A DNA stretch of 64,000 nt, from positions 1-64,000 of the IMG/VR virus record IMGVR_UViG_3300037961_004224; one strand, given 5' to 3'. Origin of the DNA: a virus. The translations under genes and the position numbers were made by a program. Of this stretch, positions 1 through 64,000 are shown piece by piece. The notes under the pieces were generated by a model. That model was not told the DNA's origin. It made no database searches and saw nothing but the letters and a program-made list of their open reading frames with translations. Positions within the stretch are counted from its first letter, which is position 1; every line of letters begins with the position of its first letter.

Positions 1-2
1 GT

Positions 3-260
3 GGCAAATACTACCCATTTAAGAATTTTAGAACAAGATACTGGGAGGTAAAGTTCTTTGACCAAGGTTTTCGTAGAATTATAAAAGCAAAGATATTCAC
101 AGAAACTCATACCCAATACGATCCAGAGGTAGCAGACAGGGAGTTTTTTCCCAGTAAACTCAGGAGAGGTCTTACAAAACTACCGATAGATAAGTCTGCT
201 GTTATAAATAATCCAGAATGGCAAGACTTTGTAGAAAGATTAGTTCCACAATTTAATTAG
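3..260 (+). CDS. C-terminal end of an unidentified protein (partial)
   Basis: An open frame enters from the left edge of the window and ends with TAG at 258-260, giving the last 85 residues of a protein whose start lies outside. The fragment is rich in aromatic and charged residues (for example KFFDQGFRRIIKAKIF and NPEWQDFVERLVPQFN) and has no motif I recognise. The next gene starts 8 bases downstream, so it is probably the preceding member of the same operon. Confidence 0.6.
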   Translation, partial: GKYYPFKNFRTRYWEVKFFDQGFRRIIKAKIFTETHTQYDPEVADREFFPSKLRRGLTKLPIDKSAVINNPEWQDFVERLVPQFN

Positions 261-268
261 GAAAACAA

Positions 269-703
269 ATGAAAAATATTATTTTTGGATGGAGTATTAT
301 TATTTTATGTATTGTTGGTGGTTGCAGATACGGTCAATACCGTTCTGACTCACAAACAAAAGAACAACTGCAAAAAGTAATTAACTGGAATACAAAACAG
401 ATTCACAGTCTGGGTGTTGCGGCAGCCACAGACAAACACAATGGAGAATTGTTGATTCAGATACTAAATAAGATAGAGGGCAATCCAGTCAAGCCTGTGC
501 CTAAATTTATACCGATTGGAGACATAGTAAGCTCAGACCCAACCGTTGAAGATGATGATGTGCCGATTACATTTGAGCAAGTATTTAAAGATCAGCGTGA
601 AGTAGATCAGTCGATCAGGGCTTTTGCTAGTAACAACCTTTTCCAAGCAGAGTCATTGCATAATATTTTAATAAAAATAAAATCTAATAATGAAAAAGAT
701 TGA
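269..703 (+). CDS. Small predicted lipoprotein, function unknown
   Basis: This 144-residue protein starts with a hydrophobic stretch (about residues 5-18) ending in a lipobox-like VGGC, so the mature protein would begin at Cys19 and be lipid-anchored. The rest is hydrophilic with an acidic patch (EDDD, about residues 91-97). No enzymatic motif is visible. Its stop codon overlaps the next gene's possible TTG start (TTGA), suggesting translational coupling. The membrane location is inferred from the signal only. Confidence 0.6.
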   Translation: MKNIIFGWSIIILCIVGGCRYGQYRSDSQTKEQLQKVINWNTKQIHSLGVAAATDKHNGELLIQILNKIEGNPVKPVPKFIPIGDIVSSDPTVEDDDVPITFEQVFKDQREVDQSIRAFASNNLFQAESLHNILIKIKSNNEKD

Positions 704-1086
704 GTATAATTGTGATAGTCAAAGTGCTAAAGAAGCACCTGAAAATGGGACATCCTTCTTTAAATAAATGTCCACTCAGTTTGGCTTTTCAAGAGAAATT
801 TGGATTCACTTCTAAATATGATACAAGATTAGTTCAAGTAAGTAGGAAATGCCTAACTTTACTGAACTATAACGGATTGTACGTTTATACAGTTAAACTT
901 CCTCCTATAGCAGAGCAATTTAATGATGCCTATTGGAAACATTATGAAGATGCTAGTAAATTTTCAAAATTACCAAAACCTTGTGAATTTGAGATAGGAG
1001 TAGTTGATGGATATGATGTGTTGCACAAAGTTATATTTGATATAAAAAACTGGCATGGAGATATGGAATATGAGTACCCAAGTTAA
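700..1086 (+). CDS. Conserved phage-type hypothetical protein
   Basis: This frame starts at TTG 700, overlapping the preceding stop; GTG 712 and ATG 745 are alternatives and none has a strong ribosome-binding site. The beginning (KVLKKHLKMGHPS...CPLSLAF) resembles small phage proteins of unknown function that begin with a helix followed by a CP(I/L)ALA-like segment; this similarity is from memory and unverified. No catalytic motif is visible. The 3' end overlaps the next gene by about 17 bases. Confidence 0.5.
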   Translation: MSIIVIVKVLKKHLKMGHPSLNKCPLSLAFQEKFGFTSKYDTRLVQVSRKCLTLLNYNGLYVYTVKLPPIAEQFNDAYWKHYEDASKFSKLPKPCEFEIGVVDGYDVLHKVIFDIKNWHGDMEYEYPS

Positions 1087-1513
1087 ATTGAAGCGTGGTC
1101 AAAAGTTATGTACCGAGTGTGGTTCTGTAAATGCAGCACGACAAAGGGTGTGCAAACAATGTGGTCATCAGTTTATTTCTAAGAATACACCTGTATCTGG
1201 AGAGATAAAAGACTGGAAATCGTTAAAAAAAGGTACTTTAATTAAGGTAATACAGGGTACTGGGCCATATTTTATCAGTAAAAAAGATTGTGATGAAGCA
1301 TTTGCTGGTGAAAAAATTTGCATGGGTAATACTGGTGTATATAAGGTAGTAGGAGTTGATGATAAGGGAATAGTGGCCTATGGAGCATCTCCAAAAAATG
1401 CAGGCTTTACTTATCTTTACATGGGAAATGCTAGAGTATCGCAGACTACCGGAACTTACTTAGAACCATATAGAATAAAATTTGTAAAAAAATTAAAAAG
1501 GAAGAATAAATGA
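1070..1513 (+). CDS. Zinc-ribbon protein, function unknown
   Basis: The N-terminus carries two CxxC pairs (CTEC and CKQC, about 12 residues apart), a classic zinc-ribbon. The remaining roughly 100 residues look like a compact beta-rich domain (TLIKVIQGTGPYFI, GVYKVVGVDDKG). I chose ATG 1070 (MSTQVKL) because GGAG lies about 10 bases upstream; the frame is open to an earlier ATG at 1055. The last bases overlap the next start (ATGA). A nucleic-acid or protein-binding role is possible but not shown. Confidence 0.55.
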   Translation: MSTQVKLKRGQKLCTECGSVNAARQRVCKQCGHQFISKNTPVSGEIKDWKSLKKGTLIKVIQGTGPYFISKKDCDEAFAGEKICMGNTGVYKVVGVDDKGIVAYGASPKNAGFTYLYMGNARVSQTTGTYLEPYRIKFVKKLKRKNK

Positions 1514-2037
1514 GCGATTTAACAGTAACGGCAACCATATCAAATGATATATCATACACGATAGTAAAACTTGGCTCAAATACACAAAGCGAGTCTGCAT
1601 CTTTAGCTTATAGTCAGGCATTGACCTCACCAACTGGCACTTATTCTGCTTCAGGGCTTCAAATAAACTATGGTGTTTTACAAAGCGGTAGTGTTCCTGC
1701 TTCTGGAAAAGTGTCTTTTGATTTAAAAGCATTTGAAAAAGAATCGTTTGGTGCTTCTGCAAACATTTCTTTTACTAAAATTAAATCAATACTTGTGGAA
1801 AATAGAAATACAAGTTATGGAGAAGATTTAATTATTGGTGCTACGGGAACAAAAGCATTTACAGAGCCTTGGAGCAATTCAGGTGGTGGCTCAATCAAGC
1901 CTTATGCAGTTTGGAGTTACTCTGATCCAATATCCGGTGCTGTTGTAGACGCTACAAATAAAGAGTTTGTTATACAAAATAATAATACAGGAACCCCAAT
2001 TCTGTACACTACAATAGCAGTTGGGGTAACGGGATAA
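1510..2037 (+). CDS. Possible virion structural protein
   Basis: The 175-residue product is Ser/Thr/Gly-rich with alternating beta-strand patterns (VTATISNDISYTIVKLG, GKVSFDLKAF) and almost no Cys, a composition typical of phage tail or capsid decoration proteins. No signal peptide or catalytic motif is seen. It starts with ATG overlapping the previous stop and is followed after 2 bases by a glycosyltransferase gene. The structural role is inferred from composition only. Confidence 0.45.
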   Translation: MSDLTVTATISNDISYTIVKLGSNTQSESASLAYSQALTSPTGTYSASGLQINYGVLQSGSVPASGKVSFDLKAFEKESFGASANISFTKIKSILVENRNTSYGEDLIIGATGTKAFTEPWSNSGGGSIKPYAVWSYSDPISGAVVDATNKEFVIQNNNTGTPILYTTIAVGVTG

Positions 2038-2039
2038 AT

Positions 2040-2879
2040 ATGAAGGTTTTATGGATTGCAGATTTTGGACTCCAGCATAATATAGGTGGGGCACAAAGGA
2101 CAGACTCATTTGTAATACAAGAAGGCATCAACAGAGGTCATGAGATAGTTTTTCTAAACTATGACACTCCAAGCGATGTCTTGAATGATACATATGATTT
2201 AGTAGTTACTGGAAACTTAGAAACAATTAGTCAGAGAAGACCTGATGTTTTTCAGTATTTATTAAATCATCCTAATCATGTAAGGTTTGAGCATGACTCA
2301 AATTCTTATTTGTCTCAAGATGCAAGAAAAGCATTATTTAATTCTACAAAAAAAACTATCTTTCTGTCTGAATTTCATCATCAAACATTCGTACAGCTAT
2401 ATGGAAACATATTCAAAAATGTCGAGATAGTCAGACCTTTTATTGATTCAAAAGTATTTTATGATTTCCAACAGGAAAGAGAAGAAAAAACTTTATATGT
2501 TGGGTTTTTTCATTTCCTGAAAGGTACTGTAAAATTTTTGGACTTTGTTATCAACAATCCAGATAAGAAGTTCATAGTCGCCGGATGGGGCAACAAGGGG
2601 TTTGAGGACCATATAAAGTATCTGCACAATGTCGAGTACATAGGCAAAGTAGATCATGGTGAAATGCCAAAATTATTCAATAAATACAAAACCATGTATT
2701 ATCATCCAGAAAAATTTGAGCCATTCTGTAGATCAGTAGGAGAAGCAATAATGTGTGGGATGCAATTAGACGTAAGTGATAATATTGGTGCTTTTCATGA
2801 TCTTCAAAAGTATGGCATAGAAGAATTAAGACAGATGTGTTCTGATTCTCCTAAGATTTGGTGGAACAAAGTTGAATAA
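2040..2879 (+). CDS. GT-B glycosyltransferase (GT4-like)
   Basis: This 279-residue protein begins with a Rossmann strand and a glycine turn (VLWIADFG...NIGGAQRT), as in family 4 glycosyltransferases. It ends with the donor-binding region, where FEPFCRSVGEAIMCG gives the E-x7-E-type pattern (EKFEPFCRSVGEA). A middle segment (KTLYVGFFHFLKGTVKFLDFV) matches the usual GT4 linker and first strand of the C-terminal domain. It is short for the family (350-400 residues). It probably adds a sugar in the phage- or host-surface glycan pathway encoded downstream; donor and acceptor are unknown. Confidence 0.7.
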   Translation: MKVLWIADFGLQHNIGGAQRTDSFVIQEGINRGHEIVFLNYDTPSDVLNDTYDLVVTGNLETISQRRPDVFQYLLNHPNHVRFEHDSNSYLSQDARKALFNSTKKTIFLSEFHHQTFVQLYGNIFKNVEIVRPFIDSKVFYDFQQEREEKTLYVGFFHFLKGTVKFLDFVINNPDKKFIVAGWGNKGFEDHIKYLHNVEYIGKVDHGEMPKLFNKYKTMYYHPEKFEPFCRSVGEAIMCGMQLDVSDNIGAFHDLQKYGIEELRQMCSDSPKIWWNKVE

Positions 2880-2883
2880 TACC

Positions 2884-2892
2884 GAGTATAAT
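2884..2892 (+). promoter_or_regulatory. Candidate phage promoter (AGTATAATT motif)
   Basis: In the only real gap of this region, the sequence GAGTATAATT contains a perfect TATAAT box about 50 bases before the next start codon, with no convincing -35 box. Near-identical motifs recur in intergenic gaps at 13344, 23307 and 31128. The promoter role is inferred from position and recurrence. Confidence 0.4.
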
Positions 2893-2934
2893 TTTATATG
2901 ACGTGTTGTTTTATACCACTAAAAGGATGTGAAT

Positions 2935-3804
2935 ATGAATGTTGGAGTTATTGGAAGAGGCTTTGTAGGCGGCTCAATAGAAAAGTTTTTGAAAACAAGA
3001 AGTAAATATCCTGTAAAATCTTATGATTTAAAAGATGATACAGATATGAATAATGCCTACAGCAACATTGTAAAACGCAGCGATCTTATCTATGTCTGCG
3101 TTCCAACACCGATGGACTATCAAGGAAATTGTTATACTGATATAGTCAGAGGTTGTGTACAACTCCTGAATTTCTATGCAGATGCACATAAAAAAAGACC
3201 TGTCGTTTTGTTAAAATCAACGATGGTTCCAAAGACCACAGAATCTTTTAAAAAAGAATTTAAAAATCTAATCTTTGTAACTAATCCAGAATTTCTAACA
3301 GAAAGAACCGCATATGATGATTTATGCAATAGTAAGTTTCATGTTATAGGCATTGATGATTCTGAAACTGAAACTAAAAAACTACTGCTTGATTATCATA
3401 ACTCGATGTGGCCTGATTCTAAATCTATCTTTGTAACTAATACTCAGGCAGAGATGATAAAGTATCTTACCAATACTTATTTTTCTGTAAAAGTTTCTTT
3501 TGCCAATCACATCTATCAGCTTTGTCAAGCTATGGGAATGGATTACAAAACATTCATTGACGCAGCTATAGAGTCAGACCCTAGACTTGGAGAGCTACAC
3601 TGGAATGTTCCCGGCCCCGATGGTCTTATGGGGTTTGGTGGAAAATGTTTTCCAAAAGACTTTAATGGAATGATTAAACTATTTGATGAAAATAATGTTA
3701 ATTGTGAAATTTTAAAGATGATTTGGAAGTATAATGTAGATGTTAGGGGAGAAAATGACTGGCAAAAAATTGAAGGTGCGGTGTGTCAAGAACAGGATCA
3801 ATAG
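2935..3804 (+). CDS. UDP-glucose/GDP-mannose dehydrogenase-like protein
   Basis: The N-terminus has the NAD-binding fingerprint GVIGRGFVGGS and the middle contains the family's catalytic cysteine motif GFGGKCFPKDF. Such enzymes oxidise C6 of a nucleotide sugar to the uronic acid in two NAD-dependent steps. At about 289 residues it is about 100 short and lacks the C-terminal UDP-binding domain, so the substrate may differ or a partner may supply it. I chose ATG 2935 because AAAAGGA precedes it by about 8 bases; GTG 2929 is an alternative. It heads the glycan operon behind a candidate promoter. Confidence 0.75.
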   Translation: MNVGVIGRGFVGGSIEKFLKTRSKYPVKSYDLKDDTDMNNAYSNIVKRSDLIYVCVPTPMDYQGNCYTDIVRGCVQLLNFYADAHKKRPVVLLKSTMVPKTTESFKKEFKNLIFVTNPEFLTERTAYDDLCNSKFHVIGIDDSETETKKLLLDYHNSMWPDSKSIFVTNTQAEMIKYLTNTYFSVKVSFANHIYQLCQAMGMDYKTFIDAAIESDPRLGELHWNVPGPDGLMGFGGKCFPKDFNGMIKLFDENNVNCEILKMIWKYNVDVRGENDWQKIEGAVCQEQDQ

Positions 3805-4790
3805 TATTTGCAACTAAATCTGGACTAGGCATACTAGCTAAAAATTTATATGAATCAAAAATAATAGATAAAGTCTTTATAGCTGGTCATCCTAAATTTG
3901 AATCTCATCCAGAATGGTACGACAGAAAAGATGTAGTTCTTTCCGAGAAGGAGCTTATTGATTCTGTCGATACCCTTTTTATATTGGAGGCTCCACTACC
4001 AGACCCATTTGATTGGTCTATAGTTGAGTTAGCACAATCTATGGGCAAGCGTGTTGTTCTTATGCCAATGTATGAGTCAACACCACGATCTCATCTTGTG
4101 TTTATGGATAAGATTATATGTCCATCTCTTCTTGATCTTGAATATTATGAAGATTATGACTCATGCTTTATTCCCGTTCCATCGCCAACAGATGTAGAAT
4201 GGAAATTAAGAGAGCGTGCAAATGTATTTGTTCACAATGTTGGGCATGGTGGAATATACTCAAGGAATGGCACTGCTGAAATAATCAAAGCTCTGCCGTT
4301 GATAAAATCTCAAGATATAAAAATTATCATAAGAGTACAACCTGATGCCAACCCAGATATAGCACAACTACTAGATAGTATATCGGATCACAGGGTTTCT
4401 ATAGAAAAAAGACACGTTCCTTTTAAAGAACTGTGGTCTACGGGTGATGTGTTTTTATTTCCAGAGAAGTTCAATGGACTTTCCCTGCCTCTGCAAGAAG
4501 CCCATGCTGCTGGTATGCTCGTTATGGCAGGAGATCGCTCTCCAGTTAATACTTGGCTACCAAAAGAACCACTAATACCTGTGTCTGGTTATTTTAATAC
4601 AGAGCTTCCTTGGATTGGAATAAAAGTAAGAAATGCAATCATGTCTCCAGAAGATATAGCAAAGACTATTGACCAATGGGCCGGTAAAGATATTTCAGAA
4701 TATTCAAAAATCGGACAGTCATGGGCATCTCAGAACACTGGAGATTTACTAAGAGAAAAATATTTGGAGCAATTACATGTCAAAAAATAG
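3783..4790 (+). CDS. GT-B glycosyltransferase
   Basis: This 335-residue protein starts at GTG 3783, inside the end of the preceding gene. Its C-terminal half has the GT4-like donor site: VFLFPEKFNGLSLPLQEAHAAGM, where two acidic residues flank the loop as in the E-x7-E motif. The N-terminal half (SIVFATKSGLGILAKNLYES) resembles a GT-B acceptor domain with its glycine-rich first loop. Its overlap with neighbours on both sides indicates co-translation with the sugar-modifying genes. Specificity is unknown. Confidence 0.65.
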   Translation: MSRTGSIVFATKSGLGILAKNLYESKIIDKVFIAGHPKFESHPEWYDRKDVVLSEKELIDSVDTLFILEAPLPDPFDWSIVELAQSMGKRVVLMPMYESTPRSHLVFMDKIICPSLLDLEYYEDYDSCFIPVPSPTDVEWKLRERANVFVHNVGHGGIYSRNGTAEIIKALPLIKSQDIKIIIRVQPDANPDIAQLLDSISDHRVSIEKRHVPFKELWSTGDVFLFPEKFNGLSLPLQEAHAAGMLVMAGDRSPVNTWLPKEPLIPVSGYFNTELPWIGIKVRNAIMSPEDIAKTIDQWAGKDISEYSKIGQSWASQNTGDLLREKYLEQLHVKK

Positions 4791-5499
4791 ATGTTATTGC
4801 ATGAATTGCATGTTAAAGATGAAAAAGGTCACTAAGCATGATATGGCACAAGCACATATGAGTTTTTTATCTGATCAATATTATTCCCATTTTTATGCAC
4901 ATGGTCAAGTTAAAAGTATTTATAATTATATTCCAAAAACAGCAGAATATTTTATTGTTGCAGGACCAGCCAATGGAGATGAAGCACAAGAAATCTCAAT
5001 TGATTTTCCCGATTTGAAAATAATTGGATTTGAACCTTCAAAAGAAGCGTTTGAATTTCAGACTAAAAATGATTTTCCCGGAGATTTATTTGATGTTGCT
5101 TTATCTAATGAAAATAAAAAATTGAAATTTTATAATAAATCAATTAATCAAGGAACTTGTTTTGGACAAGAAGATGACAATATAGAAAGCTATAATGTAG
5201 ATGCTATAACTATGGATAGCTTCATAGAGGCCAATCCCAAAATAAATAATATAGTCTTGTGGGCCGACATAGAAGGCGGTGAATATGATATGTTAATGGG
5301 GTTTGAAAAATATCTTGATCGTGTTTTATGTATGAATTTAGAAGTCATGGAAGACCCTAACAATAGAGATGGGTATATTAAAAAAGTGAATGACTTTCTT
5401 GTTAGCAATGGGTTTTATCTTGCACGCAGATGGAATCTAGGTAGACCACAAAAAAATGGTGAATTTTTAAGAGGAGATTACATATATGTCAGAAAATGA
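4777..5499 (+). CDS. FkbM-family SAM-dependent methyltransferase
   Basis: The core has the FkbM pattern: a nucleotide-binding segment (YFIVAGPANGDEAQEI), an acidic strand end (IIGFEPSKEA) and the characteristic ADIEGGEYDMLMG after the MDSFI segment. FkbM enzymes methylate hydroxyl groups of sugars or polyketides using S-adenosylmethionine. The N-terminus carries a Cys cluster (CYCMNCMLK) not typical of the fold, possibly a small metal site. Its position between glycosyltransferases supports O-methylation of a glycan. Confidence 0.75.
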   Translation: MSKNRCYCMNCMLKMKKVTKHDMAQAHMSFLSDQYYSHFYAHGQVKSIYNYIPKTAEYFIVAGPANGDEAQEISIDFPDLKIIGFEPSKEAFEFQTKNDFPGDLFDVALSNENKKLKFYNKSINQGTCFGQEDDNIESYNVDAITMDSFIEANPKINNIVLWADIEGGEYDMLMGFEKYLDRVLCMNLEVMEDPNNRDGYIKKVNDFLVSNGFYLARRWNLGRPQKNGEFLRGDYIYVRK

Positions 5500-6067
5500 A
5501 TTTTGGATGGATAAAGAAGAACAAGAATTTTTCATGAGCCACGTTAAAAAAAGCCATAAGGTTTTGGAATGGGGGTCTGGAAACTCTACGCTGCATTTAC
5601 AAGATAAAGTTAAGAAATTAGTATCTGTTGAGCATAATCCTGAGTGGTATGATAAGCTACAACCTCAACTAAAAAAATCTGTTGAGTACATTCTTGCAAC
5701 GCCAAATATACCAGACTGGGAAAATCAATTTAGCATTGTCGGTCAAGACGAAAATGGCCAGCCGCAAATAACTAAAAATATAAAAGCAGACGATGGAACT
5801 CTTGAAGATTTTTGCAATTATGTTACAGCACCATCGTTGTTGACAGATCATAAATTCGATATTATTTTTATTGATGGAAGAGCAAGAGTGGCTTGTGCAT
5901 TTGCTAGTATGTTTTTAATAAAGCCCAGAGGCAAAATATTCATACATGATTTCGGACCCGGAGTAAAGCATCCTACTTTGCCATATAGGGTATACTACAA
6001 TTTAGTCAATGATTTTCTTGAACCAGTTGACAATGTGAAAACTATGTATATGTTTAAGGCCAGATAA
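5486..6067 (+). CDS. Class I SAM-dependent methyltransferase
   Basis: Motif I is clear (KVLEWGSGNSTLHL), followed by an acidic residue at the end of the second strand (VSVEHNPEW) and a fourth-strand motif (DIIFIDGRAR). The 193-residue size fits a single Rossmann methyltransferase domain. It overlaps the FkbM-type gene by 14 bases and is likely co-expressed for glycan decoration. The acceptor is unknown. Confidence 0.65.
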   Translation: MSENEFWMDKEEQEFFMSHVKKSHKVLEWGSGNSTLHLQDKVKKLVSVEHNPEWYDKLQPQLKKSVEYILATPNIPDWENQFSIVGQDENGQPQITKNIKADDGTLEDFCNYVTAPSLLTDHKFDIIFIDGRARVACAFASMFLIKPRGKIFIHDFGPGVKHPTLPYRVYYNLVNDFLEPVDNVKTMYMFKAR

Positions 6068-6068
6068 A

Positions 6069-6266
6069 ATGAGAGAACGATGTAAAGATTGCGGCGGTTA
6101 TCATGACAATGATAAAACAAATATGGCAAAATCTGTATTACTAACCACTATACAAGAGTTAAAGAAACACTATGATGCCAGAATAAGATTAGACCAAAAA
6201 ATAAAAACACTTGAAGAAACAGTTTTAGAGTACCAATTAGTTATATTTAGTGAAGGCGAGAGATGA
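6069..6266 (+). CDS. Small hypothetical protein, coiled coil
   Basis: A 65-residue protein with an N-terminal C-x2-C (CKDCGG) and a following His, then a charged helix (IQELKKHYDARIRLDQKIKTLEETVLEYQ) likely to form a coiled coil. It sits 1 base after the methyltransferase and overlaps the next gene by 4 bases (ATGA), so it is probably translated. Function unknown. Confidence 0.5.
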   Translation: MRERCKDCGGYHDNDKTNMAKSVLLTTIQELKKHYDARIRLDQKIKTLEETVLEYQLVIFSEGER

Positions 6267-7150
6267 AATTAAAAGTATTGCCAAGCACGCTTCAATATTC
6301 TGCAAAACAGCTAAAATATAGCAATGAATTATTTTTTTCTCCAGTTATAAAATTTCTGTCAGAAAAAATTGATATTACATTTGATTTGTATTCCGAAGCT
6401 GATGTTTGCTTTCTTGGATATTTTGGATCAAATGCAATAGTACCACACAAAGATATTTATAACAGTATTATTTCTAAATTTAGGAAAACTAAATACATAG
6501 CGTATATATTTGATATGTACGAATATGATTCATATCAAGATACAATTAAAATATTAAAAATGTGTGATGAAGTGTGGGTTCCTAGTGATTCTACTCGTAA
6601 AATGGTTAAAGATATTTGTGGTTTAGAAAGCAAAGTTGTAGAAATATATGCTCAATTTTTTGAAACACCTAATATAAAAGATGAAAATTATATTTTAAAT
6701 TGTTCACCGAGATATGAATTTGATCCATATTGGAATTGGGCTAACAAAGCATGTAATGAATTAGACATACCGTATAAAGAGACAGATAAAAGATCAGTAA
6801 AAAGATCGGACGGAACAAGACTGCCTTGTGATGTAGAGATAAGCGATTACTACAAACTAATTAGTGAGTGTACATTTACTATTGTTTCAGAATCTTGCAC
6901 TTCAACAGGAGGGCTTGGTAATTTAGAAGCGTTGAACTTAGGGAAAAAATGTATATCAAATAAAAAAAATGGATTGATAAACTATTGTGGAGATTTTGCT
7001 GACTACTTTGATACATATGAAGAACTTAAAAACTTAATAAAATACAACTGGGAAAATAGAAATTTTAGATCAGTTGAAGACTGCAAGAATCATTGCTATA
7101 ACTTTACACCCGAAAAAACCGCCGAAAGATTCTACAAAGAGTTGTTATGA
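6263..7150 (+). CDS. Glycosyltransferase-like protein
   Basis: This 295-residue protein has the GT-B C-terminal layout: a contact strand (CDEVWVPSDSTRKMV), then a glycine-rich acceptor/donor loop (STGGLGNLEALNLGKKCI) where E and G positions match GT4 donor sites. The N-terminal half is divergent. A similar TGG-containing loop occurs in the protein at 9465-10331, suggesting related enzymes. It overlaps both neighbours by 4 bases within the glycan operon. Confidence 0.55.
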   Translation: MKLKVLPSTLQYSAKQLKYSNELFFSPVIKFLSEKIDITFDLYSEADVCFLGYFGSNAIVPHKDIYNSIISKFRKTKYIAYIFDMYEYDSYQDTIKILKMCDEVWVPSDSTRKMVKDICGLESKVVEIYAQFFETPNIKDENYILNCSPRYEFDPYWNWANKACNELDIPYKETDKRSVKRSDGTRLPCDVEISDYYKLISECTFTIVSESCTSTGGLGNLEALNLGKKCISNKKNGLINYCGDFADYFDTYEELKNLIKYNWENRNFRSVEDCKNHCYNFTPEKTAERFYKELL

Positions 7151-8037
7151 AAATATTATATATAGCTAAACATGGCCAACAAAATAATGATGATGAAGGT
7201 TCAATATATGAATCATTGACTTTATTGGGACATAAAGTTGATAGATTTCAGTTAAATTATTTCAAAACAGATAAGCCGATATTAGATAATATCAGTAACC
7301 ATTATGATTTTGCTTTGTTTCATAAACTTCCAGATGCAGATTATGTGGAATATGTCTGTAATAAATGGAAGGGCGTATGTTGGTATTTTGATGCTATTGG
7401 TAAGGGGTTTGATAGTAATGACGACTATGTTAATTTAGTTAAAGATTATTTTAATATAGGATTTTTTACGGATGGTGATTTTGTTAATAGTCAGAACAAA
7501 AATAATGTAAAACTTTTGAGACAAGGTTTAGACTTAGCTGATGATAACAATGTATTTGTTCCTAATGTAGCATACAGATTAGGTGCTGAACCAATACCTT
7601 TTATTTTTATTGGAACTATTGGTCATGGTGGATATTTAGAGCGAGAACAATATCTTGAGAAACTTCAAAATGATTTTATAGGATGGAGACCACACAACAA
7701 GTATGATATTTTTAAAGAACACCTATCCTCTGTTTGCCGACAAACTAAAATTATGCTTGCAATGCCACCAGCTACTGATCACTACTGGTCTAATCGTGTT
7801 TACTTACTAGGAGGAAGAAGTGCTTTTGTTCTTCATCCATATTCTTCTGAATTACAAAAACAATTTGGGGATAGTATGGCTTTTTATAAAGACTATGAAG
7901 AGTTAAAAGAAAAGATAGATTATTTTTTAGTAAACCATGAAGAAAGGCAAAGTATGTCACAAAAAGCACACAGTATCATAATCAATGAACATTCCTATTT
8001 AAATAGATGTTCTGATTTAATTAAGGAGATACAATGA
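7147..8037 (+). CDS. Glycosyltransferase-like protein (CgeB-like), copy 1 of a tandem pair
   Basis: This 296-residue protein is a close paralogue of the next gene: both start MKILYIAKHGQ-x-NNDDEG and share VEYVCNKW, GFFTDGDFV, MPPATD-x-YWSNR and NEHSY. The C-terminal pattern (MPPATDHYWSNRVYLLGGRSAFVLHP...FKDYEELKEKI) resembles the CgeB/DUF3880-type glycosyltransferase fold. The pair probably acts on related donors. The start is ATG 7147, overlapping the previous stop by 4 bases. Confidence 0.6.
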   Translation: MKILYIAKHGQQNNDDEGSIYESLTLLGHKVDRFQLNYFKTDKPILDNISNHYDFALFHKLPDADYVEYVCNKWKGVCWYFDAIGKGFDSNDDYVNLVKDYFNIGFFTDGDFVNSQNKNNVKLLRQGLDLADDNNVFVPNVAYRLGAEPIPFIFIGTIGHGGYLEREQYLEKLQNDFIGWRPHNKYDIFKEHLSSVCRQTKIMLAMPPATDHYWSNRVYLLGGRSAFVLHPYSSELQKQFGDSMAFYKDYEELKEKIDYFLVNHEERQSMSQKAHSIIINEHSYLNRCSDLIKEIQ

Positions 8038-8924
8038 AAATACTATATATTGCAAAACATGGCCAGTCAAATAACGACGATGAAGGTGCAATATACAAAG
8101 GTCTTACTCTTCATGATTGTAGTGTTGATAAATTTGATTTAGTATCATTTGAAGACGATAAAAAACGTCTTGATGAAATAGATGAAGCATATGATTATGT
8201 TTTATTTCATAAACTTCCATGTGAAGATTACGTAGAATATGTCTGCAATAAGTGGGATGGTATTTGCTGGTACTTTGATCCAATAAATAAAGGTTTTCCA
8301 TTAAACGATAAATATGTATCCATGATAAAGGATAATATTAAAATTGGTTTTTTTACAGATGGCGATTTTGTAAAAAAAGAAAACAAAGAAAACCTAAGAA
8401 TACTAAGGCAAGGTCTCGATGATTGTGTGCCAACATGGTCAGATTCAAACAGAATAAAAGATTTTTCTTTTATTGGAACAACATGTCCTAAGAAAAATTG
8501 TAGTTGTGGATATAGCACAAGATCAAATTACATAACAAGGCTGCAATCTGATTTTAAAAACTGGAAACCAGACATTACAAATATATACTGGAAAGAATCT
8601 CTTACCAAAGTGTGCCATTTAAATAAAATCATGCTTGCGATGCCGCCAGCCACTGATCTTTACTGGTCAAATAGACTTTATGTTTTGGCGGGTAGGGGTG
8701 CTTTTGTATTACACCCAGAGTCTTACGAGTTAAAAAAACAGTTTGGTGAAAATTTAGCAATGTATAAAAATTATGAAGAACTAAAAGATAAAATAAATTA
8801 TTACATCAATAACCATGAAAAAAGAAATAATATGGCTAAAAAATGTCAAAGTATAATTGTAAATGAACATTCTTATTTCCATAGATGTAAAGAATTGTCG
8901 GAGATTTTAAATGAATACAGATAG
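8034..8924 (+). CDS. Glycosyltransferase-like protein (CgeB-like), copy 2 of a tandem pair
   Basis: It is exactly the same length (296 residues) as its upstream paralogue and aligns over its whole length, with diverged segments between conserved blocks. A copy-specific insertion carries three cysteines (CPKKNCSCGYS, about residues 150-160), absent from copy 1. This is consistent with an old tandem duplication followed by change in specificity. It overlaps both neighbours. Confidence 0.6.
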   Translation: MKILYIAKHGQSNNDDEGAIYKGLTLHDCSVDKFDLVSFEDDKKRLDEIDEAYDYVLFHKLPCEDYVEYVCNKWDGICWYFDPINKGFPLNDKYVSMIKDNIKIGFFTDGDFVKKENKENLRILRQGLDDCVPTWSDSNRIKDFSFIGTTCPKKNCSCGYSTRSNYITRLQSDFKNWKPDITNIYWKESLTKVCHLNKIMLAMPPATDLYWSNRLYVLAGRGAFVLHPESYELKKQFGENLAMYKNYEELKDKINYYINNHEKRNNMAKKCQSIIVNEHSYFHRCKELSEILNEYR

Positions 8925-9468
8925 AAATAAATTAGTAGATACATCTGAATTTTGGAAACAAAGAATAGATGATTCTAAAATAACCGGAGATATAAGGCAC
9001 TCTGTTTTTAGAGCACCAGAACAAGAATGGCAAAAGGTTTGCAAAGATCATAAAGATATAATTAAAAAAATATTAAAGAAAAAATTTTTAAAAGGAAGGG
9101 TATATGACATACTAGATGCTGGCTGTGCATACGGAAGAGGTATTGATTTACTCCCAAAAGACTGGTCTGGTAGATACGTTGGAATAGACCAATCTCAAGA
9201 TTTTATAAATTTAGCAGAATCTAAATATCCAGACTATGAATTTTATTGTGAAAACTTAAAGCATTTGCCGTTTGAAGACAATGAGTTTGATGTGGCAATA
9301 TGTACCAGTGTTATGATTATGGTCGTTCAAAATTTAGGATGGTTTGAATGGGAAAAAATACAAAACGAATTGCTTAGAGTTTCTAAATGTATTCTATGTC
9401 TTGAATATGGAACAACAGATACAGCTACCGCATCCTCTACATTTTATACAATAGGCGATCTATCATGA
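8911..9468 (+). CDS. Class I methyltransferase (type 11-like)
   Basis: Motif I is DILDAGCAYGRGIDLL, followed by YVGIDQSQDFI (acidic residue binding the SAM ribose) and LPFEDNEFDVAICT, the hallmark motif IV region of UbiE/type 11 methyltransferases. The protein is 185 residues, which matches a minimal domain. It overlaps the upstream gene by 14 bases and the downstream glycosyltransferase by 4. It probably methylates a sugar or lipid-linked intermediate. Confidence 0.7.
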   Translation: MNTDRNKLVDTSEFWKQRIDDSKITGDIRHSVFRAPEQEWQKVCKDHKDIIKKILKKKFLKGRVYDILDAGCAYGRGIDLLPKDWSGRYVGIDQSQDFINLAESKYPDYEFYCENLKHLPFEDNEFDVAICTSVMIMVVQNLGWFEWEKIQNELLRVSKCILCLEYGTTDTATASSTFYTIGDLS

Positions 9469-10331
9469 AAATATTTGCATTTTGGACGGGTGCTCCTTAC
9501 ATGAAAAGCATCTTGGAAGAGTTTGAAAAACAAGGTCATGAAATAACAGATAGACCATCAGAAGATTGCGACCTACATATATGTTTGCAGATGGGCGATC
9601 AAAATACACACAATGCACTTATTGACATCAAAAAAAGATTTCCAGATGTTCCATTTTTTACTTATGTATGGGACTGTTATGAATGGATTACGAACCCTAG
9701 ACATGATAGAGGTTATGATTGGTCTGGACTTGGCAGAGTTTGCAATGTAAGTGAAAAAGTATTTGTTCCTTCTGAGGGGCAACGATACAGATGCTTACAA
9801 CATTGGGGAGTTGGTTTGGAAAAAACAAAATCAATACCCGCATACGCACCATTTTTTGAGCACCAAACATTAGATCTTGATTATGTTTGTGATCCACTTA
9901 GAGCGATCCCAGATAGACATGCTGGATGGGCAGAACGTGCTTGTTCAGAACTAAACATTCCGTATCAGCATGGAGGAAGAGGCAAAGATAAAACCATAAA
10001 AGATTGGGATGAGTATAAACAATGGATTGCTAACTCTTCATTTGTGATATGCCCGTGGTATGAGGCTTCAACAGGAGGAATGTCTCTGGTCGAAGCATAT
10101 TACATAGGCAAAGAGGTTTTAATATGCAATTCTCCGTATATGGGAGCAAAAGATTACTTTGGAGATCGTGCAAATTATTTTAAGCCAACATATGAATCAA
10201 TGAAAGAATCACTGCAAAAAATGTGGGAAGAAAGACCATCAAGATATTCTTTGAAAGATAGAAGAAAATTTTGTGAAAGATTCAGCCTAGAAAATTTTTG
10301 CAAGAATATAATAAAGGAAATTGACAAGTGA
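9465..10331 (+). CDS. Glycosyltransferase-like protein
   Basis: The 288-residue product begins with a strand-loop pattern (IFAFWTGAPYMKSILEEFEKQGHEIT) and has a GT-B-like contact region (EKVFVPSEGQRYRCLQHWGV). Near the end is a donor loop (EASTGGMSLVEAYYIGKEVLICN), comparable to that of the gene at 6263. It contains many Trp and Tyr residues. Its 3' end overlaps the formyltransferase start (GTGA). Confidence 0.6.
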   Translation: MKIFAFWTGAPYMKSILEEFEKQGHEITDRPSEDCDLHICLQMGDQNTHNALIDIKKRFPDVPFFTYVWDCYEWITNPRHDRGYDWSGLGRVCNVSEKVFVPSEGQRYRCLQHWGVGLEKTKSIPAYAPFFEHQTLDLDYVCDPLRAIPDRHAGWAERACSELNIPYQHGGRGKDKTIKDWDEYKQWIANSSFVICPWYEASTGGMSLVEAYYIGKEVLICNSPYMGAKDYFGDRANYFKPTYESMKESLQKMWEERPSRYSLKDRRKFCERFSLENFCKNIIKEIDK

Positions 10332-10921
10332 AAAAGGTATGTATTGCATCATCCAGAGAGATAGGGTCTAGATGTACAGAATGGGCTAAGTCAAATATGC
10401 CTGATGGGTTTGAGTTAGGATCTATAGAAGATTGTGAAATATTCATATCAACTCTGTACGATACTCTGATAGATAAAAAGTTCATTGAATCTAAAGAAAG
10501 ATGTGTAAACTTTCATCCGGGTATTCTTCCAGACTATAGAGGGTCAGGAGCATATAGCTGGTCCTTAATAAATAAAGAAAAACATACAGGCGTAAGTCTT
10601 CATGTCATAGATCACAACATTGATAGTGGTCCTATAATTCAAATAAGAAAAACATTGATATATCCAAGCGATACATCTCAATCTTTGTATGAAAGATGTA
10701 TGGATTTATTGTTTGATATGTTCAAGAAAAACTTTAATAAGATACTAAAAGGTACATATAAAACAAAGCCTAACAATGGTGGTAACATCTATTTTAGAAA
10801 AGACCTTGAGGATGCAAAAGATATATCGCATATAATAAAAGCATTTACTTTTGACAATAAAGAATCTGCCTACTACTATAATAAAAGTGGCAAAAAAATA
10901 TATATAGAATACGGAGAATAA
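10328..10921 (+). CDS. Formyltransferase, likely sugar N-formyltransferase
   Basis: The protein has the formyl_transf_N signature: VNFHPGILPDYRGSGAYSW, which includes the catalytic His and substrate loop, followed by GVSLHVIDHNIDSGPII with the catalytic Asp. These enzymes move a formyl group from 10-formyl-tetrahydrofolate. The 197-residue size and lack of the methionyl-tRNA formyltransferase C-terminal domain argue against an Fmt role. The aminotransferase directly downstream suggests N-formylation of an amino sugar. The start is GTG 10328, overlapping the previous stop. Confidence 0.75.
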   Translation: MKKVCIASSREIGSRCTEWAKSNMPDGFELGSIEDCEIFISTLYDTLIDKKFIESKERCVNFHPGILPDYRGSGAYSWSLINKEKHTGVSLHVIDHNIDSGPIIQIRKTLIYPSDTSQSLYERCMDLLFDMFKKNFNKILKGTYKTKPNNGGNIYFRKDLEDAKDISHIIKAFTFDNKESAYYYNKSGKKIYIEYGE

Positions 10922-10922
10922 C

Positions 10923-12053
10923 ATGGACCCCATACTAAATAAATCAGCAGAAAAATTGATTTGGGTTGCCGAGCCACAAATCGGAAAAGAAGAAGAAGCG
11001 GCATTAAGAAGATGTATAACAAATGACTGGATTTCTCAAGGTCCAAGAGTAGCTGAATTTGAAGATGCAGTAGCTAAAACTTGTGGCAAAAAATACGGAT
11101 CTGCTTGCAATTCAGGAACTACAGCATTGCATCTGGCACTTCATGTTGCTGATGTGAAAGAAGGTGACGATGTTGTTATACCCAATCTGACTATGGTTGC
11201 TTTGGGAAACTCTGTTCTGCTCGCTGGTGCTAATCCAGTTTACTGTGACTCAGATCCTGAATCTGATGTTGGAAATATTTCTTTGAATAAAATTAAAGAA
11301 GTGATCACTCCTAAAACTAAAGCAGTAATTGTTGTTCATACTTATGGAGAACCCGTTACTGATATACAAGATATTGTAGATTACTGTGATTCGTTCAACA
11401 TCAAAGTAATCGAAGATTGTGCTGAATCACACTTTGCTACATTAGATGGTAAACCCGTAGGATCTTTCGCTGAACTTGCCATATTCAGTTTTTATTCTAA
11501 CAAGAATATTACAACTGGCGAAGGCGGTATGATTGTAACAGATTGCAAAGAAGTCAAAGATAGACTTGACAGAGTAAGAATGCACGCATTTACTCCCGGA
11601 AAACATTTTTGCCATACCGAAAGAGCGTTTGGCTATAGAATGACAGACATGCAGGCCAGCATCGGTCTTGAACAACTTAAAAAGGCAGATGCATTTATGG
11701 AGAAAAGAAGAAAAATTAGGTCATTTTATGAATGGATGCTTAAAAATTCTCACATGAATATTGCAAGAAGAAGTGTCCCAACAGAAAATTCTGGAGTTTG
11801 GGTTATGCCTATACTCACAGACTCTGAACAAAAAAGAGATGATATTAGACAGCACATAGCAAATTATGGAATTGATTCAAGAACATATTTCCAGCCCATG
11901 AGTGAGCAATCTTTCTTGAGGTCTTATGCCACCTCTGACTATCCTATATCTGCTAGTCTTGCTAGGTGCGGTTTCTACGTTCCTCTGTATCCTAAACTAT
12001 CAGAATCTGACATAGAATATATTGTAGATAAGCTGAACTCGTATGGAGGTTAA
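10923..12053 (+). CDS. DegT/DnrJ/EryC1/StrS-family sugar aminotransferase
   Basis: This 376-residue protein has full family length. It shows the PLP-binding features of the family: GSACNSGTTALHLAL near residue 60, VIPNLTMVA, VIEDCAESHFA (the Asp binding the pyridine ring) and the Schiff-base lysine in FSFYSNKNITTGEGG. Such enzymes convert a keto-sugar nucleotide to an amino sugar, for example GDP-perosamine. Directly preceded by a formyltransferase gene, it would give a formamido sugar; this pathway is inferred. Confidence 0.88.
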   Translation: MDPILNKSAEKLIWVAEPQIGKEEEAALRRCITNDWISQGPRVAEFEDAVAKTCGKKYGSACNSGTTALHLALHVADVKEGDDVVIPNLTMVALGNSVLLAGANPVYCDSDPESDVGNISLNKIKEVITPKTKAVIVVHTYGEPVTDIQDIVDYCDSFNIKVIEDCAESHFATLDGKPVGSFAELAIFSFYSNKNITTGEGGMIVTDCKEVKDRLDRVRMHAFTPGKHFCHTERAFGYRMTDMQASIGLEQLKKADAFMEKRRKIRSFYEWMLKNSHMNIARRSVPTENSGVWVMPILTDSEQKRDDIRQHIANYGIDSRTYFQPMSEQSFLRSYATSDYPISASLARCGFYVPLYPKLSESDIEYIVDKLNSYGG

Positions 12054-12054
12054 A

Positions 12055-12732
12055 ATGAAATATGTATTTTGCATTGACAATCAAGAAGAAGATTTAAAGA
12101 AAATACAAATTGGAGAGATTGAAAAATTTACTGAAAATGAGAATGTATTGATCATTCCATTGGATAAAACTAAACAAAAAGAAACAATTCTAAATTATTT
12201 ATCTGAACTCGATGATGAATATATAGTGTTCGTTCCTAACAATAATTTGTTAGTAGAAAAAATAGATGATAGTAAAGTAAATTACTTAAAACAAGATTGT
12301 ATTAAAAATCAATTGTCATATTGCAGACTAACTGAAATGGGAAATATTAATTCCGTTGCTGATAAAAACTCTGAGATACATCCAGATAAAAGTTCTATAT
12401 TCTTTAAATGCCCCTACATATTTAAAACAGATAAGTTAAAACAAATTATATCAACATCTTTAGATGGGGAAATGTTTTGGATTAGTATGGATCTTTCAGA
12501 GGCCGCTGGATCATTTGTATATAAAAACAAACTAGATGAAGATACACCGCAATCTTTGTACTCTTGTGTGCCTACATTGATTAATGTTATAGATCAAAAT
12601 AAAAAATGGGCAGTAAATTTTATAGATTTCAACAAAAAAGTATTGCGTGACAAGATTGCAGAGTATAATATTGATATAGAGCAAAGAAATGGTAAACCGC
12701 TTTCAGGAGAGTTTGCAAATGATATGGGTTAA
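12055..12732 (+). CDS. Hypothetical protein of the glycan cassette
   Basis: I place the start at ATG 12055 because GGAGG ends 5 bases upstream; an in-frame ATG at 12043 would add four residues. The 225-residue product begins with a strand (YVFCIDNQEED) and has an acidic segment (LDDEYIVFVPNNN) faintly like a GT-A nucleotide-binding site, but no clear DxD. It could be a degenerate family 2 glycosyltransferase. Function unknown. Confidence 0.5.
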   Translation: MKYVFCIDNQEEDLKKIQIGEIEKFTENENVLIIPLDKTKQKETILNYLSELDDEYIVFVPNNNLLVEKIDDSKVNYLKQDCIKNQLSYCRLTEMGNINSVADKNSEIHPDKSSIFFKCPYIFKTDKLKQIISTSLDGEMFWISMDLSEAAGSFVYKNKLDEDTPQSLYSCVPTLINVIDQNKKWAVNFIDFNKKVLRDKIAEYNIDIEQRNGKPLSGEFANDMG

Positions 12733-13057
12733 TTTTGCAAAAAAATATTTGTCAGCTTTTGCTGCAAAGGATCTAAACCAATTAAAAGAAACGTATTCAG
12801 ATTCTATAATTTTTTCAAATTCTAATGGTGTTATATCGGGTAAAAATCAATTACTATTGTATAATGAGAGCATATTTAAAGAATACGACATGATCAGTAT
12901 CAGTATTCAAGAGGTTGCCTATAAGAACAAAGTTATTTTTATAAACTATATAATCACAAAAACAAAAGAAGACATTTCAACATCTAGAGATGTAGTGGAT
13001 ATAATCCAGATAGATAATACTAGAATCAAATCAATTAAAACTTTTTATAACAAGTGA
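12719..13057 (+). CDS. SnoaL/NTF2-like small protein
   Basis: ATG 12719 is preceded by AGGAGA at 8 bases, so I prefer it to ATG 12689. The roughly 112-residue protein has the helix-helix-strand pattern of NTF2-like folds (FAKKYLSAFAAKDLNQLKETYSDSI, then a beta-rich second half ending VDIIQIDNTRIKSIKTFYN). Family members range from isomerases to small binding proteins, so no reaction can be assigned. Confidence 0.5.
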   Translation: MIWVNFAKKYLSAFAAKDLNQLKETYSDSIIFSNSNGVISGKNQLLLYNESIFKEYDMISISIQEVAYKNKVIFINYIITKTKEDISTSRDVVDIIQIDNTRIKSIKTFYNK

Positions 13058-13068
13058 GGAATAATAAA

Positions 13069-13323
13069 ATGGCAGTAACGCTAAATCAAATGGCAGAAGC
13101 ATACGTAGCACAAGTAGAAGAACAATTGGAAGCAGCTAAAGCACAGGCGGTTCAGGCTACACAATATGCACAGCAACTAGAGCAACACCTTGCTGAGTGC
13201 AAAAGTTCTGTACAGGAACAAACCGAAGTAACACCTTTTGCACCAGAACCAGTAGCAAATACTGAGACCACACAAGTTGCTTTGCCGAATCCATTTGAAT
13301 CAACGACAAAATCAGAAGATTAA
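13069..13323 (+). CDS. Small coiled-coil protein
   Basis: ATG 13069 (MAVTLNQMAEAY) has GAGGA about 8 bases upstream. The first 50 residues form an Ala/Gln/Glu-rich helix (VEEQLEAAKAQAVQATQYAQQLEQHL), probably a coiled coil, followed by a Pro/Thr-rich tail. It is the last gene of the first glycan block. Function unknown. Confidence 0.5.
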   Translation: MAVTLNQMAEAYVAQVEEQLEAAKAQAVQATQYAQQLEQHLAECKSSVQEQTEVTPFAPEPVANTETTQVALPNPFESTTKSED

Positions 13324-13343
13324 TTTTTATATGTGGAAACCAC

Positions 13344-13352
13344 AGTATAATT
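13344..13352 (+). promoter_or_regulatory. Candidate phage promoter (AGTATAATT motif)
   Basis: The 82-base gap before 13406 contains AGTATAATT with a perfect TATAAT, immediately after a small inverted repeat (GTGG-AAA-CCAC, 13333-13343). The same motif occurs at 2884, 23307 and 31128. It would drive the short 13406 gene and ssb. Inferred from position and recurrence. Confidence 0.4.
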
Positions 13353-13405
13353 GTATTGTATAACAAGAGTGAACAACTTTAACTTTTTTATAGAAAGGAT
13401 TTTCA

Positions 13406-13636
13406 ATGAAGACTATTGAATCTGTTAATTGGGGACTTTTGCTTGAATCAGATCGTCAGGTTAGCAAAATGATCTCCAATTGGAGCACTGGATCTCTTAC
13501 GACAAGAGAGGTAATTGGTAGACTAGCACACACTCAGTTTGCTGGTGAATTTAGAAGGTTGATTCGTAACAATGGAACAACCTATGCAAGACGCTTGGCA
13601 CGTAAAGCTTTGCGTTATCGCGGAACTAGTATTTAA
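13406..13636 (+). CDS. Small basic protein, function unknown
   Basis: This 76-residue protein is helical and strongly basic at the C-terminus (EFRRLIRNNGTTYARRLARKALRYRG), consistent with nucleic-acid binding. AAAGGA precedes the ATG by about 8 bases. It is the first gene after a candidate promoter and lies 23 bases before ssb, so it may be an early DNA-metabolism accessory. No family recognised. Confidence 0.55.
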   Translation: MKTIESVNWGLLLESDRQVSKMISNWSTGSLTTREVIGRLAHTQFAGEFRRLIRNNGTTYARRLARKALRYRGTSI

Positions 13637-13659
13637 CTTAATTTGTGGAGAATATGTAA

Positions 13660-14058
13660 ATGAGTGATCTTAATAAGTGGGTCGGTTCAGGTAGAGTTAC
13701 TAGAGACACTGAACTCAGGTATACGCCCAATGGTACAGCAGTAGCAGATGTAGGGCTATGCTCAAATCGTCAATGGTCTAAGGATGGAGAGCGTCAAGAA
13801 GAGCCTACATTTCTAGACATTACACTCTGGGGTAAGCAAGCGGAAGCTTTGTCTGAATACCTTACAAAAGGAACTTTTGTTATGGTTGAAGGAAGATTGA
13901 GTCTTGATACTTGGAAAACAGAAGAAGGTGTCAATAGATCTAAGTTGCGTGTAGTCGCAGAAAAGGTCAACCTTGGTCCAAGGTCTAGTGGTTCTTCTGG
14001 CTCCACAAAAAGTAAAAGCAATCAGACAGAAGAAATTCAGGAAGAAGTCCCATTCTAA
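13660..14058 (+). CDS. ssb: Single-stranded DNA-binding protein
   Basis: A typical bacterial-type SSB: an OB-fold domain in the first 110 residues (VGSGRVTRDTELRYTPNG, FLDITLWGKQAEALSEYL, KGTFVMVEGRLSLDTW), a Ser/Gly-rich linker and an acidic tail ending EEVPF that normally recruits replication partners. Length is 132 residues. It coats exposed strands during phage replication. A tRNA-like element and a terminator follow directly, so it is likely the last protein gene of its transcript. Confidence 0.93.
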   Translation: MSDLNKWVGSGRVTRDTELRYTPNGTAVADVGLCSNRQWSKDGERQEEPTFLDITLWGKQAEALSEYLTKGTFVMVEGRLSLDTWKTEEGVNRSKLRVVAEKVNLGPRSSGSSGSTKSKSNQTEEIQEEVPF

Positions 14059-14060
14059 TA

Positions 14061-14167
14061 GGACCGACTGGTGTCTCTCTATGATAAAGTTAGATTTTAA
14101 TTCCTTTCATTACTATCTTTCATGCACTAACTCATAGAGGCTTTGGGTTCAATTCCCAATAGGTCCA
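14061..14167 (+). ncRNA. tRNA-like element: acceptor and T arm with a long hairpin instead of D/anticodon arms
   Basis: Seven bases at 14061-14067 (GGACCGA) pair with TAGGTCC at 14160-14166 with one mismatch. They enclose a perfect T arm: TTGGG, loop TTCAATT, CCCAA at 14143-14159, followed by a discriminator A. Between them, 14077-14084 pairs with 14132-14139 and GTTAG (14089-14093) with CTAAC (14127-14131), making one long arm. I find no D arm and no ordinary anticodon arm. It could be a degenerate tRNA, a tRNA carrying a small insertion, or a dedicated tRNA-like RNA. Confidence 0.45.
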
Positions 14168-14177
14168 CAAAATAAAG

Positions 14178-14216
14178 GAGTCGATAATTGTATTTTTACA
14201 TTATCGGCTCTTTTTT
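14178..14216 (+). terminator. Rho-independent terminator
   Basis: An 11-bp stem (14178-14188 with 14200-14210, one G-U pair) is followed by six T. It ends the ssb transcript after the tRNA-like element. Confidence 0.85.
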
Positions 14217-14225
14217 ATTAACTTA

Positions 14226-14238
14226 AAAGGTGTATATA
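14226..14238 (+). promoter_or_regulatory. Candidate promoter, AAAGGTGTATA motif
   Basis: Right after a terminator, AAAGGTGTATATA lies 42 bases before the next start codon. The same element occurs at 31898 and 35926, in each case in an intergenic gap ahead of a new gene block. It looks like a second phage promoter class, distinct from AGTATAATT. Confidence 0.4.
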
Positions 14239-14280
14239 ACATATAGAATACCGTTTTTAATTAGATGAAAGGGTAACTTT

Positions 14281-14574
14281 ATGTTCAAATATTCCACAAT
14301 TTACCGATTAACAAATAAAGACAAGTATAGATCAGCCAACCCCTTCTACTACCACATAAGAACAGAAGAAAACGACAGTGACTATCTATTCACTGAAGCA
14401 GATATGAAAGACGCAAGATTGCGTGCTTTGAACAATAAAGAAGATTTACCAAATAAACAGTTTGTTGCTGTTAAAGAGCATGATAATTCTTTTTTATATG
14501 GTTTATTTTTAGGATTTTTAACAGCAGCATTTATTTACTGGTTAGGAAAAATATGCGTGGAGACTCTAATTTAA
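14281..14574 (+). CDS. Small membrane protein, function unknown
   Basis: A 97-residue protein with a hydrophilic N-terminal two-thirds and a single C-terminal membrane segment (FLYGLFLGFLTAAFIYWLGKI, about residues 74-92). AAAGGG precedes the ATG by 7 bases. It begins a new transcript after a terminator and candidate promoter. The tail-anchored layout suggests a membrane-associated role; no family recognised. Confidence 0.55.
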   Translation: MFKYSTIYRLTNKDKYRSANPFYYHIRTEENDSDYLFTEADMKDARLRALNNKEDLPNKQFVAVKEHDNSFLYGLFLGFLTAAFIYWLGKICVETLI

Positions 14575-14720
14575 GCGATAGTGATTTTTTTAAATCTCAA
14601 AACATGTATAGGCAAAAGGCTAAAAAAATATACAATTTTGATAAAAAATTTAAGCTCAAGAAACCAGAATCAAAAAAGAACTTTTTTACAAAGTTTATAA
14701 ATTTTATAAGGGGAAAATAA
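14553..14720 (+). CDS. Small basic protein (55 residues)
   Basis: This short frame starts at ATG 14553 inside the previous gene and ends at TAA 14718-14720, one base before the next gene. AGGA lies about 8 bases before the start. The product is very Lys/Phe-rich (KKIYNFDKKFKLKKPESKKNFF). The tight overlap and filled gap argue that it is translated. Function unknown. Confidence 0.5.
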   Translation: MRGDSNLSDSDFFKSQNMYRQKAKKIYNFDKKFKLKKPESKKNFFTKFINFIRGK

Positions 14721-14721
14721 A

Positions 14722-16683
14722 ATGCCTTTGAAAAAATGTAGTGAAAACGGATGGAAGTGGGGAGATGAAGGAAAATGCTATACAGGAAGAGATGCTAAAA
14801 AGCAAGCAATCAAGCAAGGAATAGCAATAGAGGGGCCAAAAAAGTTTTCTCAAATGGCATATGACCAAGGGTTTGAGCTTTCTGAAGCTGAGATAGAATA
14901 TGTGCTAGAATGTGGATATCAACAAGGCATGAGCTTTTCAGACGGAATGGCCTGTGGTGCAATGCTTGCATTGACTGATGGTTTTACAGAAGAAATTAAT
15001 GAATCAAATTTTTATATTCCTAAAGACTCAGAGTATTTAGAGTCTGATTGTAATTGCGATGATGACGAAGAATGGGATTGGGCGAACAACCGTCCGGGTC
15101 TTTGGGAAAACATTAGAAGAAAAAAGCTACGCGAAGGCAAAAACTACAAACCTGCAAAAACTGTCAAAGAAGGCAGACCTACTCAAGAACAATTGAAAAG
15201 AGCACAGTCTAAAGAGCTTCAAAGAGATGTTTATGATAATCCCGGAGAAGCAATGAAGCGTGCGAAAGAGCTTGGGCTTGATGGTATCCATGATCATCCC
15301 AGCAAAAAAGATCCTGAAAAGAAAGTATATATGCCCGGAAAAACTCATGATGCGTATGAAAAAAAGCTAAGAGAAGAAATGAGTAAGGCTGAAGTAGAAT
15401 GTTATGCAGACCATGCAGAGGCTCTTCAAAGGGGTAAACCGGGACCAAATGATCCACGCAAAACACCAGCACCTAAAAAAGATCAGAAAAAAGGCTCTAA
15501 GAAAAATAAACCAGATAGTGCTAAAGACGACAAGGGTAAAATAACTTTTAGTCAAAAGACAATTGACAGATTAAAAAGTAAGATTGCAGAACACAACAAA
15601 AAAGGCAAGGGAAGTAAAGCTTCCTTGGGTGCTTTAAAAGCCGTTTACAGAAGAGGTGCAGGTGCTTATAGCACAAGTCATGCACCTAAAATGAGCAGAG
15701 ATGGATGGGCTATGGCAAGAGTGAATGCATTTTTATATTTGCTTAGAAATGGAAGACCAAGCAATCCTAATTACAAACAAGACAACGATCTTTTACCATC
15801 TTCTCACCCCAGATCATCAAAAGCAGCGATGACGGAAAAGCAAAAAGAAGCTCTTGATAAAAATAAAGACGGTAAAATTACCAAAGAAGATTTTGAAATG
15901 TTGCGTAAAAACAAGACAAAAAGCTCTGAAGAAAAAGCAGGACCAATGGAAGACTACATTTTTGTATCCAAGGAAAAGGCCATGAAAATGGCAGAGAAAT
16001 TGGGCATGGATGGAGTTCATAAGTCTGTTACGGCTGATAATTCAATTCTATATATACCGGGAAAAACAGAAAAAGAATTTTTTGATTGGTATAGAAAACA
16101 TGGTGGAGAAGATGCCAGAGCATCTTATGCTTATAAAGATCCATTTACTGGTGAAACATATTATTTTGAAAGACCGGGGGTTTATAGCAAAAATGGAAGA
16201 AGGCTGGTCAGGGCAGAAGAGCAAACAGAAGGTTATGGCTTGCCAAAAAAGATTGTAGAAAAAGAGCTTAAAAAACAACATGCAGATTGGCATAAACCCG
16301 GAGCATCACCACCTAGTAAATTCAAAGCTAAAAAGAAAAAAGATGAGAAAGAGCACACTTCTTTTGTTAGAAAGAATCAGGTTACTGCTCCACCTACAAT
16401 GACATGGCAAGACGCTGCCGTAAAAGATGGTAAAAAAGTTAAACTAAATAAACCATTCAGAACTCCAGATGGTCCCAAGAAATTTTCTGTCTACGTTAAA
16501 AATGAAAAGGGTAATGTAGTAAAAGTAAACTTTGGCGACCCAAACATGGAAATAAAAAGAGACGACCCAAAAAGAAGAAAAAGTTTTAGAGCAAGACATA
16601 ATTGTTCTAATCCCGGACCAAAATGGAAAGCAAGATATTGGAGTTGCTGGCAATGGCGTGCATCTTCACCGGTAAAAGGTTAA
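14722..16683 (+). CDS. Large virion- or morphogenesis-type protein with repeated domains
   Basis: This 653-residue protein is built of modules. The N-terminus (KKCSENGWKWGDEGKCYTG) is a short motif seen on various phage head or structural proteins. Two related segments (LGLDGIHDHP...YMPGKTHDAYE near residues 180-215 and LGMDGVHKSV...YIPGKTEKEF near 425-455) form an internal repeat. A DUF5872-like block (YRRGAGAYSTSHAPKMSRDG) precedes RNGRPSNP, and there is one EF-hand-like loop (DKNKDGKITKED). The end contains HNCSNPGPKWKARYWSC. Family resemblances are from memory. Confidence 0.6.
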   Translation: MPLKKCSENGWKWGDEGKCYTGRDAKKQAIKQGIAIEGPKKFSQMAYDQGFELSEAEIEYVLECGYQQGMSFSDGMACGAMLALTDGFTEEINESNFYIPKDSEYLESDCNCDDDEEWDWANNRPGLWENIRRKKLREGKNYKPAKTVKEGRPTQEQLKRAQSKELQRDVYDNPGEAMKRAKELGLDGIHDHPSKKDPEKKVYMPGKTHDAYEKKLREEMSKAEVECYADHAEALQRGKPGPNDPRKTPAPKKDQKKGSKKNKPDSAKDDKGKITFSQKTIDRLKSKIAEHNKKGKGSKASLGALKAVYRRGAGAYSTSHAPKMSRDGWAMARVNAFLYLLRNGRPSNPNYKQDNDLLPSSHPRSSKAAMTEKQKEALDKNKDGKITKEDFEMLRKNKTKSSEEKAGPMEDYIFVSKEKAMKMAEKLGMDGVHKSVTADNSILYIPGKTEKEFFDWYRKHGGEDARASYAYKDPFTGETYYFERPGVYSKNGRRLVRAEEQTEGYGLPKKIVEKELKKQHADWHKPGASPPSKFKAKKKKDEKEHTSFVRKNQVTAPPTMTWQDAAVKDGKKVKLNKPFRTPDGPKKFSVYVKNEKGNVVKVNFGDPNMEIKRDDPKRRKSFRARHNCSNPGPKWKARYWSCWQWRASSPVKG

Positions 16684-16709
16684 ATTAAAAACTTATATAA
16701 GGAAAAAAA

Positions 16710-16976
16710 ATGAGCCATAGTAATTATGATCATAGACATTACGTGATAATTTCAGTTAGTGATTTAGGTTTGATAGACTTTGATCAGGTTTTAGAAACGT
16801 CTATTTCAACTGTACGCAAAAGCATAGATGAGACATTGACATTTGTAAAATATGAAGGTGACATGCCTTCAAGTGTAGCCGCCTGCACTACCAAGAGTCA
16901 AGAGTATTCTCATAGTGAGATTCTGGCGATTCTTAATGCTAATGATGGAGTTTGGTGGGTAGAGGAGTCGGAGTAA
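16710..16976 (+). CDS. Conserved phage-type hypothetical protein
   Basis: An 88-residue acidic protein (for example LIDFDQVLETSISTVRKSIDETLTFVKYEG) of a type that recurs near virion genes in large phages, as far as I recall. AAGGAAAAAA lies just upstream of the ATG. Its stop overlaps the first LamG gene by one base, so it belongs to the virion decoration operon. Function unknown. Confidence 0.55.
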   Translation: MSHSNYDHRHYVIISVSDLGLIDFDQVLETSISTVRKSIDETLTFVKYEGDMPSSVAACTTKSQEYSHSEILAILNANDGVWWVEESE

Positions 16977-17779
16977 TGGGATTAGCACATTCTCCCTCAA
17001 TTTCTCAAGATGGCCTTTTGTTTGCTGTAGATGCAGCCAATCCTCGCTGTTATTCCGGGGCCGGTACATCTGCGAATGATCTGTTGTTGTTCGGACCACT
17101 TCCTGTAAATCAGCCTGTTAAGCTTAGGCCAAATAGTGTTACTACAGATAACAATCAACCTCAAGATCCAGTTGCTGGAACTTTAACAAATGGGGTGGGG
17201 TTTACGAGCGAGAATGGTGGTGCATTTACATTTGATGGCACTGATGACTATATTGTTTTTAATTCAGAGACACTAAATCCGGGCTTTCCTACTAGCATGT
17301 TGTGCTGGTTTAAGATTGATCAAAATTCATCAGCACAAGGTTTGTTCTCATTGCGTTGGCACAGTACTAGGTACTATGGATTCTTTGTCAATATTAATGC
17401 ATCAGCAAAATTGTCCATGCAAATTGGCGATGGAGGAAGTGCTGGAAGCGGTGCTAGAAGAACTGGTCAGCGTGCCGCCGCCAATGTGGATACCGGCAGA
17501 TGGTATCACGGTGCTTTTGTTTGGAACGATTTAATTGAAGACATGGTAATGTACATTGATGGTGAACCCCAAACTTTAACTTATAGCGGAACAGGAGATA
17601 AGTTATTTTATGGGGCAGCATCAACTGCTACCGATCCGGCGACATGGCCTCAAAGAATAGGTGTGCTTAATGACAAGTATTTAGACGGCTCTGTAGCACA
17701 GATTCTTTTTTACGGAAGAGCATTAACAAAAAAAGAAATTTTAAATCATTATGAAGCTACCAAGAAGAGGTTTATCTGA
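16976..17779 (+). CDS. LamG-like (concanavalin A-like) virion protein 1
   Basis: The first 50 residues (SISQDGLLFAVDAANPRCYSGAG) match the start of its two downstream paralogues. The rest is a LamG/laminin-G-3 jelly roll: FTFDGTDDYIVF, MLCWFKID and a C-terminal VAQILFYGRALTKKEILNHYEATKKRF. Such domains bind carbohydrates and occur on phage tail fibres or capsid decorations. I use ATG 16976, which overlaps the previous stop, rather than GTG 16952. It has about 60 extra residues in its N-terminal third compared with the paralogues. Confidence 0.75.
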   Translation: MGLAHSPSISQDGLLFAVDAANPRCYSGAGTSANDLLLFGPLPVNQPVKLRPNSVTTDNNQPQDPVAGTLTNGVGFTSENGGAFTFDGTDDYIVFNSETLNPGFPTSMLCWFKIDQNSSAQGLFSLRWHSTRYYGFFVNINASAKLSMQIGDGGSAGSGARRTGQRAAANVDTGRWYHGAFVWNDLIEDMVMYIDGEPQTLTYSGTGDKLFYGAASTATDPATWPQRIGVLNDKYLDGSVAQILFYGRALTKKEILNHYEATKKRFI

Positions 17780-18480
17780 TGGGGACTAGTTATAATCCTT
17801 CCATAATAACTGACGGGTTGGTACTCTGCTTGGATGCTGCTAATAAAAGAAGTTATCCGGGTGCGGGTACTGTGTGGACTGACCGTTCTGCGAAACAACA
17901 TAATGGAACACTTGTCAATAGCCCAAGCTTTAGTGCCGAGAACGGTGGAGGAATAGTGTTTGATGGAACTGATGATCACGTTACTACCAACTTAGATGCC
18001 TCCAGTTTTTCTAGTACAAACACTGAGTTTACTGTAGACATCTGGATGGACCCTGACGCAAATAACTCTAGTTTCGCTCTATTTAATTTTAACAATGGTA
18101 CAGGAGAGTATATAGAAATTAGAATGAATGGAACTGCATATAGAATTACAACTAGATACAATTCTATTACCGATACAGCTAGTGTTGTTCCTTTTGGCGG
18201 CGGATCTTGGACGAACTTAACCTGCGTAAAAGCTGCGGGGGTACAAGATATTTATCTCAATGGTTCTATAGCCGTAGTAGGATCTCCAAACACTGCCCAA
18301 GGAAATGATTTAGACTTTGGAGCAGGAGGAGGTTCAGTCATTGGATGTAGAGGAACTCCTTCAAGCCCCGCTGCTACATACTGGAACGGTAAAATATCTA
18401 TCGTTAGAGTTTATAATCAGGCCATGTCTGCAAAGGAAATAGCTCAAAATTATAGAGCAACAAAAGGGAGGTATCAATAA
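17779..18480 (+). CDS. LamG-like virion protein 2
   Basis: A 233-residue paralogue: DGLVLCLDAANKRSYPGAGT, then GGIVFDGTDDHV and the closing VYNQAMSAKEIAQNYRATKGRYQ. The start overlaps the previous stop by one base (TGATG). The fold is a lectin-like beta sandwich; a glycan-binding virion role is inferred from the family and from tandem duplication. Confidence 0.78.
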   Translation: MGTSYNPSIITDGLVLCLDAANKRSYPGAGTVWTDRSAKQHNGTLVNSPSFSAENGGGIVFDGTDDHVTTNLDASSFSSTNTEFTVDIWMDPDANNSSFALFNFNNGTGEYIEIRMNGTAYRITTRYNSITDTASVVPFGGGSWTNLTCVKAAGVQDIYLNGSIAVVGSPNTAQGNDLDFGAGGGSVIGCRGTPSSPAATYWNGKISIVRVYNQAMSAKEIAQNYRATKGRYQ

Positions 18481-19169
18481 TGGGAAGCAATGCTGGACCT
18501 GATATAGTTGAAGATGGACTGGTCCTTTGCTTGGACGCAGCTAATGATCGAAGTTATCCGGGTGCGGGGACTACGTGGACTGATCTTGCAGGAAACAATA
18601 ATGGCACATTACACAATAGCCCCACCTTTGACACCGCGAATGCCGGTAGTATTGTATTTGATGGCACTAATGATCGCGTAGCAATATCACTAGGAAGTTT
18701 GCCAACACCTCAAAATTCTACTAATTTTACTTACGAGGCAGTTGTAAAGTTTGACTCGCTTGGATCGAGGACGATATTTTCTCAAGAGGCCGGATCGGGT
18801 ACTGGTAGAATATTTCTTGGAGTGCATACTAATTCTAAACTCGTTACTTTTATAACTGGATCTGCCGAACAACCAGATTTTTCCGCATTGAGTACGGGTA
18901 CAATATATCATGTCGCTCTCATAGTATCTCAGACACAATTAATGCTGGAACCATCAATAGCTATTGCTTTGAATGGCGTGGTGGATAGTATCGCTTCAAC
19001 CGTTATCGGCTACACTGGAACTGGAGACATTAATATCGGCACAGAACCCGGTGCTGGTGGGGGTTTCTTAGACGGAAATGTTCTTACTGTTAGAATTTAT
19101 AATCGTCCTTTAGGTGAGAAGGAATTATTTCAAAACTATAGAGCTATAAAAGGAAGATATCAACTATGA
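18480..19169 (+). CDS. LamG-like virion protein 3
   Basis: Third paralogue (229 residues): DGLVLCLDAANDRSYPGAGT, GSIVFDGTNDRVAIS, and the same ending (IYNRPLGEKELFQNYRAIKGRYQ). The middle, which usually carries ligand specificity, differs strongly from copy 2. It overlaps its neighbours by 1 and 4 bases, so the three LamG genes and the next gene form one translational unit. Confidence 0.78.
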   Translation: MGSNAGPDIVEDGLVLCLDAANDRSYPGAGTTWTDLAGNNNGTLHNSPTFDTANAGSIVFDGTNDRVAISLGSLPTPQNSTNFTYEAVVKFDSLGSRTIFSQEAGSGTGRIFLGVHTNSKLVTFITGSAEQPDFSALSTGTIYHVALIVSQTQLMLEPSIAIALNGVVDSIASTVIGYTGTGDINIGTEPGAGGGFLDGNVLTVRIYNRPLGEKELFQNYRAIKGRYQL

Positions 19170-20398
19170 AAAGAAGAGATTTTATAAAGTTAGGAGTAGG
19201 TACATATGCATTCGGAAATGTTACAGCGACTATCGCAGACGATAAGCAGACTGACGATCCAGCAGTATTGTTCCTTTTTCTTGGTGGTGGGGCTAGTCAT
19301 ATTGAGACTTTTAATCCTATACCTCTTGCTCCTGCTGACAGGAGATCTGTAACTGGCGATATAAAAACAAATGTTGCTGGAATAGAATTGGGTGGTCTTT
19401 TTAAAGAGCTTTCAAAACGCACAAATAAAATAGTTATACCTAGAGCTTTTGGTCACAGAGATCAAAATCACGCATCTGCCGTTCATTGGGTTGTAACTGG
19501 AGAAGCAAATTTTGGTGCTGGAACAAGTTCTAAATGGCCTAGCTATGGATCTATGATGAGCAAACATCATGGTGTAAATACAGACGATGGACTTCCTACA
19601 TATGTAAAACTAGGAAAGTATGACCATAATGGTGCAGCTTGGTTAGGCGGTAAATATACTGGGTTCGATGCAACCAAAGAGGGTAGAAAAGACCTACAAC
19701 TCATGCGTAAAAGTGAAGATTTTAAAACAAGAATTAATGTTTTAAATGTCATAGACAATAGTTTTAAAGCAAAAGATCAACAATTGGCTAAGGACTGGAG
19801 AGATTTACGTAATCAATCAGTAGATATTATTCTTGGAAATGGATCAAAGGCATTCAGGGTAGAAGAAGATAAAGATTACAATAAATTTAAAGAAGCTACA
19901 CTTGGACAAGATGCACTTACTGCAATTAGATTGCTAGAAGCTGGCTCTAAATTTGTATCATTAAGCTATGGAGGCTGGGATATGCACCAAAATATTGGCC
20001 AGTCACTCCAGACAAAACAAGCAGAGCTAGATCATTACTTAGCAAAAATAATGGATACTTTAGAATCAAGAGGTCTATATGAAAGAGTGATGCTAATTGT
20101 AACATCTGAATTTGGAAGAACGCCTAAAGTAAACCAAAATCAAGGTCGTGATCATTTTGGCAAACTAGCACCCCTCATGATTAGTTGTGGATCATATGAA
20201 ATGGGAAGAACGATTGGGTCGTCAAGTCCAAATGCAGACGATGTTGAAGATGGTCGCTGCACTCCAGAAGATTTAGCTTGGACTATATACGATCATCTTA
20301 ATATGAATAGAGCATCTAGATATACAGCAACAGACGGCAGGCCGCACAATATAGTAAAAGATGATGCTAAAAATATATTAAAAGATATTCAAGCGTGA
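19166..20398 (+). CDS. Tat-exported DUF1501 (sulfatase/phosphatase-fold) protein
   Basis: The N-terminus MKRRDFIKLGVGTYAFG is a twin-arginine signal. The mature part carries the DUF1501 pattern: FLFLGGGASHIETFNP, IVIPRAFGHRDQNHASAVHWVVTG, SLSYGGWDMHQNI and VTSEFGRTPKVNQNQGRDHFG, in the alkaline phosphatase superfamily. The 410-residue length is typical. Metal-binding Asp/His residues appear kept. It directly follows three LamG genes (ATGA overlap). A Tat signal in a phage gene is odd: it may act on host envelope or surface polymer, or be a virion protein keeping an inherited signal. Confidence 0.8.
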   Translation: MKRRDFIKLGVGTYAFGNVTATIADDKQTDDPAVLFLFLGGGASHIETFNPIPLAPADRRSVTGDIKTNVAGIELGGLFKELSKRTNKIVIPRAFGHRDQNHASAVHWVVTGEANFGAGTSSKWPSYGSMMSKHHGVNTDDGLPTYVKLGKYDHNGAAWLGGKYTGFDATKEGRKDLQLMRKSEDFKTRINVLNVIDNSFKAKDQQLAKDWRDLRNQSVDIILGNGSKAFRVEEDKDYNKFKEATLGQDALTAIRLLEAGSKFVSLSYGGWDMHQNIGQSLQTKQAELDHYLAKIMDTLESRGLYERVMLIVTSEFGRTPKVNQNQGRDHFGKLAPLMISCGSYEMGRTIGSSSPNADDVEDGRCTPEDLAWTIYDHLNMNRASRYTATDGRPHNIVKDDAKNILKDIQA

Positions 20399-20461
20399 TC
20401 TTAATAATTGCAAGCACTGTGCAAGCAAATTTTATATTATTTTAAAATTGGAGGTTTTAAG

Positions 20462-20608
20462 ATGCGATTATTTAACGGGCCATTAGGTCAATTTATTAAA
20501 AAGCATAGATTGATTAGACGAACCGCATTCTTTGGCGGCTTGGCAGTCGGTGTATACTTTATTGGTGTTGCTGCTGGTTGGTGGCCAAATGTATTAGCTG
20601 GAGGCTAA
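20462..20608 (+). CDS. Small single-span membrane protein (48 residues)
   Basis: ATG 20462 is preceded by GGAGG at 7 bases; the frame also runs upstream to 20408 but without a good start. The product has a basic N-terminal part (IKKHRLIRRTAFFGG) followed by one membrane helix (LAVGVYFIGVAAGWWPNVLAGG). A strong terminator follows. Function unknown. Confidence 0.6.
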   Translation: MRLFNGPLGQFIKKHRLIRRTAFFGGLAVGVYFIGVAAGWWPNVLAGG

Positions 20609-20615
20609 TGATCAC

Positions 20616-20642
20616 GGGGAGATGGATTCTCCCCATTTTTTT
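20616..20642 (+). terminator. Rho-independent terminator
   Basis: The 7-bp GC-rich stem GGGGAGA/TCTCCCC (20616-20622 with 20628-20634) is followed by an A and seven T. It closes the LamG-DUF1501 unit. Confidence 0.9.
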
Positions 20643-20690
20643 AATAGTTGTATTAGCTTAATTAGCTTTGTCAACTAGAATGGGGTTGAA

Positions 20691-21254
20691 ATGCTTGTGA
20701 TAAAAATATTTATGTGTGTTATACTGGCAGACTTTATAACTGGCTTAGTACACTGGATAGAAGATACATATGGCGTACCTGACTGGCCTTTTGGGTTAGG
20801 AAAGAATGTAGTAGAACCTAATATTATTCATCATCAACATCCTAATTGGATGATAACAATGAGTAATGCAATACAAAGAAACTACATTACAGCTATCCCA
20901 GCATCCATAGCAATTTTTATTGCTTACTATTTTTATGGATGGTCATGTTGGCCTTTTGCAACAACAATTTTAATCGCTGGTTTTCTAGGCAATGAAATTC
21001 ATGGTTGGAATCATACGCCTATCTCAAAACTCAACTGGTTTATAAAATTTTTGCAAGATACTGCTATAGTACAAACTAGACATCAACATGCACTTCATCA
21101 TAAAAAGCCATACAATAAATATTATTGTACAATAACAAATTTAACAAATCCAGTGCTAGAGCTTATCTATTTTTGGAGAACACTTGAATTTTTACTATTA
21201 AAAATATTTGGATTAAAAACAAAAAGATGTACGGAGGTTAGGAACGGTTATTAA
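20691..21254 (+). CDS. CarF/PEDS1 (TMEM189 Kua-type) desaturase homologue
   Basis: This 187-residue membrane protein has the layout of the TMEM189/CarF family, which makes the vinyl-ether bond of plasmalogens with O2 and a diiron centre. It begins with a membrane helix ending in LADFITGLVHWIEDT (D14, H21, D25). It continues with IIHHQHP (H47, H48, H50), a hydrophobic span, NEIHGWNHT (H104, H108) and TRHQHALHHKKPYNKYYC (H131, H133, H136, H137). All His clusters expected of the family are present, so it may be active. It starts an envelope-oriented island. Substrate is inferred from family only. Confidence 0.75.
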   Translation: MLVIKIFMCVILADFITGLVHWIEDTYGVPDWPFGLGKNVVEPNIIHHQHPNWMITMSNAIQRNYITAIPASIAIFIAYYFYGWSCWPFATTILIAGFLGNEIHGWNHTPISKLNWFIKFLQDTAIVQTRHQHALHHKKPYNKYYCTITNLTNPVLELIYFWRTLEFLLLKIFGLKTKRCTEVRNGY

Positions 21255-21280
21255 ACACTAAAACACGAAAGGGGTTTAAG

Positions 21281-21772
21281 ATGTCGTTAATTATCAGACT
21301 AATTATTTTGGGAGTTGTCATAATGGGTTGTTGTGGAGGTTCATGTCATGGTGACAGAAATCTAGATGAATATATTTCACTTTCTGGAAAATCTGCATTA
21401 TTGTCAAAACAAGAGGACGATAGTGAAGATAAGGAAGTAAAATATAAAGAGGGGGACGTAATTGTTATGCAGTTTAGTGCTGTATGGTGTGGTCCCTGTA
21501 GAGCGTTAAAAGCATCAATTAAATCAGATGCAGAAATACAAAATTATTTTAAAAAAGAAACTAAGGGTTATTTTATAGTAGATGTTGATGATAAGGACAA
21601 AACATCTGCTGCTTGGGTAAAAAAAGCAAAACCTAGTTCCATACCTCTTGTTGTTTTATATAAAAGAGAAAAAGATTCATGGAATGAAGTTAGCAGATTT
21701 ACTGGATCAAAACCACCAAGTGCAGTACTAAAATGGCTTAAAGAAAAGAACAAGAAGTCACCAGTAAAATAG
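21281..21772 (+). CDS. Thioredoxin-like lipoprotein
   Basis: The N-terminus has a hydrophobic signal ending in a lipobox-like VIMGC, giving a lipid-anchored protein. A Cys-rich stretch (CCGGSCHG) follows. The thioredoxin fold shows the active site FSAVWCGPCRALK and a cis-proline loop (PSSIPLVVLY). A reducing or disulfide-handling role at the cell envelope is likely. GGGG lies 8 bases before ATG 21281. The neighbouring secreted proteins are rich in Cys and could be its clients. Confidence 0.78.
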   Translation: MSLIIRLIILGVVIMGCCGGSCHGDRNLDEYISLSGKSALLSKQEDDSEDKEVKYKEGDVIVMQFSAVWCGPCRALKASIKSDAEIQNYFKKETKGYFIVDVDDKDKTSAAWVKKAKPSSIPLVVLYKREKDSWNEVSRFTGSKPPSAVLKWLKEKNKKSPVK

Positions 21773-21809
21773 TTTTATTGGTTTTTATATTTTTTACAAG
21801 GAGAAATAA

Positions 21810-22073
21810 ATGAAGTATGTAGTTGGATTTTGCTTGGCCGTTTCTATCATGTTCGGCTCTTCTAATGCAAATGCACACGATGCGTGTCAACCCGTTAGAG
21901 ACTTTGCCAATGCTACCGTTTGTGCATCAGCACAGATTATTAAAAATACAGTATGTATGCCAGTCAATGTATTTAAAAAGTTTAAAGCAGAAAAGCCTTT
22001 GCGTTCAGCATTCGCTAAAAAGCCTGTTCGTTCAAGACTAGCTAAGTTTACAAAACGGTCTTGTTGCGAATAG
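21810..22073 (+). CDS. Small secreted Cys-containing protein
   Basis: The 87-residue product has a clear signal peptide (VVGFCLAVSIMFGSSNANAH, cleavage after ANA). The mature part is short, basic and has five Cys residues (DACQPVRD, TVCASA, NTVCMPV and a terminal SCCE). AAGGAG precedes the ATG. Export to the periplasm is expected; the function is unknown. Confidence 0.6.
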   Translation: MKYVVGFCLAVSIMFGSSNANAHDACQPVRDFANATVCASAQIIKNTVCMPVNVFKKFKAEKPLRSAFAKKPVRSRLAKFTKRSCCE

Positions 22074-22077
22074 TTAT

Positions 22078-22269
22078 ATGAGATGTTCAGAATGTGATAA
22101 AGAAATAAGTTGTGAAGAAAGCTTTAGATGTAGAATATGTTTTCTTTGGTTTTGTAAAAGCTGTTCTTTAAAACATTTTGGACTAAAAGAAAAGGATGGT
22201 AAAATCTACCACAAGAGTATTATTAAAAGCTTTTGGTGGATTTTGCAAAAAAGATTTTTCGGTAAATGA
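22078..22269 (+). CDS. Small zinc-finger-like protein
   Basis: A 63-residue protein with eight Cys and one His arranged as paired ligands (CSECDKEISCEESFRCRIC, then FCKSCSLKHFG), similar to a short B-box or RING-like zinc module. It starts 4 bases after the previous stop and overlaps the next gene region by TGA/ATGA. Function unknown. Confidence 0.5.
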   Translation: MRCSECDKEISCEESFRCRICFLWFCKSCSLKHFGLKEKDGKIYHKSIIKSFWWILQKRFFGK

Positions 22270-22289
22270 AATATTCAAGGAAGAGATTT

Positions 22290-22580
22290 ATGATTAAAAC
22301 ACTAAGCTTAATGTTTTGTTTGGTACTTCCCACGCTAGATAACTCTATATGGGGAGATGCTATAACAGACCAAGAAAAATGCCAAGCGGAAGCAGACTAT
22401 ATGATTAAGTATCACAAAAACTGTCATGTTGGTCCGTGTATCGGAAGATTTGAAGGTATGGGGTATAGTGTTAATGGAAAAATTCCAAACACCTGTGTGC
22501 CAAATCGTAAAATGAAACTTACAGGCGATGCTACTGCCAGAGATGGCAATAGAGTAGCTAGAGTAAGAAGCTGGAGGTAA
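22290..22580 (+). CDS. Small secreted protein
   Basis: I choose ATG 22290 because AAGGAAGAG lies just upstream and the product then begins with a good signal peptide (MIKTLSLMFCLVLPTLDNS). An in-frame ATG at 22266 would add eight residues. The mature part has four Cys (EKCQAEAD, KNCHVGPCIGRF, NTCVPN), suggesting disulfides. The tmRNA gene begins just after its stop. Confidence 0.55.
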   Translation: MIKTLSLMFCLVLPTLDNSIWGDAITDQEKCQAEADYMIKYHKNCHVGPCIGRFEGMGYSVNGKIPNTCVPNRKMKLTGDATARDGNRVARVRSWR

Positions 22581-22750
22581 AGCATGTATAAAGATTATTA
22601 TTGATGTTGTAGGAGACTGCGGGGCAGTACCGCACACCTCCACTTGCCAAACTAAGGGGGTGAAATAGATTCGATCCACAATATGATGTAGTATATCTCA
22701 TGCACTGGTTGATAGAAGGGCCAGTATAAAAATCTATCAAACTTTTAATT

Positions 22751-22780
22751 GCAGATGAAAATCTTGCTTTGGCAGCGTAA
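22751..22780 (+). CDS. tmRNA proteolysis-tag reading frame
   Basis: The frame reads ADENLALAA then TAA. ALAA is the standard C-terminal degron of ssrA tags recognised by ClpXP. The last codons sit in a 6-bp hairpin (GGCAGC-GUAA-GCUGUC) whose GNRA-type loop holds the stop. The resume codon is inferred as GCA at 22751, ten bases after the pseudoknot. Confidence 0.8.
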   Translation, partial: ADENLALAA

Positions 22781-22793
22781 GCTGTCTGGGGTT

Positions 22794-22827
22794 TGCCAGT
22801 ACCTTATTATCCAAACTGGCATTTTTT
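22794..22827 (+). terminator. Rho-independent terminator of the tmRNA
   Basis: TGCCAGT (22794-22800) pairs perfectly with ACTGGCA (22815-22821), followed by six T. It ends the RNA only about 50 bases after the tag stop, which is why the tRNA-like 3' part cannot lie downstream. Confidence 0.88.
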
Positions 22828-22851
22828 ATGCAATATATATGGTTTTAAAAT

Positions 22852-23088
22852 ATGTTAAAAAAAATATTATATTTATGTTTAATAATTTTTACATTTGCAA
22901 TAGTTATTTGCATCATGCCACGCACCCATAAGTGTCTTCATTGCAACCAAACGTGTTTTTCAGAACCAAATATAGCCTTTTGGATTTCAGGAGACCCAAG
23001 TTGTATTCATGACCATTGCTTAAAAGAATGGGATGGATTTGATTGGAGAATTCCTATGGAATGGCCCCACGGGATTTACATAGAATGA
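22852..23088 (+). CDS. Small membrane protein with Cys-rich domain
   Basis: This 78-residue protein has one N-terminal membrane segment (ILYLCLIIFTFAIVICIM) followed by a short exported or cytosolic region containing CLHCNQTC and SCIHDHC, compatible with a metal site or disulfides. The ribosome-binding site before ATG 22852 is weak. Its stop overlaps the next start (ATGA). Function unknown. Confidence 0.5.
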   Translation: MLKKILYLCLIIFTFAIVICIMPRTHKCLHCNQTCFSEPNIAFWISGDPSCIHDHCLKEWDGFDWRIPMEWPHGIYIE

Positions 23089-23270
23089 AACATTTAAAAG
23101 AAACCGGCATGAGCTACTTTCAGCACATGTTACATGCACTTTATATAGGGGCTTTTTTAGTTATAGCTGGATTTTGCTGCATAACACATTCGTTTGCACC
23201 GTTTATATTTAAAAACACAGCATCTAAAATTATCACACACCTTAATGATGATGTAATCAAAAAAACTTAA
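23085..23270 (+). CDS. DUF6356-like small membrane protein
   Basis: The sequence MKHLKETGMSYFQHMLHAL, followed by a membrane span (YIGAFLVIAGFCCITHSFAPF), resembles the small phage/bacterial membrane family DUF6356, whose function is unknown. I use ATG 23085, which overlaps the previous stop, not the earlier frame start at 23043. Length 61 residues. Confidence 0.6.
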   Translation: MKHLKETGMSYFQHMLHALYIGAFLVIAGFCCITHSFAPFIFKNTASKIITHLNDDVIKKT

Positions 23271-23306
23271 TATACATACTTTTGCCAAACGTTTTTTAGT
23301 TTGCAA

Positions 23307-23316
23307 GAGTATAATT
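23307..23316 (+). promoter_or_regulatory. GAGTATAATT motif abutting a terminator
   Basis: GAGTATAATT sits directly before a terminator hairpin. It matches the motifs at 2884, 13344 and 31128. If it were a promoter, its transcript would start inside or beyond the hairpin, which makes the role uncertain. Confidence 0.3.
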
Positions 23317-23343
23317 GCCATAGAGTAGTATCTATGGCTTTTT
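23317..23343 (+). terminator. Rho-independent terminator
   Basis: GCCATAGA (23317-23324) pairs perfectly with TCTATGGC (23331-23338), followed by a run of T. It ends the envelope island transcript. Confidence 0.8.
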
Positions 23344-23358
23344 ATTTGGAGTAAAATC

Positions 23359-23433
23359 ATGTTAATAGAACTTGGAATAGCTTTATTTTTTTCATCTTAT
23401 TTTTTAGAGGATCAATCAGTTGAAGAAGATTAA
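23359..23433 (+). CDS. Very short possible membrane peptide (24 residues)
   Basis: ATG 23359 is preceded by TTTGGAG and opens a 24-residue frame: a hydrophobic segment (LIELGIALFFSSYFLE) and an acidic end. It overlaps the TTG start of the following glycosyltransferase, so it may also serve as a translational coupler. Reality of the peptide is uncertain. Confidence 0.3.
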   Translation: MLIELGIALFFSSYFLEDQSVEED

Positions 23434-24508
23434 TTTGAATGTCCCCATAAATTCTTTAGGATATGGAGTTGTGGGGTATAATGTATGGAAAGAATTGAAT
23501 AGCTTAAATGATAAGCTTGATGTAACGCTCTGGCCAATACCAGATGTTCAAAATATAGTTCCTCCTGTAGAATTGAGTGAAGAAGAAACATATCAGCTAC
23601 GAATTGATATTAATAAACAATCGAACTTACAACACGATGCAACATGTCTAAAAATATGGCATGAAAACCAACTAGAATACAGGGTTGGTAAAGGAAAGTT
23701 TATTGCTTGGCCTTTCTTTGAGGTAAACAAACTAGACAACAGAAGGTTGACACATCTTAAATCAGCAGATGAAATTATTGTATCGTCCGAGTGGGCTAAA
23801 GATATCCTATATAATGTGCCCGATTGGACATCACCGGCTGTTCATGTGGTAGAATGTGGTGTTGACAGAGAAATATTTAATGAAACAGGCTCTTTAAACA
23901 ATACAGAAAAATGTATATTTTTTAATTGTGGAAAATGGGAAGTAAGAAAAGGGCATGATGTTTTACACAAAGCATTCAAGGACGCTTTTTCTTCAAATGA
24001 AAATGTAGAACTTTGGATGATGACCCATAATCCATTTTTAAACGAACAAGAGAAAGCTTATTGGGAGTCTCTTTATGAAGACAGCAGAATCAAAAATATT
24101 CAAAGGGTTCAATATCAGCATCAGCTTTCTGAGATAATGAAACAAACTTATTGTGGTGTTTTTCCGGCAAAATCAGAAGGCTGGAATCTTGAAGCACTTG
24201 AGATGATGGCTTGTGGCAAACAAGTTATAATAACAGATTATTCAGCACATACTCAGTTTTGCAATGTACAAAATTCTAAATTGATAGATATAACAGAAGA
24301 GGAGCCTGCTTATGATGCAAAATGGTTCACCGGGGATAATGGAACTTGGGCATCCTTAGAAGGAAGCTCATATGAACAGCTTGTTCAACATCTAAGAGAT
24401 GTTTACGAGCAATGGAAAACAAAACCAGAAATAAATCAATCTGGAATTGAAACTAGTAAAAATTTAACTTGGCAAAAAACTGCCGAAAAGCTATTAGAAA
24501 TTATTTGA
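23420..24508 (+). CDS. Glycosyltransferase family 4
   Basis: The 362-residue protein is a full-length GT-B enzyme. It has an N-terminal glycine loop (NSLGYGVVGYNVWKEL), the linker strand FFNCGKWEVRKGHDVLHKAF, and the donor site GVFPAKSEGWNLEALEMMACGKQVI with the E-x7-E-type pattern. The start is TTG 23420 with AGAGG about 9 bases upstream; no ATG in frame is better. It stands alone between terminator-bound blocks rather than in the main glycan clusters. Confidence 0.8.
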   Translation: MKKINLNVPINSLGYGVVGYNVWKELNSLNDKLDVTLWPIPDVQNIVPPVELSEEETYQLRIDINKQSNLQHDATCLKIWHENQLEYRVGKGKFIAWPFFEVNKLDNRRLTHLKSADEIIVSSEWAKDILYNVPDWTSPAVHVVECGVDREIFNETGSLNNTEKCIFFNCGKWEVRKGHDVLHKAFKDAFSSNENVELWMMTHNPFLNEQEKAYWESLYEDSRIKNIQRVQYQHQLSEIMKQTYCGVFPAKSEGWNLEALEMMACGKQVIITDYSAHTQFCNVQNSKLIDITEEEPAYDAKWFTGDNGTWASLEGSSYEQLVQHLRDVYEQWKTKPEINQSGIETSKNLTWQKTAEKLLEII

Positions 24509-24517
24509 GGTAATTGT

Positions 24518-25075
24518 ATGAGTCACAAAGATCATGAGTCTAGAATGAATATGCTTGTAAACCATCAGAGAGCATCTACACTTTTAAATAAACTTAAAGA
24601 TATTGAATCTGTACATATAGATGGTATAAAAGTTAGAGTAAAAATTGTAGATCAAGATGCCAAAATCCCCACAAAAGCAAATCAATTTGATGCGGGTTGG
24701 GATTTATATTCTACGCACGATTGTACAATACAGGCTGGTCAAAGAAAAACAATTAAAACTGGTGTGTCTTTACAAATTCCAGAAGGATGGGTTGGGCTAA
24801 TTTGGCCAAGATCTGGTTTGTCTGTTAAAAATGGTGCAGACATTCTAGCAGGAGTTATTGACTCTGGATATCGTGGAGAAGTCTTGGTTTGCTTACATAA
24901 TACTAATCATGGAATACCTCTTTTGTCAGATGATAATTTAAATATTCAAATTAAAAAAGGAGATAGAATTGCACAAATACTATTTCAGCAAGTGCCAGAA
25001 GTTAGTATGGTCGAGGTAGACGATCTTTCATCAAGTGAACGTGGAGATAAGGGGTTTGGCAGTAGTGGCAAATAG
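24518..25075 (+). CDS. dut: dUTPase
   Basis: All dUTPase motifs are present: DAGWDLYS (motif 1), PRSGLSVKNG (motif 2), GVIDSGYRGEV (motif 3, catalytic Asp), GDRIAQILF (motif 4) and the C-terminal arm RGDKGFGSSG (motif 5). It hydrolyses dUTP to dUMP, feeding thymidylate synthase. The protein has about 40 extra N-terminal residues before the trimeric core. It opens a block of nucleotide genes. Confidence 0.93.
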   Translation: MSHKDHESRMNMLVNHQRASTLLNKLKDIESVHIDGIKVRVKIVDQDAKIPTKANQFDAGWDLYSTHDCTIQAGQRKTIKTGVSLQIPEGWVGLIWPRSGLSVKNGADILAGVIDSGYRGEVLVCLHNTNHGIPLLSDDNLNIQIKKGDRIAQILFQQVPEVSMVEVDDLSSSERGDKGFGSSGK

Positions 25076-25679
25076 ATTTGATTATAGAGACAGTAACACT
25101 TTTAAAAAAGATATAAAATTTTCTACAATGTTAGAAAAATACTTTTTTCATGAGTGGCTAGACAGAGTAGAAAGCAGAGATTTGCTTGATGTTTCATCTT
25201 GGGACAATAATGGGTGTGATAATAATGGAGAATTTATAGCTAAAGGAAATACAGCCGGTGCAGACTATAAAATTTCTGGATCAATAAAGGGTCAAGGTTT
25301 AGATGCTAAACTTGTAGATGAGCCTTTAGAAATAAAATGGGTTCCTACTTCTGGTAAATTTACACTAAAACAGAATGACTTGAAGGCTTATGTAAAAGAG
25401 TCTGCAAGTATATTGTTTATTTACAATTCAGTTAAATGTGGAACTAATATGAAAAAACCAAAAGATTATGATCTTGAGAAACATATTAAGCTAATTGAAT
25501 CTAAAAAAGATCAAATCAAATGGGGAATCATGTGGTCGCCAAGAGTAAAAAAATTGTATAACCATTCGGTTCAAAATAATCTGTTTAAACCAATATACTA
25601 TATGGGTGGAAAACAAGCCATTGTATTAAAACAATCAGATTTTAGCAAATGGTTTACTTCTTACGACTGGGAGGAATGA
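25065..25679 (+). CDS. PD-(D/E)XK-type nuclease-like protein
   Basis: GTG 25065 (following GGGG by about 10 bases) gives a protein starting VANRFDYRDS; earlier starts inside dut are possible. It has a nuclease-like core: a buried acidic region (GADYKISGS...LDAKLVDEP) followed by LEIKWVPTSGKFTLKQNDLKAY, where the E-x-K dyad and following Lys/Gln fit the PD-(D/E)XK fold. Target unknown. Confidence 0.5.
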   Translation: MANRFDYRDSNTFKKDIKFSTMLEKYFFHEWLDRVESRDLLDVSSWDNNGCDNNGEFIAKGNTAGADYKISGSIKGQGLDAKLVDEPLEIKWVPTSGKFTLKQNDLKAYVKESASILFIYNSVKCGTNMKKPKDYDLEKHIKLIESKKDQIKWGIMWSPRVKKLYNHSVQNNLFKPIYYMGGKQAIVLKQSDFSKWFTSYDWEE

Positions 25680-25680
25680 T

Positions 25681-26751
25681 ATGAAAATAGTTGATGAAAC
25701 TAAATTAGATTTTGACGATATACTATTAGTTCCAGCGAGGTCTCCTGCTGCTAGTAGAAAAGAAGTTGAATTAAAGAGAACATTTAAATTCTTTCATTCC
25801 ACAAAAGAATGGACAGGGCTTCCAATTATGGCTGCAAACATGGACACTACTGGAAGTTTCAAAATGGGGACCGCACTAAACAAGCACGATGCAGTAACGT
25901 GTTTGCACAAACATTATGATGCAGAAACAATAGACGAGTATTTTGCCTACTACAATATTGAAAGAAATGTTTGGATCAGTGTAGGCATGGGTGATCATGA
26001 ACTTGATAGGTTGTTAAAAATAAAATCATTGATTCATCACTCACCTAATATTTGTATTGATATTGCAAACGGTTACACTGAAAAATTTGTTGAATGGTGT
26101 TCTAAGATTAGACATTATTTTAATGATTCAATTATCATGGCTGGTAATGTTTGTACTCCTGAAATGGTACAGGAGCTAATCCTTCATGGTGGAGTAGATA
26201 TAGTAAAAATCGGAATTGGTCCGGGGAGTGCTTGTACAACTCGACTTAAAACAGGTGTCGGGTATCCACAGTTATCGGCTATTATTGAGTGTAGTCATGC
26301 TGCTCATGGTCTTAAAAATGGCGAACGCAGAATGGGGCTGATTTGTGCTGACGGTGGATGTAGAATACCTGCTGATGTATGTAAGGCTTTCGCGGCTAAT
26401 GCTGACTTTGTGATGCTGGGCGGTATGCTGGCGGGAACAGACGAGTGTGAGGGTGATTGGGAATATGAAATTGACGATGATGGAGAATACCAAAAATCAC
26501 ACTTGAGTTTTTATGGAATGTCATCAGAAAAGGCTCAAAAAAAACATAATGGCGGAATGAGTTCTTATGCATCTAGTGAGGGTAGAATTAAGATGATACC
26601 ATATAAAGGTTTAGCAGGTACTGTTATGAATGATATTGAAGGTGGATTAAGAAGTTGCTGTGCTTATGTGGGTGCTACATCATTGAAAGATCTTCCTAAA
26701 TGTGCAAAAGCAGTAAAAGTAAATAGAGTTCATTTTGATGGTAGTGTTTAA
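25681..26751 (+). CDS. guaC: GMP reductase (GuaC-type)
   Basis: This 356-residue TIM-barrel protein matches the IMPDH/GMP reductase family from the start ([14 protein letters not shown]) to the end. The catalytic loop is [22 protein letters not shown], with the active-site Cys in SACTTR. The absence of CBS domains and the ICADGGCR and YKGLAGTV segments favour GMP reductase over IMP dehydrogenase. It converts GMP to IMP with NADPH. In a phage it probably rebalances purine pools during DNA synthesis. Confidence 0.85.
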
Positions 26752-26925
26752 ATGAAATTACAATTATTGATAAACTTTTTGCCTATGATAGTATTTTTCC
26801 TATACGCGATTGTAGGAATTTGCTATATCTTAAAAAAAGATTATGCTTGGGCTTTAGTGTGGATTTCTTATGCCTTGGCTAACGTTGGACTTATATGGGT
26901 AGGAATGAGAGGAGAAACCTTTTGA
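26752..26925 (+). CDS. Small two-span membrane protein (57 residues)
   Basis: ATG 26752 directly follows the guaC stop. The 57 residues contain two hydrophobic spans (LPMIVFFLYAIVGICYIL and ALVWISYALANVGLIWV) joined by KKDY. AGGAGA near its end serves the next gene, whose TTG start overlaps the TGA. Probably real; function unknown. Confidence 0.5.
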   Translation: MKLQLLINFLPMIVFFLYAIVGICYILKKDYAWALVWISYALANVGLIWVGMRGETF

Positions 26926-27359
26926 AAAAATTAATTAAAAAAGTCATCAATGCTTTAAAAAGAGAAAAAATTGATTTGGATTCTATAGAAAAGGTTGATT
27001 TTGAATCTTTAGAAGAAAGCATCAAACCGCCTTCGTCTGGGAGAATAGTAATAGACTATGATTCACAAACTGGAGATTTTCAGGTTGAGTCTCAAATAGA
27101 TGATCTATCTAATGATTCAGTTGAAATATTAGCACTATTGATATTTCATATAACAAAAGGAGATTTGGAGTCATTTATATTTGAATCTCTAAGGATTTGG
27201 GCAGACGATGAAGATGAGAAAATAGAGTTTAATGTTAAAGTAGCGTTGCAGACTCAAAAATTAGATAGCATGATAATTGACGAAACAAAAGTAAAAGAAA
27301 AAAATAAAGTTGCCGTAAGTGCTTCGCAAGTTTTTAATTTTAGAGAGAATTTAAAATGA
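26922..27359 (+). CDS. Hypothetical acidic protein
   Basis: I place the start at TTG 26922, overlapping the preceding stop and preceded by AGGAGA at 7 bases. The 145-residue product has a basic helix first (KKLIKKVINALKREK), then an acidic mixed domain (IVIDYDSQTGDFQVESQ, FESLRIWADDEDEKIEF). No family recognised. It lies between guaC and thyA and overlaps thyA by 4 bases. Confidence 0.5.
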   Translation: MKKLIKKVINALKREKIDLDSIEKVDFESLEESIKPPSSGRIVIDYDSQTGDFQVESQIDDLSNDSVEILALLIFHITKGDLESFIFESLRIWADDEDEKIEFNVKVALQTQKLDSMIIDETKVKEKNKVAVSASQVFNFRENLK

Positions 27360-28246
27360 AATCATATTTAGATATAGTGGAAAATGTTTTATCTGTAGGG
27401 CGACAAAAAGAGAACAGAACAGGTGTAAAGTCATACACTACATTTTGTGAAATTTTTAGACACAATATGTCTGATGGATTTCCACTTTTGACAACAAAAA
27501 AAATGCCTTATAGAACAATAGCTATTGAATTAGAGGGTTTTATTAAAGGAATTACAGATAAGGGATGGTTTCAAGAAAGGGGGTGTAAAATTTGGAACGA
27601 GTGGGCAAATCCCAAAGCTGTTGAATTTTCCCACGGTGGTGTTATTGAGATGCTATCTAACGAAGAATTTAGAAAAAAGGCACAGTTATATGAAAATGAT
27701 CTAGGTCCAATTTATGGGTATCAATGGAGAGCTTGGAATCAAGATTATGGGGATATGGTGGGTGAAAGGCACGGTATAGACCAATTAAGAAATGTTATTG
27801 AAACATTAAAAAATAATCCAGATGACAGAAGAATGGTCGTATCTGCATGGAATCCTAGCCAAATGCACCTTATGGCACTTCCTCCATGTCATTATGCTTT
27901 TACATTGGTTCATATTGATGGTGTATTAAATTTATGTTGGAAGCAAAGATCAGCAGATTTAATGCTTGGGGTTCCTTTCAATATAGCAAGCTATGGGCTA
28001 CTTTTAGAGCTTATATGTAAAGAAGTAGGCATGGTCGCTGGTGAACTGGTAGGAATATTGGAAGACTGCCACATATATGAAAACCATATGGAGGGTGCAA
28101 AAAAACAATTAGAAAGAAAACCAGAAAAATTACCCTCTTTATTGCTGTCTGAGCCATATAATATTTATGAATGGACATATGAGGATTTTGATATTGTAGA
28201 TTACAATTCAGATAAAAGGATAGACTTTGGACAGGTGGCAGTATGA
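27356..28246 (+). CDS. thyA: Thymidylate synthase
   Basis: The ThyA-type sequence is clear: RTGVKSYTTFCEIFRH, FPLLTTKKM, LGPIYGYQWRAW, DDRRMVVSAWNP, the catalytic Cys in LPPCHYAF, and the dUMP-binding Asn in GVPFNIASYGLL. Keeping this Asn argues for dUMP rather than dCMP as substrate. It makes dTMP with methylene-tetrahydrofolate. Length 296 residues, slightly longer than the E. coli enzyme because of an insertion near residues 75-110. Confidence 0.95.
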   Translation: MKSYLDIVENVLSVGRQKENRTGVKSYTTFCEIFRHNMSDGFPLLTTKKMPYRTIAIELEGFIKGITDKGWFQERGCKIWNEWANPKAVEFSHGGVIEMLSNEEFRKKAQLYENDLGPIYGYQWRAWNQDYGDMVGERHGIDQLRNVIETLKNNPDDRRMVVSAWNPSQMHLMALPPCHYAFTLVHIDGVLNLCWKQRSADLMLGVPFNIASYGLLLELICKEVGMVAGELVGILEDCHIYENHMEGAKKQLERKPEKLPSLLLSEPYNIYEWTYEDFDIVDYNSDKRIDFGQVAV

Positions 28247-28752
28247 AACACAACTTTTTTCCACTGAAAGGTGTCGATATGAGCAATTTAAGCGACCTTC
28301 CTATACCCAGCGGTAATGATATATATTGGGAACCTTGGATAGATGCATATGATAATGAAGAGGTTTCTAATGCAAAAGCGATGTTTGAAGAAGAAATTAA
28401 AAATATAGATGAAATTAATAGTGAAGAAGAATTGCTTGAAGATCAAGAGCTATATGATGAATTCGCTATGTTCCAAAAGCCCGTTAAGACTATCATAACA
28501 CCCTATGGCGTTTTACCTCTGACAGAAACTTCTTTAGCAAGCTCTCATTTTAAATTTTGGGTAGGTCATTCAAACTTTAAACTAATGGAGAGCTATTATA
28601 GTATAATAGAAGACTGTGCTGGCGTAGAATCATTAGATATCTTAACTCCATACAGGTTTAGGATAGCAGTAGGAAAAATGTTTCTAGATCGCGATGTTAT
28701 GCATCAAGTAAAAAATACTCTCTTGGGAGTAATAGATGAGTCTAAAAAATAG
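28243..28752 (+). CDS. Hypothetical acidic protein
   Basis: The frame begins at ATG 28243 (overlapping the thyA stop); ATG 28279 with AAAGG 8 bases upstream is an equally good start. The product is acidic in the middle (NIDEINSEEELLEDQELYDEF) with a folded-looking C-terminal half (TPYGVLPLTETSLASSHFKFWVGHSNF). Similar small proteins accompany thyA in other phages, but no function is known to me. Confidence 0.45.
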   Translation: MKHNFFPLKGVDMSNLSDLPIPSGNDIYWEPWIDAYDNEEVSNAKAMFEEEIKNIDEINSEEELLEDQELYDEFAMFQKPVKTIITPYGVLPLTETSLASSHFKFWVGHSNFKLMESYYSIIEDCAGVESLDILTPYRFRIAVGKMFLDRDVMHQVKNTLLGVIDESKK

Positions 28753-29419
28753 AGATAGAGTTTCTAAAGGATATATTGTAGATGAAATGCATAGATACAA
28801 TATATTACTGGAATCTAGAGAAATATTTCTTCATGGATATATAGATTCTAATGAAGAAGATCCCGGTGTTGAATACAGAATGTCAAATAACTTTTTGAAA
28901 AACATTAAGTTACTTGAACATATGGATTCATCAAAACCTATAACTGTTCATCAACACTCTATTGGGGGTGAATGGAGCGAAGGAATGATGATGTATGATG
29001 CCATAAAACTATGCAAAGCTCCTGTAGTATTTGTATGTCATGGTATTGCAGCATCTATGGGGTCGATAATACCACAATCAGCAGATTTAAGGATCACAAT
29101 GCCAAATTGTTGGTGGTTGATACACGATGGAACTACTGCTGTATCTGGTCACACAATAAGACAAGCCAAATCTTGGCATGAGTGGGAGGGTAAATTAGAA
29201 TCTCAAATGATGGAAATCTACAGTACAGTCTGCATGGAATCAGATTTTTTTGAAGATAAAAGCATCATTCAAGTAAAAAATTATATAAAAAAACAGTTGG
29301 ATAAAAAAGAAGATTGGTGGCTGTCTGGAGAAGAAGCTGTAGAGCGTGGATTTGCAGATGCTATATTTGGTTCTGAAGACTATGAAGATTTAGAAAAGAT
29401 AAAATCGCATGTATATTGA
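28736..29419 (+). CDS. ClpP-like serine protease
   Basis: This 227-residue protein has the Clp/crotonase fold pattern. ITVHQHSIGGEWSEGMMMYDAI matches the ClpP handle region. The nucleophile Ser lies in GIAASMGSIIPQSAD, the catalytic His in WWLIHDGTTAVSGH, and an Asp in the later helix region could complete the triad. In phages such proteins are prohead maturation proteases or unfoldase partners. No capsid genes lie nearby, so a role in host or tagged-protein degradation is also possible. Confidence 0.7.
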   Translation: MSLKNRDRVSKGYIVDEMHRYNILLESREIFLHGYIDSNEEDPGVEYRMSNNFLKNIKLLEHMDSSKPITVHQHSIGGEWSEGMMMYDAIKLCKAPVVFVCHGIAASMGSIIPQSADLRITMPNCWWLIHDGTTAVSGHTIRQAKSWHEWEGKLESQMMEIYSTVCMESDFFEDKSIIQVKNYIKKQLDKKEDWWLSGEEAVERGFADAIFGSEDYEDLEKIKSHVY

Positions 29420-30032
29420 ATACTGTAACTATAATAAATATATAGATGATTATACTAAAGAAATAAAAAACGTCTTCCAAGCAATTGCAAATGGCATAGA
29501 TGGCATTTCCTTACCGATACACATGATAAGAGAAATGCGAGAGTATCTTCCTTCTAACTTGGTAGTATCTGCACCGGTAGACTATCCTTGTGGTTTATCT
29601 TCTTCAAAAGTTAGATACCACATGGCTTTAAATAGCATAAAATCTGGTGCTAATACACTTGATTATGTACCAAACCATTATTTCTTAAAGCATAAGTTTT
29701 CAGAACTAAAGAAGGAAATAAGAACATTGCTTGCTATTTGTGATGATTATAAAGCGACTCTCAGAGTATTTTTAGATTATAGAAGATCTACTACAAATGT
29801 ATTAACAATAGCAGAAATCATAAATTCTACAGGTGTGGATTTAGTGTTTCCAACAATCGGATATCACCATGATGACTATTTTGATAATATTATAAATGCA
29901 AAGATGATAGAGAAACATACCAATTGTTCCGTAATTTTTAATGGATACATGTGGAAGAAAGATCAGTTTGACTTTGCCAAGGAATGTGACATATTTGGCC
30001 TTAGATTGTACAATTTAGAGCTTTTGGTGTAA
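29409..30032 (+). CDS. DeoC/aldolase-like TIM-barrel protein
   Basis: The sequence SAPVDYPCGLSSSKVRYHMALNSIKSGANTLDYVPNHYFL follows the deoxyribose-phosphate aldolase pattern (a Pro-Gly turn, a helix, then GA-x-x-x-D). The usual Schiff-base Lys segment (KTSTGF) is replaced by VFPTIGYHHDD, so the classical aldolase reaction is doubtful. It may be an inactive or repurposed member. It overlaps the ClpP-like gene by 11 bases. Confidence 0.5.
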   Translation: MYIEYCNYNKYIDDYTKEIKNVFQAIANGIDGISLPIHMIREMREYLPSNLVVSAPVDYPCGLSSSKVRYHMALNSIKSGANTLDYVPNHYFLKHKFSELKKEIRTLLAICDDYKATLRVFLDYRRSTTNVLTIAEIINSTGVDLVFPTIGYHHDDYFDNIINAKMIEKHTNCSVIFNGYMWKKDQFDFAKECDIFGLRLYNLELLV

Positions 30033-30034
30033 TA

Positions 30035-30050
30035 TCCTATATAAATAGGA
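30035..30050 (+). promoter_or_regulatory. Candidate late promoter with TATAAATA box
   Basis: In the gap before a virion gene, TATAAATA (30040-30047) matches the T4 late promoter box exactly. It lies inside the inverted repeat TCCTAT-ATAA-ATAGGA. A sigma-like factor encoded at 52935 could serve it. Function inferred. Confidence 0.4.
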
Positions 30051-30114
30051 CAGGATTTTAAATGTTGGATTTGTAAGGATTTTTCCAAGCTTATGTATAT
30101 TTTGGAGAATTAAA

Positions 30115-30720
30115 ATGACTGCTTGGAGTATTGGCGGCAATAAAAATGCCGTAACTATTAATGGCGTTCCTAGTGGAATGGCAAATGATGTTGGAACAGT
30201 TCGTGCAGGTGGAACAGTTGCTGGATCTAGATTTATCGCAGACGCTGTAAACTTGGGTAATGGCAATATTACTTACATTACTGTACCATCTGGAGTAAGT
30301 GGAATAGCTTCACCATTGGCTGCTGGTGCATTTAACGCTGGAGATCAAGTGATTGTTAGAGTCACAAATGATCTGGCTGGCGTATCTAACACCTATTTGA
30401 TTGGCGGTGCTTCTAATTCTGCTGGCCCCGGAGGTCAATCTATCAAACAGAAAGCAACAGTCTCTACTTTCTATTACAAGACCGCAGTTCGCACGAATGG
30501 CTGGAACGCATACTCAGGTGTGTTTGATCCTGCTGTTACGGTAGCCAGTAGTGGTGCTTGGGATATTGGAAAAACTGGTGACGTTGCAAGCACGATGGTT
30601 GCAAGCGGAACTGATAATGCGGCTAACCCAACACAAACCATTCCGGGTGAACTGGTTTATCGTGATGGAAGTCCAAACCCAGTACAAGACGAATACAAGC
30701 CTAAGACAAATTGGGGCTAA
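30115..30720 (+). CDS. Probable virion structural protein
   Basis: The 201-residue product is Gly/Ala/Thr/Val-rich, without Cys, and beta-rich (AVTINGVPSGMANDVGTVRAGG, GNITYITVPSGV), typical of abundant phage structural proteins. Codons and GC content are noticeably higher than the neighbouring genes, as expected for a highly expressed gene. A strong GGAG site, its own late-type promoter and its own terminator support high expression as a single unit. Confidence 0.55.
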   Translation: MTAWSIGGNKNAVTINGVPSGMANDVGTVRAGGTVAGSRFIADAVNLGNGNITYITVPSGVSGIASPLAAGAFNAGDQVIVRVTNDLAGVSNTYLIGGASNSAGPGGQSIKQKATVSTFYYKTAVRTNGWNAYSGVFDPAVTVASSGAWDIGKTGDVASTMVASGTDNAANPTQTIPGELVYRDGSPNPVQDEYKPKTNWG

Positions 30721-30728
30721 AACATTGG

Positions 30729-30762
30729 TGTGGTCGTTTTTAATGCGGCCACATTTTATTTT
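30729..30762 (+). terminator. Rho-independent terminator
   Basis: TGTGGTCG (30729-30736) pairs with CGGCCACA (30746-30753) with one G-U, followed by T-rich sequence. It isolates the virion gene as a monocistronic unit. Confidence 0.8.
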
Positions 30763-30783
30763 CCTTTATAGGGGGCGGTGTTT

Positions 30784-31104
30784 ATGTTCTCAAGCGATTT
30801 ACTAGAAACAATCAAAGTATTACTTGAAATAACTGCAATAATATTTGTACCAATTGTTGCCTACACACTAAGAAGTGTAGTTCTTCATGGTAGAAAACTA
30901 GAAGTATTGGAAGAAAAAGTGAATTCTGAGATACATCGCAGACTTGAAGTTATGGAAAGGAAAATAGATACTTTTGATAACAAGATCGAATTAAAGATTG
31001 ATAGGCTAGAAAACAATCTTAATGCTAAGATCGACATCATGACGGGCGTATTGACATCTTTTACTAATACATTTGTATCAGAACAAAACAAAAAACCCGA
31101 ATAG
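30784..31104 (+). CDS. Membrane-anchored coiled-coil protein
   Basis: ATG 30784 follows GGGGGCGG. The 106-residue protein has one N-terminal membrane span (VLLEITAIIFVPIVAYTL) and then a long coiled coil (LEVLEEKVNSEIHRRLEVMERK continuing to residue 90). The layout resembles small holin- or XhlA-like membrane proteins, but no lysis gene is adjacent. Function unknown. Confidence 0.5.
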   Translation: MFSSDLLETIKVLLEITAIIFVPIVAYTLRSVVLHGRKLEVLEEKVNSEIHRRLEVMERKIDTFDNKIELKIDRLENNLNAKIDIMTGVLTSFTNTFVSEQNKKPE

Positions 31105-31123
31105 TTTAGACTAAAACGATTAA

Positions 31124-31170
31124 GGCAGAGTATAATTTCTTAACGGAAACTATGCTCTGTCTTTTTTTTT
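31124..31170 (+). terminator. Terminator overlapping a GAGTATAATT motif
   Basis: An 11-bp stem with two wobble pairs (31124-31134 with 31151-31161) is followed by nine T. The promoter-like GAGTATAATT (31128-31137) lies inside the 5' arm. Confidence 0.75.
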
Positions 31171-31182
31171 GGAGATATTGAA

Positions 31183-31416
31183 TTGAAAGAAATGAATTTT
31201 GGACACAAACCAGACTTGCAATCTTATACAACGTCTGTAGATCCAGATGTGGTTAGCTTGTATGCACAAGAGGGTTGTAAAGATTGTTATGGCAGGGGAT
31301 ATGTTATAACACAAATTGGAACTGGTCGTAGTATAACAATCAGAAACGATAGACCAATCCAAACATTTATGAACAGATGCCATTGTACATTTAAAGCAAT
31401 GAAAAAATATGGCTGA
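31183..31416 (+). CDS. Small zinc-finger protein (DnaJ-type Cys motifs)
   Basis: TTG 31183 lies 7 bases after GGAGA, whereas ATG 31192 is too far. The 77-residue product contains CKDCYGRGYV, like a DnaJ CxxCxGxG repeat half, and RCHCTF near the end, which together could bind one zinc. It overlaps the dCMP deaminase by 8 bases. Function unknown. Confidence 0.5.
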   Translation: MKEMNFGHKPDLQSYTTSVDPDVVSLYAQEGCKDCYGRGYVITQIGTGRSITIRNDRPIQTFMNRCHCTFKAMKKYG

Positions 31417-31888
31417 AATAAAAACATCATCAATAGACTGGGATGGTAGATTTTTAAATCTTGCACAGTTGGTGTCGTCTTGGAGTAAAGACCCCAGTAC
31501 AAAAGTTGGTAGTGTTATAGTAGATGAATCGAGAAGGGTAATCTCTGTTGGATACAATGGATTTCCCAAAGGAGTAAGAGATTCTCAACACAGACTAGAT
31601 GATAGAGAATTAAAATATAATTTTATGGTACATGCTGAAAGAAATGCCATTATCTTTTCTAGAGGTTCACTAGAAAATAGTACAATATATACTTACCCTT
31701 TCATGCCGTGTAGTCATTGTGCTGGTATGATAATACAATCTGGAATAAAGCGAGTGGTAACTTTTTATGATAGGAATCCAAGATGGGCTAAATCATTTGA
31801 TATTTCTAAAAAAATGTTTTTAGAAGCAGCAGTAGATTTAACAGAATATAATAAAAATTTTTTTTTAAAAGTTGATAATAACTTTTAG
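31409..31888 (+). CDS. dCMP deaminase
   Basis: The zinc-dependent deaminase motifs are present: VHAERNAII (His ligand and catalytic Glu) and PCSHCAGMII (two Cys ligands). The N-terminus (SSWSKDPSTKVGSVIVD...SVGYNGFPKGV) is typical of deoxycytidylate deaminases. It makes dUMP for ThyA. Length 159 residues. Confidence 0.9.
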   Translation: MAEIKTSSIDWDGRFLNLAQLVSSWSKDPSTKVGSVIVDESRRVISVGYNGFPKGVRDSQHRLDDRELKYNFMVHAERNAIIFSRGSLENSTIYTYPFMPCSHCAGMIIQSGIKRVVTFYDRNPRWAKSFDISKKMFLEAAVDLTEYNKNFFLKVDNNF

Positions 31889-31897
31889 GCGTGTTTA

Positions 31898-31910
31898 TAA
31901 GGTGTATACT
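31898..31910 (+). promoter_or_regulatory. Candidate promoter, AAGGTGTATA motif, for the nrd leader
   Basis: TAAGGTGTATACT lies 20 bases after the dCMP deaminase stop and matches the elements at 14226 and 35926. If TATACT is the -10 box, transcription would begin near 31917, exactly at the first helix of the structured leader. Confidence 0.4.
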
Positions 31911-31915
31911 AATAT

Positions 31916-32153
31916 AGCTGGACCATAAAGAGCGTTGAAAATCTTTTTAGATTTGAAATCACCGTTAAAGTGACACGTCCTCCAGCTTTATTTAAAATCA
32001 TTGCGGAGACCCACCGATTACAAATGGGTTGACTTAACTTTAAATTTTTTTTACAACAAATACAATTTAATTTGGGTCTTTAAAATGATTACCACATAGT
32101 GTCACTTATGAAAATTACAACCCGTCTTGTTGTTACAGCAAGATGGGTTTTTT
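31916..32153 (+). promoter_or_regulatory. Structured 5' leader of nrdA, possible attenuator
   Basis: This 300-base gap (31889-32188) has no gene. AGCTGGA (31916-31922) pairs with TCCAGCT (31981-31987) to close a three-way junction containing hairpins AAATCT/AGATTT (31939-31954) and TCAC/GTGA (31959-31973). Downstream, ACCCA (32009-32013) can pair either with TGGGT (32025-32029) or, as AGACCCA, with TGGGTCT (32073-32079). A terminator follows, 35 bases before nrdA. This arrangement resembles a transcription attenuator or riboswitch. I recognise no known class. Confidence 0.45.
32120..32153 (+). terminator. Rho-independent terminator upstream of nrdA
   Basis: ACCCGTCTTG (32120-32129) pairs with CAAGATGGGT (32139-32148, one G-U), followed by a run of T. 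It either ends the upstream transcript or acts as an attenuator in the nrdA leader. Confidence 0.85.
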
Positions 32154-32188
32154 AATTAATAATGTATTAGAGATAAATAGGGATAATA

Positions 32189-34417
32189 ATGCAAGTCACC
32201 AAAAGAGATGGCAAGAAGGAAAGTTTTTCTGTAGAGAAAATTCATAAAGTGGTTGAGTGGGCAACTAAAGGTATAAATGGCGTTAGTTTTTCTGATATAG
32301 AAATGAACGCAAATCTTTCCCTATATGATGGTATTTCAACAACAGAAATACATAAAATTTTAATAAAGTCGGCAAATGATTTAATATCAACTAGCTCTCC
32401 TAATTATCAATACGTTGCTGCTAGACTTTTAAATATGGAGCTAAGAAAAGAAGTATGGGGCTATGGTGATCAACCTACTGATTTTTTGCTTTTCTTACAA
32501 AGAAATACAGATAACGGACTGTACGATCCATTGATTTTAGAAAAATGGACTTCAAAAAAAATTGATCTACTAGGCAACTATATCAATCATTCCAGAGACG
32601 ATTTATTTACATATGCTGGGTTGCAGCAAATGATTGACAAGTATCTTGTAAAAAATAGAAGCACTGGTCAAATTTATGAAACTCCGCAGTTTGCATATAT
32701 GTGTATTGCTATGTGCCTATTTGATACTATAGACGAGGTAAAAAAAGCTTATGATTGCTACTCTACGTTTAAAATTAATCTTCCCACTCCTATTATGGCT
32801 GGGGTTCGTACTAACATCCGTCAATTCGCAAGTTGTGTTTTGGTTGATGTTGACGATAACCTTGATGGTATATTTTCAAGTATTCATGCAGTTGGAAAGT
32901 ATACGGCAAGAAGAGCAGGAATCGGACTCAACATCGGACGAATGAGACCAATAAACTCTCCGATTCGTGGGGGAGAAGTAATACATACCGGGGTAGTGCC
33001 ATATTTGAAAAATTTTGAGTCTGCCGTAAAGTCAACATCTCAAAACGGACTTCGTGGTGGATCTGCAACTGTTCACGTTCCGTTTTGGCACTATGAGATT
33101 GAAGACATAATGGTACTGAAAAATAATGCAGGAACAGATGACAACAGAGTAAGAAAATTAGATTATTCAATTCAATTTTGTAAGATTTTTTATGACAGAC
33201 TAATATCAAATGAAGATATAACATTATTCAGTCCACATGAAGCCAAAGGTTTATACGAAGCTTTCGGAGATAACGAAAAATTTGAAGAACTATATATTAA
33301 ATATGAAAATGCTAGGTCTTTGAAATTTAAAAAGAAAATACCAGCAAGAAAATTAGCTGAAATTTTTGCTAGAGAAAGATTGGAAACTGGAAGAATATAT
33401 AGTATGAATATTGATTCTGCAAATGACAATGGCTCATGGGATGTTCCAGTGTATATGTCAAATCTATGCCAAGAAATAATTCATCCAACAAAGCCCATAC
33501 AATCAATAAACGATGAAGAAGGTGAGATCGGAATTTGTATTCTTTCAGCTTTAAATCTTCTAGAACTTAGTAATGAAAAAGACATAGAAGACGCTTGTAG
33601 AATGGCAGTAAGAACTTTAGAGTCTATAATTGATTATCAAGATTATCCAGTGATTGCTGGTGAAAATTTTACAAAAAATCGTCGCTCTCTTGGAATTGGT
33701 ATTACTAACCTAGCTGGATTTTTAGCAAAGAATAAACTGACTTATGATAATCCAGCAGCATTAGAATTAATTCATGAAACTATGGAACAGATCCAATGGA
33801 ATTTAATTAATGCTAGTTGTGAGCTTGCAGAGGAAAAAGGAGCCTGTCCTAAATTTGAAGAAACAAAATACTCAAAAGGTTTGTTGCCAATCGACTGGTA
33901 CAAAAAAACAGTAGATGAATTAATTAAACCTCAATATAATATGGACTGGGAGGTGCTACGTGAAAAGGTTAAGAAACATGGACTACGACATTCTACTCTG
34001 TCTGCTATTATGCCTTGTGAATCTAGCAGTGTTATACAAAATAGCACAAACGGTATTGAACCAGTTCGTAGTCTTTTAATTCACAAAAAAGCAAAAAATG
34101 GAGTTTTGAAACAATTAGTACCGAATTACCACATGCGTAAAAATTATTACACGATGGCTTGGGATATGCCAGATAATAAAGGTATGATGAACGTTGCTGC
34201 TGTTATACAAAAATTTGTAGACATGAGCATGAGCACTAACTTATACTACAACTACTCACACTATGACGATGGTAATATTCCGTTAAGTATGTTAATTAAA
34301 GACCAGATATATGGTTATAAATATGGATTGAAAAACTTTTATTATGCCAATACGCCAGATGGCGATGGTGAGACTGAAAAAGAAATGAATTGCGAATCTG
34401 GAGCGTGTGCAATATGA
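32189..34417 (+). CDS. nrdA: Class Ia ribonucleotide reductase, large subunit
   Basis: The 742-residue protein starts with an ATP-cone (VTKRDGKKESFSVEKIHKVV) for allosteric control. The catalytic domain holds the first redox Cys (FASCVLVDVDDN), the Asn-Cys-Glu set in SNLCQEIIHP and the second redox Cys in GICILSALN. The C-terminus ends with a Cys pair (CESGAC) that would be re-reduced by thioredoxin or glutaredoxin. It reduces ribonucleoside diphosphates. It is followed by nrdB with a 4-base overlap. Confidence 0.95.
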   Translation: MQVTKRDGKKESFSVEKIHKVVEWATKGINGVSFSDIEMNANLSLYDGISTTEIHKILIKSANDLISTSSPNYQYVAARLLNMELRKEVWGYGDQPTDFLLFLQRNTDNGLYDPLILEKWTSKKIDLLGNYINHSRDDLFTYAGLQQMIDKYLVKNRSTGQIYETPQFAYMCIAMCLFDTIDEVKKAYDCYSTFKINLPTPIMAGVRTNIRQFASCVLVDVDDNLDGIFSSIHAVGKYTARRAGIGLNIGRMRPINSPIRGGEVIHTGVVPYLKNFESAVKSTSQNGLRGGSATVHVPFWHYEIEDIMVLKNNAGTDDNRVRKLDYSIQFCKIFYDRLISNEDITLFSPHEAKGLYEAFGDNEKFEELYIKYENARSLKFKKKIPARKLAEIFARERLETGRIYSMNIDSANDNGSWDVPVYMSNLCQEIIHPTKPIQSINDEEGEIGICILSALNLLELSNEKDIEDACRMAVRTLESIIDYQDYPVIAGENFTKNRRSLGIGITNLAGFLAKNKLTYDNPAALELIHETMEQIQWNLINASCELAEEKGACPKFEETKYSKGLLPIDWYKKTVDELIKPQYNMDWEVLREKVKKHGLRHSTLSAIMPCESSSVIQNSTNGIEPVRSLLIHKKAKNGVLKQLVPNYHMRKNYYTMAWDMPDNKGMMNVAAVIQKFVDMSMSTNLYYNYSHYDDGNIPLSMLIKDQIYGYKYGLKNFYYANTPDGDGETEKEMNCESGACAI

Positions 34418-35484
34418 AAACTATTTTTAATACAAAAAACATAGACCCTATGAGTCAGCCATTGTTTCTAGGCAAAGACTTAGGTGTTCAAAGATATGAT
34501 GTAGTAAAATATCCGATCTTCAAAAGTCTTGATAGCAAGCAGATGATGAACTTCTGGAGACCAGAAGAAATCGAACTAAAAAAAGATCGTGCAGATTTTC
34601 AGACATTGACCGATAATGAAAAGTTTATCTTTACCAGTAATCTAAAATATCAAACAATGCTAGACAGTGTTATCTGTAGAGGTGTTCCGACTCTTCTTGA
34701 ATTTGTCACAAACACAGAGCTTGAAGCGTGCATGATGACTTGGCAGTTCTTTGAAAAGATTCATTCGCAAAGTTATAGTTATGTTATTCAAAATGTATTC
34801 GCAGATAGCTCAGAAGTTTTTGGCGGAATCTATGAAGATAAAGAAATTATGAAACGTGCAAATAGTGCTATTGCAGACTACAATAATTTGATGGGAATGG
34901 CCTGCCCTACTACTAAATTATCTGAGCTAAAAAAACAAATTTATATGACGATTGTAAGCATTAATATTCTAGAAGCCATACGATTTTATGTAAGTTTTGT
35001 TTGTAGCTTTGCTTTTGCAGAAAATAAAAAGATGGTAGGCAATGCTGATATAATTAAATTAATAAAACGTGATGAGGCTTTACATTTGTCAAGCACTCAA
35101 AATATTCTTAAAATTCTACATACAGAAGAATCAGAAGGATTTAAGACTACAGCAAAGCAGTGTCAAGATGCAGCAATAAAAATGTTTGAACATGCCGCAG
35201 CAGAGGAAAAAGAATGGGCTTCATACTTGTTTAAAGACGGATCAATCATTGGTCTAAACGAGGCTGTGCTTCATCAGTACATTGACTGGCTATGCATGAG
35301 CAGAAGGAAAGCAATTGGGCTACCATACGATAATGCTGGTAAAAATCCTATCGCTGGTTGGACTCAAGCTTGGATGCAAAGCGAGAGTGTACAGGTAGCA
35401 CCTCAAGAACATGAAATAACTAGCTACAAAATCGGTGCTAGTAAGAACGATTTAGAAGATATGGATTTAGGAGACTTACTTTGA
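34414..35484 (+). CDS. nrdB: Class Ia ribonucleotide reductase, small subunit
   Basis: ATG 34414 overlaps the nrdA stop. The 356-residue protein has diiron ligands in NTELEACMMTWQFFEKIHSQ and in the second pair region (RDEALHLSSTQ). A Tyr three residues after the ligand His (IHSQSYSYV) corresponds to the radical Tyr of class Ia enzymes. It supplies the radical to NrdA. Confidence 0.94.
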   Translation: MKTIFNTKNIDPMSQPLFLGKDLGVQRYDVVKYPIFKSLDSKQMMNFWRPEEIELKKDRADFQTLTDNEKFIFTSNLKYQTMLDSVICRGVPTLLEFVTNTELEACMMTWQFFEKIHSQSYSYVIQNVFADSSEVFGGIYEDKEIMKRANSAIADYNNLMGMACPTTKLSELKKQIYMTIVSINILEAIRFYVSFVCSFAFAENKKMVGNADIIKLIKRDEALHLSSTQNILKILHTEESEGFKTTAKQCQDAAIKMFEHAAAEEKEWASYLFKDGSIIGLNEAVLHQYIDWLCMSRRKAIGLPYDNAGKNPIAGWTQAWMQSESVQVAPQEHEITSYKIGASKNDLEDMDLGDLL

Positions 35485-35918
35485 GAATAGGAATTATATC
35501 AGGATATTTTAATCCGGTACACACAGGGCACTTGGATTATATAGAGGGTGCAAAAAGAGAATGTGATTTTTTGTACGTTATTGTAAATAATGACGATCAG
35601 GTTAATTACAAAGGTTCTACAAAATTTATGGATGAAGAGTCTAGGGTAAGAATAGTTTCTGCATTCGGGTGTGTTGATAGGGCTATTCTTTCTATAGATG
35701 ATAATCCTACTGTGGTTAAAACTATATCACAAATTTATAGAATGCATCGAGATGATCCATTTATAGAAAGTTTTTCATTCATGAATGGTGGAGATAGAAA
35801 ACAAGGAAACACGCCAGAATCTGATTTTTGCAAAAAAAATAATATAAATTTAATTTATAATGTTGGTGGTGATAAAACTGAGTCTTCTAGCACATTACTT
35901 AAAAATGTGAAAAGTTAA
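35481..35918 (+). CDS. Cytidylyltransferase-like nucleotidyltransferase
   Basis: The start is TTG 35481, overlapping the nrdB stop, with GGAGA upstream. The N-terminus has the nucleotidyltransferase signature ISGYFNPVHTGHLDYIEGAK, including the HxGH motif. The 145-residue size matches a single glycerol-3-phosphate cytidylyltransferase-like domain (TagD/RfaE/Aut type). It would activate a small phosphorylated substrate with CTP or ATP, possibly for glycan synthesis. Confidence 0.7.
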   Translation: MRIGIISGYFNPVHTGHLDYIEGAKRECDFLYVIVNNDDQVNYKGSTKFMDEESRVRIVSAFGCVDRAILSIDDNPTVVKTISQIYRMHRDDPFIESFSFMNGGDRKQGNTPESDFCKKNNINLIYNVGGDKTESSSTLLKNVKS

Positions 35919-35925
35919 TAACATT

Positions 35926-35938
35926 AAAGGTGTATATA
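35926..35938 (+). promoter_or_regulatory. Candidate promoter, AAAGGTGTATA motif
   Basis: AAAGGTGTATATA in the gap before 35979 matches the elements at 14226 and 31898, and it overlaps a TATAAATG box (35936-35943) close to the late-type box. It lies about 41 bases before the next ATG. Confidence 0.4.
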
Positions 35939-35978
35939 TAAATGGTATAGTTCTTTAATTTAAAGAAAGGGGACAAGT

Positions 35979-36905
35979 ATGAGCGACTTTAACACTCCAG
36001 ATGAGCTTATCAAAGCTTATGAGGATGGGTTTGTTGGTGGTGAATGTGACCCAGAAGATGTAATGGCATTGTTAGGAGAATTACCAATGCCTTTGTTCGG
36101 TGCTGCTGCATGGGACTTAGATTCTTCAGGTGCTGGAAAATTAAGCACACCATTTAAATCTTTACTAAAATTTGTTAAAGATTTTGGACCTTCCGAAAGA
36201 CAAACTACGGGAGACTGTGTTTCTCACTCAACAAGAAATGCCGTGGATATTACAAGGGCAGTTGAGATAGACATAAAAGGAGAAGCTGAGTCTTTTGAAG
36301 CCCGTGGAGCCACTGAGGGCATATATCAGTCCAGAGGACATATGGGACAAGGTATGACATGTTCTGGTTCTGCTAGATATGTCAATAAAACAGGTGGAAT
36401 CTTGTTAAGAAAAAATTATGGAGATGTTGACTTATCAAAATATAATTCTACTCTAGGTGCTAAGAAAAGAATACCTAATGACATTTATGTTACAGAAGCT
36501 AAAAAGCATCAAGTAAAAACTATCTCTCTTGTAACTACTATAGAAGAAGCAAGGGATGCCCTCGCTAACGGCTACGCTTTGTCGTGCTGTAGTCAAGTCG
36601 GATTTACTTCTATGAGAGATAAAAATGGAATATCCAATAGAAAAGGATCTTGGGCACACGCTATGGCATGGATTGCGTGCGATGACACTCGTAAAGTATA
36701 TGATGAAACCTTGTTCCTAATACAGAATAGCTGGGGCAAATGGAATAGTGGTCCCAAGGTTCATGGTCAACCAGACGGAAGCTTCTGGGTTAGAGAAAAA
36801 GATGCAAGGTCTATATTGAATGCAAGAGGTTCTTTTGTATTTAGTGATGTTGATGGTTTTCCTGCAAGACAATTGCCTGATTATGGCTTAGGAGGGTGGG
36901 TATAA
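35979..36905 (+). CDS. Papain-like (C1-type) cysteine peptidase
   Basis: The 308-residue protein contains all papain-family catalytic positions in order: the oxyanion Gln and nucleophile Cys (RQTTGDCVSHSTRNAVDI, about residues 75-90), the His (GSWAHAMAWIACDD) and the Asn (LIQNSWGKWNSG). There is no signal peptide. In phages this fold occurs in virion proteins that cut host surface or peptidoglycan-linked peptides, or in maturation proteases. The downstream membrane proteins suggest a lysis or entry role. AAAGGGG precedes the ATG. Confidence 0.7.
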   Translation: MSDFNTPDELIKAYEDGFVGGECDPEDVMALLGELPMPLFGAAAWDLDSSGAGKLSTPFKSLLKFVKDFGPSERQTTGDCVSHSTRNAVDITRAVEIDIKGEAESFEARGATEGIYQSRGHMGQGMTCSGSARYVNKTGGILLRKNYGDVDLSKYNSTLGAKKRIPNDIYVTEAKKHQVKTISLVTTIEEARDALANGYALSCCSQVGFTSMRDKNGISNRKGSWAHAMAWIACDDTRKVYDETLFLIQNSWGKWNSGPKVHGQPDGSFWVREKDARSILNARGSFVFSDVDGFPARQLPDYGLGGWV

Positions 36906-37744
36906 TGAAAGATATTGATATAAGAATGTGGTTGGGGATTATACTTCTTCTTGTAGGGTTATTCTACAAAGGTGGTTTCCCAATAAATATTCCAGTTGTA
37001 AAGCCTAAATTACCTGCACCAGAACAATCAATTATTGATTTAGTTGATACCCTTCCGAATATAGGCGATCCTGTTGACGCAAATAAACTTGCGGGTACTT
37101 TTTACGCTATGTCGCAAAAAATTCCAGAAATGGAAATTAATTCCAACCTACAGGTTCAATATTTTTTGGATTATGTTGGTACAAATACCATAAAAGATGA
37201 ATTATTTCAAGATGGTGAAAAAAAATATCCAGATTTTTCTCCTGCTGCTGCAAATTTGATAGAAAAAACTATTGGTCCTCAAACAGAAACTGAGGCTCTT
37301 ACAGATGAAGAAAAACAAAATTTGTCAAAGTTGTTGTACGGATTTGCTTGGAAAATGTATGATAAAAATCAAGATAATGTATTTGAATCTTATAAATCTA
37401 AAGCTCTTTCCTCAATCGCAGAGTATAATAAAGAAGACGAAACACCTGATCCAGAACCAGACACAGACTGTCCGTGTGAAGGTAAAGGTTATATAATACA
37501 TGGAGATGGTCATCGCACAGATTGTCCATGTATAGAGTCTGGAAAAAAGTGTGAATGTAATCCAAAATGTGGTAGCGTAAAGGCTTCAGACGAGATACAG
37601 TGCCAATGTGTTTCAAAAGAAAGAAAAACCAAATGTGGTTGCGTTAAAGCATATGGAAAATGTTCCTGTCCTAAGTCATCATCAGAAAATGTGAAAAATA
37701 AATGCTCTTTTGTTAGAGGTATATTTGGATGGAGAAAAATATGA
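36905..37744 (+). CDS. Membrane-anchored protein with Cys-rich tail
   Basis: ATG 36905 overlaps the previous stop. One membrane span (MWLGIILLLVGLFYKGGF) is followed by a helical region. A Cys-rich C-terminus has about 18 Cys in the last 100 residues (CPCEGKG, CPCIESGKKCECNPKC, CQCVSKERKTKCGC), resembling DnaJ-type zinc modules. No enzyme motif. It overlaps the next gene by 4 bases. Confidence 0.5.
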   Translation: MKDIDIRMWLGIILLLVGLFYKGGFPINIPVVKPKLPAPEQSIIDLVDTLPNIGDPVDANKLAGTFYAMSQKIPEMEINSNLQVQYFLDYVGTNTIKDELFQDGEKKYPDFSPAAANLIEKTIGPQTETEALTDEEKQNLSKLLYGFAWKMYDKNQDNVFESYKSKALSSIAEYNKEDETPDPEPDTDCPCEGKGYIIHGDGHRTDCPCIESGKKCECNPKCGSVKASDEIQCQCVSKERKTKCGCVKAYGKCSCPKSSSENVKNKCSFVRGIFGWRKI

Positions 37745-38097
37745 AACTAGAAGAATATGTTTCGCAGTTAGCGTGGATGGTTCATAATGATGTAAAGATT
37801 AAAGCGAGAAAAGATGAATATAAAATTGATCCACTAACGGTCATCACTATCATAAGTCTTATCTTGGAAGTAGTAAAATGGTTCATCAAAAATTATGGTG
37901 ACAACCCTGAAAAATTAGCTGAATCATTTGGGAATATGAATTTAGTCCAGAAATGGATAGTCTGGAGATGTATAAGAAGGGAGTCTGACGATAGACAAGA
38001 GGCTCGTTATATTTATGATTCTTTGGTAAAACTATCAGAGAAAATGTCTCTAGAAGACCGTGTTAAACTTTTTACCCTAAAGGAGAGTGAACTATGA
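37741..38097 (+). CDS. Small helical membrane-associated protein
   Basis: ATG 37741 is preceded by GGAG at 6 bases. The 118-residue product has a hydrophobic segment (PLTVITIISLILEVVKWFIK) and charged helices on either side. It lies between the Cys-rich membrane protein and a holin-like peptide. Function unknown. Confidence 0.5.
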   Translation: MKLEEYVSQLAWMVHNDVKIKARKDEYKIDPLTVITIISLILEVVKWFIKNYGDNPEKLAESFGNMNLVQKWIVWRCIRRESDDRQEARYIYDSLVKLSEKMSLEDRVKLFTLKESEL

Positions 38098-38270
38098 ACA
38101 AAGTTACTTCACTTTTGAAATCCAGACGTTTCTGGGTAGCCGCTGCTGGCCTTGCCGCTGTGTGCTCTCAAGAAGCATTTGGTGTGGAGCTTGATACCGA
38201 TCAACTTGTTGCTGTCGCAACAATTGTAGTTGCTTGGATTGTCGGTGACACTGTACGCGAAACTAAGTAA
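38094..38270 (+). CDS. Holin-like small membrane protein (58 residues)
   Basis: ATG 38094 overlaps the previous stop and follows AGGAG. The product starts with a basic segment (LLKSRRFWVAAAGLAAVC) leading into one membrane helix, and has a second hydrophobic helix (LVAVATIVVAWIVGD) with a short charged tail. This is the layout of small phage holins, and the block of membrane proteins after a peptidase gene supports a lysis role. The assignment is inferred. GC content is higher than in its neighbours. Confidence 0.5.
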   Translation: MNKVTSLLKSRRFWVAAAGLAAVCSQEAFGVELDTDQLVAVATIVVAWIVGDTVRETK

Positions 38271-38292
38271 TTATTGATCAAGGAGAAACGAT

Positions 38293-38610
38293 ATGGAAAC
38301 AGTATTGAGTTTCTTTAGAGGGCTTGATGCTTTTCAATGGGTTTTGATAGTTGCGGGTCTTGTTCTTTTGTGGCCAAACATTCAAGAACGACTTGTTAAA
38401 TTGTTTACGAAAACAGAAAATGAAACAGAAGATGTTGAAGTTCCTGTTATCGACAATGAGACAATTAAAAAAGACGACCTTACATCTTTAGTTTATAAAT
38501 GGGAAGTTCTATATGAATCTTGCCGTCAGCATGATCTTAACGATGCTTGCAATAAATTAAAAGAAGTGTTTCCAATGCTAATCAAGCCTTACGAAAAATA
38601 TGATGCTTGA
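38293..38610 (+). CDS. Small membrane protein
   Basis: The 105-residue protein has one N-terminal membrane span (FQWVLIVAGLVLLWPNI) followed by an acidic cytosolic helix region (KTENETEDVEVPVIDNETIKK). AAGGAG precedes the ATG. It is the last gene before a strong terminator. It may accompany the holin-like protein; function unknown. Confidence 0.5.
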   Translation: METVLSFFRGLDAFQWVLIVAGLVLLWPNIQERLVKLFTKTENETEDVEVPVIDNETIKKDDLTSLVYKWEVLYESCRQHDLNDACNKLKEVFPMLIKPYEKYDA

Positions 38611-38629
38611 TCAATTTTACACATAGAAT

Positions 38630-38675
38630 GAGCTATCATGATATCTTTATGGTGTCGTGAATAGCTCTTTTTTTA
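38630..38675 (+). terminator. Rho-independent terminator
   Basis: GAGCTAT (38630-38636) pairs with ATAGCTC (38661-38667), extended by a weaker inner helix, followed by eight T. It separates the membrane-protein block from the replication module. Confidence 0.85.
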
Positions 38676-38707
38676 TTTATAACTCAAAAAATAAAATTAA
38701 ATGCAAA

Positions 38708-39241
38708 ATGAATCACAAGCCATGTTTAATATTAAACCAAGACTACACACCACTGACTATAATAAACTGGAAAAGATCAATATGCTTAGAAATAATAGGA
38801 AATGAAATGCCCGGAGAGGGTGTCATTGTTTTAGAACATTACGAAGATGATTTCGTAAAGTCTAGCGGTGGTATTAAATATTTTATACCTGCGGTGGCAG
38901 TAACATCAAGGTATATCAAAAGACAAAGGAACATTAAATTAAAAAAAACAAATTTATTAATAAGAGACAATTCAACATGTCAGTATTGCAATTTAAAACT
39001 TTCTGCAAAAAATACAACGATAGACCATGTAAAGCCTAAAAGTCACTTTCAAACAAAAGAAGATGCTCACACTTGGGATAATGTAGTCATAGCTTGCTCC
39101 AGATGCAATACAAAGAAGGCAAATAAAACATTAGAACAATCAGGCATGAAATTATTAAAACAGCCTAGAAAGCCAAACCCGAATAACTTTTTTTCATTCT
39201 TAAACTTTCCTATTCCAGAAGAATGGAGCATTTATGTTTGA
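38708..39241 (+). CDS. HNH endonuclease
   Basis: The C-terminal half has a classic HNH module with zinc-binding CxxC pairs: CQYCNLKLSAKNTTIDHVKPKSH, then NVVIACSRCNTKKANKT. The N-terminal region (PCLILNQDYTPLTIINWKRSI) matches free-standing HNH proteins of phages and bacteria. I use ATG 38708; the frame extends to 38657. It could be a homing nuclease or act in packaging or host-DNA attack. Confidence 0.85.
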   Translation: MNHKPCLILNQDYTPLTIINWKRSICLEIIGNEMPGEGVIVLEHYEDDFVKSSGGIKYFIPAVAVTSRYIKRQRNIKLKKTNLLIRDNSTCQYCNLKLSAKNTTIDHVKPKSHFQTKEDAHTWDNVVIACSRCNTKKANKTLEQSGMKLLKQPRKPNPNNFFSFLNFPIPEEWSIYV

Positions 39242-39446
39242 GACTAGACGTTGTGATAATTGTAAACGTATGCTAGAGCATGGCCAAAAAGTGACAGTGA
39301 TTATACCCGATGTGGAATTAGAAGGAAGATATATAAAAAATCGTGAAGGATTTAATTTAAAACTATCCAACGATGGTGTTGAAATTAGAACCTCTAAGGT
39401 ATATTGTAAGGAATGTTTAGACATTAAAAAACATTTCCCGGAATAA
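39234..39446 (+). CDS. Small zinc-binding protein
   Basis: This 70-residue protein has two CxxC pairs (CDNCKRM near residue 7 and CKECLD near residue 58) at its ends, so one zinc could close the fold. It overlaps the HNH gene by 8 bases. No known family; function unknown. Confidence 0.5.
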   Translation: MFETRRCDNCKRMLEHGQKVTVIIPDVELEGRYIKNREGFNLKLSNDGVEIRTSKVYCKECLDIKKHFPE

Positions 39447-39518
39447 AAGTGGAAATTTAATAACAAACGTCATATAAAATAAAAATATTAGTGTAAACAA
39501 GGATATTAAGGAGTAAAA

Positions 39519-39899
39519 ATGCCAGAATATAGTTTTAATTGTTCAGAATGCGATTTAGCTTTTTCTGAGGTTTGGTCAATATCAGAGTATGATTGTAAAA
39601 TAAACAAAGTGATTTGTCCAGAATGCCAAAGCAGCAATGTTTTTAGAGACTTTGCAGAAGATAGAGTGGTTTCAAATTATGTTAAAGGTCTTCATGAAGC
39701 GTCAACGCTTGGAGAATACGCCGATAAACAAGTTAAAAAATTAGGCAAGTCTAAGGTTGAGCAAATGAGAAGAGACCAAAAAACTAAAAAGAATAAAACA
39801 CTTGAGAGCAAGCTTCCGAGTGGCATGAGCAAAACTTCTTATGAAAATACTGCAAGAATTTCAAAATCAGAAATGTTAAAAAGAAGGAATGGTAAATGA
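39519..39899 (+). CDS. FmdB-like zinc-ribbon protein
   Basis: The N-terminus YSFNCSECDLAF...ICPECQSSNVFRDF is an FmdB/CxxC_CxxC_SSSS-type zinc ribbon. It is followed by a long basic helical tail (KKLGKSKVEQMRRDQKTKKNKT). Such proteins are poorly understood regulators or nucleic-acid binders. AAGGAG precedes the ATG. It begins the replication operon after a 72-base gap. Confidence 0.6.
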   Translation: MPEYSFNCSECDLAFSEVWSISEYDCKINKVICPECQSSNVFRDFAEDRVVSNYVKGLHEASTLGEYADKQVKKLGKSKVEQMRRDQKTKKNKTLESKLPSGMSKTSYENTARISKSEMLKRRNGK

Positions 39900-40291
39900 C
39901 AACTTTTAAAATCAACAAAGAGCGTGAAGATGATGTTCTTCCCGATGCAGAAGTGTACACCTTTTCAGGTGAGCATGATATGATTAACGGTGAGGGGTAT
40001 CCTGTCTTAGATTTGTCGTATGAAGATGATATATTTCAAGACCCAGATGCATACGCAGTCAAAATAACAAAAGGTCAAAAAATAAATTACTATGTAAAAA
40101 GAGGAAAGTATGGTAAGCTTTTCAATCCAATTGGAATGTATTCTGAAGGCAGGAAGAGACAACAAATGCGTCACGCAGGAAGACCAGAATGGAGACTTGA
40201 GCATACGACAGAAAAAATATTTAACTACTACATCAATTTTCTAAAAACTAAAAATTTGGCATGGCTAAACAATGCAGAGAGGGAAGTATAA
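39896..40291 (+). CDS. Hypothetical protein of the replication operon
   Basis: A 131-residue protein of mixed charge (for example YAVKITKGQKINYYVKRGKYGKLFNP). No motif recognised. It overlaps its neighbours by 4 and 1 bases, indicating a place in the tightly coupled operon that leads to recA, dnaB and dnaG-type genes. Confidence 0.5.
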   Translation: MTTFKINKEREDDVLPDAEVYTFSGEHDMINGEGYPVLDLSYEDDIFQDPDAYAVKITKGQKINYYVKRGKYGKLFNPIGMYSEGRKRQQMRHAGRPEWRLEHTTEKIFNYYINFLKTKNLAWLNNAEREV

Positions 40292-40635
40292 TGAGCAAAG
40301 GAAAAGTAACAGAACAAGAAGCTTGGGTTATGAAGGGTATGTACAGCGATGGTATTTCAATTAAAGAAATATCTAAAAGGCTTTCACGTTCACAGTCTAC
40401 AGTAGAAAAATATTTAGACATAAAAGAACAAGAGCAAGAAGAGCCAGTAAAAGAACATAACAAAAATGATACAACTATGTTTGTTCGCAGTTCAGCAGCA
40501 AAAAATAATAACGGTGTTACTATAATGACCGATGCAGAATCTTCAAGATCAGATTTTATGAGAGGCAAAAGACCGAGTACAATTGGCAATAAGCTTCAAA
40601 GCAATATTCATAAAATCTCGGAAGAAGATGGCTAA
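40291..40635 (+). CDS. Small helix-turn-helix protein
   Basis: I start at ATG 40291, which overlaps the previous stop (TAATG). The first 50 residues form a helix-turn-helix (EQEAWVMKGMYSDGISIKEISKRLSRSQSTVEKYL) like sigma-region-4 or resolvase-type DNA-binding domains. The rest is low complexity. A regulator or replication accessory is possible. Confidence 0.6.
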   Translation: MSKGKVTEQEAWVMKGMYSDGISIKEISKRLSRSQSTVEKYLDIKEQEQEEPVKEHNKNDTTMFVRSSAAKNNNGVTIMTDAESSRSDFMRGKRPSTIGNKLQSNIHKISEEDG

Positions 40636-41062
40636 AAAAAGAACTGAAAAAAGTAAATACCCATCACGTTACTCTCCTAACGGGTGGGTACATGCTGCTC
40701 AATATATCACAGAACTGATCTGTGAGAAGAAAGCACAAATTGATAAAAAAGAACTCCCACTAAAATTTTGGGAGCTAAAAGAGTGGCTAAAATTCTATAG
40801 ATATCAAATCACATTGGCCAACAAACTCATAAAAGAGTATGGAGAACATGTGATAATATCTGCTTTAAGAGACAAGAGAATGTGGAAGACATATTCTTTA
40901 AGAAGTCCTTTTTTAAAAAATGTAATCGAAGAGTATAAAAATAAACAGGAATTGGCTATGAAAATAGCTAAAGAAGTTGAATATGATTTCTCAGAGAAGA
41001 AAACATTTGAATCTAGTAACAAGAAAAAATCAATCATATCAAAACTTAGGGATTTAGAATGA
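40628..41062 (+). CDS. Hypothetical basic protein of the replication operon
   Basis: ATG 40628 lies inside the end of the previous gene. The 144-residue product is Lys-rich and helical, with a folded segment (LPLKFWELKEWLKFYRYQITLANKLIKEYG). It overlaps the recombinase gene by 4 bases. Its position suggests a DNA-replication accessory; no family recognised. Confidence 0.5.
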   Translation: MAKKRTEKSKYPSRYSPNGWVHAAQYITELICEKKAQIDKKELPLKFWELKEWLKFYRYQITLANKLIKEYGEHVIISALRDKRMWKTYSLRSPFLKNVIEEYKNKQELAMKIAKEVEYDFSEKKTFESSNKKKSIISKLRDLE

Positions 41063-42051
41063 GTGAAAAAGATATACTAAAAGAATATGGCCAAGTTTTA
41101 CTGGAAGCGTCTTACATTGTAGATAATCCACCTCCTGTAATATCTGTAACGCCAAAAATAGATATTGCTTTAGGTGGTGGCGTACCAGAGGGTTGCCTGT
41201 TTATTATGACAGGTCCAGAAAAAATCGGAAAAACGGTACATGCATTACAATTTTGTAAAAACGCTCAACAAGTAAAACTAGAAAACGACGAGAATAGAAA
41301 AGTATATTATGGAAACATTGAAGGAAGATTAAAGAAAAGAGATCTTGAAGGAATTAGGGGTCTTGATTTTTCTGAAGACATGCTGAAAATAGTGGGTTCT
41401 ACAAAAGGCAATATATTGTCTGGTGAAAAGTATCTGGCTATATTTGACAATATTATTCACAATGAACCACATGCTGTTTGTGTGATTGATTCATTCTCTG
41501 CATTAGCTGCTGAATCAGAACTTGTGGGCGATATTACAGACCACCAAGTAGCTGCTATGAACCGCTACCTTAGTAAATTTACAAGGCGTTTTGCAAACGT
41601 ACTTCCAATTAACAGGGTAACATTGGTTGGCATAACACACTTGATGGCAAACATTCAAAAGTTTGGAGCAGGAAAAAGTAAAATAGAAAAGTCTGGCAAC
41701 GCACTTAAATATGCACAAGATGTAAAGCTATGGGCTACTCATAAAGAACCTTTGAAACAGGGTGAAACTCAAATAGGACAAAAGGTTCACTGGATTGTGG
41801 AAAATTCTGCGATTGGTGCTCCGGGCCAAAAGGTTACGAGTATAATTAAATACGGTCATGGCATATGGAACGAATATGAACTAGCTGAATTAGCAAAAGA
41901 CTTTGGAATTGTAGAAGGAAAAACTTGGATGACATTACCAAATGGTGAAAAAGTTCAAGGCATGTCAAACTTTGCTACTTACTTAGAAGAAAATCAAACT
42001 TACTATGAAGAACTTAGGCAGCAAGTTTTTGAAATGATAGGCATGGTATGA
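41059..42051 (+). CDS. RecA/UvsX-like recombinase
   Basis: This 330-residue RecA-fold ATPase has Walker A MTGPEKIGKTVHAL and Walker B AVCVIDSFSALAAES, with the usual spacing. A typical linker (IDIALGGGVPEGCLFIMTG) precedes Walker A. The polymerisation-type region and C-terminal acidic half are consistent with a phage recombinase. It drives strand exchange in replication and repair. The gene after it encodes a nuclease. Confidence 0.8.
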   Translation: MSEKDILKEYGQVLLEASYIVDNPPPVISVTPKIDIALGGGVPEGCLFIMTGPEKIGKTVHALQFCKNAQQVKLENDENRKVYYGNIEGRLKKRDLEGIRGLDFSEDMLKIVGSTKGNILSGEKYLAIFDNIIHNEPHAVCVIDSFSALAAESELVGDITDHQVAAMNRYLSKFTRRFANVLPINRVTLVGITHLMANIQKFGAGKSKIEKSGNALKYAQDVKLWATHKEPLKQGETQIGQKVHWIVENSAIGAPGQKVTSIIKYGHGIWNEYELAELAKDFGIVEGKTWMTLPNGEKVQGMSNFATYLEENQTYYEELRQQVFEMIGMV

Positions 42052-42458
42052 AAATAAAAGATTTGTATGGCAATATTTCTTCTTGGAAAATAAGTGGAGA
42101 TATAGTTACTGCCAAAGATAATCGTTCTAGATCTAAGCTTCATACTCAAGCCAGAAAGATTTTATATGAGCTATTTCCAACTATGCAAATTCTGGAAGAA
42201 GTTTCAATTAAACCAAGAGGCTCTAAAACTCAGTATCTAGATTTTTATATTAATCAAATTAAATTAGCAGTAGAAGTTCATGGCCAACAGCATTATAAAT
42301 TTAATACTATGTTTCATGCATCTGCACAAGACTTTTTGAATCAAAGAAAAAATGATGCTGATAAAAAAGACTGGTGTGATTTAAATAATATAACATATGT
42401 CGAGCTTGCTTACAATGAAAAGGCAGAGGAATGGAAAAAGAAAATTCAGGACCGCTAG
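42048..42458 (+). CDS. VSR-like/PD-(D/E)XK endonuclease
   Basis: The 136-residue protein contains a nuclease core (TQYLDFYINQIKLAVEVHGQQHYKFN) where an Asp and then E-V-H-G-Q-Q-H match the VSR-like/DUF559 family. It may act as a repair, resolvase or homing nuclease. It overlaps the recombinase gene by 4 bases, so recombination is the most likely role. Confidence 0.6.
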   Translation: MKIKDLYGNISSWKISGDIVTAKDNRSRSKLHTQARKILYELFPTMQILEEVSIKPRGSKTQYLDFYINQIKLAVEVHGQQHYKFNTMFHASAQDFLNQRKNDADKKDWCDLNNITYVELAYNEKAEEWKKKIQDR

Positions 42459-42919
42459 ACCAAATGAAAATTTTGGACAGTGCTTTAGATGAATACGAGA
42501 GTAAGATTGGATTGCCGCTGTTTGCAGAAAATTCTACTGATGAAAGTGAAGTTCAAAAATACTTATCAATGTCTAGAGAACAAATGGAAAGATTAAGTCT
42601 TGAAGATTGTGCTCAAGCAGCAATTTTGCTTGGTTCTTTTTCTTTTCATATCCAAAGATGCCATAATAGAGAATCTGCTAGAGTTAAATGGGCTGACAAT
42701 AGATTAAAGGCTTTGGTGTCTGGCAAAGAACAACAATATAGAGGCTCTTGGGATAGTCAGTTTAATCAAGCTGTAAAGGATGATGATTTTGCAAGAGGAT
42801 TACTTAAACTTAAAAACTATGCACAACAACGTGCTGATAGACTAACATACTTATCAACATCTGTAAAAAATATTAGCGACTTGTTCGTTAATCTACAAAG
42901 AGCAAAGGTAATGAAATGA
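42431..42919 (+). CDS. Helical protein, possible recombination mediator (UvsY-like)
   Basis: A 162-residue helical protein. Its last 90 residues (RVKWADNRLKALVSGKEQQYRG, then ADRLTYLSTSVKNISDLFVNLQRAK) recall the UvsY arrangement of a basic helix, a conserved Tyr and a final helix. UvsY loads the phage recombinase on SSB-coated DNA, and the gene lies just after the recombinase. The similarity is weak, so this is a suggestion. Confidence 0.35.
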   Translation: MEKENSGPLDQMKILDSALDEYESKIGLPLFAENSTDESEVQKYLSMSREQMERLSLEDCAQAAILLGSFSFHIQRCHNRESARVKWADNRLKALVSGKEQQYRGSWDSQFNQAVKDDDFARGLLKLKNYAQQRADRLTYLSTSVKNISDLFVNLQRAKVMK

Positions 42920-43443
42920 GTAAAAAAGCATTGATAAAAAAGCTATTAGAAAAGCTAAGTGAAGAAGATCTAGCTGAACTTTTAGGAGATGATGAAGAAA
43001 ATTCAGAAGAAGAAGTACAGCAAGAAAAAGAAGATGTAGTAGAAGAACCTTCTCATATTCATACAACACAAAATAATAATCCTAGCAGTAGGAATAAAAA
43101 TTTAGGTAAGAAGTCTGGAAAAAAATCTAAAAGAAGACATAGCTCAAAAGGTAAGGCTTGCAGAGTTTTACCTATGAATATTGATAATCAAAGACCAAAT
43201 AAATTTGAAGACATGATTTCTAAAGTGGGGCTAGATCCAAGCGAACAAAGAGAGCTTGCCTCTGCGTCACAAATGGATGAAAATGCTAGAACAAATAAGA
43301 CATCATTCAAAAAAACATCAAGAGGTTCTACGCTAGTTGATGTAGAGTGTTCTGTTTGTGGTCAAGAAGAAACAATTTCTGCATCTTTAGTGGCAGATTT
43401 TAATCGTTGGAAATGTAACTCTTGTTGTTGTCAGGCTGGTTAA
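42916..43443 (+). CDS. Zinc-ribbon protein with a disordered middle
   Basis: The 175-residue protein has an acidic N-terminus (SEEDLAELLGDDEENSEEEV), a very basic segment (KKSGKKSKRRHSSKGKAC) and a C-terminal zinc-ribbon (CSVCGQEETIS, CNSCCCQ). It sits between the mediator-like gene and the helicase gene. A DNA-loading or helicase accessory role is plausible by position only. Confidence 0.45.
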   Translation: MSKKALIKKLLEKLSEEDLAELLGDDEENSEEEVQQEKEDVVEEPSHIHTTQNNNPSSRNKNLGKKSGKKSKRRHSSKGKACRVLPMNIDNQRPNKFEDMISKVGLDPSEQRELASASQMDENARTNKTSFKKTSRGSTLVDVECSVCGQEETISASLVADFNRWKCNSCCCQAG

Positions 43444-43444
43444 A

Positions 43445-44905
43445 ATGATATTATCTGATCCCGCTTCCGAAAGAGCAGTGCTTGCTGGTATTTGCAGACA
43501 TGGCTCTGAAGCATATTTTGATGTTGCTGATATTGTAGATGCAAATACTTTTACTGTTGAGTCTAATTCTATAATCTTTGCTTGTGTAAAAAGAATATTT
43601 GATAAAGATGACTCAATAAAAATTGATGTCCCCTCAATACTATCTTCTGCAAAAGAGATAGGGCTGGCTGATTTTTTTAATAATAAAAATGAAATATCTC
43701 ATTTAAATGCTGTGATGAAATTTCCAGTATTGTTTGAAAATGTAAGGAGGTTCGCAGCTAAAGCTAGAAAGCTTCAAATAGCAAGGATGATGTATGACCA
43801 GCTAGAGGAAACCAAAGAAAAATATTTGGACATAAAGGGAGACGAGTCAGTATCTCATATATTGGGATTAGCTGAAGAATCAATATTTGATTTTACATCG
43901 CTTCTAAATGATCATGATGATGCACCAGAGTTATTGTTTGGAGATCTTGATGAATATTTAGAAGATAGGGCAGAAAATCAAGTTGATCAAATTGGTATTG
44001 CTACCGGATTTACTAAATATGATTTTGCAATCGGTGGTGGTTTAAGAAAAGGAACTGTGAATGTCATTGGGGCTAGAACCAAGGTTGGTAAAAGCTTGAT
44101 TGGTCTAAATATGGGGGCGGATATAGCCAATCGTGACGTTCCAGTTCTTTATCTTGACACTGAGATGACCAAAAAAGATCAGCAGAATCGTGGCGGCTCT
44201 ATGATATCCTATGGAACTAATGGAAAGTCAACGATCAATGATATTGAAACTGGAAAGTTTGCAGATAATGACTACAGGAAAAACTCATTGATGGAGCTTG
44301 CACAAAATAAAAAGAACATACCCTTCTATCATAAGAATATTGGAGGCAAAGCTTTTGAAGATCAACTATCAATCATGCGTAGATGGATAGCGAAAGTAGT
44401 TGGTTTAAATGACCAAGGAAAAGCCAACGATTGTGTTATTATATATGATTATGTAAAGCTTATGGAAGCATCTGAGTTAGCAAAAAGCGATCTTAAAGAG
44501 TTTCAGCTTCTAGGTTTCATGATGACTGCTCTACATAATTTTGCTTTAAGATATGAGGTTCCAGTTTTAGGTTTTATACAACTTAACAGAGATGGAATTA
44601 ATAAAGAATCCACAGATGCCGCAAGTGGTTCTGATAGAATCATGTGGTTGTGTTCAAACTTTACTATCTACAAACAAAAATCTGATGAGGAAATAGCAAA
44701 AGATGGTCCAGAAAATGGAAATCGCAAGTTAGTTCCAATCATTGCAAGGCATGGCGAAGGTCTTGAAGATGGTGACTATATTAATGTACTTATGAAGGGT
44801 GCATACGCTAAATTAATAGAGGGCATGACCGCTTATGAACTTGAGGATGGCGGTTCTTACACTGAGGATAATGATGAATACCAAGAAGAAGACGTGGCAT
44901 TCTAA
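43445..44905 (+). CDS. DnaB-like replicative helicase
   Basis: This 486-residue protein has a DnaB N-terminal domain (SERAVLAGICRHGSEAYFDVADIV) and a RecA-type motor. Walker A is VIGARTKVGKSLIGLNMG, followed by LYLDTEMTKKDQQNR, IIYDYVKLMEASE for Walker B and VPVLGFIQLNRDG. It unwinds the fork and is followed by a primase gene. The primase-type gene overlaps it by about 30 bases. Confidence 0.9.
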   Translation: MILSDPASERAVLAGICRHGSEAYFDVADIVDANTFTVESNSIIFACVKRIFDKDDSIKIDVPSILSSAKEIGLADFFNNKNEISHLNAVMKFPVLFENVRRFAAKARKLQIARMMYDQLEETKEKYLDIKGDESVSHILGLAEESIFDFTSLLNDHDDAPELLFGDLDEYLEDRAENQVDQIGIATGFTKYDFAIGGGLRKGTVNVIGARTKVGKSLIGLNMGADIANRDVPVLYLDTEMTKKDQQNRGGSMISYGTNGKSTINDIETGKFADNDYRKNSLMELAQNKKNIPFYHKNIGGKAFEDQLSIMRRWIAKVVGLNDQGKANDCVIIYDYVKLMEASELAKSDLKEFQLLGFMMTALHNFALRYEVPVLGFIQLNRDGINKESTDAASGSDRIMWLCSNFTIYKQKSDEEIAKDGPENGNRKLVPIIARHGEGLEDGDYINVLMKGAYAKLIEGMTAYELEDGGSYTEDNDEYQEEDVAF

Positions 44906-46025
44906 ATACAAGGATCAAGAAAAGCTAAATCAGCTTACTGAAATTGTTTTAGAAAATATAGAAGATATCTATGAATACTTTGATGTGCAATCACACAGAG
45001 GGCAAAAGGTATACTTTTCTGAATGCTTTATACACGGTGGAGATAACCGTTCTGCACTAAATTTATACTATGATGCAGACTATAGGGTGCATTATAAATG
45101 TAGAACTCATGGGTGTGAAGCACATTTTGGCACATCTTTATTAAGTATGATAAGGGGCGGTCTATCAAATATAAAATATGGATGGTCTGTTCCGGGAGAT
45201 AAAACTGTTAGCTTTGATGAAACAGTTGAATTTCTTCTTGATCGTTATAATCTAGACTTCAATGGCTTAAAAGGTCAAAAAATTGATGCCGGGAATCATG
45301 AGTTCAGTAAACTAGTCAACGGTCTTTCTGGCGATAAGGTACGTGGCGATATAACAAAAGATTTCTATAGAAGTAAGGTTGAAATACCTTCTCAATACTA
45401 TCTGCAAAGAGGGTACAGCATTGAGGTTTTAGACGATTATGACGTTGGAACCTGCAAAACATATGGTAAACCTATGTTCAATAGAGCAGTCGTTCCTGTA
45501 TACGATGAGGTTGGTGAAACAATAATTGGTTTTACAGGAAGAAGCATTTTTGAACAATGTCCTAAATGCAAATCTTACCATGATCCTAGTAAAGACTGTT
45601 TTTATTTTCCAAAATGGAGACATACAAAAGGCTTTCAAAAAGAAAAAGCATTGTATAATTATCATAGAGCAAAAGAACATATTATATCCACTGGAGTAAT
45701 TATATTAGTCGAATCTCCGGGAAACATTTGGCGACTAGAAGAATCAGGAATACATAATGCTGTTGGATTATTTGGAACGACACTTAATCCACCACAGAAG
45801 CAACTAATAGACGAGTCTGGTGCATTGACGGTAGTTATTATAATGGATAATGACGATCATGGTGCTGGTCAAAAGGCAGCAGAAGAAATAAAAAAACAAC
45901 TAGAGAGAACATATAGGGTTTATATAATCGACATCAAAAAGAACGATGTCGGAGAAATGAGCACTAATGAAGTAACAGATGATATATTACCTTGGATTAA
46001 TCAAGCAAAGGAAGCATATTTATGA
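44874..46025 (+). CDS. DnaG-like primase
   Basis: ATG 44874 lies 6 bases after GAGG, in a different frame from the helicase end. The 383-residue product has a zinc-binding N-terminus (FSECFIHGGDN...HYKCRTHGCEAHFG) and a TOPRIM domain with the acidic residues (ILVESPGNIWRLEESG, then VVIIMDNDDHGAG). It makes RNA primers. Adjacent helicase and primase genes are typical of phages. Confidence 0.85.
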   Translation: MNTKKKTWHSKYKDQEKLNQLTEIVLENIEDIYEYFDVQSHRGQKVYFSECFIHGGDNRSALNLYYDADYRVHYKCRTHGCEAHFGTSLLSMIRGGLSNIKYGWSVPGDKTVSFDETVEFLLDRYNLDFNGLKGQKIDAGNHEFSKLVNGLSGDKVRGDITKDFYRSKVEIPSQYYLQRGYSIEVLDDYDVGTCKTYGKPMFNRAVVPVYDEVGETIIGFTGRSIFEQCPKCKSYHDPSKDCFYFPKWRHTKGFQKEKALYNYHRAKEHIISTGVIILVESPGNIWRLEESGIHNAVGLFGTTLNPPQKQLIDESGALTVVIIMDNDDHGAGQKAAEEIKKQLERTYRVYIIDIKKNDVGEMSTNEVTDDILPWINQAKEAYL

Positions 46026-46240
46026 TTGAAAAAGCAATGGCGTATCTTAAAAACAAAGCATTGTCAGATGTATCTCAGGCTGAAATGAGCTTTGACCTCC
46101 TGCTGCACAAGTCAGTTGGAATTGGAGATCATTCAACAGGCGACTTTACTAAAAATCTAGACGAGGCATTAGATCTTTTGGTCGATGCAAACGATAGACT
46201 AAAAATGGTTGAAAGACTTTCGGAGAAATATAGAGTATGA
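46022..46240 (+). CDS. Small hypothetical protein
   Basis: A 72-residue helical protein (LSDVSQAEMSFDLLLHKSVGIGDHS, then LDEALDLLVDANDRLKMVERLSEKY). It overlaps both neighbours by 4 bases (ATGA), so it is likely translated. Function unknown. Confidence 0.5.
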   Translation: MIEKAMAYLKNKALSDVSQAEMSFDLLLHKSVGIGDHSTGDFTKNLDEALDLLVDANDRLKMVERLSEKYRV

Positions 46241-47001
46241 CTCAAATAATTGGATTTGCAGGTAAAAAACAAAGCGGCAAAAATACATGCTGTAATTTTA
46301 TTACCATGCTAAAAATGATAGAAAAAAATGTTTGTGAAGCCGCAAGACTCAACGATAATGGCGAGATAGAAGTATCTGACATATTTGGCGAGCGTGTTAG
46401 TGGGCAAGAATATTTTACTTTTAAAAAACCTAAAGTAAATACAGATGTTGTAATTGAACAAATGAATTCTGTAAAGATATATGCATTAGCTGATCCACTC
46501 AAGCAGCTATGTATTGATTTTTTTGGACTTCCTGAAGCTAATGTCTATGGTACAGACAAAGATAAAAGTAAAATGACCGATATTAGATGGGAAAACATGC
46601 CATGTAAAGAACGATATTCAAATCAAAAGAAAAAGGGCAGAATGACTACTAGAGAAGTTTTGCAGCATCTTGGCACAGAAGTGTTTAGGATGATTGATAA
46701 AAACATCTGGGTCAATACATTATTGAGAAAGATAGATGAAGATAGACCTGAAATCGCCTTGATTTGTGACGTTAGATTTGATAATGAGATGAAATTATTG
46801 AAAGAAAATGGCGGCATTATACTTGGACTTAAAAGGGATAAATTCAAGTCTAAAGATAAACATGCGAGCGAACAAGTAAATCTTTCGCTATGTGATAAGG
46901 TAATTGACAATTCGAGCTTGACTATTGCAGAGCAAAACAAAGAAATATATTTTGCACTAAAAAAATTGAACTGCAAATATCTTACAGATTTAGGAGTTTA
47001 A
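46237..47001 (+). CDS. Deoxynucleoside monophosphate kinase
   Basis: The P-loop IIGFAGKKQSGKNTCCNFI and the later DPLKQLC, GRMTTREVLQHLGTE and ICDVRFDNEMKLL segments match T4 gp1-like dNMP kinases and DUF1768-free phage relatives. It phosphorylates dNMPs to dNDPs, closing the pathway from RNR, ThyA and the deaminase. Length 254 residues. Confidence 0.8.
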   Translation: MTQIIGFAGKKQSGKNTCCNFITMLKMIEKNVCEAARLNDNGEIEVSDIFGERVSGQEYFTFKKPKVNTDVVIEQMNSVKIYALADPLKQLCIDFFGLPEANVYGTDKDKSKMTDIRWENMPCKERYSNQKKKGRMTTREVLQHLGTEVFRMIDKNIWVNTLLRKIDEDRPEIALICDVRFDNEMKLLKENGGIILGLKRDKFKSKDKHASEQVNLSLCDKVIDNSSLTIAEQNKEIYFALKKLNCKYLTDLGV

Positions 47002-48090
47002 ATGGGTATTCCAATAGTATACTTTAGAAGTAGTTCTTTTAATTGCCACAGAACTTGTCCCATGCAATTTTATACAGAGTATGTGCTGGGACTTAGAGGG
47101 TTAGGTAATAAGAAAGCAGATAAAGGTACAATAACCCATAAAATACTTGAGATAACAGCACTTTGTAAAAAGGCATCCCAAGACGGTATTAAAGTTATTG
47201 ATGATGAAGATATTGGTGAAGTTTTTACCGATAACTATGACCCTGAATATTTAAATTCTATAGGTATCAGGGTTTATGAATACTACAAAAATATATTTAA
47301 TTACCACAAAGGGAAAAATGCTTGGAGAGATAGAGACTTTGAAGACTGCATGGGCTGGGCTTGGAAGGCTCTGAAATACAAAGATGGCATGTACGACCCA
47401 AGAAAAAGAAATGTTGTAGATGCAGAGCCACATTTTGATTTTGAAATACAAAAAGAATGGGCCAAATATGATTACCCAGAGTATGATTTAAAGGGCTACT
47501 TATCATTGAAGGGTACTATTGATTTAGTGGCAGATATTGGGGACGGTGTGTATGAAGTGATTGACTGGAAAACAGGACAAAGAAAAGACTGGGCTACAGG
47601 TAAAGAGTATAATCAAGGAAATTTATTTAATAATCCACAGCTTAGAATGTATCATTACGCATGTAAGAAGCTTTACCCTCAAGCTCACACGTTTCTAATG
47701 ACCATTTACTTTATAAATACTGGCGGTCCATTCACTGTACATTTCCAAGACTCTGACTTAGAGCAGACAGAAGAGATTTTGAAAAAAAGATTTGAAGAGA
47801 TAAGAAATACAGATCAGCCAAATATTCTACCAAGAATAAGACCTAAAGATAGTTGGAAATGCAGAACAATGTGTGATGCTGGAAAGACTACATTTCAAGG
47901 AACGAACATTGAGCCAATTAAAGAACATCGTCCCGGACAAAGAACAAAGTATGGGGAAGTCATGAGCAAATGCGAACAGGTCAGATACATGATAAAATTA
48001 AAAGGAATTGATTGGGTGACTAACAATTACATGTCACCGGGGCATACTATTGGAAGATACGGTTCTGGTGGGGGAAAGGTTCAGGATTGA
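47002..48090 (+). CDS. RecB/Cas4-like PD-(D/E)XK exonuclease
   Basis: The 362-residue protein has the RecB-nuclease signature: KGTITHKILE (His), LKGTIDLVADI (Asp) and YEVIDWKTGQR (the D-x-K motif), then a Gln-Tyr helix (NPQLRMYHYACKK). It has Cys residues near each end (FNCHRTCP and KCRTMC), arranged so that an iron-sulfur cluster as in Cas4/AddB is possible. It likely degrades or processes DNA ends for recombination. Confidence 0.78.
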   Translation: MGIPIVYFRSSSFNCHRTCPMQFYTEYVLGLRGLGNKKADKGTITHKILEITALCKKASQDGIKVIDDEDIGEVFTDNYDPEYLNSIGIRVYEYYKNIFNYHKGKNAWRDRDFEDCMGWAWKALKYKDGMYDPRKRNVVDAEPHFDFEIQKEWAKYDYPEYDLKGYLSLKGTIDLVADIGDGVYEVIDWKTGQRKDWATGKEYNQGNLFNNPQLRMYHYACKKLYPQAHTFLMTIYFINTGGPFTVHFQDSDLEQTEEILKKRFEEIRNTDQPNILPRIRPKDSWKCRTMCDAGKTTFQGTNIEPIKEHRPGQRTKYGEVMSKCEQVRYMIKLKGIDWVTNNYMSPGHTIGRYGSGGGKVQD

Positions 48091-49979
48091 TGAGATATAC
48101 TCCGCTACACGTTCATTCAGAATACAGCCTTCTTGATGGCCTAAGCAAATGTGAAGATATAGCAAAAAGATTGGAAGTTATAGGTTCTAATGCTTGTGCA
48201 TTGACAGATCATGGTTCAGTTTCTGGTGCTGTTGACTTTTCTAAACAAGCCAAATCTAATGGTATGCGTCCTCTATTGGGGTGTGAGCTTTATGTTTGTC
48301 CTGATGGGCAGGCAACAAACAGAACTAAAGAAAATAGCAAACTAGTACATCAACCCGTTATAGCAAAAAACTTTAAAGGATGGAAAGATCTACTAAAGAT
48401 AGTTTCTTCATCAAACAAAAAAGAGCATTTTTATCATAAGCCCAGAATAGACATGGAAATTATGTCTGAGGTGGCAAGCAATAAAAATTTAATTTGTTTC
48501 AGTGGTCATCTAGGATCAGTGTTGTCAAATGCTATTTGTAATGGAGATGAGCTTGACCCAGATTGGATGAAAAAGGGAAAAGCTATGGCAGAAAGACTTA
48601 GGTCGATGTTTGGCAAGGAAAACTTTTTTATTGAAATACAACTAATAGATTCTAGAATAAATACATTTGCAGCAACTGTCTCCGGTGCATTAAGAGATAT
48701 TTCAAAGGCCACTAAGATACCCTGTGTAGCAACTCCAGACGCACATTACTGCTCTAGGGAAGATGCAGAGGATCAACGTGTACTCTTATGTACGTACTTT
48801 AAAAAGAATATATCTCAGATACAAAGAGAAATAAAACAAGGGACCGCAAATCAATCATTAATAACATTTTTTAAATCAGATAATTACCACATACCTTCAT
48901 ATGAAGATATGAAAGAATTTCATACAGATGAAGAACTACAAAACACAAATCTTATAGTTGATATGTGTGAAGATTATGATATTCTTAAATCACCAGAACC
49001 ACCTCAATTTGTTTGTCCAGATGGGATGTCTCCAGAAGAGTATCTCAGGAAACTTAACAGAGATGGCTGGAATAGAAAAATGCGTCATGTTGAAAAAAAT
49101 AGTGATGAGTTTATTGAATATGGTAAAAGGGTAAATAATGAGCTTGATGTCTTTACTTCTATTGGGCTTTCTAGCTATTTTCTTATTGTCGATGACATTC
49201 TTAATTTCGTTAGAAGCAAGGGATATATTACCGGCCCCGGAAGAGGTTCTGCTGCTGGTTGTATGGTTTCTAATCTACTGGGCATTACTCAGGTAGATCC
49301 AGTACCTTATAATCTTATCTTTGAAAGATTTTACAATGCAGGCAGAAATGCTCCCGGTAAAATATCTTGGCCTGATATTGACTTTGATATACCAAAAGCT
49401 GCTAGAGAAGAAACAATCGAATACATTAAAAGTAAATATGGAGAAGAGTGTGTTGCACAAATACAAACATTCCAAACACTAAAGGGAAAAGCTTCATTAA
49501 CAAGAGTAATGGGTGCTCGTGGCAATATCTCATTTGACGAACAAAAAGCTATTACAAAGTGCTTGCAAGATGAAGCAAAGGTATCTGATGAACTTAAAGA
49601 TATTGAAGAAGAATATGGATATTCATCTAGCATTTTATGGGCACTTGAAAATACACCCGATAAACTAAAACAGTGGTGTCATATAGGAAAAGAAGGAAAG
49701 CTAGAAGGAAGGCTTGCAAAAATATTTGAGCAAGCGATTAGGATTGAGCATACAAAAATTATTGCAGGCACACATGCTGCTGGTATTGTTATTTCGAGTA
49801 ACCCCATTAGTGATTCATGCCCTATGGTATTAGACAGTAAAGGGAAAAGTTATCGTGCTGGATTTGACGGCCCTAGCTGCGAAGATTCAGGGCTACTTAA
49901 ACTTGATTGTCTTGCAATTCGCGGATTAGATAAGGTAATGGATGTGGTTAATATAGTTGGTGGTGAAGACCTATGCTAA
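48090..49979 (+). CDS. DNA polymerase III alpha, N-terminal half (PHP and palm)
   Basis: The 629-residue protein starts with a PHP domain (TPLHVHSEYSLLDGLSKCEDIAKRL, ACALTDHGSVSGAVDF). It then carries the palm: GPGRGSAAGCMVSNLLGITQVDPV, the two catalytic aspartates in WPDIDFDIPKAA, and the third in GLLKLDCLAIRGLD just before the stop. All three catalytic Asp of the C-family palm are therefore here, but the fingers are missing. They are encoded separately at 51284-52921. ATG 48090 is used; TTG 48087 is possible. Confidence 0.9.
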   Translation: MRYTPLHVHSEYSLLDGLSKCEDIAKRLEVIGSNACALTDHGSVSGAVDFSKQAKSNGMRPLLGCELYVCPDGQATNRTKENSKLVHQPVIAKNFKGWKDLLKIVSSSNKKEHFYHKPRIDMEIMSEVASNKNLICFSGHLGSVLSNAICNGDELDPDWMKKGKAMAERLRSMFGKENFFIEIQLIDSRINTFAATVSGALRDISKATKIPCVATPDAHYCSREDAEDQRVLLCTYFKKNISQIQREIKQGTANQSLITFFKSDNYHIPSYEDMKEFHTDEELQNTNLIVDMCEDYDILKSPEPPQFVCPDGMSPEEYLRKLNRDGWNRKMRHVEKNSDEFIEYGKRVNNELDVFTSIGLSSYFLIVDDILNFVRSKGYITGPGRGSAAGCMVSNLLGITQVDPVPYNLIFERFYNAGRNAPGKISWPDIDFDIPKAAREETIEYIKSKYGEECVAQIQTFQTLKGKASLTRVMGARGNISFDEQKAITKCLQDEAKVSDELKDIEEEYGYSSSILWALENTPDKLKQWCHIGKEGKLEGRLAKIFEQAIRIEHTKIIAGTHAAGIVISSNPISDSCPMVLDSKGKSYRAGFDGPSCEDSGLLKLDCLAIRGLDKVMDVVNIVGGEDLC

Positions 49980-49998
49980 TAAACAAGGAGCAAATTAT

Positions 49999-50691
49999 AT
50001 GAAGAATAATCGTTGGATAATATGTTTTGATTTTGAAACTGATCTTCCAGATAAGGACTTGTGCAACCCTGTCCAATTGGCAGCGGTTCCAATTGACCCA
50101 GAAACATTAGAAGTTAAAAAAGATCAAGCTTTTAATGCTATGATAAAACCAGAAGGAATTGATAAACCAGAATACTTTGATGTTCCTAAAAGAGAGGCGA
50201 CTATAAATTGGCACGCACAAAACTATGGAATTACATACGAGGAAGTCATTGAAAAATGGAAAACTGGTGTTTCTGAAAAGGTTGCTTGGAAAAACTTTGC
50301 AACCTATTGCAAAAAATACACCGTAGACAAAAAACCCGGACAATGGTTTCCAGAACCAATACCTGCGGGGTATAATATCACTGGGTTCGATATTCCAATC
50401 GCTGAGAGGTTGTGCAAAAAGCATAAAATTAAAATGCCATTCTCATCAGTAACAAAATTAGATGCTATGGATAATTTATTCTGGTGGTTTGAAAATCTAG
50501 AAGAACCATATGATTTTAAAATGGATACTTGGAGAAAGTTCTTTGGAATTAAAATGAAAGGTGGAATAGCACATGACGCACTGACTGATGTTTTTGAAGA
50601 GTCTGCTATTGTTACTAGATTTATGAAGTTTCATAGAAAACAATCTTCTGTTGGTAAATTTAAAGGAAGCTTTGCGAATGTCTCGATATAG
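49999..50691 (+). CDS. DnaQ-like 3'-5' exonuclease
   Basis: ATG 49999 follows AAGGAG. The 230-residue protein has the DEDD exonuclease motifs: ICFDFETDLP (exo I), PAGYNITGFDIPIAERL (exo II) and IAHDALTDVFEESA (exo III, DEDDh type). It is a likely proofreading subunit. Its gene lies exactly between the two halves of the polymerase, which is a notable arrangement. Confidence 0.82.
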   Translation: MKNNRWIICFDFETDLPDKDLCNPVQLAAVPIDPETLEVKKDQAFNAMIKPEGIDKPEYFDVPKREATINWHAQNYGITYEEVIEKWKTGVSEKVAWKNFATYCKKYTVDKKPGQWFPEPIPAGYNITGFDIPIAERLCKKHKIKMPFSSVTKLDAMDNLFWWFENLEEPYDFKMDTWRKFFGIKMKGGIAHDALTDVFEESAIVTRFMKFHRKQSSVGKFKGSFANVSI

Positions 50692-50965
50692 GTTAGCATT
50701 GGCAATTATTTTTGTTTTGCTTTGTATAGTAGACAATATATTTACATATGAAGTAACAAGATGGCCTTTATACCAAGAAATAGCACCGGTCGCAGTCCTC
50801 ATGCTTTCAATACCATACGGACTTTGGATTCAAAAGTTTTGTGTGTGTCTGGGTTTGTATTATTTTAGAGAGAAGATTAGTAATCAATTTTTGTGTGTTT
50901 TAAACGCAGCTATGCTGTTCATAGTTTGCAACAACGGCTACTTATATTGTAGGGTAATATTTTAA
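50678..50965 (+). CDS. Small multispan membrane protein
   Basis: ATG 50678 follows AAAGGAA and overlaps the exonuclease end. The 95-residue product has three hydrophobic segments (YRLALAIIFVLLCIVDNIFTY, AVLMLSIPYGLWIQKFCVCLGLYYF and FLCVLNAAMLFIVC). It resembles DUF5658-type membrane proteins in layout. Its location inside the polymerase locus suggests an insertion. Function unknown. Confidence 0.5.
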   Translation: MSRYRLALAIIFVLLCIVDNIFTYEVTRWPLYQEIAPVAVLMLSIPYGLWIQKFCVCLGLYYFREKISNQFLCVLNAAMLFIVCNNGYLYCRVIF

Positions 50966-51294
50966 TGTATGAATATAATGCTAAAGTTGATCGTGTTGTT
51001 GATGGAGACACTGTAGACTTTATTGTTGATCTTGGATTTAATATCAATATAAAGATCAGGACTAGACTGATTGGTGTTGACACACCAGAAAGAGGACATC
51101 CAGACTGGAAAAAGGCAACAGCCGAATGTGCAAGATTGCTTTCTTCTGTAGCAGATATTCACAGTGCTTCTATTGGAAAACCAGAACACTGGGTAAAAAT
51201 AAAAACAACGAAAACAGGGAAATATGGTCGTTGGCTTGTAGAAGTTGATGGTGTAACAGATAAATTAGCAGAGACTTGGCCCTATGAAAAATAA
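50965..51294 (+). CDS. Staphylococcal-nuclease-like protein
   Basis: The 109-residue protein has the SNase fold signatures: VDRVVDGDTVDFIVDLGF (calcium-binding Asp), RTRLIGVDTPERGH (catalytic Arg and Glu) and GKYGRWLVEVDG (second Arg). It has no signal peptide, so it would act in the cytoplasm. It overlaps the polymerase C-terminal gene by 11 bases. Confidence 0.82.
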   Translation: MYEYNAKVDRVVDGDTVDFIVDLGFNINIKIRTRLIGVDTPERGHPDWKKATAECARLLSSVADIHSASIGKPEHWVKIKTTKTGKYGRWLVEVDGVTDKLAETWPYEK

Positions 51295-52921
51295 CTATAT
51301 TGAGTTCCCATGTGGTTGTAAGTTTGAAAAAAACTCAAAAGGTCTTCCAATATTCAATCCTAACATTGAAGCACTGCCATTGCATTGTGAAAGAACTTGG
51401 GATATGATTTGCGAAGGGAATACCAAGGGTGTATTTCAGCTTGAATCTCAACTCGGTCAAAGCAAAGCAAAAGAAGTAAAGCCAAGAAGTATAGAAGAAC
51501 TATCAGATCTGATTGCAATCATCAGGCCGGGGTGTGGTGATGCAATTGTAGACGGTAAATCTCTTACCCAGCACTATATTGATCGTAAAGCAGGAAGAGA
51601 TGATGTCAAATACTTTGATCCCAGACTAAAACCAATATTAGAACCAACTTATGGAATCTTGGTATATCAAGAACAAGCTATGCAAATAGCACAACTGGTT
51701 GCTAATTTTTCTTTAGGACAAGCAGATAATCTTCGTAAGGCTATTGGTAAAAAGAATGTTGATCTTATGGCCAAGGTAAAGAAAGAATTTTTAGAAGGTG
51801 CTATTGCTCAAGGAAACTTTACTGAAAAAGATGCTGAAGAGATTTTTAGTTGGATCGAGAAGTCTCAAAAATACTCGTTTAACAAATCTCACTCAGTAAG
51901 TTACGCACTCAATGGATATCAAACTGCTTATGCCAAAGCCCATTTCCCTAGAGCTTTTTTCACCTCATATCTTCGTCATGCTGATGGTAAACCAAAGCCA
52001 TTTGAAGAAATAAATGAATTAGTAAATAACGCTAGACTTATGGATATAGACGTGCAACCACCTAGCATTGTTAATATGAACTCTAATTTTTGTTTAGTAA
52101 ATAAACTTCCAACATTTGGTCTAGTGAATGTTAAAAGCGTTGGTATGAGTGTGTTTAAGCAAATAGATGCAGTAGTAAAGCAAAATTCATATAATGTGTC
52201 TGATATGGGCTGGGATAAATTTTTAATGAAGGTTGGTAGGTATATTAAAAGTAATTCTTTTGAATCTATGATTAGAGCCGGTGTTTTTGATTGCTACAAG
52301 AAACAAAGAAATAAAATGCTTTATGACTTTAACATATATAAAGAGTTAAAAGATTTTGATAAAGACTATCTTACAAAAACAAAGTGTAAAACATTTGTAG
52401 AAGCTCTTGAAGATTTGATCCCATACATTAAAAAGACTAAAAGAGCTACAGTGCATACGGAAAGACATATTGAGCAAGTTAGAGGGTCAATATCAGCACT
52501 AAAATCCCCACCATATGAATTGATTGACAGGCCAGCTTGGAGGGCAAAGCAAGAGAGAGATTTGCTTGGCGTAGAAATAACATGCTCAGAAGTTGATGAG
52601 TATGATACAACAGATGGAAATTGCAGTTGTAGAGAATATGTAAAAGGTTTTGAATCTAATTACATAGCTATAGCAGCACAAATAAGTGACATTAGAGAAT
52701 GGAAGATCAGGGGCGGAAAACACAAGGGAGAGAAGATGGCATTCTTAAAAATTAGTGACAGTTCTTGTTCGCTTGATAATGTTACTGTTTTTTCAGAAGA
52801 CTGGCAAAAACTAAAAAGTAAAATTGTTATAGGTAAGATATTGCTTCTTAGAGGAAACAGAGATAAAAATCGAGGAAGTTTTTTAGTAAAACAAGCACAA
52901 AACCTAGAACAATGTATATAA
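51284..52921 (+). CDS. DNA polymerase III alpha, C-terminal half (fingers and DNA/beta-binding region)
   Basis: The 545-residue protein begins with a short Cys-containing lead (EFPCGCKFEKN). It enters the C-family fingers with KGVFQLESQLGQSKAKEVKPRS, then IIRPG and GILVYQEQAMQIAQLVANFSLGQAD, and ends with an OB-type domain (YIAIAAQISDIREWKIRGG...AFLKISDSSCSLDNVTVF). It continues exactly where the 48090 gene stops, so both proteins must assemble to make polymerase. Its ribosome-binding site is poor; it may rely on coupling to the SNase gene. Confidence 0.9.
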   Translation: MKNNYIEFPCGCKFEKNSKGLPIFNPNIEALPLHCERTWDMICEGNTKGVFQLESQLGQSKAKEVKPRSIEELSDLIAIIRPGCGDAIVDGKSLTQHYIDRKAGRDDVKYFDPRLKPILEPTYGILVYQEQAMQIAQLVANFSLGQADNLRKAIGKKNVDLMAKVKKEFLEGAIAQGNFTEKDAEEIFSWIEKSQKYSFNKSHSVSYALNGYQTAYAKAHFPRAFFTSYLRHADGKPKPFEEINELVNNARLMDIDVQPPSIVNMNSNFCLVNKLPTFGLVNVKSVGMSVFKQIDAVVKQNSYNVSDMGWDKFLMKVGRYIKSNSFESMIRAGVFDCYKKQRNKMLYDFNIYKELKDFDKDYLTKTKCKTFVEALEDLIPYIKKTKRATVHTERHIEQVRGSISALKSPPYELIDRPAWRAKQERDLLGVEITCSEVDEYDTTDGNCSCREYVKGFESNYIAIAAQISDIREWKIRGGKHKGEKMAFLKISDSSCSLDNVTVFSEDWQKLKSKIVIGKILLLRGNRDKNRGSFLVKQAQNLEQCI

Positions 52922-52934
52922 TAAGGATATATAA

Positions 52935-53381
52935 ATGGACGAATTGATAGAAAAAAATATGGGGCTTGTTGTCTCAATAGTAAATTCTTTTGGACCCAAG
53001 AATCATACTGAGCGTCAAGATTTAATGGACGCAGGCAGAATAGGGCTTTGGAAAGCTTTACAAAAATATAACAGAGAAAATGGTCACTTGATTTCTACCT
53101 ATGCTTGGAGACCAATAAGGTGGTCAATAATTAGGGAGATAAAGAGCAGGAAAAAATTCGTATCTATAGAAAATATAGCATCTCCAGTTGTTGAATCAAA
53201 ACAAAACTTATGGGAATGTTATACTGATGATATGTCACCTGAAGAACAAATCTTAATTGATTTAAGAAAAGAAGGATATAAATTTCATGAAATATGTGAC
53301 ATTCTAGATGAAACTCCTTCTAAAGTAAAAAATAAATTTTATAAACTTATAAAAAGATTAAGAGAAGCAAATGCAACGTAA
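52935..53381 (+). CDS. Sigma-70-like small transcription factor
   Basis: The 148-residue protein has a shortened sigma region 2 (LVVSIVNSFGPKNHTERQDLMDAGRIGLWKALQKYNRENGHLISTYAWRPIRWSIIREI). It also has a region-4-like helix-turn-helix (EEQILIDLRKEGYKFHEICDILDETPSKVKNKFYKLIKRL). A compact factor of this kind could redirect host RNA polymerase to phage promoters, such as the recurring motifs seen in gaps. GGA lies upstream of the ATG. Confidence 0.75.
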   Translation: MDELIEKNMGLVVSIVNSFGPKNHTERQDLMDAGRIGLWKALQKYNRENGHLISTYAWRPIRWSIIREIKSRKKFVSIENIASPVVESKQNLWECYTDDMSPEEQILIDLRKEGYKFHEICDILDETPSKVKNKFYKLIKRLREANAT

Positions 53382-55017
53382 GAAAAGAATACTCTTTGTA
53401 ACTGAATCTCATAAACTAGCTTCTGGATTTGGGACTTATGCAAAAGAGATACTGAACAGAATATACAAAACTGGTAAGTATGAAATAGCAGAATTCGGCT
53501 GCTATATGAGTCCTATCGAGAATGAATCAACGGATTGGTTGATATATGGAAATGCTCCAATGCCTCATGAAGAGGAATATCGCAAAGAGCATACCTCCAA
53601 TCCAAATGTGCAATGGGGGATTGCTAGATTTGAACATGCTGTCTTAGACTTTAAGCCAGACATAGTTGTTACCTATAGAGATCCTTGGATGGATGCGTAC
53701 ATAGCTGACAGCGTACTGCTTCCCTTTTTTCACTGGGTTTGGATGCCAACAGTAGATAGCGAACCTCAAAAAAATGAATGGCTATATTGGTTTAATAAAT
53801 GTGATGGGTTAATGGCATATTCTGAATATGGTATCAGAACACTAGAAAACCAAACACATGGAAGATTAAAGGTAACAGATTGTGCATCGCCAGCTATTGA
53901 TCCAAATACTTTTAATATAATCCCAAATAAAGCAAAGCACAAACAAAGTATGGGAATTGATCCAGATAGCTTTATAGTTGGAACAGTGATGCGTAATCAG
54001 AAAAGAAAAATGTTCCCAGACCTTATAAAAAGCTTCAAAATGTTTCTTGAAAATGCACCAAAAGAAATAGCGGAAAAATCTTTTCTTTATCTACACACTA
54101 GTTACCCAGAAAAAATGGGATGGGATATAACATCGTTAGTACACGAGTATGGAATAGGATCAAAAATTCTTGTAACTTATACTTGTAAGGCATGTAAAAA
54201 GTATTTTTGTTCTAATTATAGAGATGCCATAACTCAGTGTAACCACTGTGGAAAAACTGCTGCAACAATGCCGGGAGTCACTAACGGTCTAGACCATTCC
54301 GACCTACCTAATATATATAACTTGATGGATTTGTACGTGCAATATGCAATCTGTGAAGGCTTTGGTATGCCTCAAGTAGAAGCCGCAGCGTGTGGGACAC
54401 CAATAGCGTCTATTGATTATAGTGCTATGGAAGATGTTGTTAAGCACTGTAAAGGATATCCTATCAAGCCAAATCTTCAAAGAGAAATGGAAACAAACGC
54501 ACAAAGATCGGGCCATAATAACGAAGAATTAGCAAAGATTATGCTAAAATGTGCTTCTCAAAATGACGCACAAAGAAAAAAACAAAGGCTTGAAACAAGG
54601 AAAGGCTGTATTTCAAGGTATACTTGGGATAAAGCTGCAAAAAGCTGGGAAAAATATTTTGATAGTGTTGAAAGAACAAAGCCACTAGAAGGACAATGGG
54701 ATGCTCCAAGGCTCATGCGTCCTGTACCAAATGAAATGCCTAAACAACATATAAACAACCAGCAGTTTTCAGAGTGGATTTATAATGATGTAGTGCAAGA
54801 TGATTCAGAAAAATTTTCATACAAAATGCTCTTCATGATAAGAAATTTAAATTTTGGAGCTAGAATTGGTGGCGACATGTCTCCCTACACTAAAGAGAAT
54901 GCTTTTAACGATTCTAAACATTTGGCAAATAGAAGACTTTACTTTGATACAATTAGGTGTGAAGGATTGCAACCGCAAGATTTTATAATTCAAGCACATA
55001 ACAGGATTAAGAAATGA
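53371..55017 (+). CDS. GT4 glycosyltransferase with an inserted zinc ribbon
   Basis: The 548-residue protein has the GT4 layout: a first strand with a glycine loop (RILFVTESHKLASGFGTYAKEIL), VGTVMRNQKRKMFPDLIKSFKMF, and the donor site ICEGFGMPQVEAAACGTPIA with the E-x7-E pattern. Between these, near residues 270-300, is an inserted zinc ribbon (CKACKKYFCSNYRDAITQC, then NHCGK) that is not part of the usual fold. The C-terminal 100 residues lie beyond the catalytic domain. It opens the second glycan cluster. Confidence 0.8.
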   Translation: MQRKKRILFVTESHKLASGFGTYAKEILNRIYKTGKYEIAEFGCYMSPIENESTDWLIYGNAPMPHEEEYRKEHTSNPNVQWGIARFEHAVLDFKPDIVVTYRDPWMDAYIADSVLLPFFHWVWMPTVDSEPQKNEWLYWFNKCDGLMAYSEYGIRTLENQTHGRLKVTDCASPAIDPNTFNIIPNKAKHKQSMGIDPDSFIVGTVMRNQKRKMFPDLIKSFKMFLENAPKEIAEKSFLYLHTSYPEKMGWDITSLVHEYGIGSKILVTYTCKACKKYFCSNYRDAITQCNHCGKTAATMPGVTNGLDHSDLPNIYNLMDLYVQYAICEGFGMPQVEAAACGTPIASIDYSAMEDVVKHCKGYPIKPNLQREMETNAQRSGHNNEELAKIMLKCASQNDAQRKKQRLETRKGCISRYTWDKAAKSWEKYFDSVERTKPLEGQWDAPRLMRPVPNEMPKQHINNQQFSEWIYNDVVQDDSEKFSYKMLFMIRNLNFGARIGGDMSPYTKENAFNDSKHLANRRLYFDTIRCEGLQPQDFIIQAHNRIKK

Positions 55018-56102
55018 ATGTATTTTATGTCGGCCCCTATAGACAATCTGACGGATGGGGAATAGCCAGTAGAAGCCTCGCTAAAATTATATCACAGCAA
55101 GAAGGTATTGATCTTACTTGCAGGCCAATATGGTATAATTTAAATTCGTTACAACAAGATATAGGGATTCTTGAAGCTTGCGAAAATAAAAAGCTAGAAA
55201 AAAAAGAAACTCTAATACAATTTGGATTGCCTCAATATTTAAATTATAATGGAGATTTTAAAAGGAATATAGCTGCTACTATTGTTGATTGTAGAATTGA
55301 TAATATGGGTTGGGTTGCTAACTTAAATCTATTTGATGAGATATTAGTATTTTCTAAAAATGAAAAAACAATACTTGAAGAATCAGGTATAAAAAGTAAC
55401 ATTCGCAATTTGAATGCTTTGCCAATCGAATTACATGAGCCAATAACAGAGTTTGATGTGGATGAATTTGGGCCGCTGTATACCTTCTACACAAATGCTG
55501 GCTTAGGAACTAATTCAGGTCTCAGAGAAACAATCGTTGCGTTTCTTTCTTCCTTTACAGCACTAGATAATCAAGTATTAGTAATATTTTGCAATGAACA
55601 AAACTCACAACAAATATCGGAAGAAATAGATTTAATAAAAAAATCACTAAATATATTTGGCAATATAAATGATATGTATCCAAGAATAGGTATAATCAAG
55701 GCAGAAGATCAATCTTTAATTAATCATGCTCATTCAACATTTGACTGCTTTATTGATTTATCATATAATTCATCATTAACCTACCAGACTATTCATGCGT
55801 TTTCTAAAAACCGACCTGCAATTTTGCTGGATACTTGCAAAGATCAAATTGGTGAAGATTATGGGTTGCTTGTAAAATCAATTGAAGAGCCTTCATTCAC
55901 TCAACAAAGACCAGTAAAGGGTATGTATTCTGGAGAGCAAGCTTGGTCAAAACCCAAAATACAAGACATAAAAAACAAAATGATTTCTGTAAGCAGCGAT
56001 AATACTATAGCAGACAAAGCAAAAGAAGTAATATACAAATTTAATTCAAATTATAGTTTTGGCAATAATCAAAAAATAAAAGAGATTTTATGTATCCAAT
56101 AG
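55014..56102 (+). CDS. Glycosyltransferase-like protein
   Basis: The 362-residue product begins VFYVGPYRQSDGWGIASRSLAKI, a GT-B-type glycine loop, and has a later region (PLYTFYTNAGLGTNSGLRETIVAFLSSF) like the GT4 linker. The donor loop (CFIDLSYNSSLTYQTIHAFSKNRPAIL) lacks the usual E-x7-E, so activity is uncertain. It overlaps both neighbours by 4 to 13 bases. Confidence 0.5.
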   Translation: MNVFYVGPYRQSDGWGIASRSLAKIISQQEGIDLTCRPIWYNLNSLQQDIGILEACENKKLEKKETLIQFGLPQYLNYNGDFKRNIAATIVDCRIDNMGWVANLNLFDEILVFSKNEKTILEESGIKSNIRNLNALPIELHEPITEFDVDEFGPLYTFYTNAGLGTNSGLRETIVAFLSSFTALDNQVLVIFCNEQNSQQISEEIDLIKKSLNIFGNINDMYPRIGIIKAEDQSLINHAHSTFDCFIDLSYNSSLTYQTIHAFSKNRPAILLDTCKDQIGEDYGLLVKSIEEPSFTQQRPVKGMYSGEQAWSKPKIQDIKNKMISVSSDNTIADKAKEVIYKFNSNYSFGNNQKIKEILCIQ

Positions 56103-57031
56103 AGAATATAATTAGAAACGCAGAGAAAAAAGATAGTAAAGATCGTCTATCAATATTAATAGTAAACGATGGAAATGATCGTTACATACAGTCTATGGCA
56201 AAAAAATTGAGTCATGATTTCTATCTAGTTGATAACATTACGGGAAGCGGAAGACAATGGAAAAGCAAAGTCAGGCCAGAAAACCTATCCCTGCTTAATG
56301 ATTTATCTCAAATTCCTAGTAGGTATGTAGATGCAATAATTGTTTTCAACAGAACTAATGAATACGAAAAAGCAGATTTTATTTCAAAAAATTTTTCTGT
56401 CCCACTTATAGTTATTGATACAGTTACAAGTCAGCATAAAGTATGTGTTCCGTTTGGTGCTTCGACCAATATTGAAAATCCATCTCATATCTTAAATAGA
56501 AATATTGACACATGCGTTGCACTGAACGATACTATATTGCGTAGTTGGATAAACAATAATTCATCTTTATGTGTAAAGATCAACCATCTTCCAAATAATA
56601 TAAAACGAGATCAAAACTCTAATCTTGTATTGTTAGACCCAGAATTAGATCGTAACTATTTGGGCAGCATGGGAGTTAATTTTCAAAATGAGATTTACAC
56701 TAATGATCCTGAGAAGGCTTGTGTATATCTAAACATGTGGCAAAGCGTAACCCCTCTGATGATAGATTGTATGCACAACGGCATACCTGTTGCAACCATT
56801 GCTAATAATGAGTTTGAAGATCTTATAAAGAAAGAATGTTGCATTGTAATAGATAATCTAACTTTATTTAATGACCCTAACAATGTAACAAATTTGCTTC
56901 AATTTCAAAAATTACAGAATGTAATAGATAATGCAAAATCATATTTTGAGTATGAAGAGCAGGATTTTAAAAATAAATGGAATAATATTATTAATCATGT
57001 ATGCAACAAAATATTTATGGGAGTACGATAA
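56090..57031 (+). CDS. Glycosyltransferase-like protein, divergent
   Basis: A 313-residue protein with Rossmann-like strands (LSILIVNDGNDRYIQSMAKKL, DAIIVFNRTNEYEKADF) and a donor-loop-like end (CVYLNMWQSVTPLMIDCMHNGIPVATIANNEFEDLIKK). It appears to be a divergent GT-B protein of the glycan cluster. No clear catalytic residues can be named. Confidence 0.45.
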   Translation: MYPIENIIRNAEKKDSKDRLSILIVNDGNDRYIQSMAKKLSHDFYLVDNITGSGRQWKSKVRPENLSLLNDLSQIPSRYVDAIIVFNRTNEYEKADFISKNFSVPLIVIDTVTSQHKVCVPFGASTNIENPSHILNRNIDTCVALNDTILRSWINNNSSLCVKINHLPNNIKRDQNSNLVLLDPELDRNYLGSMGVNFQNEIYTNDPEKACVYLNMWQSVTPLMIDCMHNGIPVATIANNEFEDLIKKECCIVIDNLTLFNDPNNVTNLLQFQKLQNVIDNAKSYFEYEEQDFKNKWNNIINHVCNKIFMGVR

Positions 57032-57424
57032 GTGATAAGTAAGAAAATTAATTTGGTGATTGATAAGGTGAATCAGTCAGATTTTACTGAAGAAGATCTT
57101 CAAAATGCACCCGATGGGTTCTTTGAAGAAATATTCGTTTCAGACTTGCTTGAATTGTCAAAGAATAACGCAATCATAGACGATGTTATAAAAAAGGTAA
57201 GGAAAAATGGAATTGTCAAGTTAAATGGCGTTGATGGAATTGATATGTGTCGCAAAAGTTACTACGGAGAAACACCAATCGAAGAATGCTCAATGTATTT
57301 TGGTGCAGTAAACAGGATTAACTCTGTAATTTCAATTAAGAAATATTTTGAAAAAATAGGATGGCAAATCAATTTTGCTGGAATAAACTCAGGAAGATAT
57401 TTTGTGGAGGCAAAAAGAAAATGA
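57032..57424 (+). CDS. Small methyltransferase-like protein
   Basis: GTG 57032 follows GGGAG by about 8 bases and is 1 base after the preceding stop. The 130-residue product ends with a pattern (VSDLLELSKNNAIIDDVIKKVRKNGIVKLNGVDG...KKYFEKIGWQINFAGINSGRYFVEAKR) similar to the C-terminal half of SAM-dependent methyltransferases (motif post-II and strands 6-7). The SAM-binding N-terminal half is missing, so it may be a truncated remnant. Confidence 0.45.
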   Translation: MISKKINLVIDKVNQSDFTEEDLQNAPDGFFEEIFVSDLLELSKNNAIIDDVIKKVRKNGIVKLNGVDGIDMCRKSYYGETPIEECSMYFGAVNRINSVISIKKYFEKIGWQINFAGINSGRYFVEAKRK

Positions 57425-58260
57425 GCCAAAAAGAAGAAGTATCAGTAAACCATGTACATACAATTTGTAAGGAATGTGTATTTGCAAAATGGGAAAAAAA
57501 TACGCAAACCGGATGTAAGCTTGATAGAATAAATGACTATGAGAAAGCTGGAGTAAACATTGTTGGTATAAAAGATGAAGAAGATAAAGAATATTTTGTA
57601 ATTGATGGAAGATATTGTGTTTACTATAGAAACACAGAAATAATGAAAGATTATCCAAGAGATACTTGGGAAGAAATAGTGAATCTTCAGGTTAAAGTTC
57701 CATATCATGCTATGGTTATTGTAAATGAAGAAGATGATTTTAAAACAGTAAAGAAATGTTGTAAAGCCCTCAAAAATCAGAAGTACTCGCCAAACCTAGT
57801 GACACTAATCAATAAACAATATCCTAAATACGTTAGAGAACAGGATAATGCTATACCTCCTAGCAAACTTTTACAACTACTTAAAGATTCAGAATTTCAT
57901 CAATTTAGTTTTAAAAATATATATGATCAATCCCTTGACGATAGAGCCTTGGTAGATTTAGTTTTTGATAGTGCAAAAGAAAATAAATATCCTTTTTATG
58001 TTGTCTTTAATGCTAATTTCGACATACCGCAAGAATTTAGCGAAGAATTTAATAATTCAATATTGATAAAAATGATGCAGGTAGGATTTGCAAAACCCGT
58101 AGACGATATAAATGGGATGATTGGCAACAGGGTTGCACACAAAAAGCACTCTGGAAATTCTTTTGGAAGAAATCTAGAGGATAAAATAATTAATCTTGAA
58201 GATGACGGTGAAAAATTTGTATTTGAAATAGGGGATGTATGCCCATGCTTAAAGAAATAG
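57421..58260 (+). CDS. Cys-rich N-terminus plus GT-A-like domain, function unknown
   Basis: ATG 57421 overlaps the previous stop. The N-terminus has four Cys (CKECVFAKWEKNTQTGCKLD and YCVYYR), possibly a zinc or iron site. The rest (AMVIVNEEDDFKTVKKCCKALKNQKY, YPFYVVFNANFDIPQEF) has the strand order of a GT-A nucleotide-sugar domain, but no DxD is obvious. It is found between glycosyltransferase-like genes. Confidence 0.45.
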   Translation: MSQKEEVSVNHVHTICKECVFAKWEKNTQTGCKLDRINDYEKAGVNIVGIKDEEDKEYFVIDGRYCVYYRNTEIMKDYPRDTWEEIVNLQVKVPYHAMVIVNEEDDFKTVKKCCKALKNQKYSPNLVTLINKQYPKYVREQDNAIPPSKLLQLLKDSEFHQFSFKNIYDQSLDDRALVDLVFDSAKENKYPFYVVFNANFDIPQEFSEEFNNSILIKMMQVGFAKPVDDINGMIGNRVAHKKHSGNSFGRNLEDKIINLEDDGEKFVFEIGDVCPCLKK

Positions 58261-58646
58261 ATATAATAGAGGCTAATAAAGGTCTACAGTACTTCATGGA
58301 TAGTTGGAATAAAACCCAAGAAGATTCTATAGTATACGTATCTATAGATGGATTTGAAAGAAGCAAAGATTTTGATAGTCTTGTGCTAGATATTTTTGAT
58401 AATGATGATACAGTCGGATTTGTTTATACAGATTTTTTTATATATGACTCAAATGGTTTAAACATAGCTCAGTTTTTAGACGATAAAAACCTACCCAGCA
58501 TCCCTTTCTTTGTAAAAAAGAAAAATAACTTAAATATGCAATTTGTTCAAGAACAGAATATTATATCATCTATGATGCAAATGTATATTAATCATGGATA
58601 TAAGTTTGAACACTTAGCAGAAAACTGTCTCGGACATGTTGTATGA
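58245..58646 (+). CDS. Small hypothetical protein of the glycan cluster
   Basis: ATG 58245 lies 9 bases after GGGGA; ATG 58239 is too close. The 133-residue product has GT-A-like fragments (DSIVYVSIDGFERSKDFDSLVLDIF, VGFVYTDFFIYDS). It may be a companion of the preceding protein. Function unknown. Confidence 0.4.
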   Translation: MLKEIDIIEANKGLQYFMDSWNKTQEDSIVYVSIDGFERSKDFDSLVLDIFDNDDTVGFVYTDFFIYDSNGLNIAQFLDDKNLPSIPFFVKKKNNLNMQFVQEQNIISSMMQMYINHGYKFEHLAENCLGHVV

Positions 58647-59347
58647 CTTTGAAATATATAAAAAATATAAAACAACAAACGCCCATAGATATTATTATAC
58701 CTGCCGCTGGTCTAGGTAGGAGAATGAAATCGTATGGTCCAAAGTCTTTAATAAAAATAAAAAAGAATCTGACGGTAATAGACCATCAATTAAAGATAAT
58801 AAAAAATACAATACCAAATGCTAACATAATATTGGTATCTGGATTTGAATCTGATTATCTGATGAATAATACTCCAAACGACATTATTAAAGTAGAGAAT
58901 GAGAGATACGAACAAACAAACGTTGTTAGATCAATAGGGCTAGGTTTAAGGGCTTCACAGAGAGATGTGCTAATTATATATGGCGATTTGGTTTTTAATT
59001 CAGAGTGTATCGAAAATATAAATTTTAACAGGTCTTCTATACTGATAGGAGATAACATGATGAAAGAATCAGAAGTAGGATGCATATTTAATAATAGTGA
59101 TAAATTAGAAAGCATGATGTACGACTTAGAACATAAATGGAGTCAAATGATTTTTTTAAAAGGTAAAGAATTAGAAATATTCAAAAAAATATGCTGGAAT
59201 ACTGATAATTATAGTATGTTTGGTTTTGAGGCTATAAATGACTTGTTATCAATGGGCGGGATAGTGAATGTGTGTCATCACAAAGATGCAAAAGCTATTG
59301 ATATAGACAGTTCAAAGGATTTAGAAAAGGTATCACAAATATTATGA
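58643..59347 (+). CDS. Sugar-phosphate nucleotidyltransferase-like protein
   Basis: The 234-residue protein shows the NTP_transferase signature PIDIIIPAAGLGRRMKSYGPKSLI. It then has ILVSGFESDYL, VRSIGLGLRAS and LIIYGDLVFNSE, the Asp binding the metal and nucleotide. It probably makes an activated sugar or choline-type nucleotide for the neighbouring transferases. The protein overlaps both neighbours by 4 bases. Confidence 0.75.
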   Translation: MTLKYIKNIKQQTPIDIIIPAAGLGRRMKSYGPKSLIKIKKNLTVIDHQLKIIKNTIPNANIILVSGFESDYLMNNTPNDIIKVENERYEQTNVVRSIGLGLRASQRDVLIIYGDLVFNSECIENINFNRSSILIGDNMMKESEVGCIFNNSDKLESMMYDLEHKWSQMIFLKGKELEIFKKICWNTDNYSMFGFEAINDLLSMGGIVNVCHHKDAKAIDIDSSKDLEKVSQIL

Positions 59348-60108
59348 ATAAGAATATATTTTTCTCTGCGTCTAGTCATCCAAAAATTATGGGTGTGGCA
59401 CAGGCAATGCAAGACAATGCAAAAGAATCTCGCTGGTTTGAAAACTCGTTGCCTATTTTTGACTTACTGGAAGCAGAAAAGCCAGACTTGGTTTTTTTCA
59501 AAGATAATGATTACCCACTACAGCATATTGAATATGCTAAAAAAGACTTTCCAAACACTAAGTTTGGTTTGTTTACTGAGCTAGAAGAAGATCATGAGTT
59601 TTTTGACATCACCATCAATATTCTAAATGAAAAGCATAGAAACTATCTACCTTATCTTGCAAACACATACTATTCTGGAGGCAAGAAAAATGAAATATAT
59701 GAAACAGATATTTTAATGATAAGCAACAATGTTAATTTAGAAAATGAAACACTACTGAAATGGATATTTTCCATAGCTACAAAGTATAGAATGAAAATAT
59801 ATGGAGAAAATAAGGTTCAGTGTCCATATTATCTTGGTAATGTAGGTATAGAGTCGCTTAAAGATCTAATAGCTTCTACAAAAATAATGATAATGCTGAA
59901 TGAAGAATGGCTGCAAACCGCTTTATTAAATGATAAAGTCCCTCTATTGTTTAGCAACAACCCTTCTAACCATTGTGAGTTTTCAACATACAGTCAATTA
60001 GATGAATTATGTAATTTACACATAAATCATGATATGGAATCAACTAAAATAACGCCAAAAACATATTTAGATTTTTGCAATAAAATACTAGAGGAATTAT
60101 ACAAATGA
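59344..60108 (+). CDS. Glycosyltransferase-like protein (CgeB-like, divergent)
   Basis: A 254-residue protein starting IFFSASSHPKIMGVAQAM, with later segments (DILMISNNVNLENETLLKWIFSIA, LKDLIASTKIMIMLNEEWLQTALLNDKVPLLFSN) that resemble the C-terminal domain of CgeB-type transferases. The match is loose. It is part of the coupled glycan operon. Confidence 0.45.
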   Translation: MNKNIFFSASSHPKIMGVAQAMQDNAKESRWFENSLPIFDLLEAEKPDLVFFKDNDYPLQHIEYAKKDFPNTKFGLFTELEEDHEFFDITINILNEKHRNYLPYLANTYYSGGKKNEIYETDILMISNNVNLENETLLKWIFSIATKYRMKIYGENKVQCPYYLGNVGIESLKDLIASTKIMIMLNEEWLQTALLNDKVPLLFSNNPSNHCEFSTYSQLDELCNLHINHDMESTKITPKTYLDFCNKILEELYK

Positions 60109-60551
60109 TAGGAATATTAGTAGACAACATTGCCAATGACGCTTTTAACTATTGTATGTTTAGAGAATTGAATCGTCTGTCAAAAAAAGAGCAATGTTTT
60201 GTCTTTACCAATAATGTAATGGCTTTGCCAATGCAGAATAATTTTGCAATATTGCAACAAATAGATGCCTTGGCACACCAAGGTACTCTCATAGCTACTA
60301 ACCTCTTGAATTGTCAAGTTCTTGCAAATTCATTGACAGCAGAAAAGAAATTTATGTATCTATGGAGCTTTGATTGGATGAATTTTAATAGACTTGAAGC
60401 TAGTTCGCTAAACAACATGCTTCACAATAACGAGATAGAGATCATAGCAAGAAGTAAATCACACGAACAGGTAGTCAGGAAAATGTTTAAAAGCCCCAAG
60501 GGGGTCGTTTATAACTGGAGAGCAGATGAAATTTTAAAGGCAATATCATGA
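60105..60551 (+). CDS. Hypothetical protein of the glycan cluster
   Basis: The 148-residue product has a Rossmann-like beginning (IGILVDNIANDAFNYCMFRELN) and ends RMFKSPKGVVYNWRADEIL. It could be the N-terminal half of a GT-B fold only. It overlaps its neighbours by 4 bases each. No function assigned. Confidence 0.4.
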   Translation: MIGILVDNIANDAFNYCMFRELNRLSKKEQCFVFTNNVMALPMQNNFAILQQIDALAHQGTLIATNLLNCQVLANSLTAEKKFMYLWSFDWMNFNRLEASSLNNMLHNNEIEIIARSKSHEQVVRKMFKSPKGVVYNWRADEILKAIS

Positions 60552-61342
60552 GCAAGCAGAAATTTTTTAATTGTCTAAATAATACAAGATTGCAATATTA
60601 TGAACAGCATTATTACCAAGAAAAAAAGAGTTGGAAAGAAATAGCGGAAGCACTTGGAACATACCCTAACAAGGTCAGAAGAGATGCGGAAAAACTTGGA
60701 ATAAAATCTAGAACAAAATCACAAGCACAAAAAGTTGCTTTATCAGAGGGTAGAATAAGTCACCCCACCGCTGGAAAAAAACAATCTGAAGAAACTAAAA
60801 TTAAAATTAGTGAAAGTCAAGGCAAAGTGTGGGATGGTATGACTGAAAAAGAGCGTGAATATCGCTCTCAGATAGGCATAGAATCTTGGAATAAAAAAAC
60901 AGAGTATGAGAAGTCGGACTTTTTTAAAAAATCGACTCAGGCGATACAGGAAGCGTCTAGAAATGGCTCTAAAGTAGAGTTGTATTTGTTCAACCATCTG
61001 ATCGAATCAGGATATCGAGTAGACATACACAAAGAACATATATTACAGAATGAGAAATTTCATATTGACCTGTACATACCTTCTTGTAGAATAGCAATAG
61101 AGGTAGATGGTCCGATGCATTTTGAACCTGTCTTTGGTGAAGAAAAACTTCAAAAAAGAATAGCAGCAGATACTCAAAAAAATGGACTAATTTTGTCCTC
61201 CGATATGGTGCTTATCAGAGTAAAATTGGTAAAGAGAGAATCACAACGTTATCTTCGTCAAATTGTAGAAAATGTTATGGAAATTATAAATAAGGTAGAA
61301 ACTAAATTCCCTAAGAAAAATGAAAGGTACTTTGAAGTATGA
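60548..61342 (+). CDS. Homing-endonuclease-like protein (HTH, NUMOD3, VSR-type nuclease)
   Basis: The 264-residue protein has an N-terminal helix-turn-helix (KKSWKEIAEALGTYPNKVRRDAEKLGI) and NUMOD3-like repeats (HPTAGKKQSEETKIKISESQ), DNA-contact modules of homing nucleases. A C-terminal VSR/EDxHD-type nuclease core (KFHIDLYIPSCRIAIEVDGPMHFEP) follows. No interrupted gene lies at its edges, so it appears free-standing. It marks the junction of the glycan and replication-linked genes. Confidence 0.75.
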   Translation: MSKQKFFNCLNNTRLQYYEQHYYQEKKSWKEIAEALGTYPNKVRRDAEKLGIKSRTKSQAQKVALSEGRISHPTAGKKQSEETKIKISESQGKVWDGMTEKEREYRSQIGIESWNKKTEYEKSDFFKKSTQAIQEASRNGSKVELYLFNHLIESGYRVDIHKEHILQNEKFHIDLYIPSCRIAIEVDGPMHFEPVFGEEKLQKRIAADTQKNGLILSSDMVLIRVKLVKRESQRYLRQIVENVMEIINKVETKFPKKNERYFEV

Positions 61343-62049
61343 CTAATAAACTTGAAGATTATGTAGAAGAGGTAGTGGAAGATGGTGTATTAGAAGTAGG
61401 GGAATCAGTTAAAAAACCTACAGATCCTGAGTGGGTTGATTATGTTTTGGACCATCTTGCTGACCACGAGCTATCTGAAGGAAATCCTACAACAGACGGT
61501 TTGAGAAGGGTAACGGAAAAGCTTTATGGTCAGATTATCAAGTCTGATACAGAAATATTGGAAATACCAAAACAACCATACACTGGAAAAGTAACAGCTA
61601 AACACACGCTTGTAATCGAAAAATATGATGGGCGTATAGTAGAAATTAGTGCATGTGTTGATGTGATTGGAGATAAGCTGCCAGCACCATTTAATAGGCA
61701 TTTAGTAGCTACTGCATGTACAAAAGCTGAAGGAAAGGCTCTTAGGCGTGCTTTAAAAATTAGAGTACAAACAGCGGAAGAGCTTAATACAGAAAAAGAT
61801 GAAGAATTTAATACTGATGAACCTATAAACGATCAGCAGATAGTTGCAATAAAAACACTTTGCAAAAGAAATGACGTTGACTTGATTAAGTTTGTCAAAG
61901 AAAATAGCGATAAACCTAAAACAGTCAGAGATGTAAAAAATCTAGAAGGAAGATTGATGATTAATAAATTATCCGGTTTCCAACGCGAAGGAACTCCAGA
62001 TAAATTAACAGGTTACAATGAGAATTGGGAAGAAACTTTCGGGGCTTAA
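61339..62049 (+). CDS. Possible ssDNA-annealing (Rad52-like) protein
   Basis: The 236-residue product has a central domain (YTGKVTAKHTLVIEKYDGRIVEISACVDVIG) with a helix-rich stretch after it (LVATACTKAEGKALRRALKIRVQTAEEL). This recalls phage annealing proteins in which a substrate sheet is followed by an Ala/Arg-rich helix. A C-terminal helical bundle (INDQQIVAIKTLCKRNDVDLIKFVKE) follows. The assignment is weak. Confidence 0.4.
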   Translation: MTNKLEDYVEEVVEDGVLEVGESVKKPTDPEWVDYVLDHLADHELSEGNPTTDGLRRVTEKLYGQIIKSDTEILEIPKQPYTGKVTAKHTLVIEKYDGRIVEISACVDVIGDKLPAPFNRHLVATACTKAEGKALRRALKIRVQTAEELNTEKDEEFNTDEPINDQQIVAIKTLCKRNDVDLIKFVKENSDKPKTVRDVKNLEGRLMINKLSGFQREGTPDKLTGYNENWEETFGA

Positions 62050-62052
62050 AAT

Positions 62053-62436
62053 ATGTTGATTAAACTAAAAATTAGTGATGACCTTTGGATAGAAGAAGAA
62101 GCAGATAAAGAGGTTGACACTTTCAAGGCGGCTGCAAGACTTACAGAGATATTTAAACACGATAAGTGTGGAAGATGTCATAAAAAAAATGTCAAGTTTG
62201 TATGCAGAAAAGATAAAGAAGATAATGATTGGTTGGAAATAGTATGTAAAGATTGCAGTGCAAAATTAGTTTTCAGCACAGTTAAAGGTAAAGGTGGAGA
62301 AATCTATCCCAAGACCAGATGGAATCATCTTTCAGAAACTCAAGCCAAGCAAAGATCTGATGAAAAAGAGTATGCAGACAGTCACAACGGTTGGCTACCA
62401 AATAATGGCTGGTATATTTACAAAAAACAATCTTAA
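62053..62436 (+). CDS. Zinc-ribbon protein, function unknown
   Basis: The 127-residue protein has CGRCHKKNVKFVCRKD followed by VCKDCSAKL, a zinc-ribbon with CxxC pairs, and a C-terminal part rich in Trp and Asn (NGWLPNNGWYIYKK). It lies 3 bases after the possible annealing gene and may act with it. Confidence 0.5.
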   Translation: MLIKLKISDDLWIEEEADKEVDTFKAAARLTEIFKHDKCGRCHKKNVKFVCRKDKEDNDWLEIVCKDCSAKLVFSTVKGKGGEIYPKTRWNHLSETQAKQRSDEKEYADSHNGWLPNNGWYIYKKQS

Positions 62437-62448
62437 TGGAGAATTAAA

Positions 62449-62754
62449 ATGGCACAACAATTTTGTGTAGACATAGCAGATAGTGACGTAGATCGTGTGA
62501 TCACGGCAATGTGTGCTAATTATAATTATCAAACTGAAATACCGAACCCTGATTTTAACCCGGATTTACCAATTGATCCAAATACTAATCCTGAAAAGAT
62601 TGCAAATCCTGAAACACCATATCAATTTGTAAATAGAATGGGAAGAGATTTTTTGATTAACAATACAGTTGCTTATGAGTTGAAACTTGAGAAGCAAAAT
62701 GTTCCTCAACCAACTCCCCCAGACATTACAGATCCACAAATTCCACCCGCTTAG
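62449..62754 (+). CDS. Small conserved phage-type protein, possibly virion
   Basis: A 101-residue protein (DVDRVITAMCANYNYQTEIPNPDFN, then NPETPYQFVNRMGRDFLINNTVAYELKLE) with a Pro-rich tail. Proteins of this pattern occur near virion genes in large phages, as far as I recall. GGAG lies upstream of the ATG. It is the last + strand gene before a shared terminator. Confidence 0.5.
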   Translation: MAQQFCVDIADSDVDRVITAMCANYNYQTEIPNPDFNPDLPIDPNTNPEKIANPETPYQFVNRMGRDFLINNTVAYELKLEKQNVPQPTPPDITDPQIPPA

Positions 62755-62772
62755 GATGGAGTTTTAAAAACG

Positions 62773-62798
62773 GGGCGTGGTAAAACACGCCCTTTTTT
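62773..62798. terminator. Bidirectional rho-independent terminator at a strand switch
   Basis: GGGCGTG (62773-62779) pairs with CACGCCC (62786-62792), with six T after it and a run of A before it, so it can stop transcription from both sides. It separates convergent + and - strand genes. Confidence 0.9.
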
Positions 62799-63054
62799 AT
62801 TCACCTTCTTCAGATTTCCTGTATGGAAATATTTGGTTAAAAAACTTCTTGACTTTTTGGCAACCGCAACCTCCGATACCGGCAAACTTGCTTATGGTTT
62901 CTTCTGTTACGCCAAATTTAGCAAAAGCTCTTTCCAAGCTATCACCAACACCTTCTGGATCTTTGTGTTGATAGTTTTCAAGCTTTACATCTTCTTCATT
63001 TTCTAAATATTCAACAATTTCATTTAGATGTTGTTTAGAGCCGTCATCTGACAT
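62797..63054 (-). CDS. Small phage-type protein, function unknown
   Basis: The 85-residue product on the - strand starts near 63054 after AAGGAGAAAA. It has a helical acidic first half and a short Cys motif followed by a basic end (GGCGCQKVKKFFNQIFPYRKS). Similar short proteins with a GCGC motif and KxFPYRK end are seen beside phage virion genes, from memory. The stop codon lies in the shared terminator. Confidence 0.5.
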   Translation of the reverse strand: MSDDGSKQHLNEIVEYLENEEDVKLENYQHKDPEGVGDSLERAFAKFGVTEETISKFAGIGGCGCQKVKKFFNQIFPYRKSEEGE

Positions 63055-63082
63055 TTATTTTCTCCTTGATTTTTTAGTTTAA

Positions 63083-64000
63083 TTATGGGTCTACATCGGG
63101 AGGCGGTGATGGTCCGGGAATACAACCACCCACGGGGAATGGAGATATGGAAGTAATAAGATACTTACCACCGCATGTTTTCATACCAGCTACAGTTGTT
63201 GTTAAAGGATAAACAGCAGTAACAACAGTTTGACTGTTAATAGTTGTTGTTTCAGTTTCGATGCCTGTTACAACACACATTTCCCAATTCTCACTTGCAT
63301 CGGATATCTCAATTTTTGTTATTGCCGTTGCATCAGCAGTATCAACCGCAGCACCTAGACCTTCTATTGCAAAATCCGCCCCCCAGTTGTGTTGATAAAC
63401 TTGTGCAACAAAGATTTCTGGATCTAGACAACCATTTCCAATCTTTTTACCATAATCAATATGATTGTTAAATATTGTTAATCCACCGCACACGTTATCG
63501 GTTGATCCGGGTTCCTGTGGAGATGCAAAACCTATACCCGGACCACTTATAAATGAATTTATGACATCAGGAACCGATCTGTCGTGATATGGAGTTGTCA
63601 GTTCGCAAGCTGCCTGACCCGGATCACAACTAGTACTTGTATATTCCGGTAGTATGTTCCCACCACAATTTAATGTTTGACCAACTTTATCACAACCTCC
63701 GGCCCCCATAGTCAATGTATCAAGTCTCAAAGTACAGTCATCATTGTCTGGTCTGCTAGTGATAAATCCACTACCAATTTCCAAATTTACATAAGTTCTA
63801 TAGCCACCTGTTTGATCACGAATGTCAGTACATGTGTTGGTCATTGCCTTGATTCTCATTCCAGCAGTGATCTTGTAATCGCATGATGAAGATTGATCTT
63901 TTTCAACTCTTATACCCCTGCCAAATATCAAGCTTTTAAATGGTGTTGCTTCTGTATAGTCGTTGGTCCAAGGTAAAGTGTCTTGACTACCATCTTGTGT
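63083..64000 (-). CDS. Probable virion/tail structural protein (partial, start outside window)
   Basis: The frame is open from the right edge of the window, so the start is missing; the visible 305 residues end at a stop at 63083. The sequence is Cys/Thr/Gly-rich and beta-strand-like (for example YVNLEIGSGFITSRPDNDDC, TLTMGAGGCDKVGQTLNCGG) with a Pro-rich end (PGPSPPPDVDP). This resembles phage structural proteins; no enzyme motif is visible. Confidence 0.55.
   Translation of the reverse strand, partial: TQDGSQDTLPWTNDYTEATPFKSLIFGRGIRVEKDQSSSCDYKITAGMRIKAMTNTCTDIRDQTGGYRTYVNLEIGSGFITSRPDNDDCTLRLDTLTMGAGGCDKVGQTLNCGGNILPEYTSTSCDPGQAACELTTPYHDRSVPDVINSFISGPGIGFASPQEPGSTDNVCGGLTIFNNHIDYGKKIGNGCLDPEIFVAQVYQHNWGADFAIEGLGAAVDTADATAITKIEISDASENWEMCVVTGIETETTTINSQTVVTAVYPLTTTVAGMKTCGGKYLITSISPFPVGGCIPGPSPPPDVDP

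Follow-up and report, generated by a model that had tools for sequence, protein, structure and literature searches.

A circularly permuted tmRNA gene in a tailed phage, and an HNH endonuclease gene in the spacers of its relatives

The DNA analyzed here, a stretch of 64,000 nt referred to below as the window, comes from a 126,253-base virus record of IMG/VR. In the gap between one ORF with its end at 22580 and the next, which begins at 22852, it contains the parts of a tmRNA (the RNA that releases stalled ribosomes) in circularly permuted order. The locus raises the questions of whether these parts make up a working gene and of how a phage lineage came to have it in this form.

A cmscan search of the 64 kb against 4227 families returned a match to RF04321 (tmRNA_permuted), Rfam's merged permuted model (PMC11915505), at 22582–22780 on the plus strand, covering the full model length at 84.3 bits (cut-off 47; E = 1.1e-14). 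RF04321 is the sole Rfam family above its cut-off within the 64 kb. The beta_tmRNA model (RF01850) reached 48.3 bits, under its cut-off of 84, and the remaining models of the clan scored lower: alpha_tmRNA (RF01849) was unlisted, below the 48.3 bits of the beta model and short of its own cut-off of 50, and cyano_tmRNA (RF01851) gave no match above its gathering score in the window. The preliminary description had looked to the covariance models for confirmation, which the merged permuted model provides and the alpha, beta and cyano models do not. The standard tmRNA model (RF00023), with the halves in standard order, has no match across the whole 126-kb record, which holds a single permuted tmRNA gene. 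The gene is laid out as follows.

22582–22617, plus strand: 5′ strand of P2, starting GCATG and running into the T arm; opens the first RNA piece (start of the RF04321 match; fold)
22618–22634, plus strand: T arm, stem TGCGG/CCGCA (22618–22622/22630–22634) with loop GGCAGTA (read directly)
22635–22642, plus strand: 3′ acceptor strand CACCTCC (22635–22641) and discriminator A, then CTT (read directly)
22643–22655, plus strand: intervening spacer of 13 nt between the pieces (read directly)
22656–22662, plus strand: 5′ acceptor strand GGGGGTG, in which G3 (22658) pairs with U70 (22639)
22663–22703, plus strand: D-loop region, with GATTCGA at 22668–22674, and 3′ strand of P2, ending CATGC (RF04321 match; fold)
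22704–22740, plus strand: pseudoknot PK1, ACTGG/CCAGT (22704–22708/22721–22725) and TTGATAGA/TCTATCAA (22709–22716/22733–22740)
22751–22780, plus strand: tag frame GCAGATGAAAATCTTGCTTTGGCAGCG TAA, encoding ADENLALAA and a stop, intact (read directly)
22788–22820, plus strand: PK2, a second H-type pseudoknot, GGG/TCC (22789–22791/22810–22812) and GCCAGT/ACTGGC (22795–22800/22815–22820), with a T run after it at 22822–22827

The order runs from the 3′ acceptor half through the spacer and the 5′ half to the tag, the first RNA piece starting 2 nt past the stop codon of the upstream ORF and the 5′ strand of P2 pairing with 22674–22703 in the fold. The acceptor, T stem, GATTCGA word, P2, pseudoknot, tag and 13-nt spacer all lie where the preliminary description had placed them. 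It had recognized a single pseudoknot; two are found, PK1 and PK2, and the supposed terminator after the tag is mainly PK2, with no call from a terminator scan at that place. Permutation itself is upheld, whereas the argument that a terminator forces it fails because PK2 belongs to the RNA. A PK2-like motif also follows the tag in standard phage tmRNAs; PK2 and the trailing T run may in addition terminate transcription.

To ask whether the structure is maintained, relatives were gathered through a GMP-reductase-like neighbor, through acceptor, T-arm and tag patterns and through covariance-model searches of whole records, and the structure derived from the window was scored on an alignment of 19 related phage sequences with their halves joined. 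Standard pairs occupy 93.3% of cells (76 when shuffled, with no shuffle equally good), changes on both sides are seen at 23 of the 34 named pairs and in 105 cells (31 ± 4 when shuffled), and the covariation score of 0.474 compares with at most 0.108 when the partners are slid. In the acceptor, 100% of cells are paired across the 19 sequences and the two strands vary in concert (GGGGGTG/CACCTCC, GGGGGCG/CGCCTCC, GGGGATG/CATCTCC and GGGCGTG/CACGTCC), covarying as GUG/CAC, GCG/CGC and AUG/CAU; G3·U70 (the U-G pair of columns 69/75) is invariant in 19/19, and three other pairs are compensated. G3·U70 is the alanine identity element, and the window gene has it together with the 7-bp acceptor and A73. 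The T stem is paired in 95.6% of cells, with all five of its pairs changed on both sides, and the outer P2 pairs covary (GCAUG/CAUGC, GAUUG/CAAUC, ACAUG/CAUGU); L243, a chimera, has mismatched outer P2 pairs. The two PK1 stems are paired in 100% and 95.4% of cells, with both-sided changes at 10 of 13 pairs. In PK2, the GGG/UCC stem (UCC or CCC) is kept in 96.5% of cells, and the second stem, GCCAGU/ACUGGC, is paired in 73% of cells of a gapped, shifting region of the alignment. The tag ends in ALAA or AMAA in 23 of the 23 sequences of the group, the tags of relatives including ADESLALAA, AEETLALAA, VEENFALAA, AEPSFALAA and DVETYALAA. Across the 19 sequences, the acceptor, P2 and PK1 pairings on which the preliminary description had staked its reading are compensated rather than broken; its identification of a circularly permuted phage tmRNA gene is borne out by the RF04321 match, the compensatory changes and the tag in agreement. 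Judged from sequence, 22582–22820 is very probably a functional tmRNA gene in circularly permuted form, carried by a tailed phage in a lineage that has both gene forms.

Several observations count against a working gene. ARAGORN, to which the preliminary description had also turned, makes no call in the window, probably because the loop GGCAGTA replaces TTCRANT; surveys based on ARAGORN miss some phage permuted tmRNA genes. The minimum free energy of the window fold has a z-score of −2.0, computed without pseudoknots. The absence of an encoded CCA and the non-standard T loop also weigh against function, and both are common to the relatives. The same GGCAGTA loop occurs in many phage permuted tmRNAs, and bacterial permuted tmRNAs have GGCGGTA; we rejected the idea that the T loop has decayed, since alpha-type (alphaproteobacterial permuted) genes share it. 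CCA is mostly unencoded in the window's group, is encoded in 115 of 120 pattern-matched phage stretches, among the matches listed, and is not always encoded at the CCA position of tmRNA genes (PMC11915505). That the locus is a decayed remnant, as the ARAGORN miss and the missing CCA might suggest, is highly improbable given the compensated pairs, the intact tag and the 84-bit match. The RNA could instead be a tmRNA mimic that poisons host trans-translation rather than supporting it, as reported for a CDS-less RNA of DS6A (PMC11915505), and the unusual T loop and the lack of a phage SmpB (no smpB was found in 40 phage records, the window's included) would fit such a role; tag, stop, PK1 and G3·U70 are nevertheless all conserved, and we consider a mimic very unlikely.

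A working gene would probably be transcribed from an upstream promoter, since it begins 2 nt after an ORF, to yield a single precursor. Host RNase P would cut before G22656 and host 3′ processing would trim behind A22642, so that the 13-nt spacer is lost; a host enzyme would add CCA, because none is encoded. The two pieces would be held together by the acceptor and P2, whose pairs are supported by covariation. Charging with alanine is expected from the invariant G3·U70 and A73, and with host SmpB as partner the RNA would enter stalled ribosomes, encode ADENLALAA and pass the tagged products to ClpXP-type proteolysis. The phage likely benefits by keeping ribosomes free while host mRNA is destroyed. 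Because end processing rather than splicing would discard the spacer, the spacer should tolerate inserts and would be a safe place for a homing gene.

The question of origin was addressed with 40 records: that of the window and 39 related records, among them G001, which is nearly identical to the window's record. Searches with two proteins found no isolated phage above 60% protein identity. Within the window, the DNA polymerase gene (48087–52921) is present as two ORFs, 48087–49979 and 51284–52921, that match adjacent parts of phrog_405 (to 615 and from 623), with an exonuclease-like ORF (49957–50691) and two small ORFs between them. Across the 40 records, the permuted cut-off is passed by six besides the window and the standard cut-off by 17, and ARAGORN directly calls several of the standard tmRNAs. 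A dCMP-deaminase-like gene lies just downstream of both permuted (G013, L229) and standard (G008, L225) tmRNA genes. The permuted L396 and the standard L225 share the tag VEENFALAA, and their 3′ halves are 88% identical. At a strict pattern, no phage-type 3′ half was found in bacterial genomes.

In a tree of 79 joined tmRNA halves, in which no cyanobacterial sequence is included, the window group is placed among the standard tmRNAs of phages, and a branch with 96/98 support sets it apart from the alpha-type permuted genes, phage and bacterial alike; betaproteobacterial-type permuted genes group with bacterial standard ones. Approximately unbiased (AU) tests do not reject a single clade of all permuted genes (p 0.09), or of the window group with the alpha (p 0.16) or the beta types (p 0.18); the overall range is 0.09–0.22, on a signal of only ~240 nt with recombination. 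The halves also differ in their affinities: the T-arm half of the window gene is nearest alpha-type phage tmRNAs (72%, vs 62–67% for standard phage tmRNAs), and its 5′ half is nearest standard phage tmRNAs (66–67%, vs 62% for alpha-type phage tmRNAs). A permuted tmRNA of alphaproteobacterial type could be the source from which the gene was captured, the origin reported for phage Melnitz, with no separate lineage involved; the GGCAGTA loop, the T-arm similarity and the surviving alpha clade would agree with capture, while the affinity of the 5′ half, the 96/98 split and the ordinary T loops of several relatives (L396, L164), with 3′ halves up to 88% identical to standard phage tmRNA, oppose it. 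On balance, we regard capture as unlikely. Recombination between tmRNA halves, with the window gene a chimera bearing an alpha-type T arm, fits the sequence comparisons best, and the window group is possibly a separate permuted lineage in phages.

The spacer is a second point of difference, seen in the relatives rather than in the window. It measures 5 nt (CTTAC) in L236, L238–L240, L242 and L246, and in other relatives 13–36 nt, 112 nt (G004) or ~600 nt with one gene, the acceptor halves remaining complementary across all spacer lengths. The gene in the ~600-nt spacers encodes a protein of ~180 aa (phrog_3322, 2.3e-28; endonuclease VII, 3.5e-16), has a TATAAT-like box of its own, and has its stop codon within the 5′ acceptor strand or immediately beyond it (GGGGGTGA), overlapping the acceptor or D-arm region. 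Such an HNH/endonuclease VII-like gene occupies the permuted spacer in L244/L250 (G006), L243/L251, L245/L252, L248/L253, L254, L255, L256 and L268–L272. At ≥56% identity, 12 of 14 endonuclease relatives are in permuted spacers (L250–L256, L268–L272), and the other two, the near-identical L273 and L274, lie behind a standard tmRNA; in L272, RF04321 aligns across the entire endonuclease insertion (1369–2141, 61.8 bits, cmscan). Further endonuclease relatives are mostly found behind standard phage tmRNAs (L257–L261, L263, L280, L287, L292–L314 and L230 [G019]), the distant copies (36–47%) mostly 49–85 nt past the 3′ end. A structural test score of ≥22 was obtained at 57 of 84 loci (47 standard, 10 spacer), whereas among 1500 random placements 19 reached it. 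Some T loops of six bases escape the rule and were read by eye. L248, with the gene, and L242, without it, have downstream flanks identical letter for letter over the stretch compared. As part of the working-gene explanation, in which our confidence is high, an HNH endonuclease gene would home to the position directly past the tmRNA 3′ end, a position that corresponds to the spacer in a permuted gene.

Other arrangements were seen at these sites. Directly past the endonuclease stop in L273 and L277, a partial second tmRNA 3′ end, ending CCTCCACTT, was recognized by eye; it looks as though the element arrived with a tmRNA 3′ end that took the place of the original and displaced it. The 112-nt spacer of G004 (L163/L222) contains a tRNA-like stretch ending CCCA; an ordinary tRNA was dismissed, with no ARAGORN call and an unremarkable fold. 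The left edge of this spacer, CTTAATTTTCG, is that of the L255 endonuclease cassette. Endonuclease relatives are on the opposite strand beside the tmRNAs in L286 and L332. Bacterial genomes yielded one endonuclease relative, which does not adjoin a tmRNA. Distant relatives are also carried, not beside a tmRNA, by the crAss-like phages L391–L393, with RAGATH RNAs in L391 and L393 and group I introns in L392 and L393 nearby on the opposite strand; as these relatives adjoin group I introns or other RNAs, the wider endonuclease family is not tmRNA-specific.

The presence of one endonuclease family both at standard 3′ ends and in permuted spacers bears on how the permuted form arose. Independent permutation in phages is favored here rather than established. 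One route would be tandem duplication of a standard phage tmRNA with a homing gene behind its 3′ end, followed by loss of the outer halves; what survives would read [3′ half]-spacer-[5′ half], the endonuclease being either kept or absent, in agreement with the published model of tandem duplication and loss (PMC3978253). Both forms occur in the same phage group, and in L229 and L225 both sit just upstream of the dCMP-deaminase-like gene; these observations speak for the route. On the other hand, the duplicated intermediate was not found, the AU tests leave single-clade trees standing, the direction of change is unpolarized in a tree without cyanobacterial permuted genes, and the endonuclease could have invaded genes that were already permuted. 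The route is possible, if doubtful. That the endonuclease promoted permutation is our conjecture, and the fuller account, in which a separate lineage was born in phages, an endonuclease at the 3′ end helped permutation, the spacer is an intron-free homing site and the window gene is the allele without endonuclease, is put forward tentatively, as less likely than not. We know of no recent case in which the tandem-duplication model could be examined; tmRNA genes have been permuted on several occasions, and a phage group with both forms and an endonuclease at the junction makes the origin testable. The spacer genes also suggest how a homing gene could reside within an RNA gene that is needed, with no intron around it. 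Searches of open-access text turned up no earlier description of a homing gene lying in the spacer of a permuted tmRNA; a recent survey describes LAGLIDADG genes in group I introns, one spacer with a tRNA and another with a repeat (PMC11915505).

Considered alone, the window gene is ordinary in kind, as phage permuted tmRNAs are already known and abundant. The preliminary description had thought a phage copy unusual, which does not hold: a two-piece tmRNA has been described for phage Melnitz, two-piece forms make up 53 of 133 unique phage tmRNA structures, nearly all aquatic (PMC9004378), and at least 120 IMG/VR stretches fit one exact acceptor pattern, at least two of which (L023, L025) are chance matches by eye. 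The gene resembles RF04321 in half order, acceptor, T arm, P2 and tag and exceeds its gathering score, but the model is without PK1 and PK2 and was seeded with bacterial sequences (alpha, beta and cyano). Like the permuted tmRNAs of Melnitz and other marine phages, it is phage-borne and carries a tag; that of Melnitz was reported to be alpha-related and riboswitch-linked (PMC9004378), whereas the window gene sits with standard phage tmRNAs in the tree and lacks an encoded CCA. The betaproteobacterial model RF01850 scores best among the older models of the clan and has a similar pseudoknot after the tag, although the score is below its cut-off and the bacterial beta genes lie elsewhere in the tree. 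The alphaproteobacterial RF01849 shares the T loop GGCRGUA but differs in the 5′ half. The standard phage tmRNAs L225, L230 and L231 are alike in PK2, the 3′ half, the mostly absent CCA and, in places, gene order, but they are unpermuted and have extra sequence and pseudoknots between the tag and the 3′ half. Finally, tmRNAs with group I introns that carry LAGLIDADG genes (PMC11915505) match the window's relatives in having a homing endonuclease gene inside the tmRNA gene; there the gene is carried by a self-splicing intron that interrupts the T loop, whereas in the relatives described here an HNH/endonuclease VII-like gene occupies the spacer with no intron.
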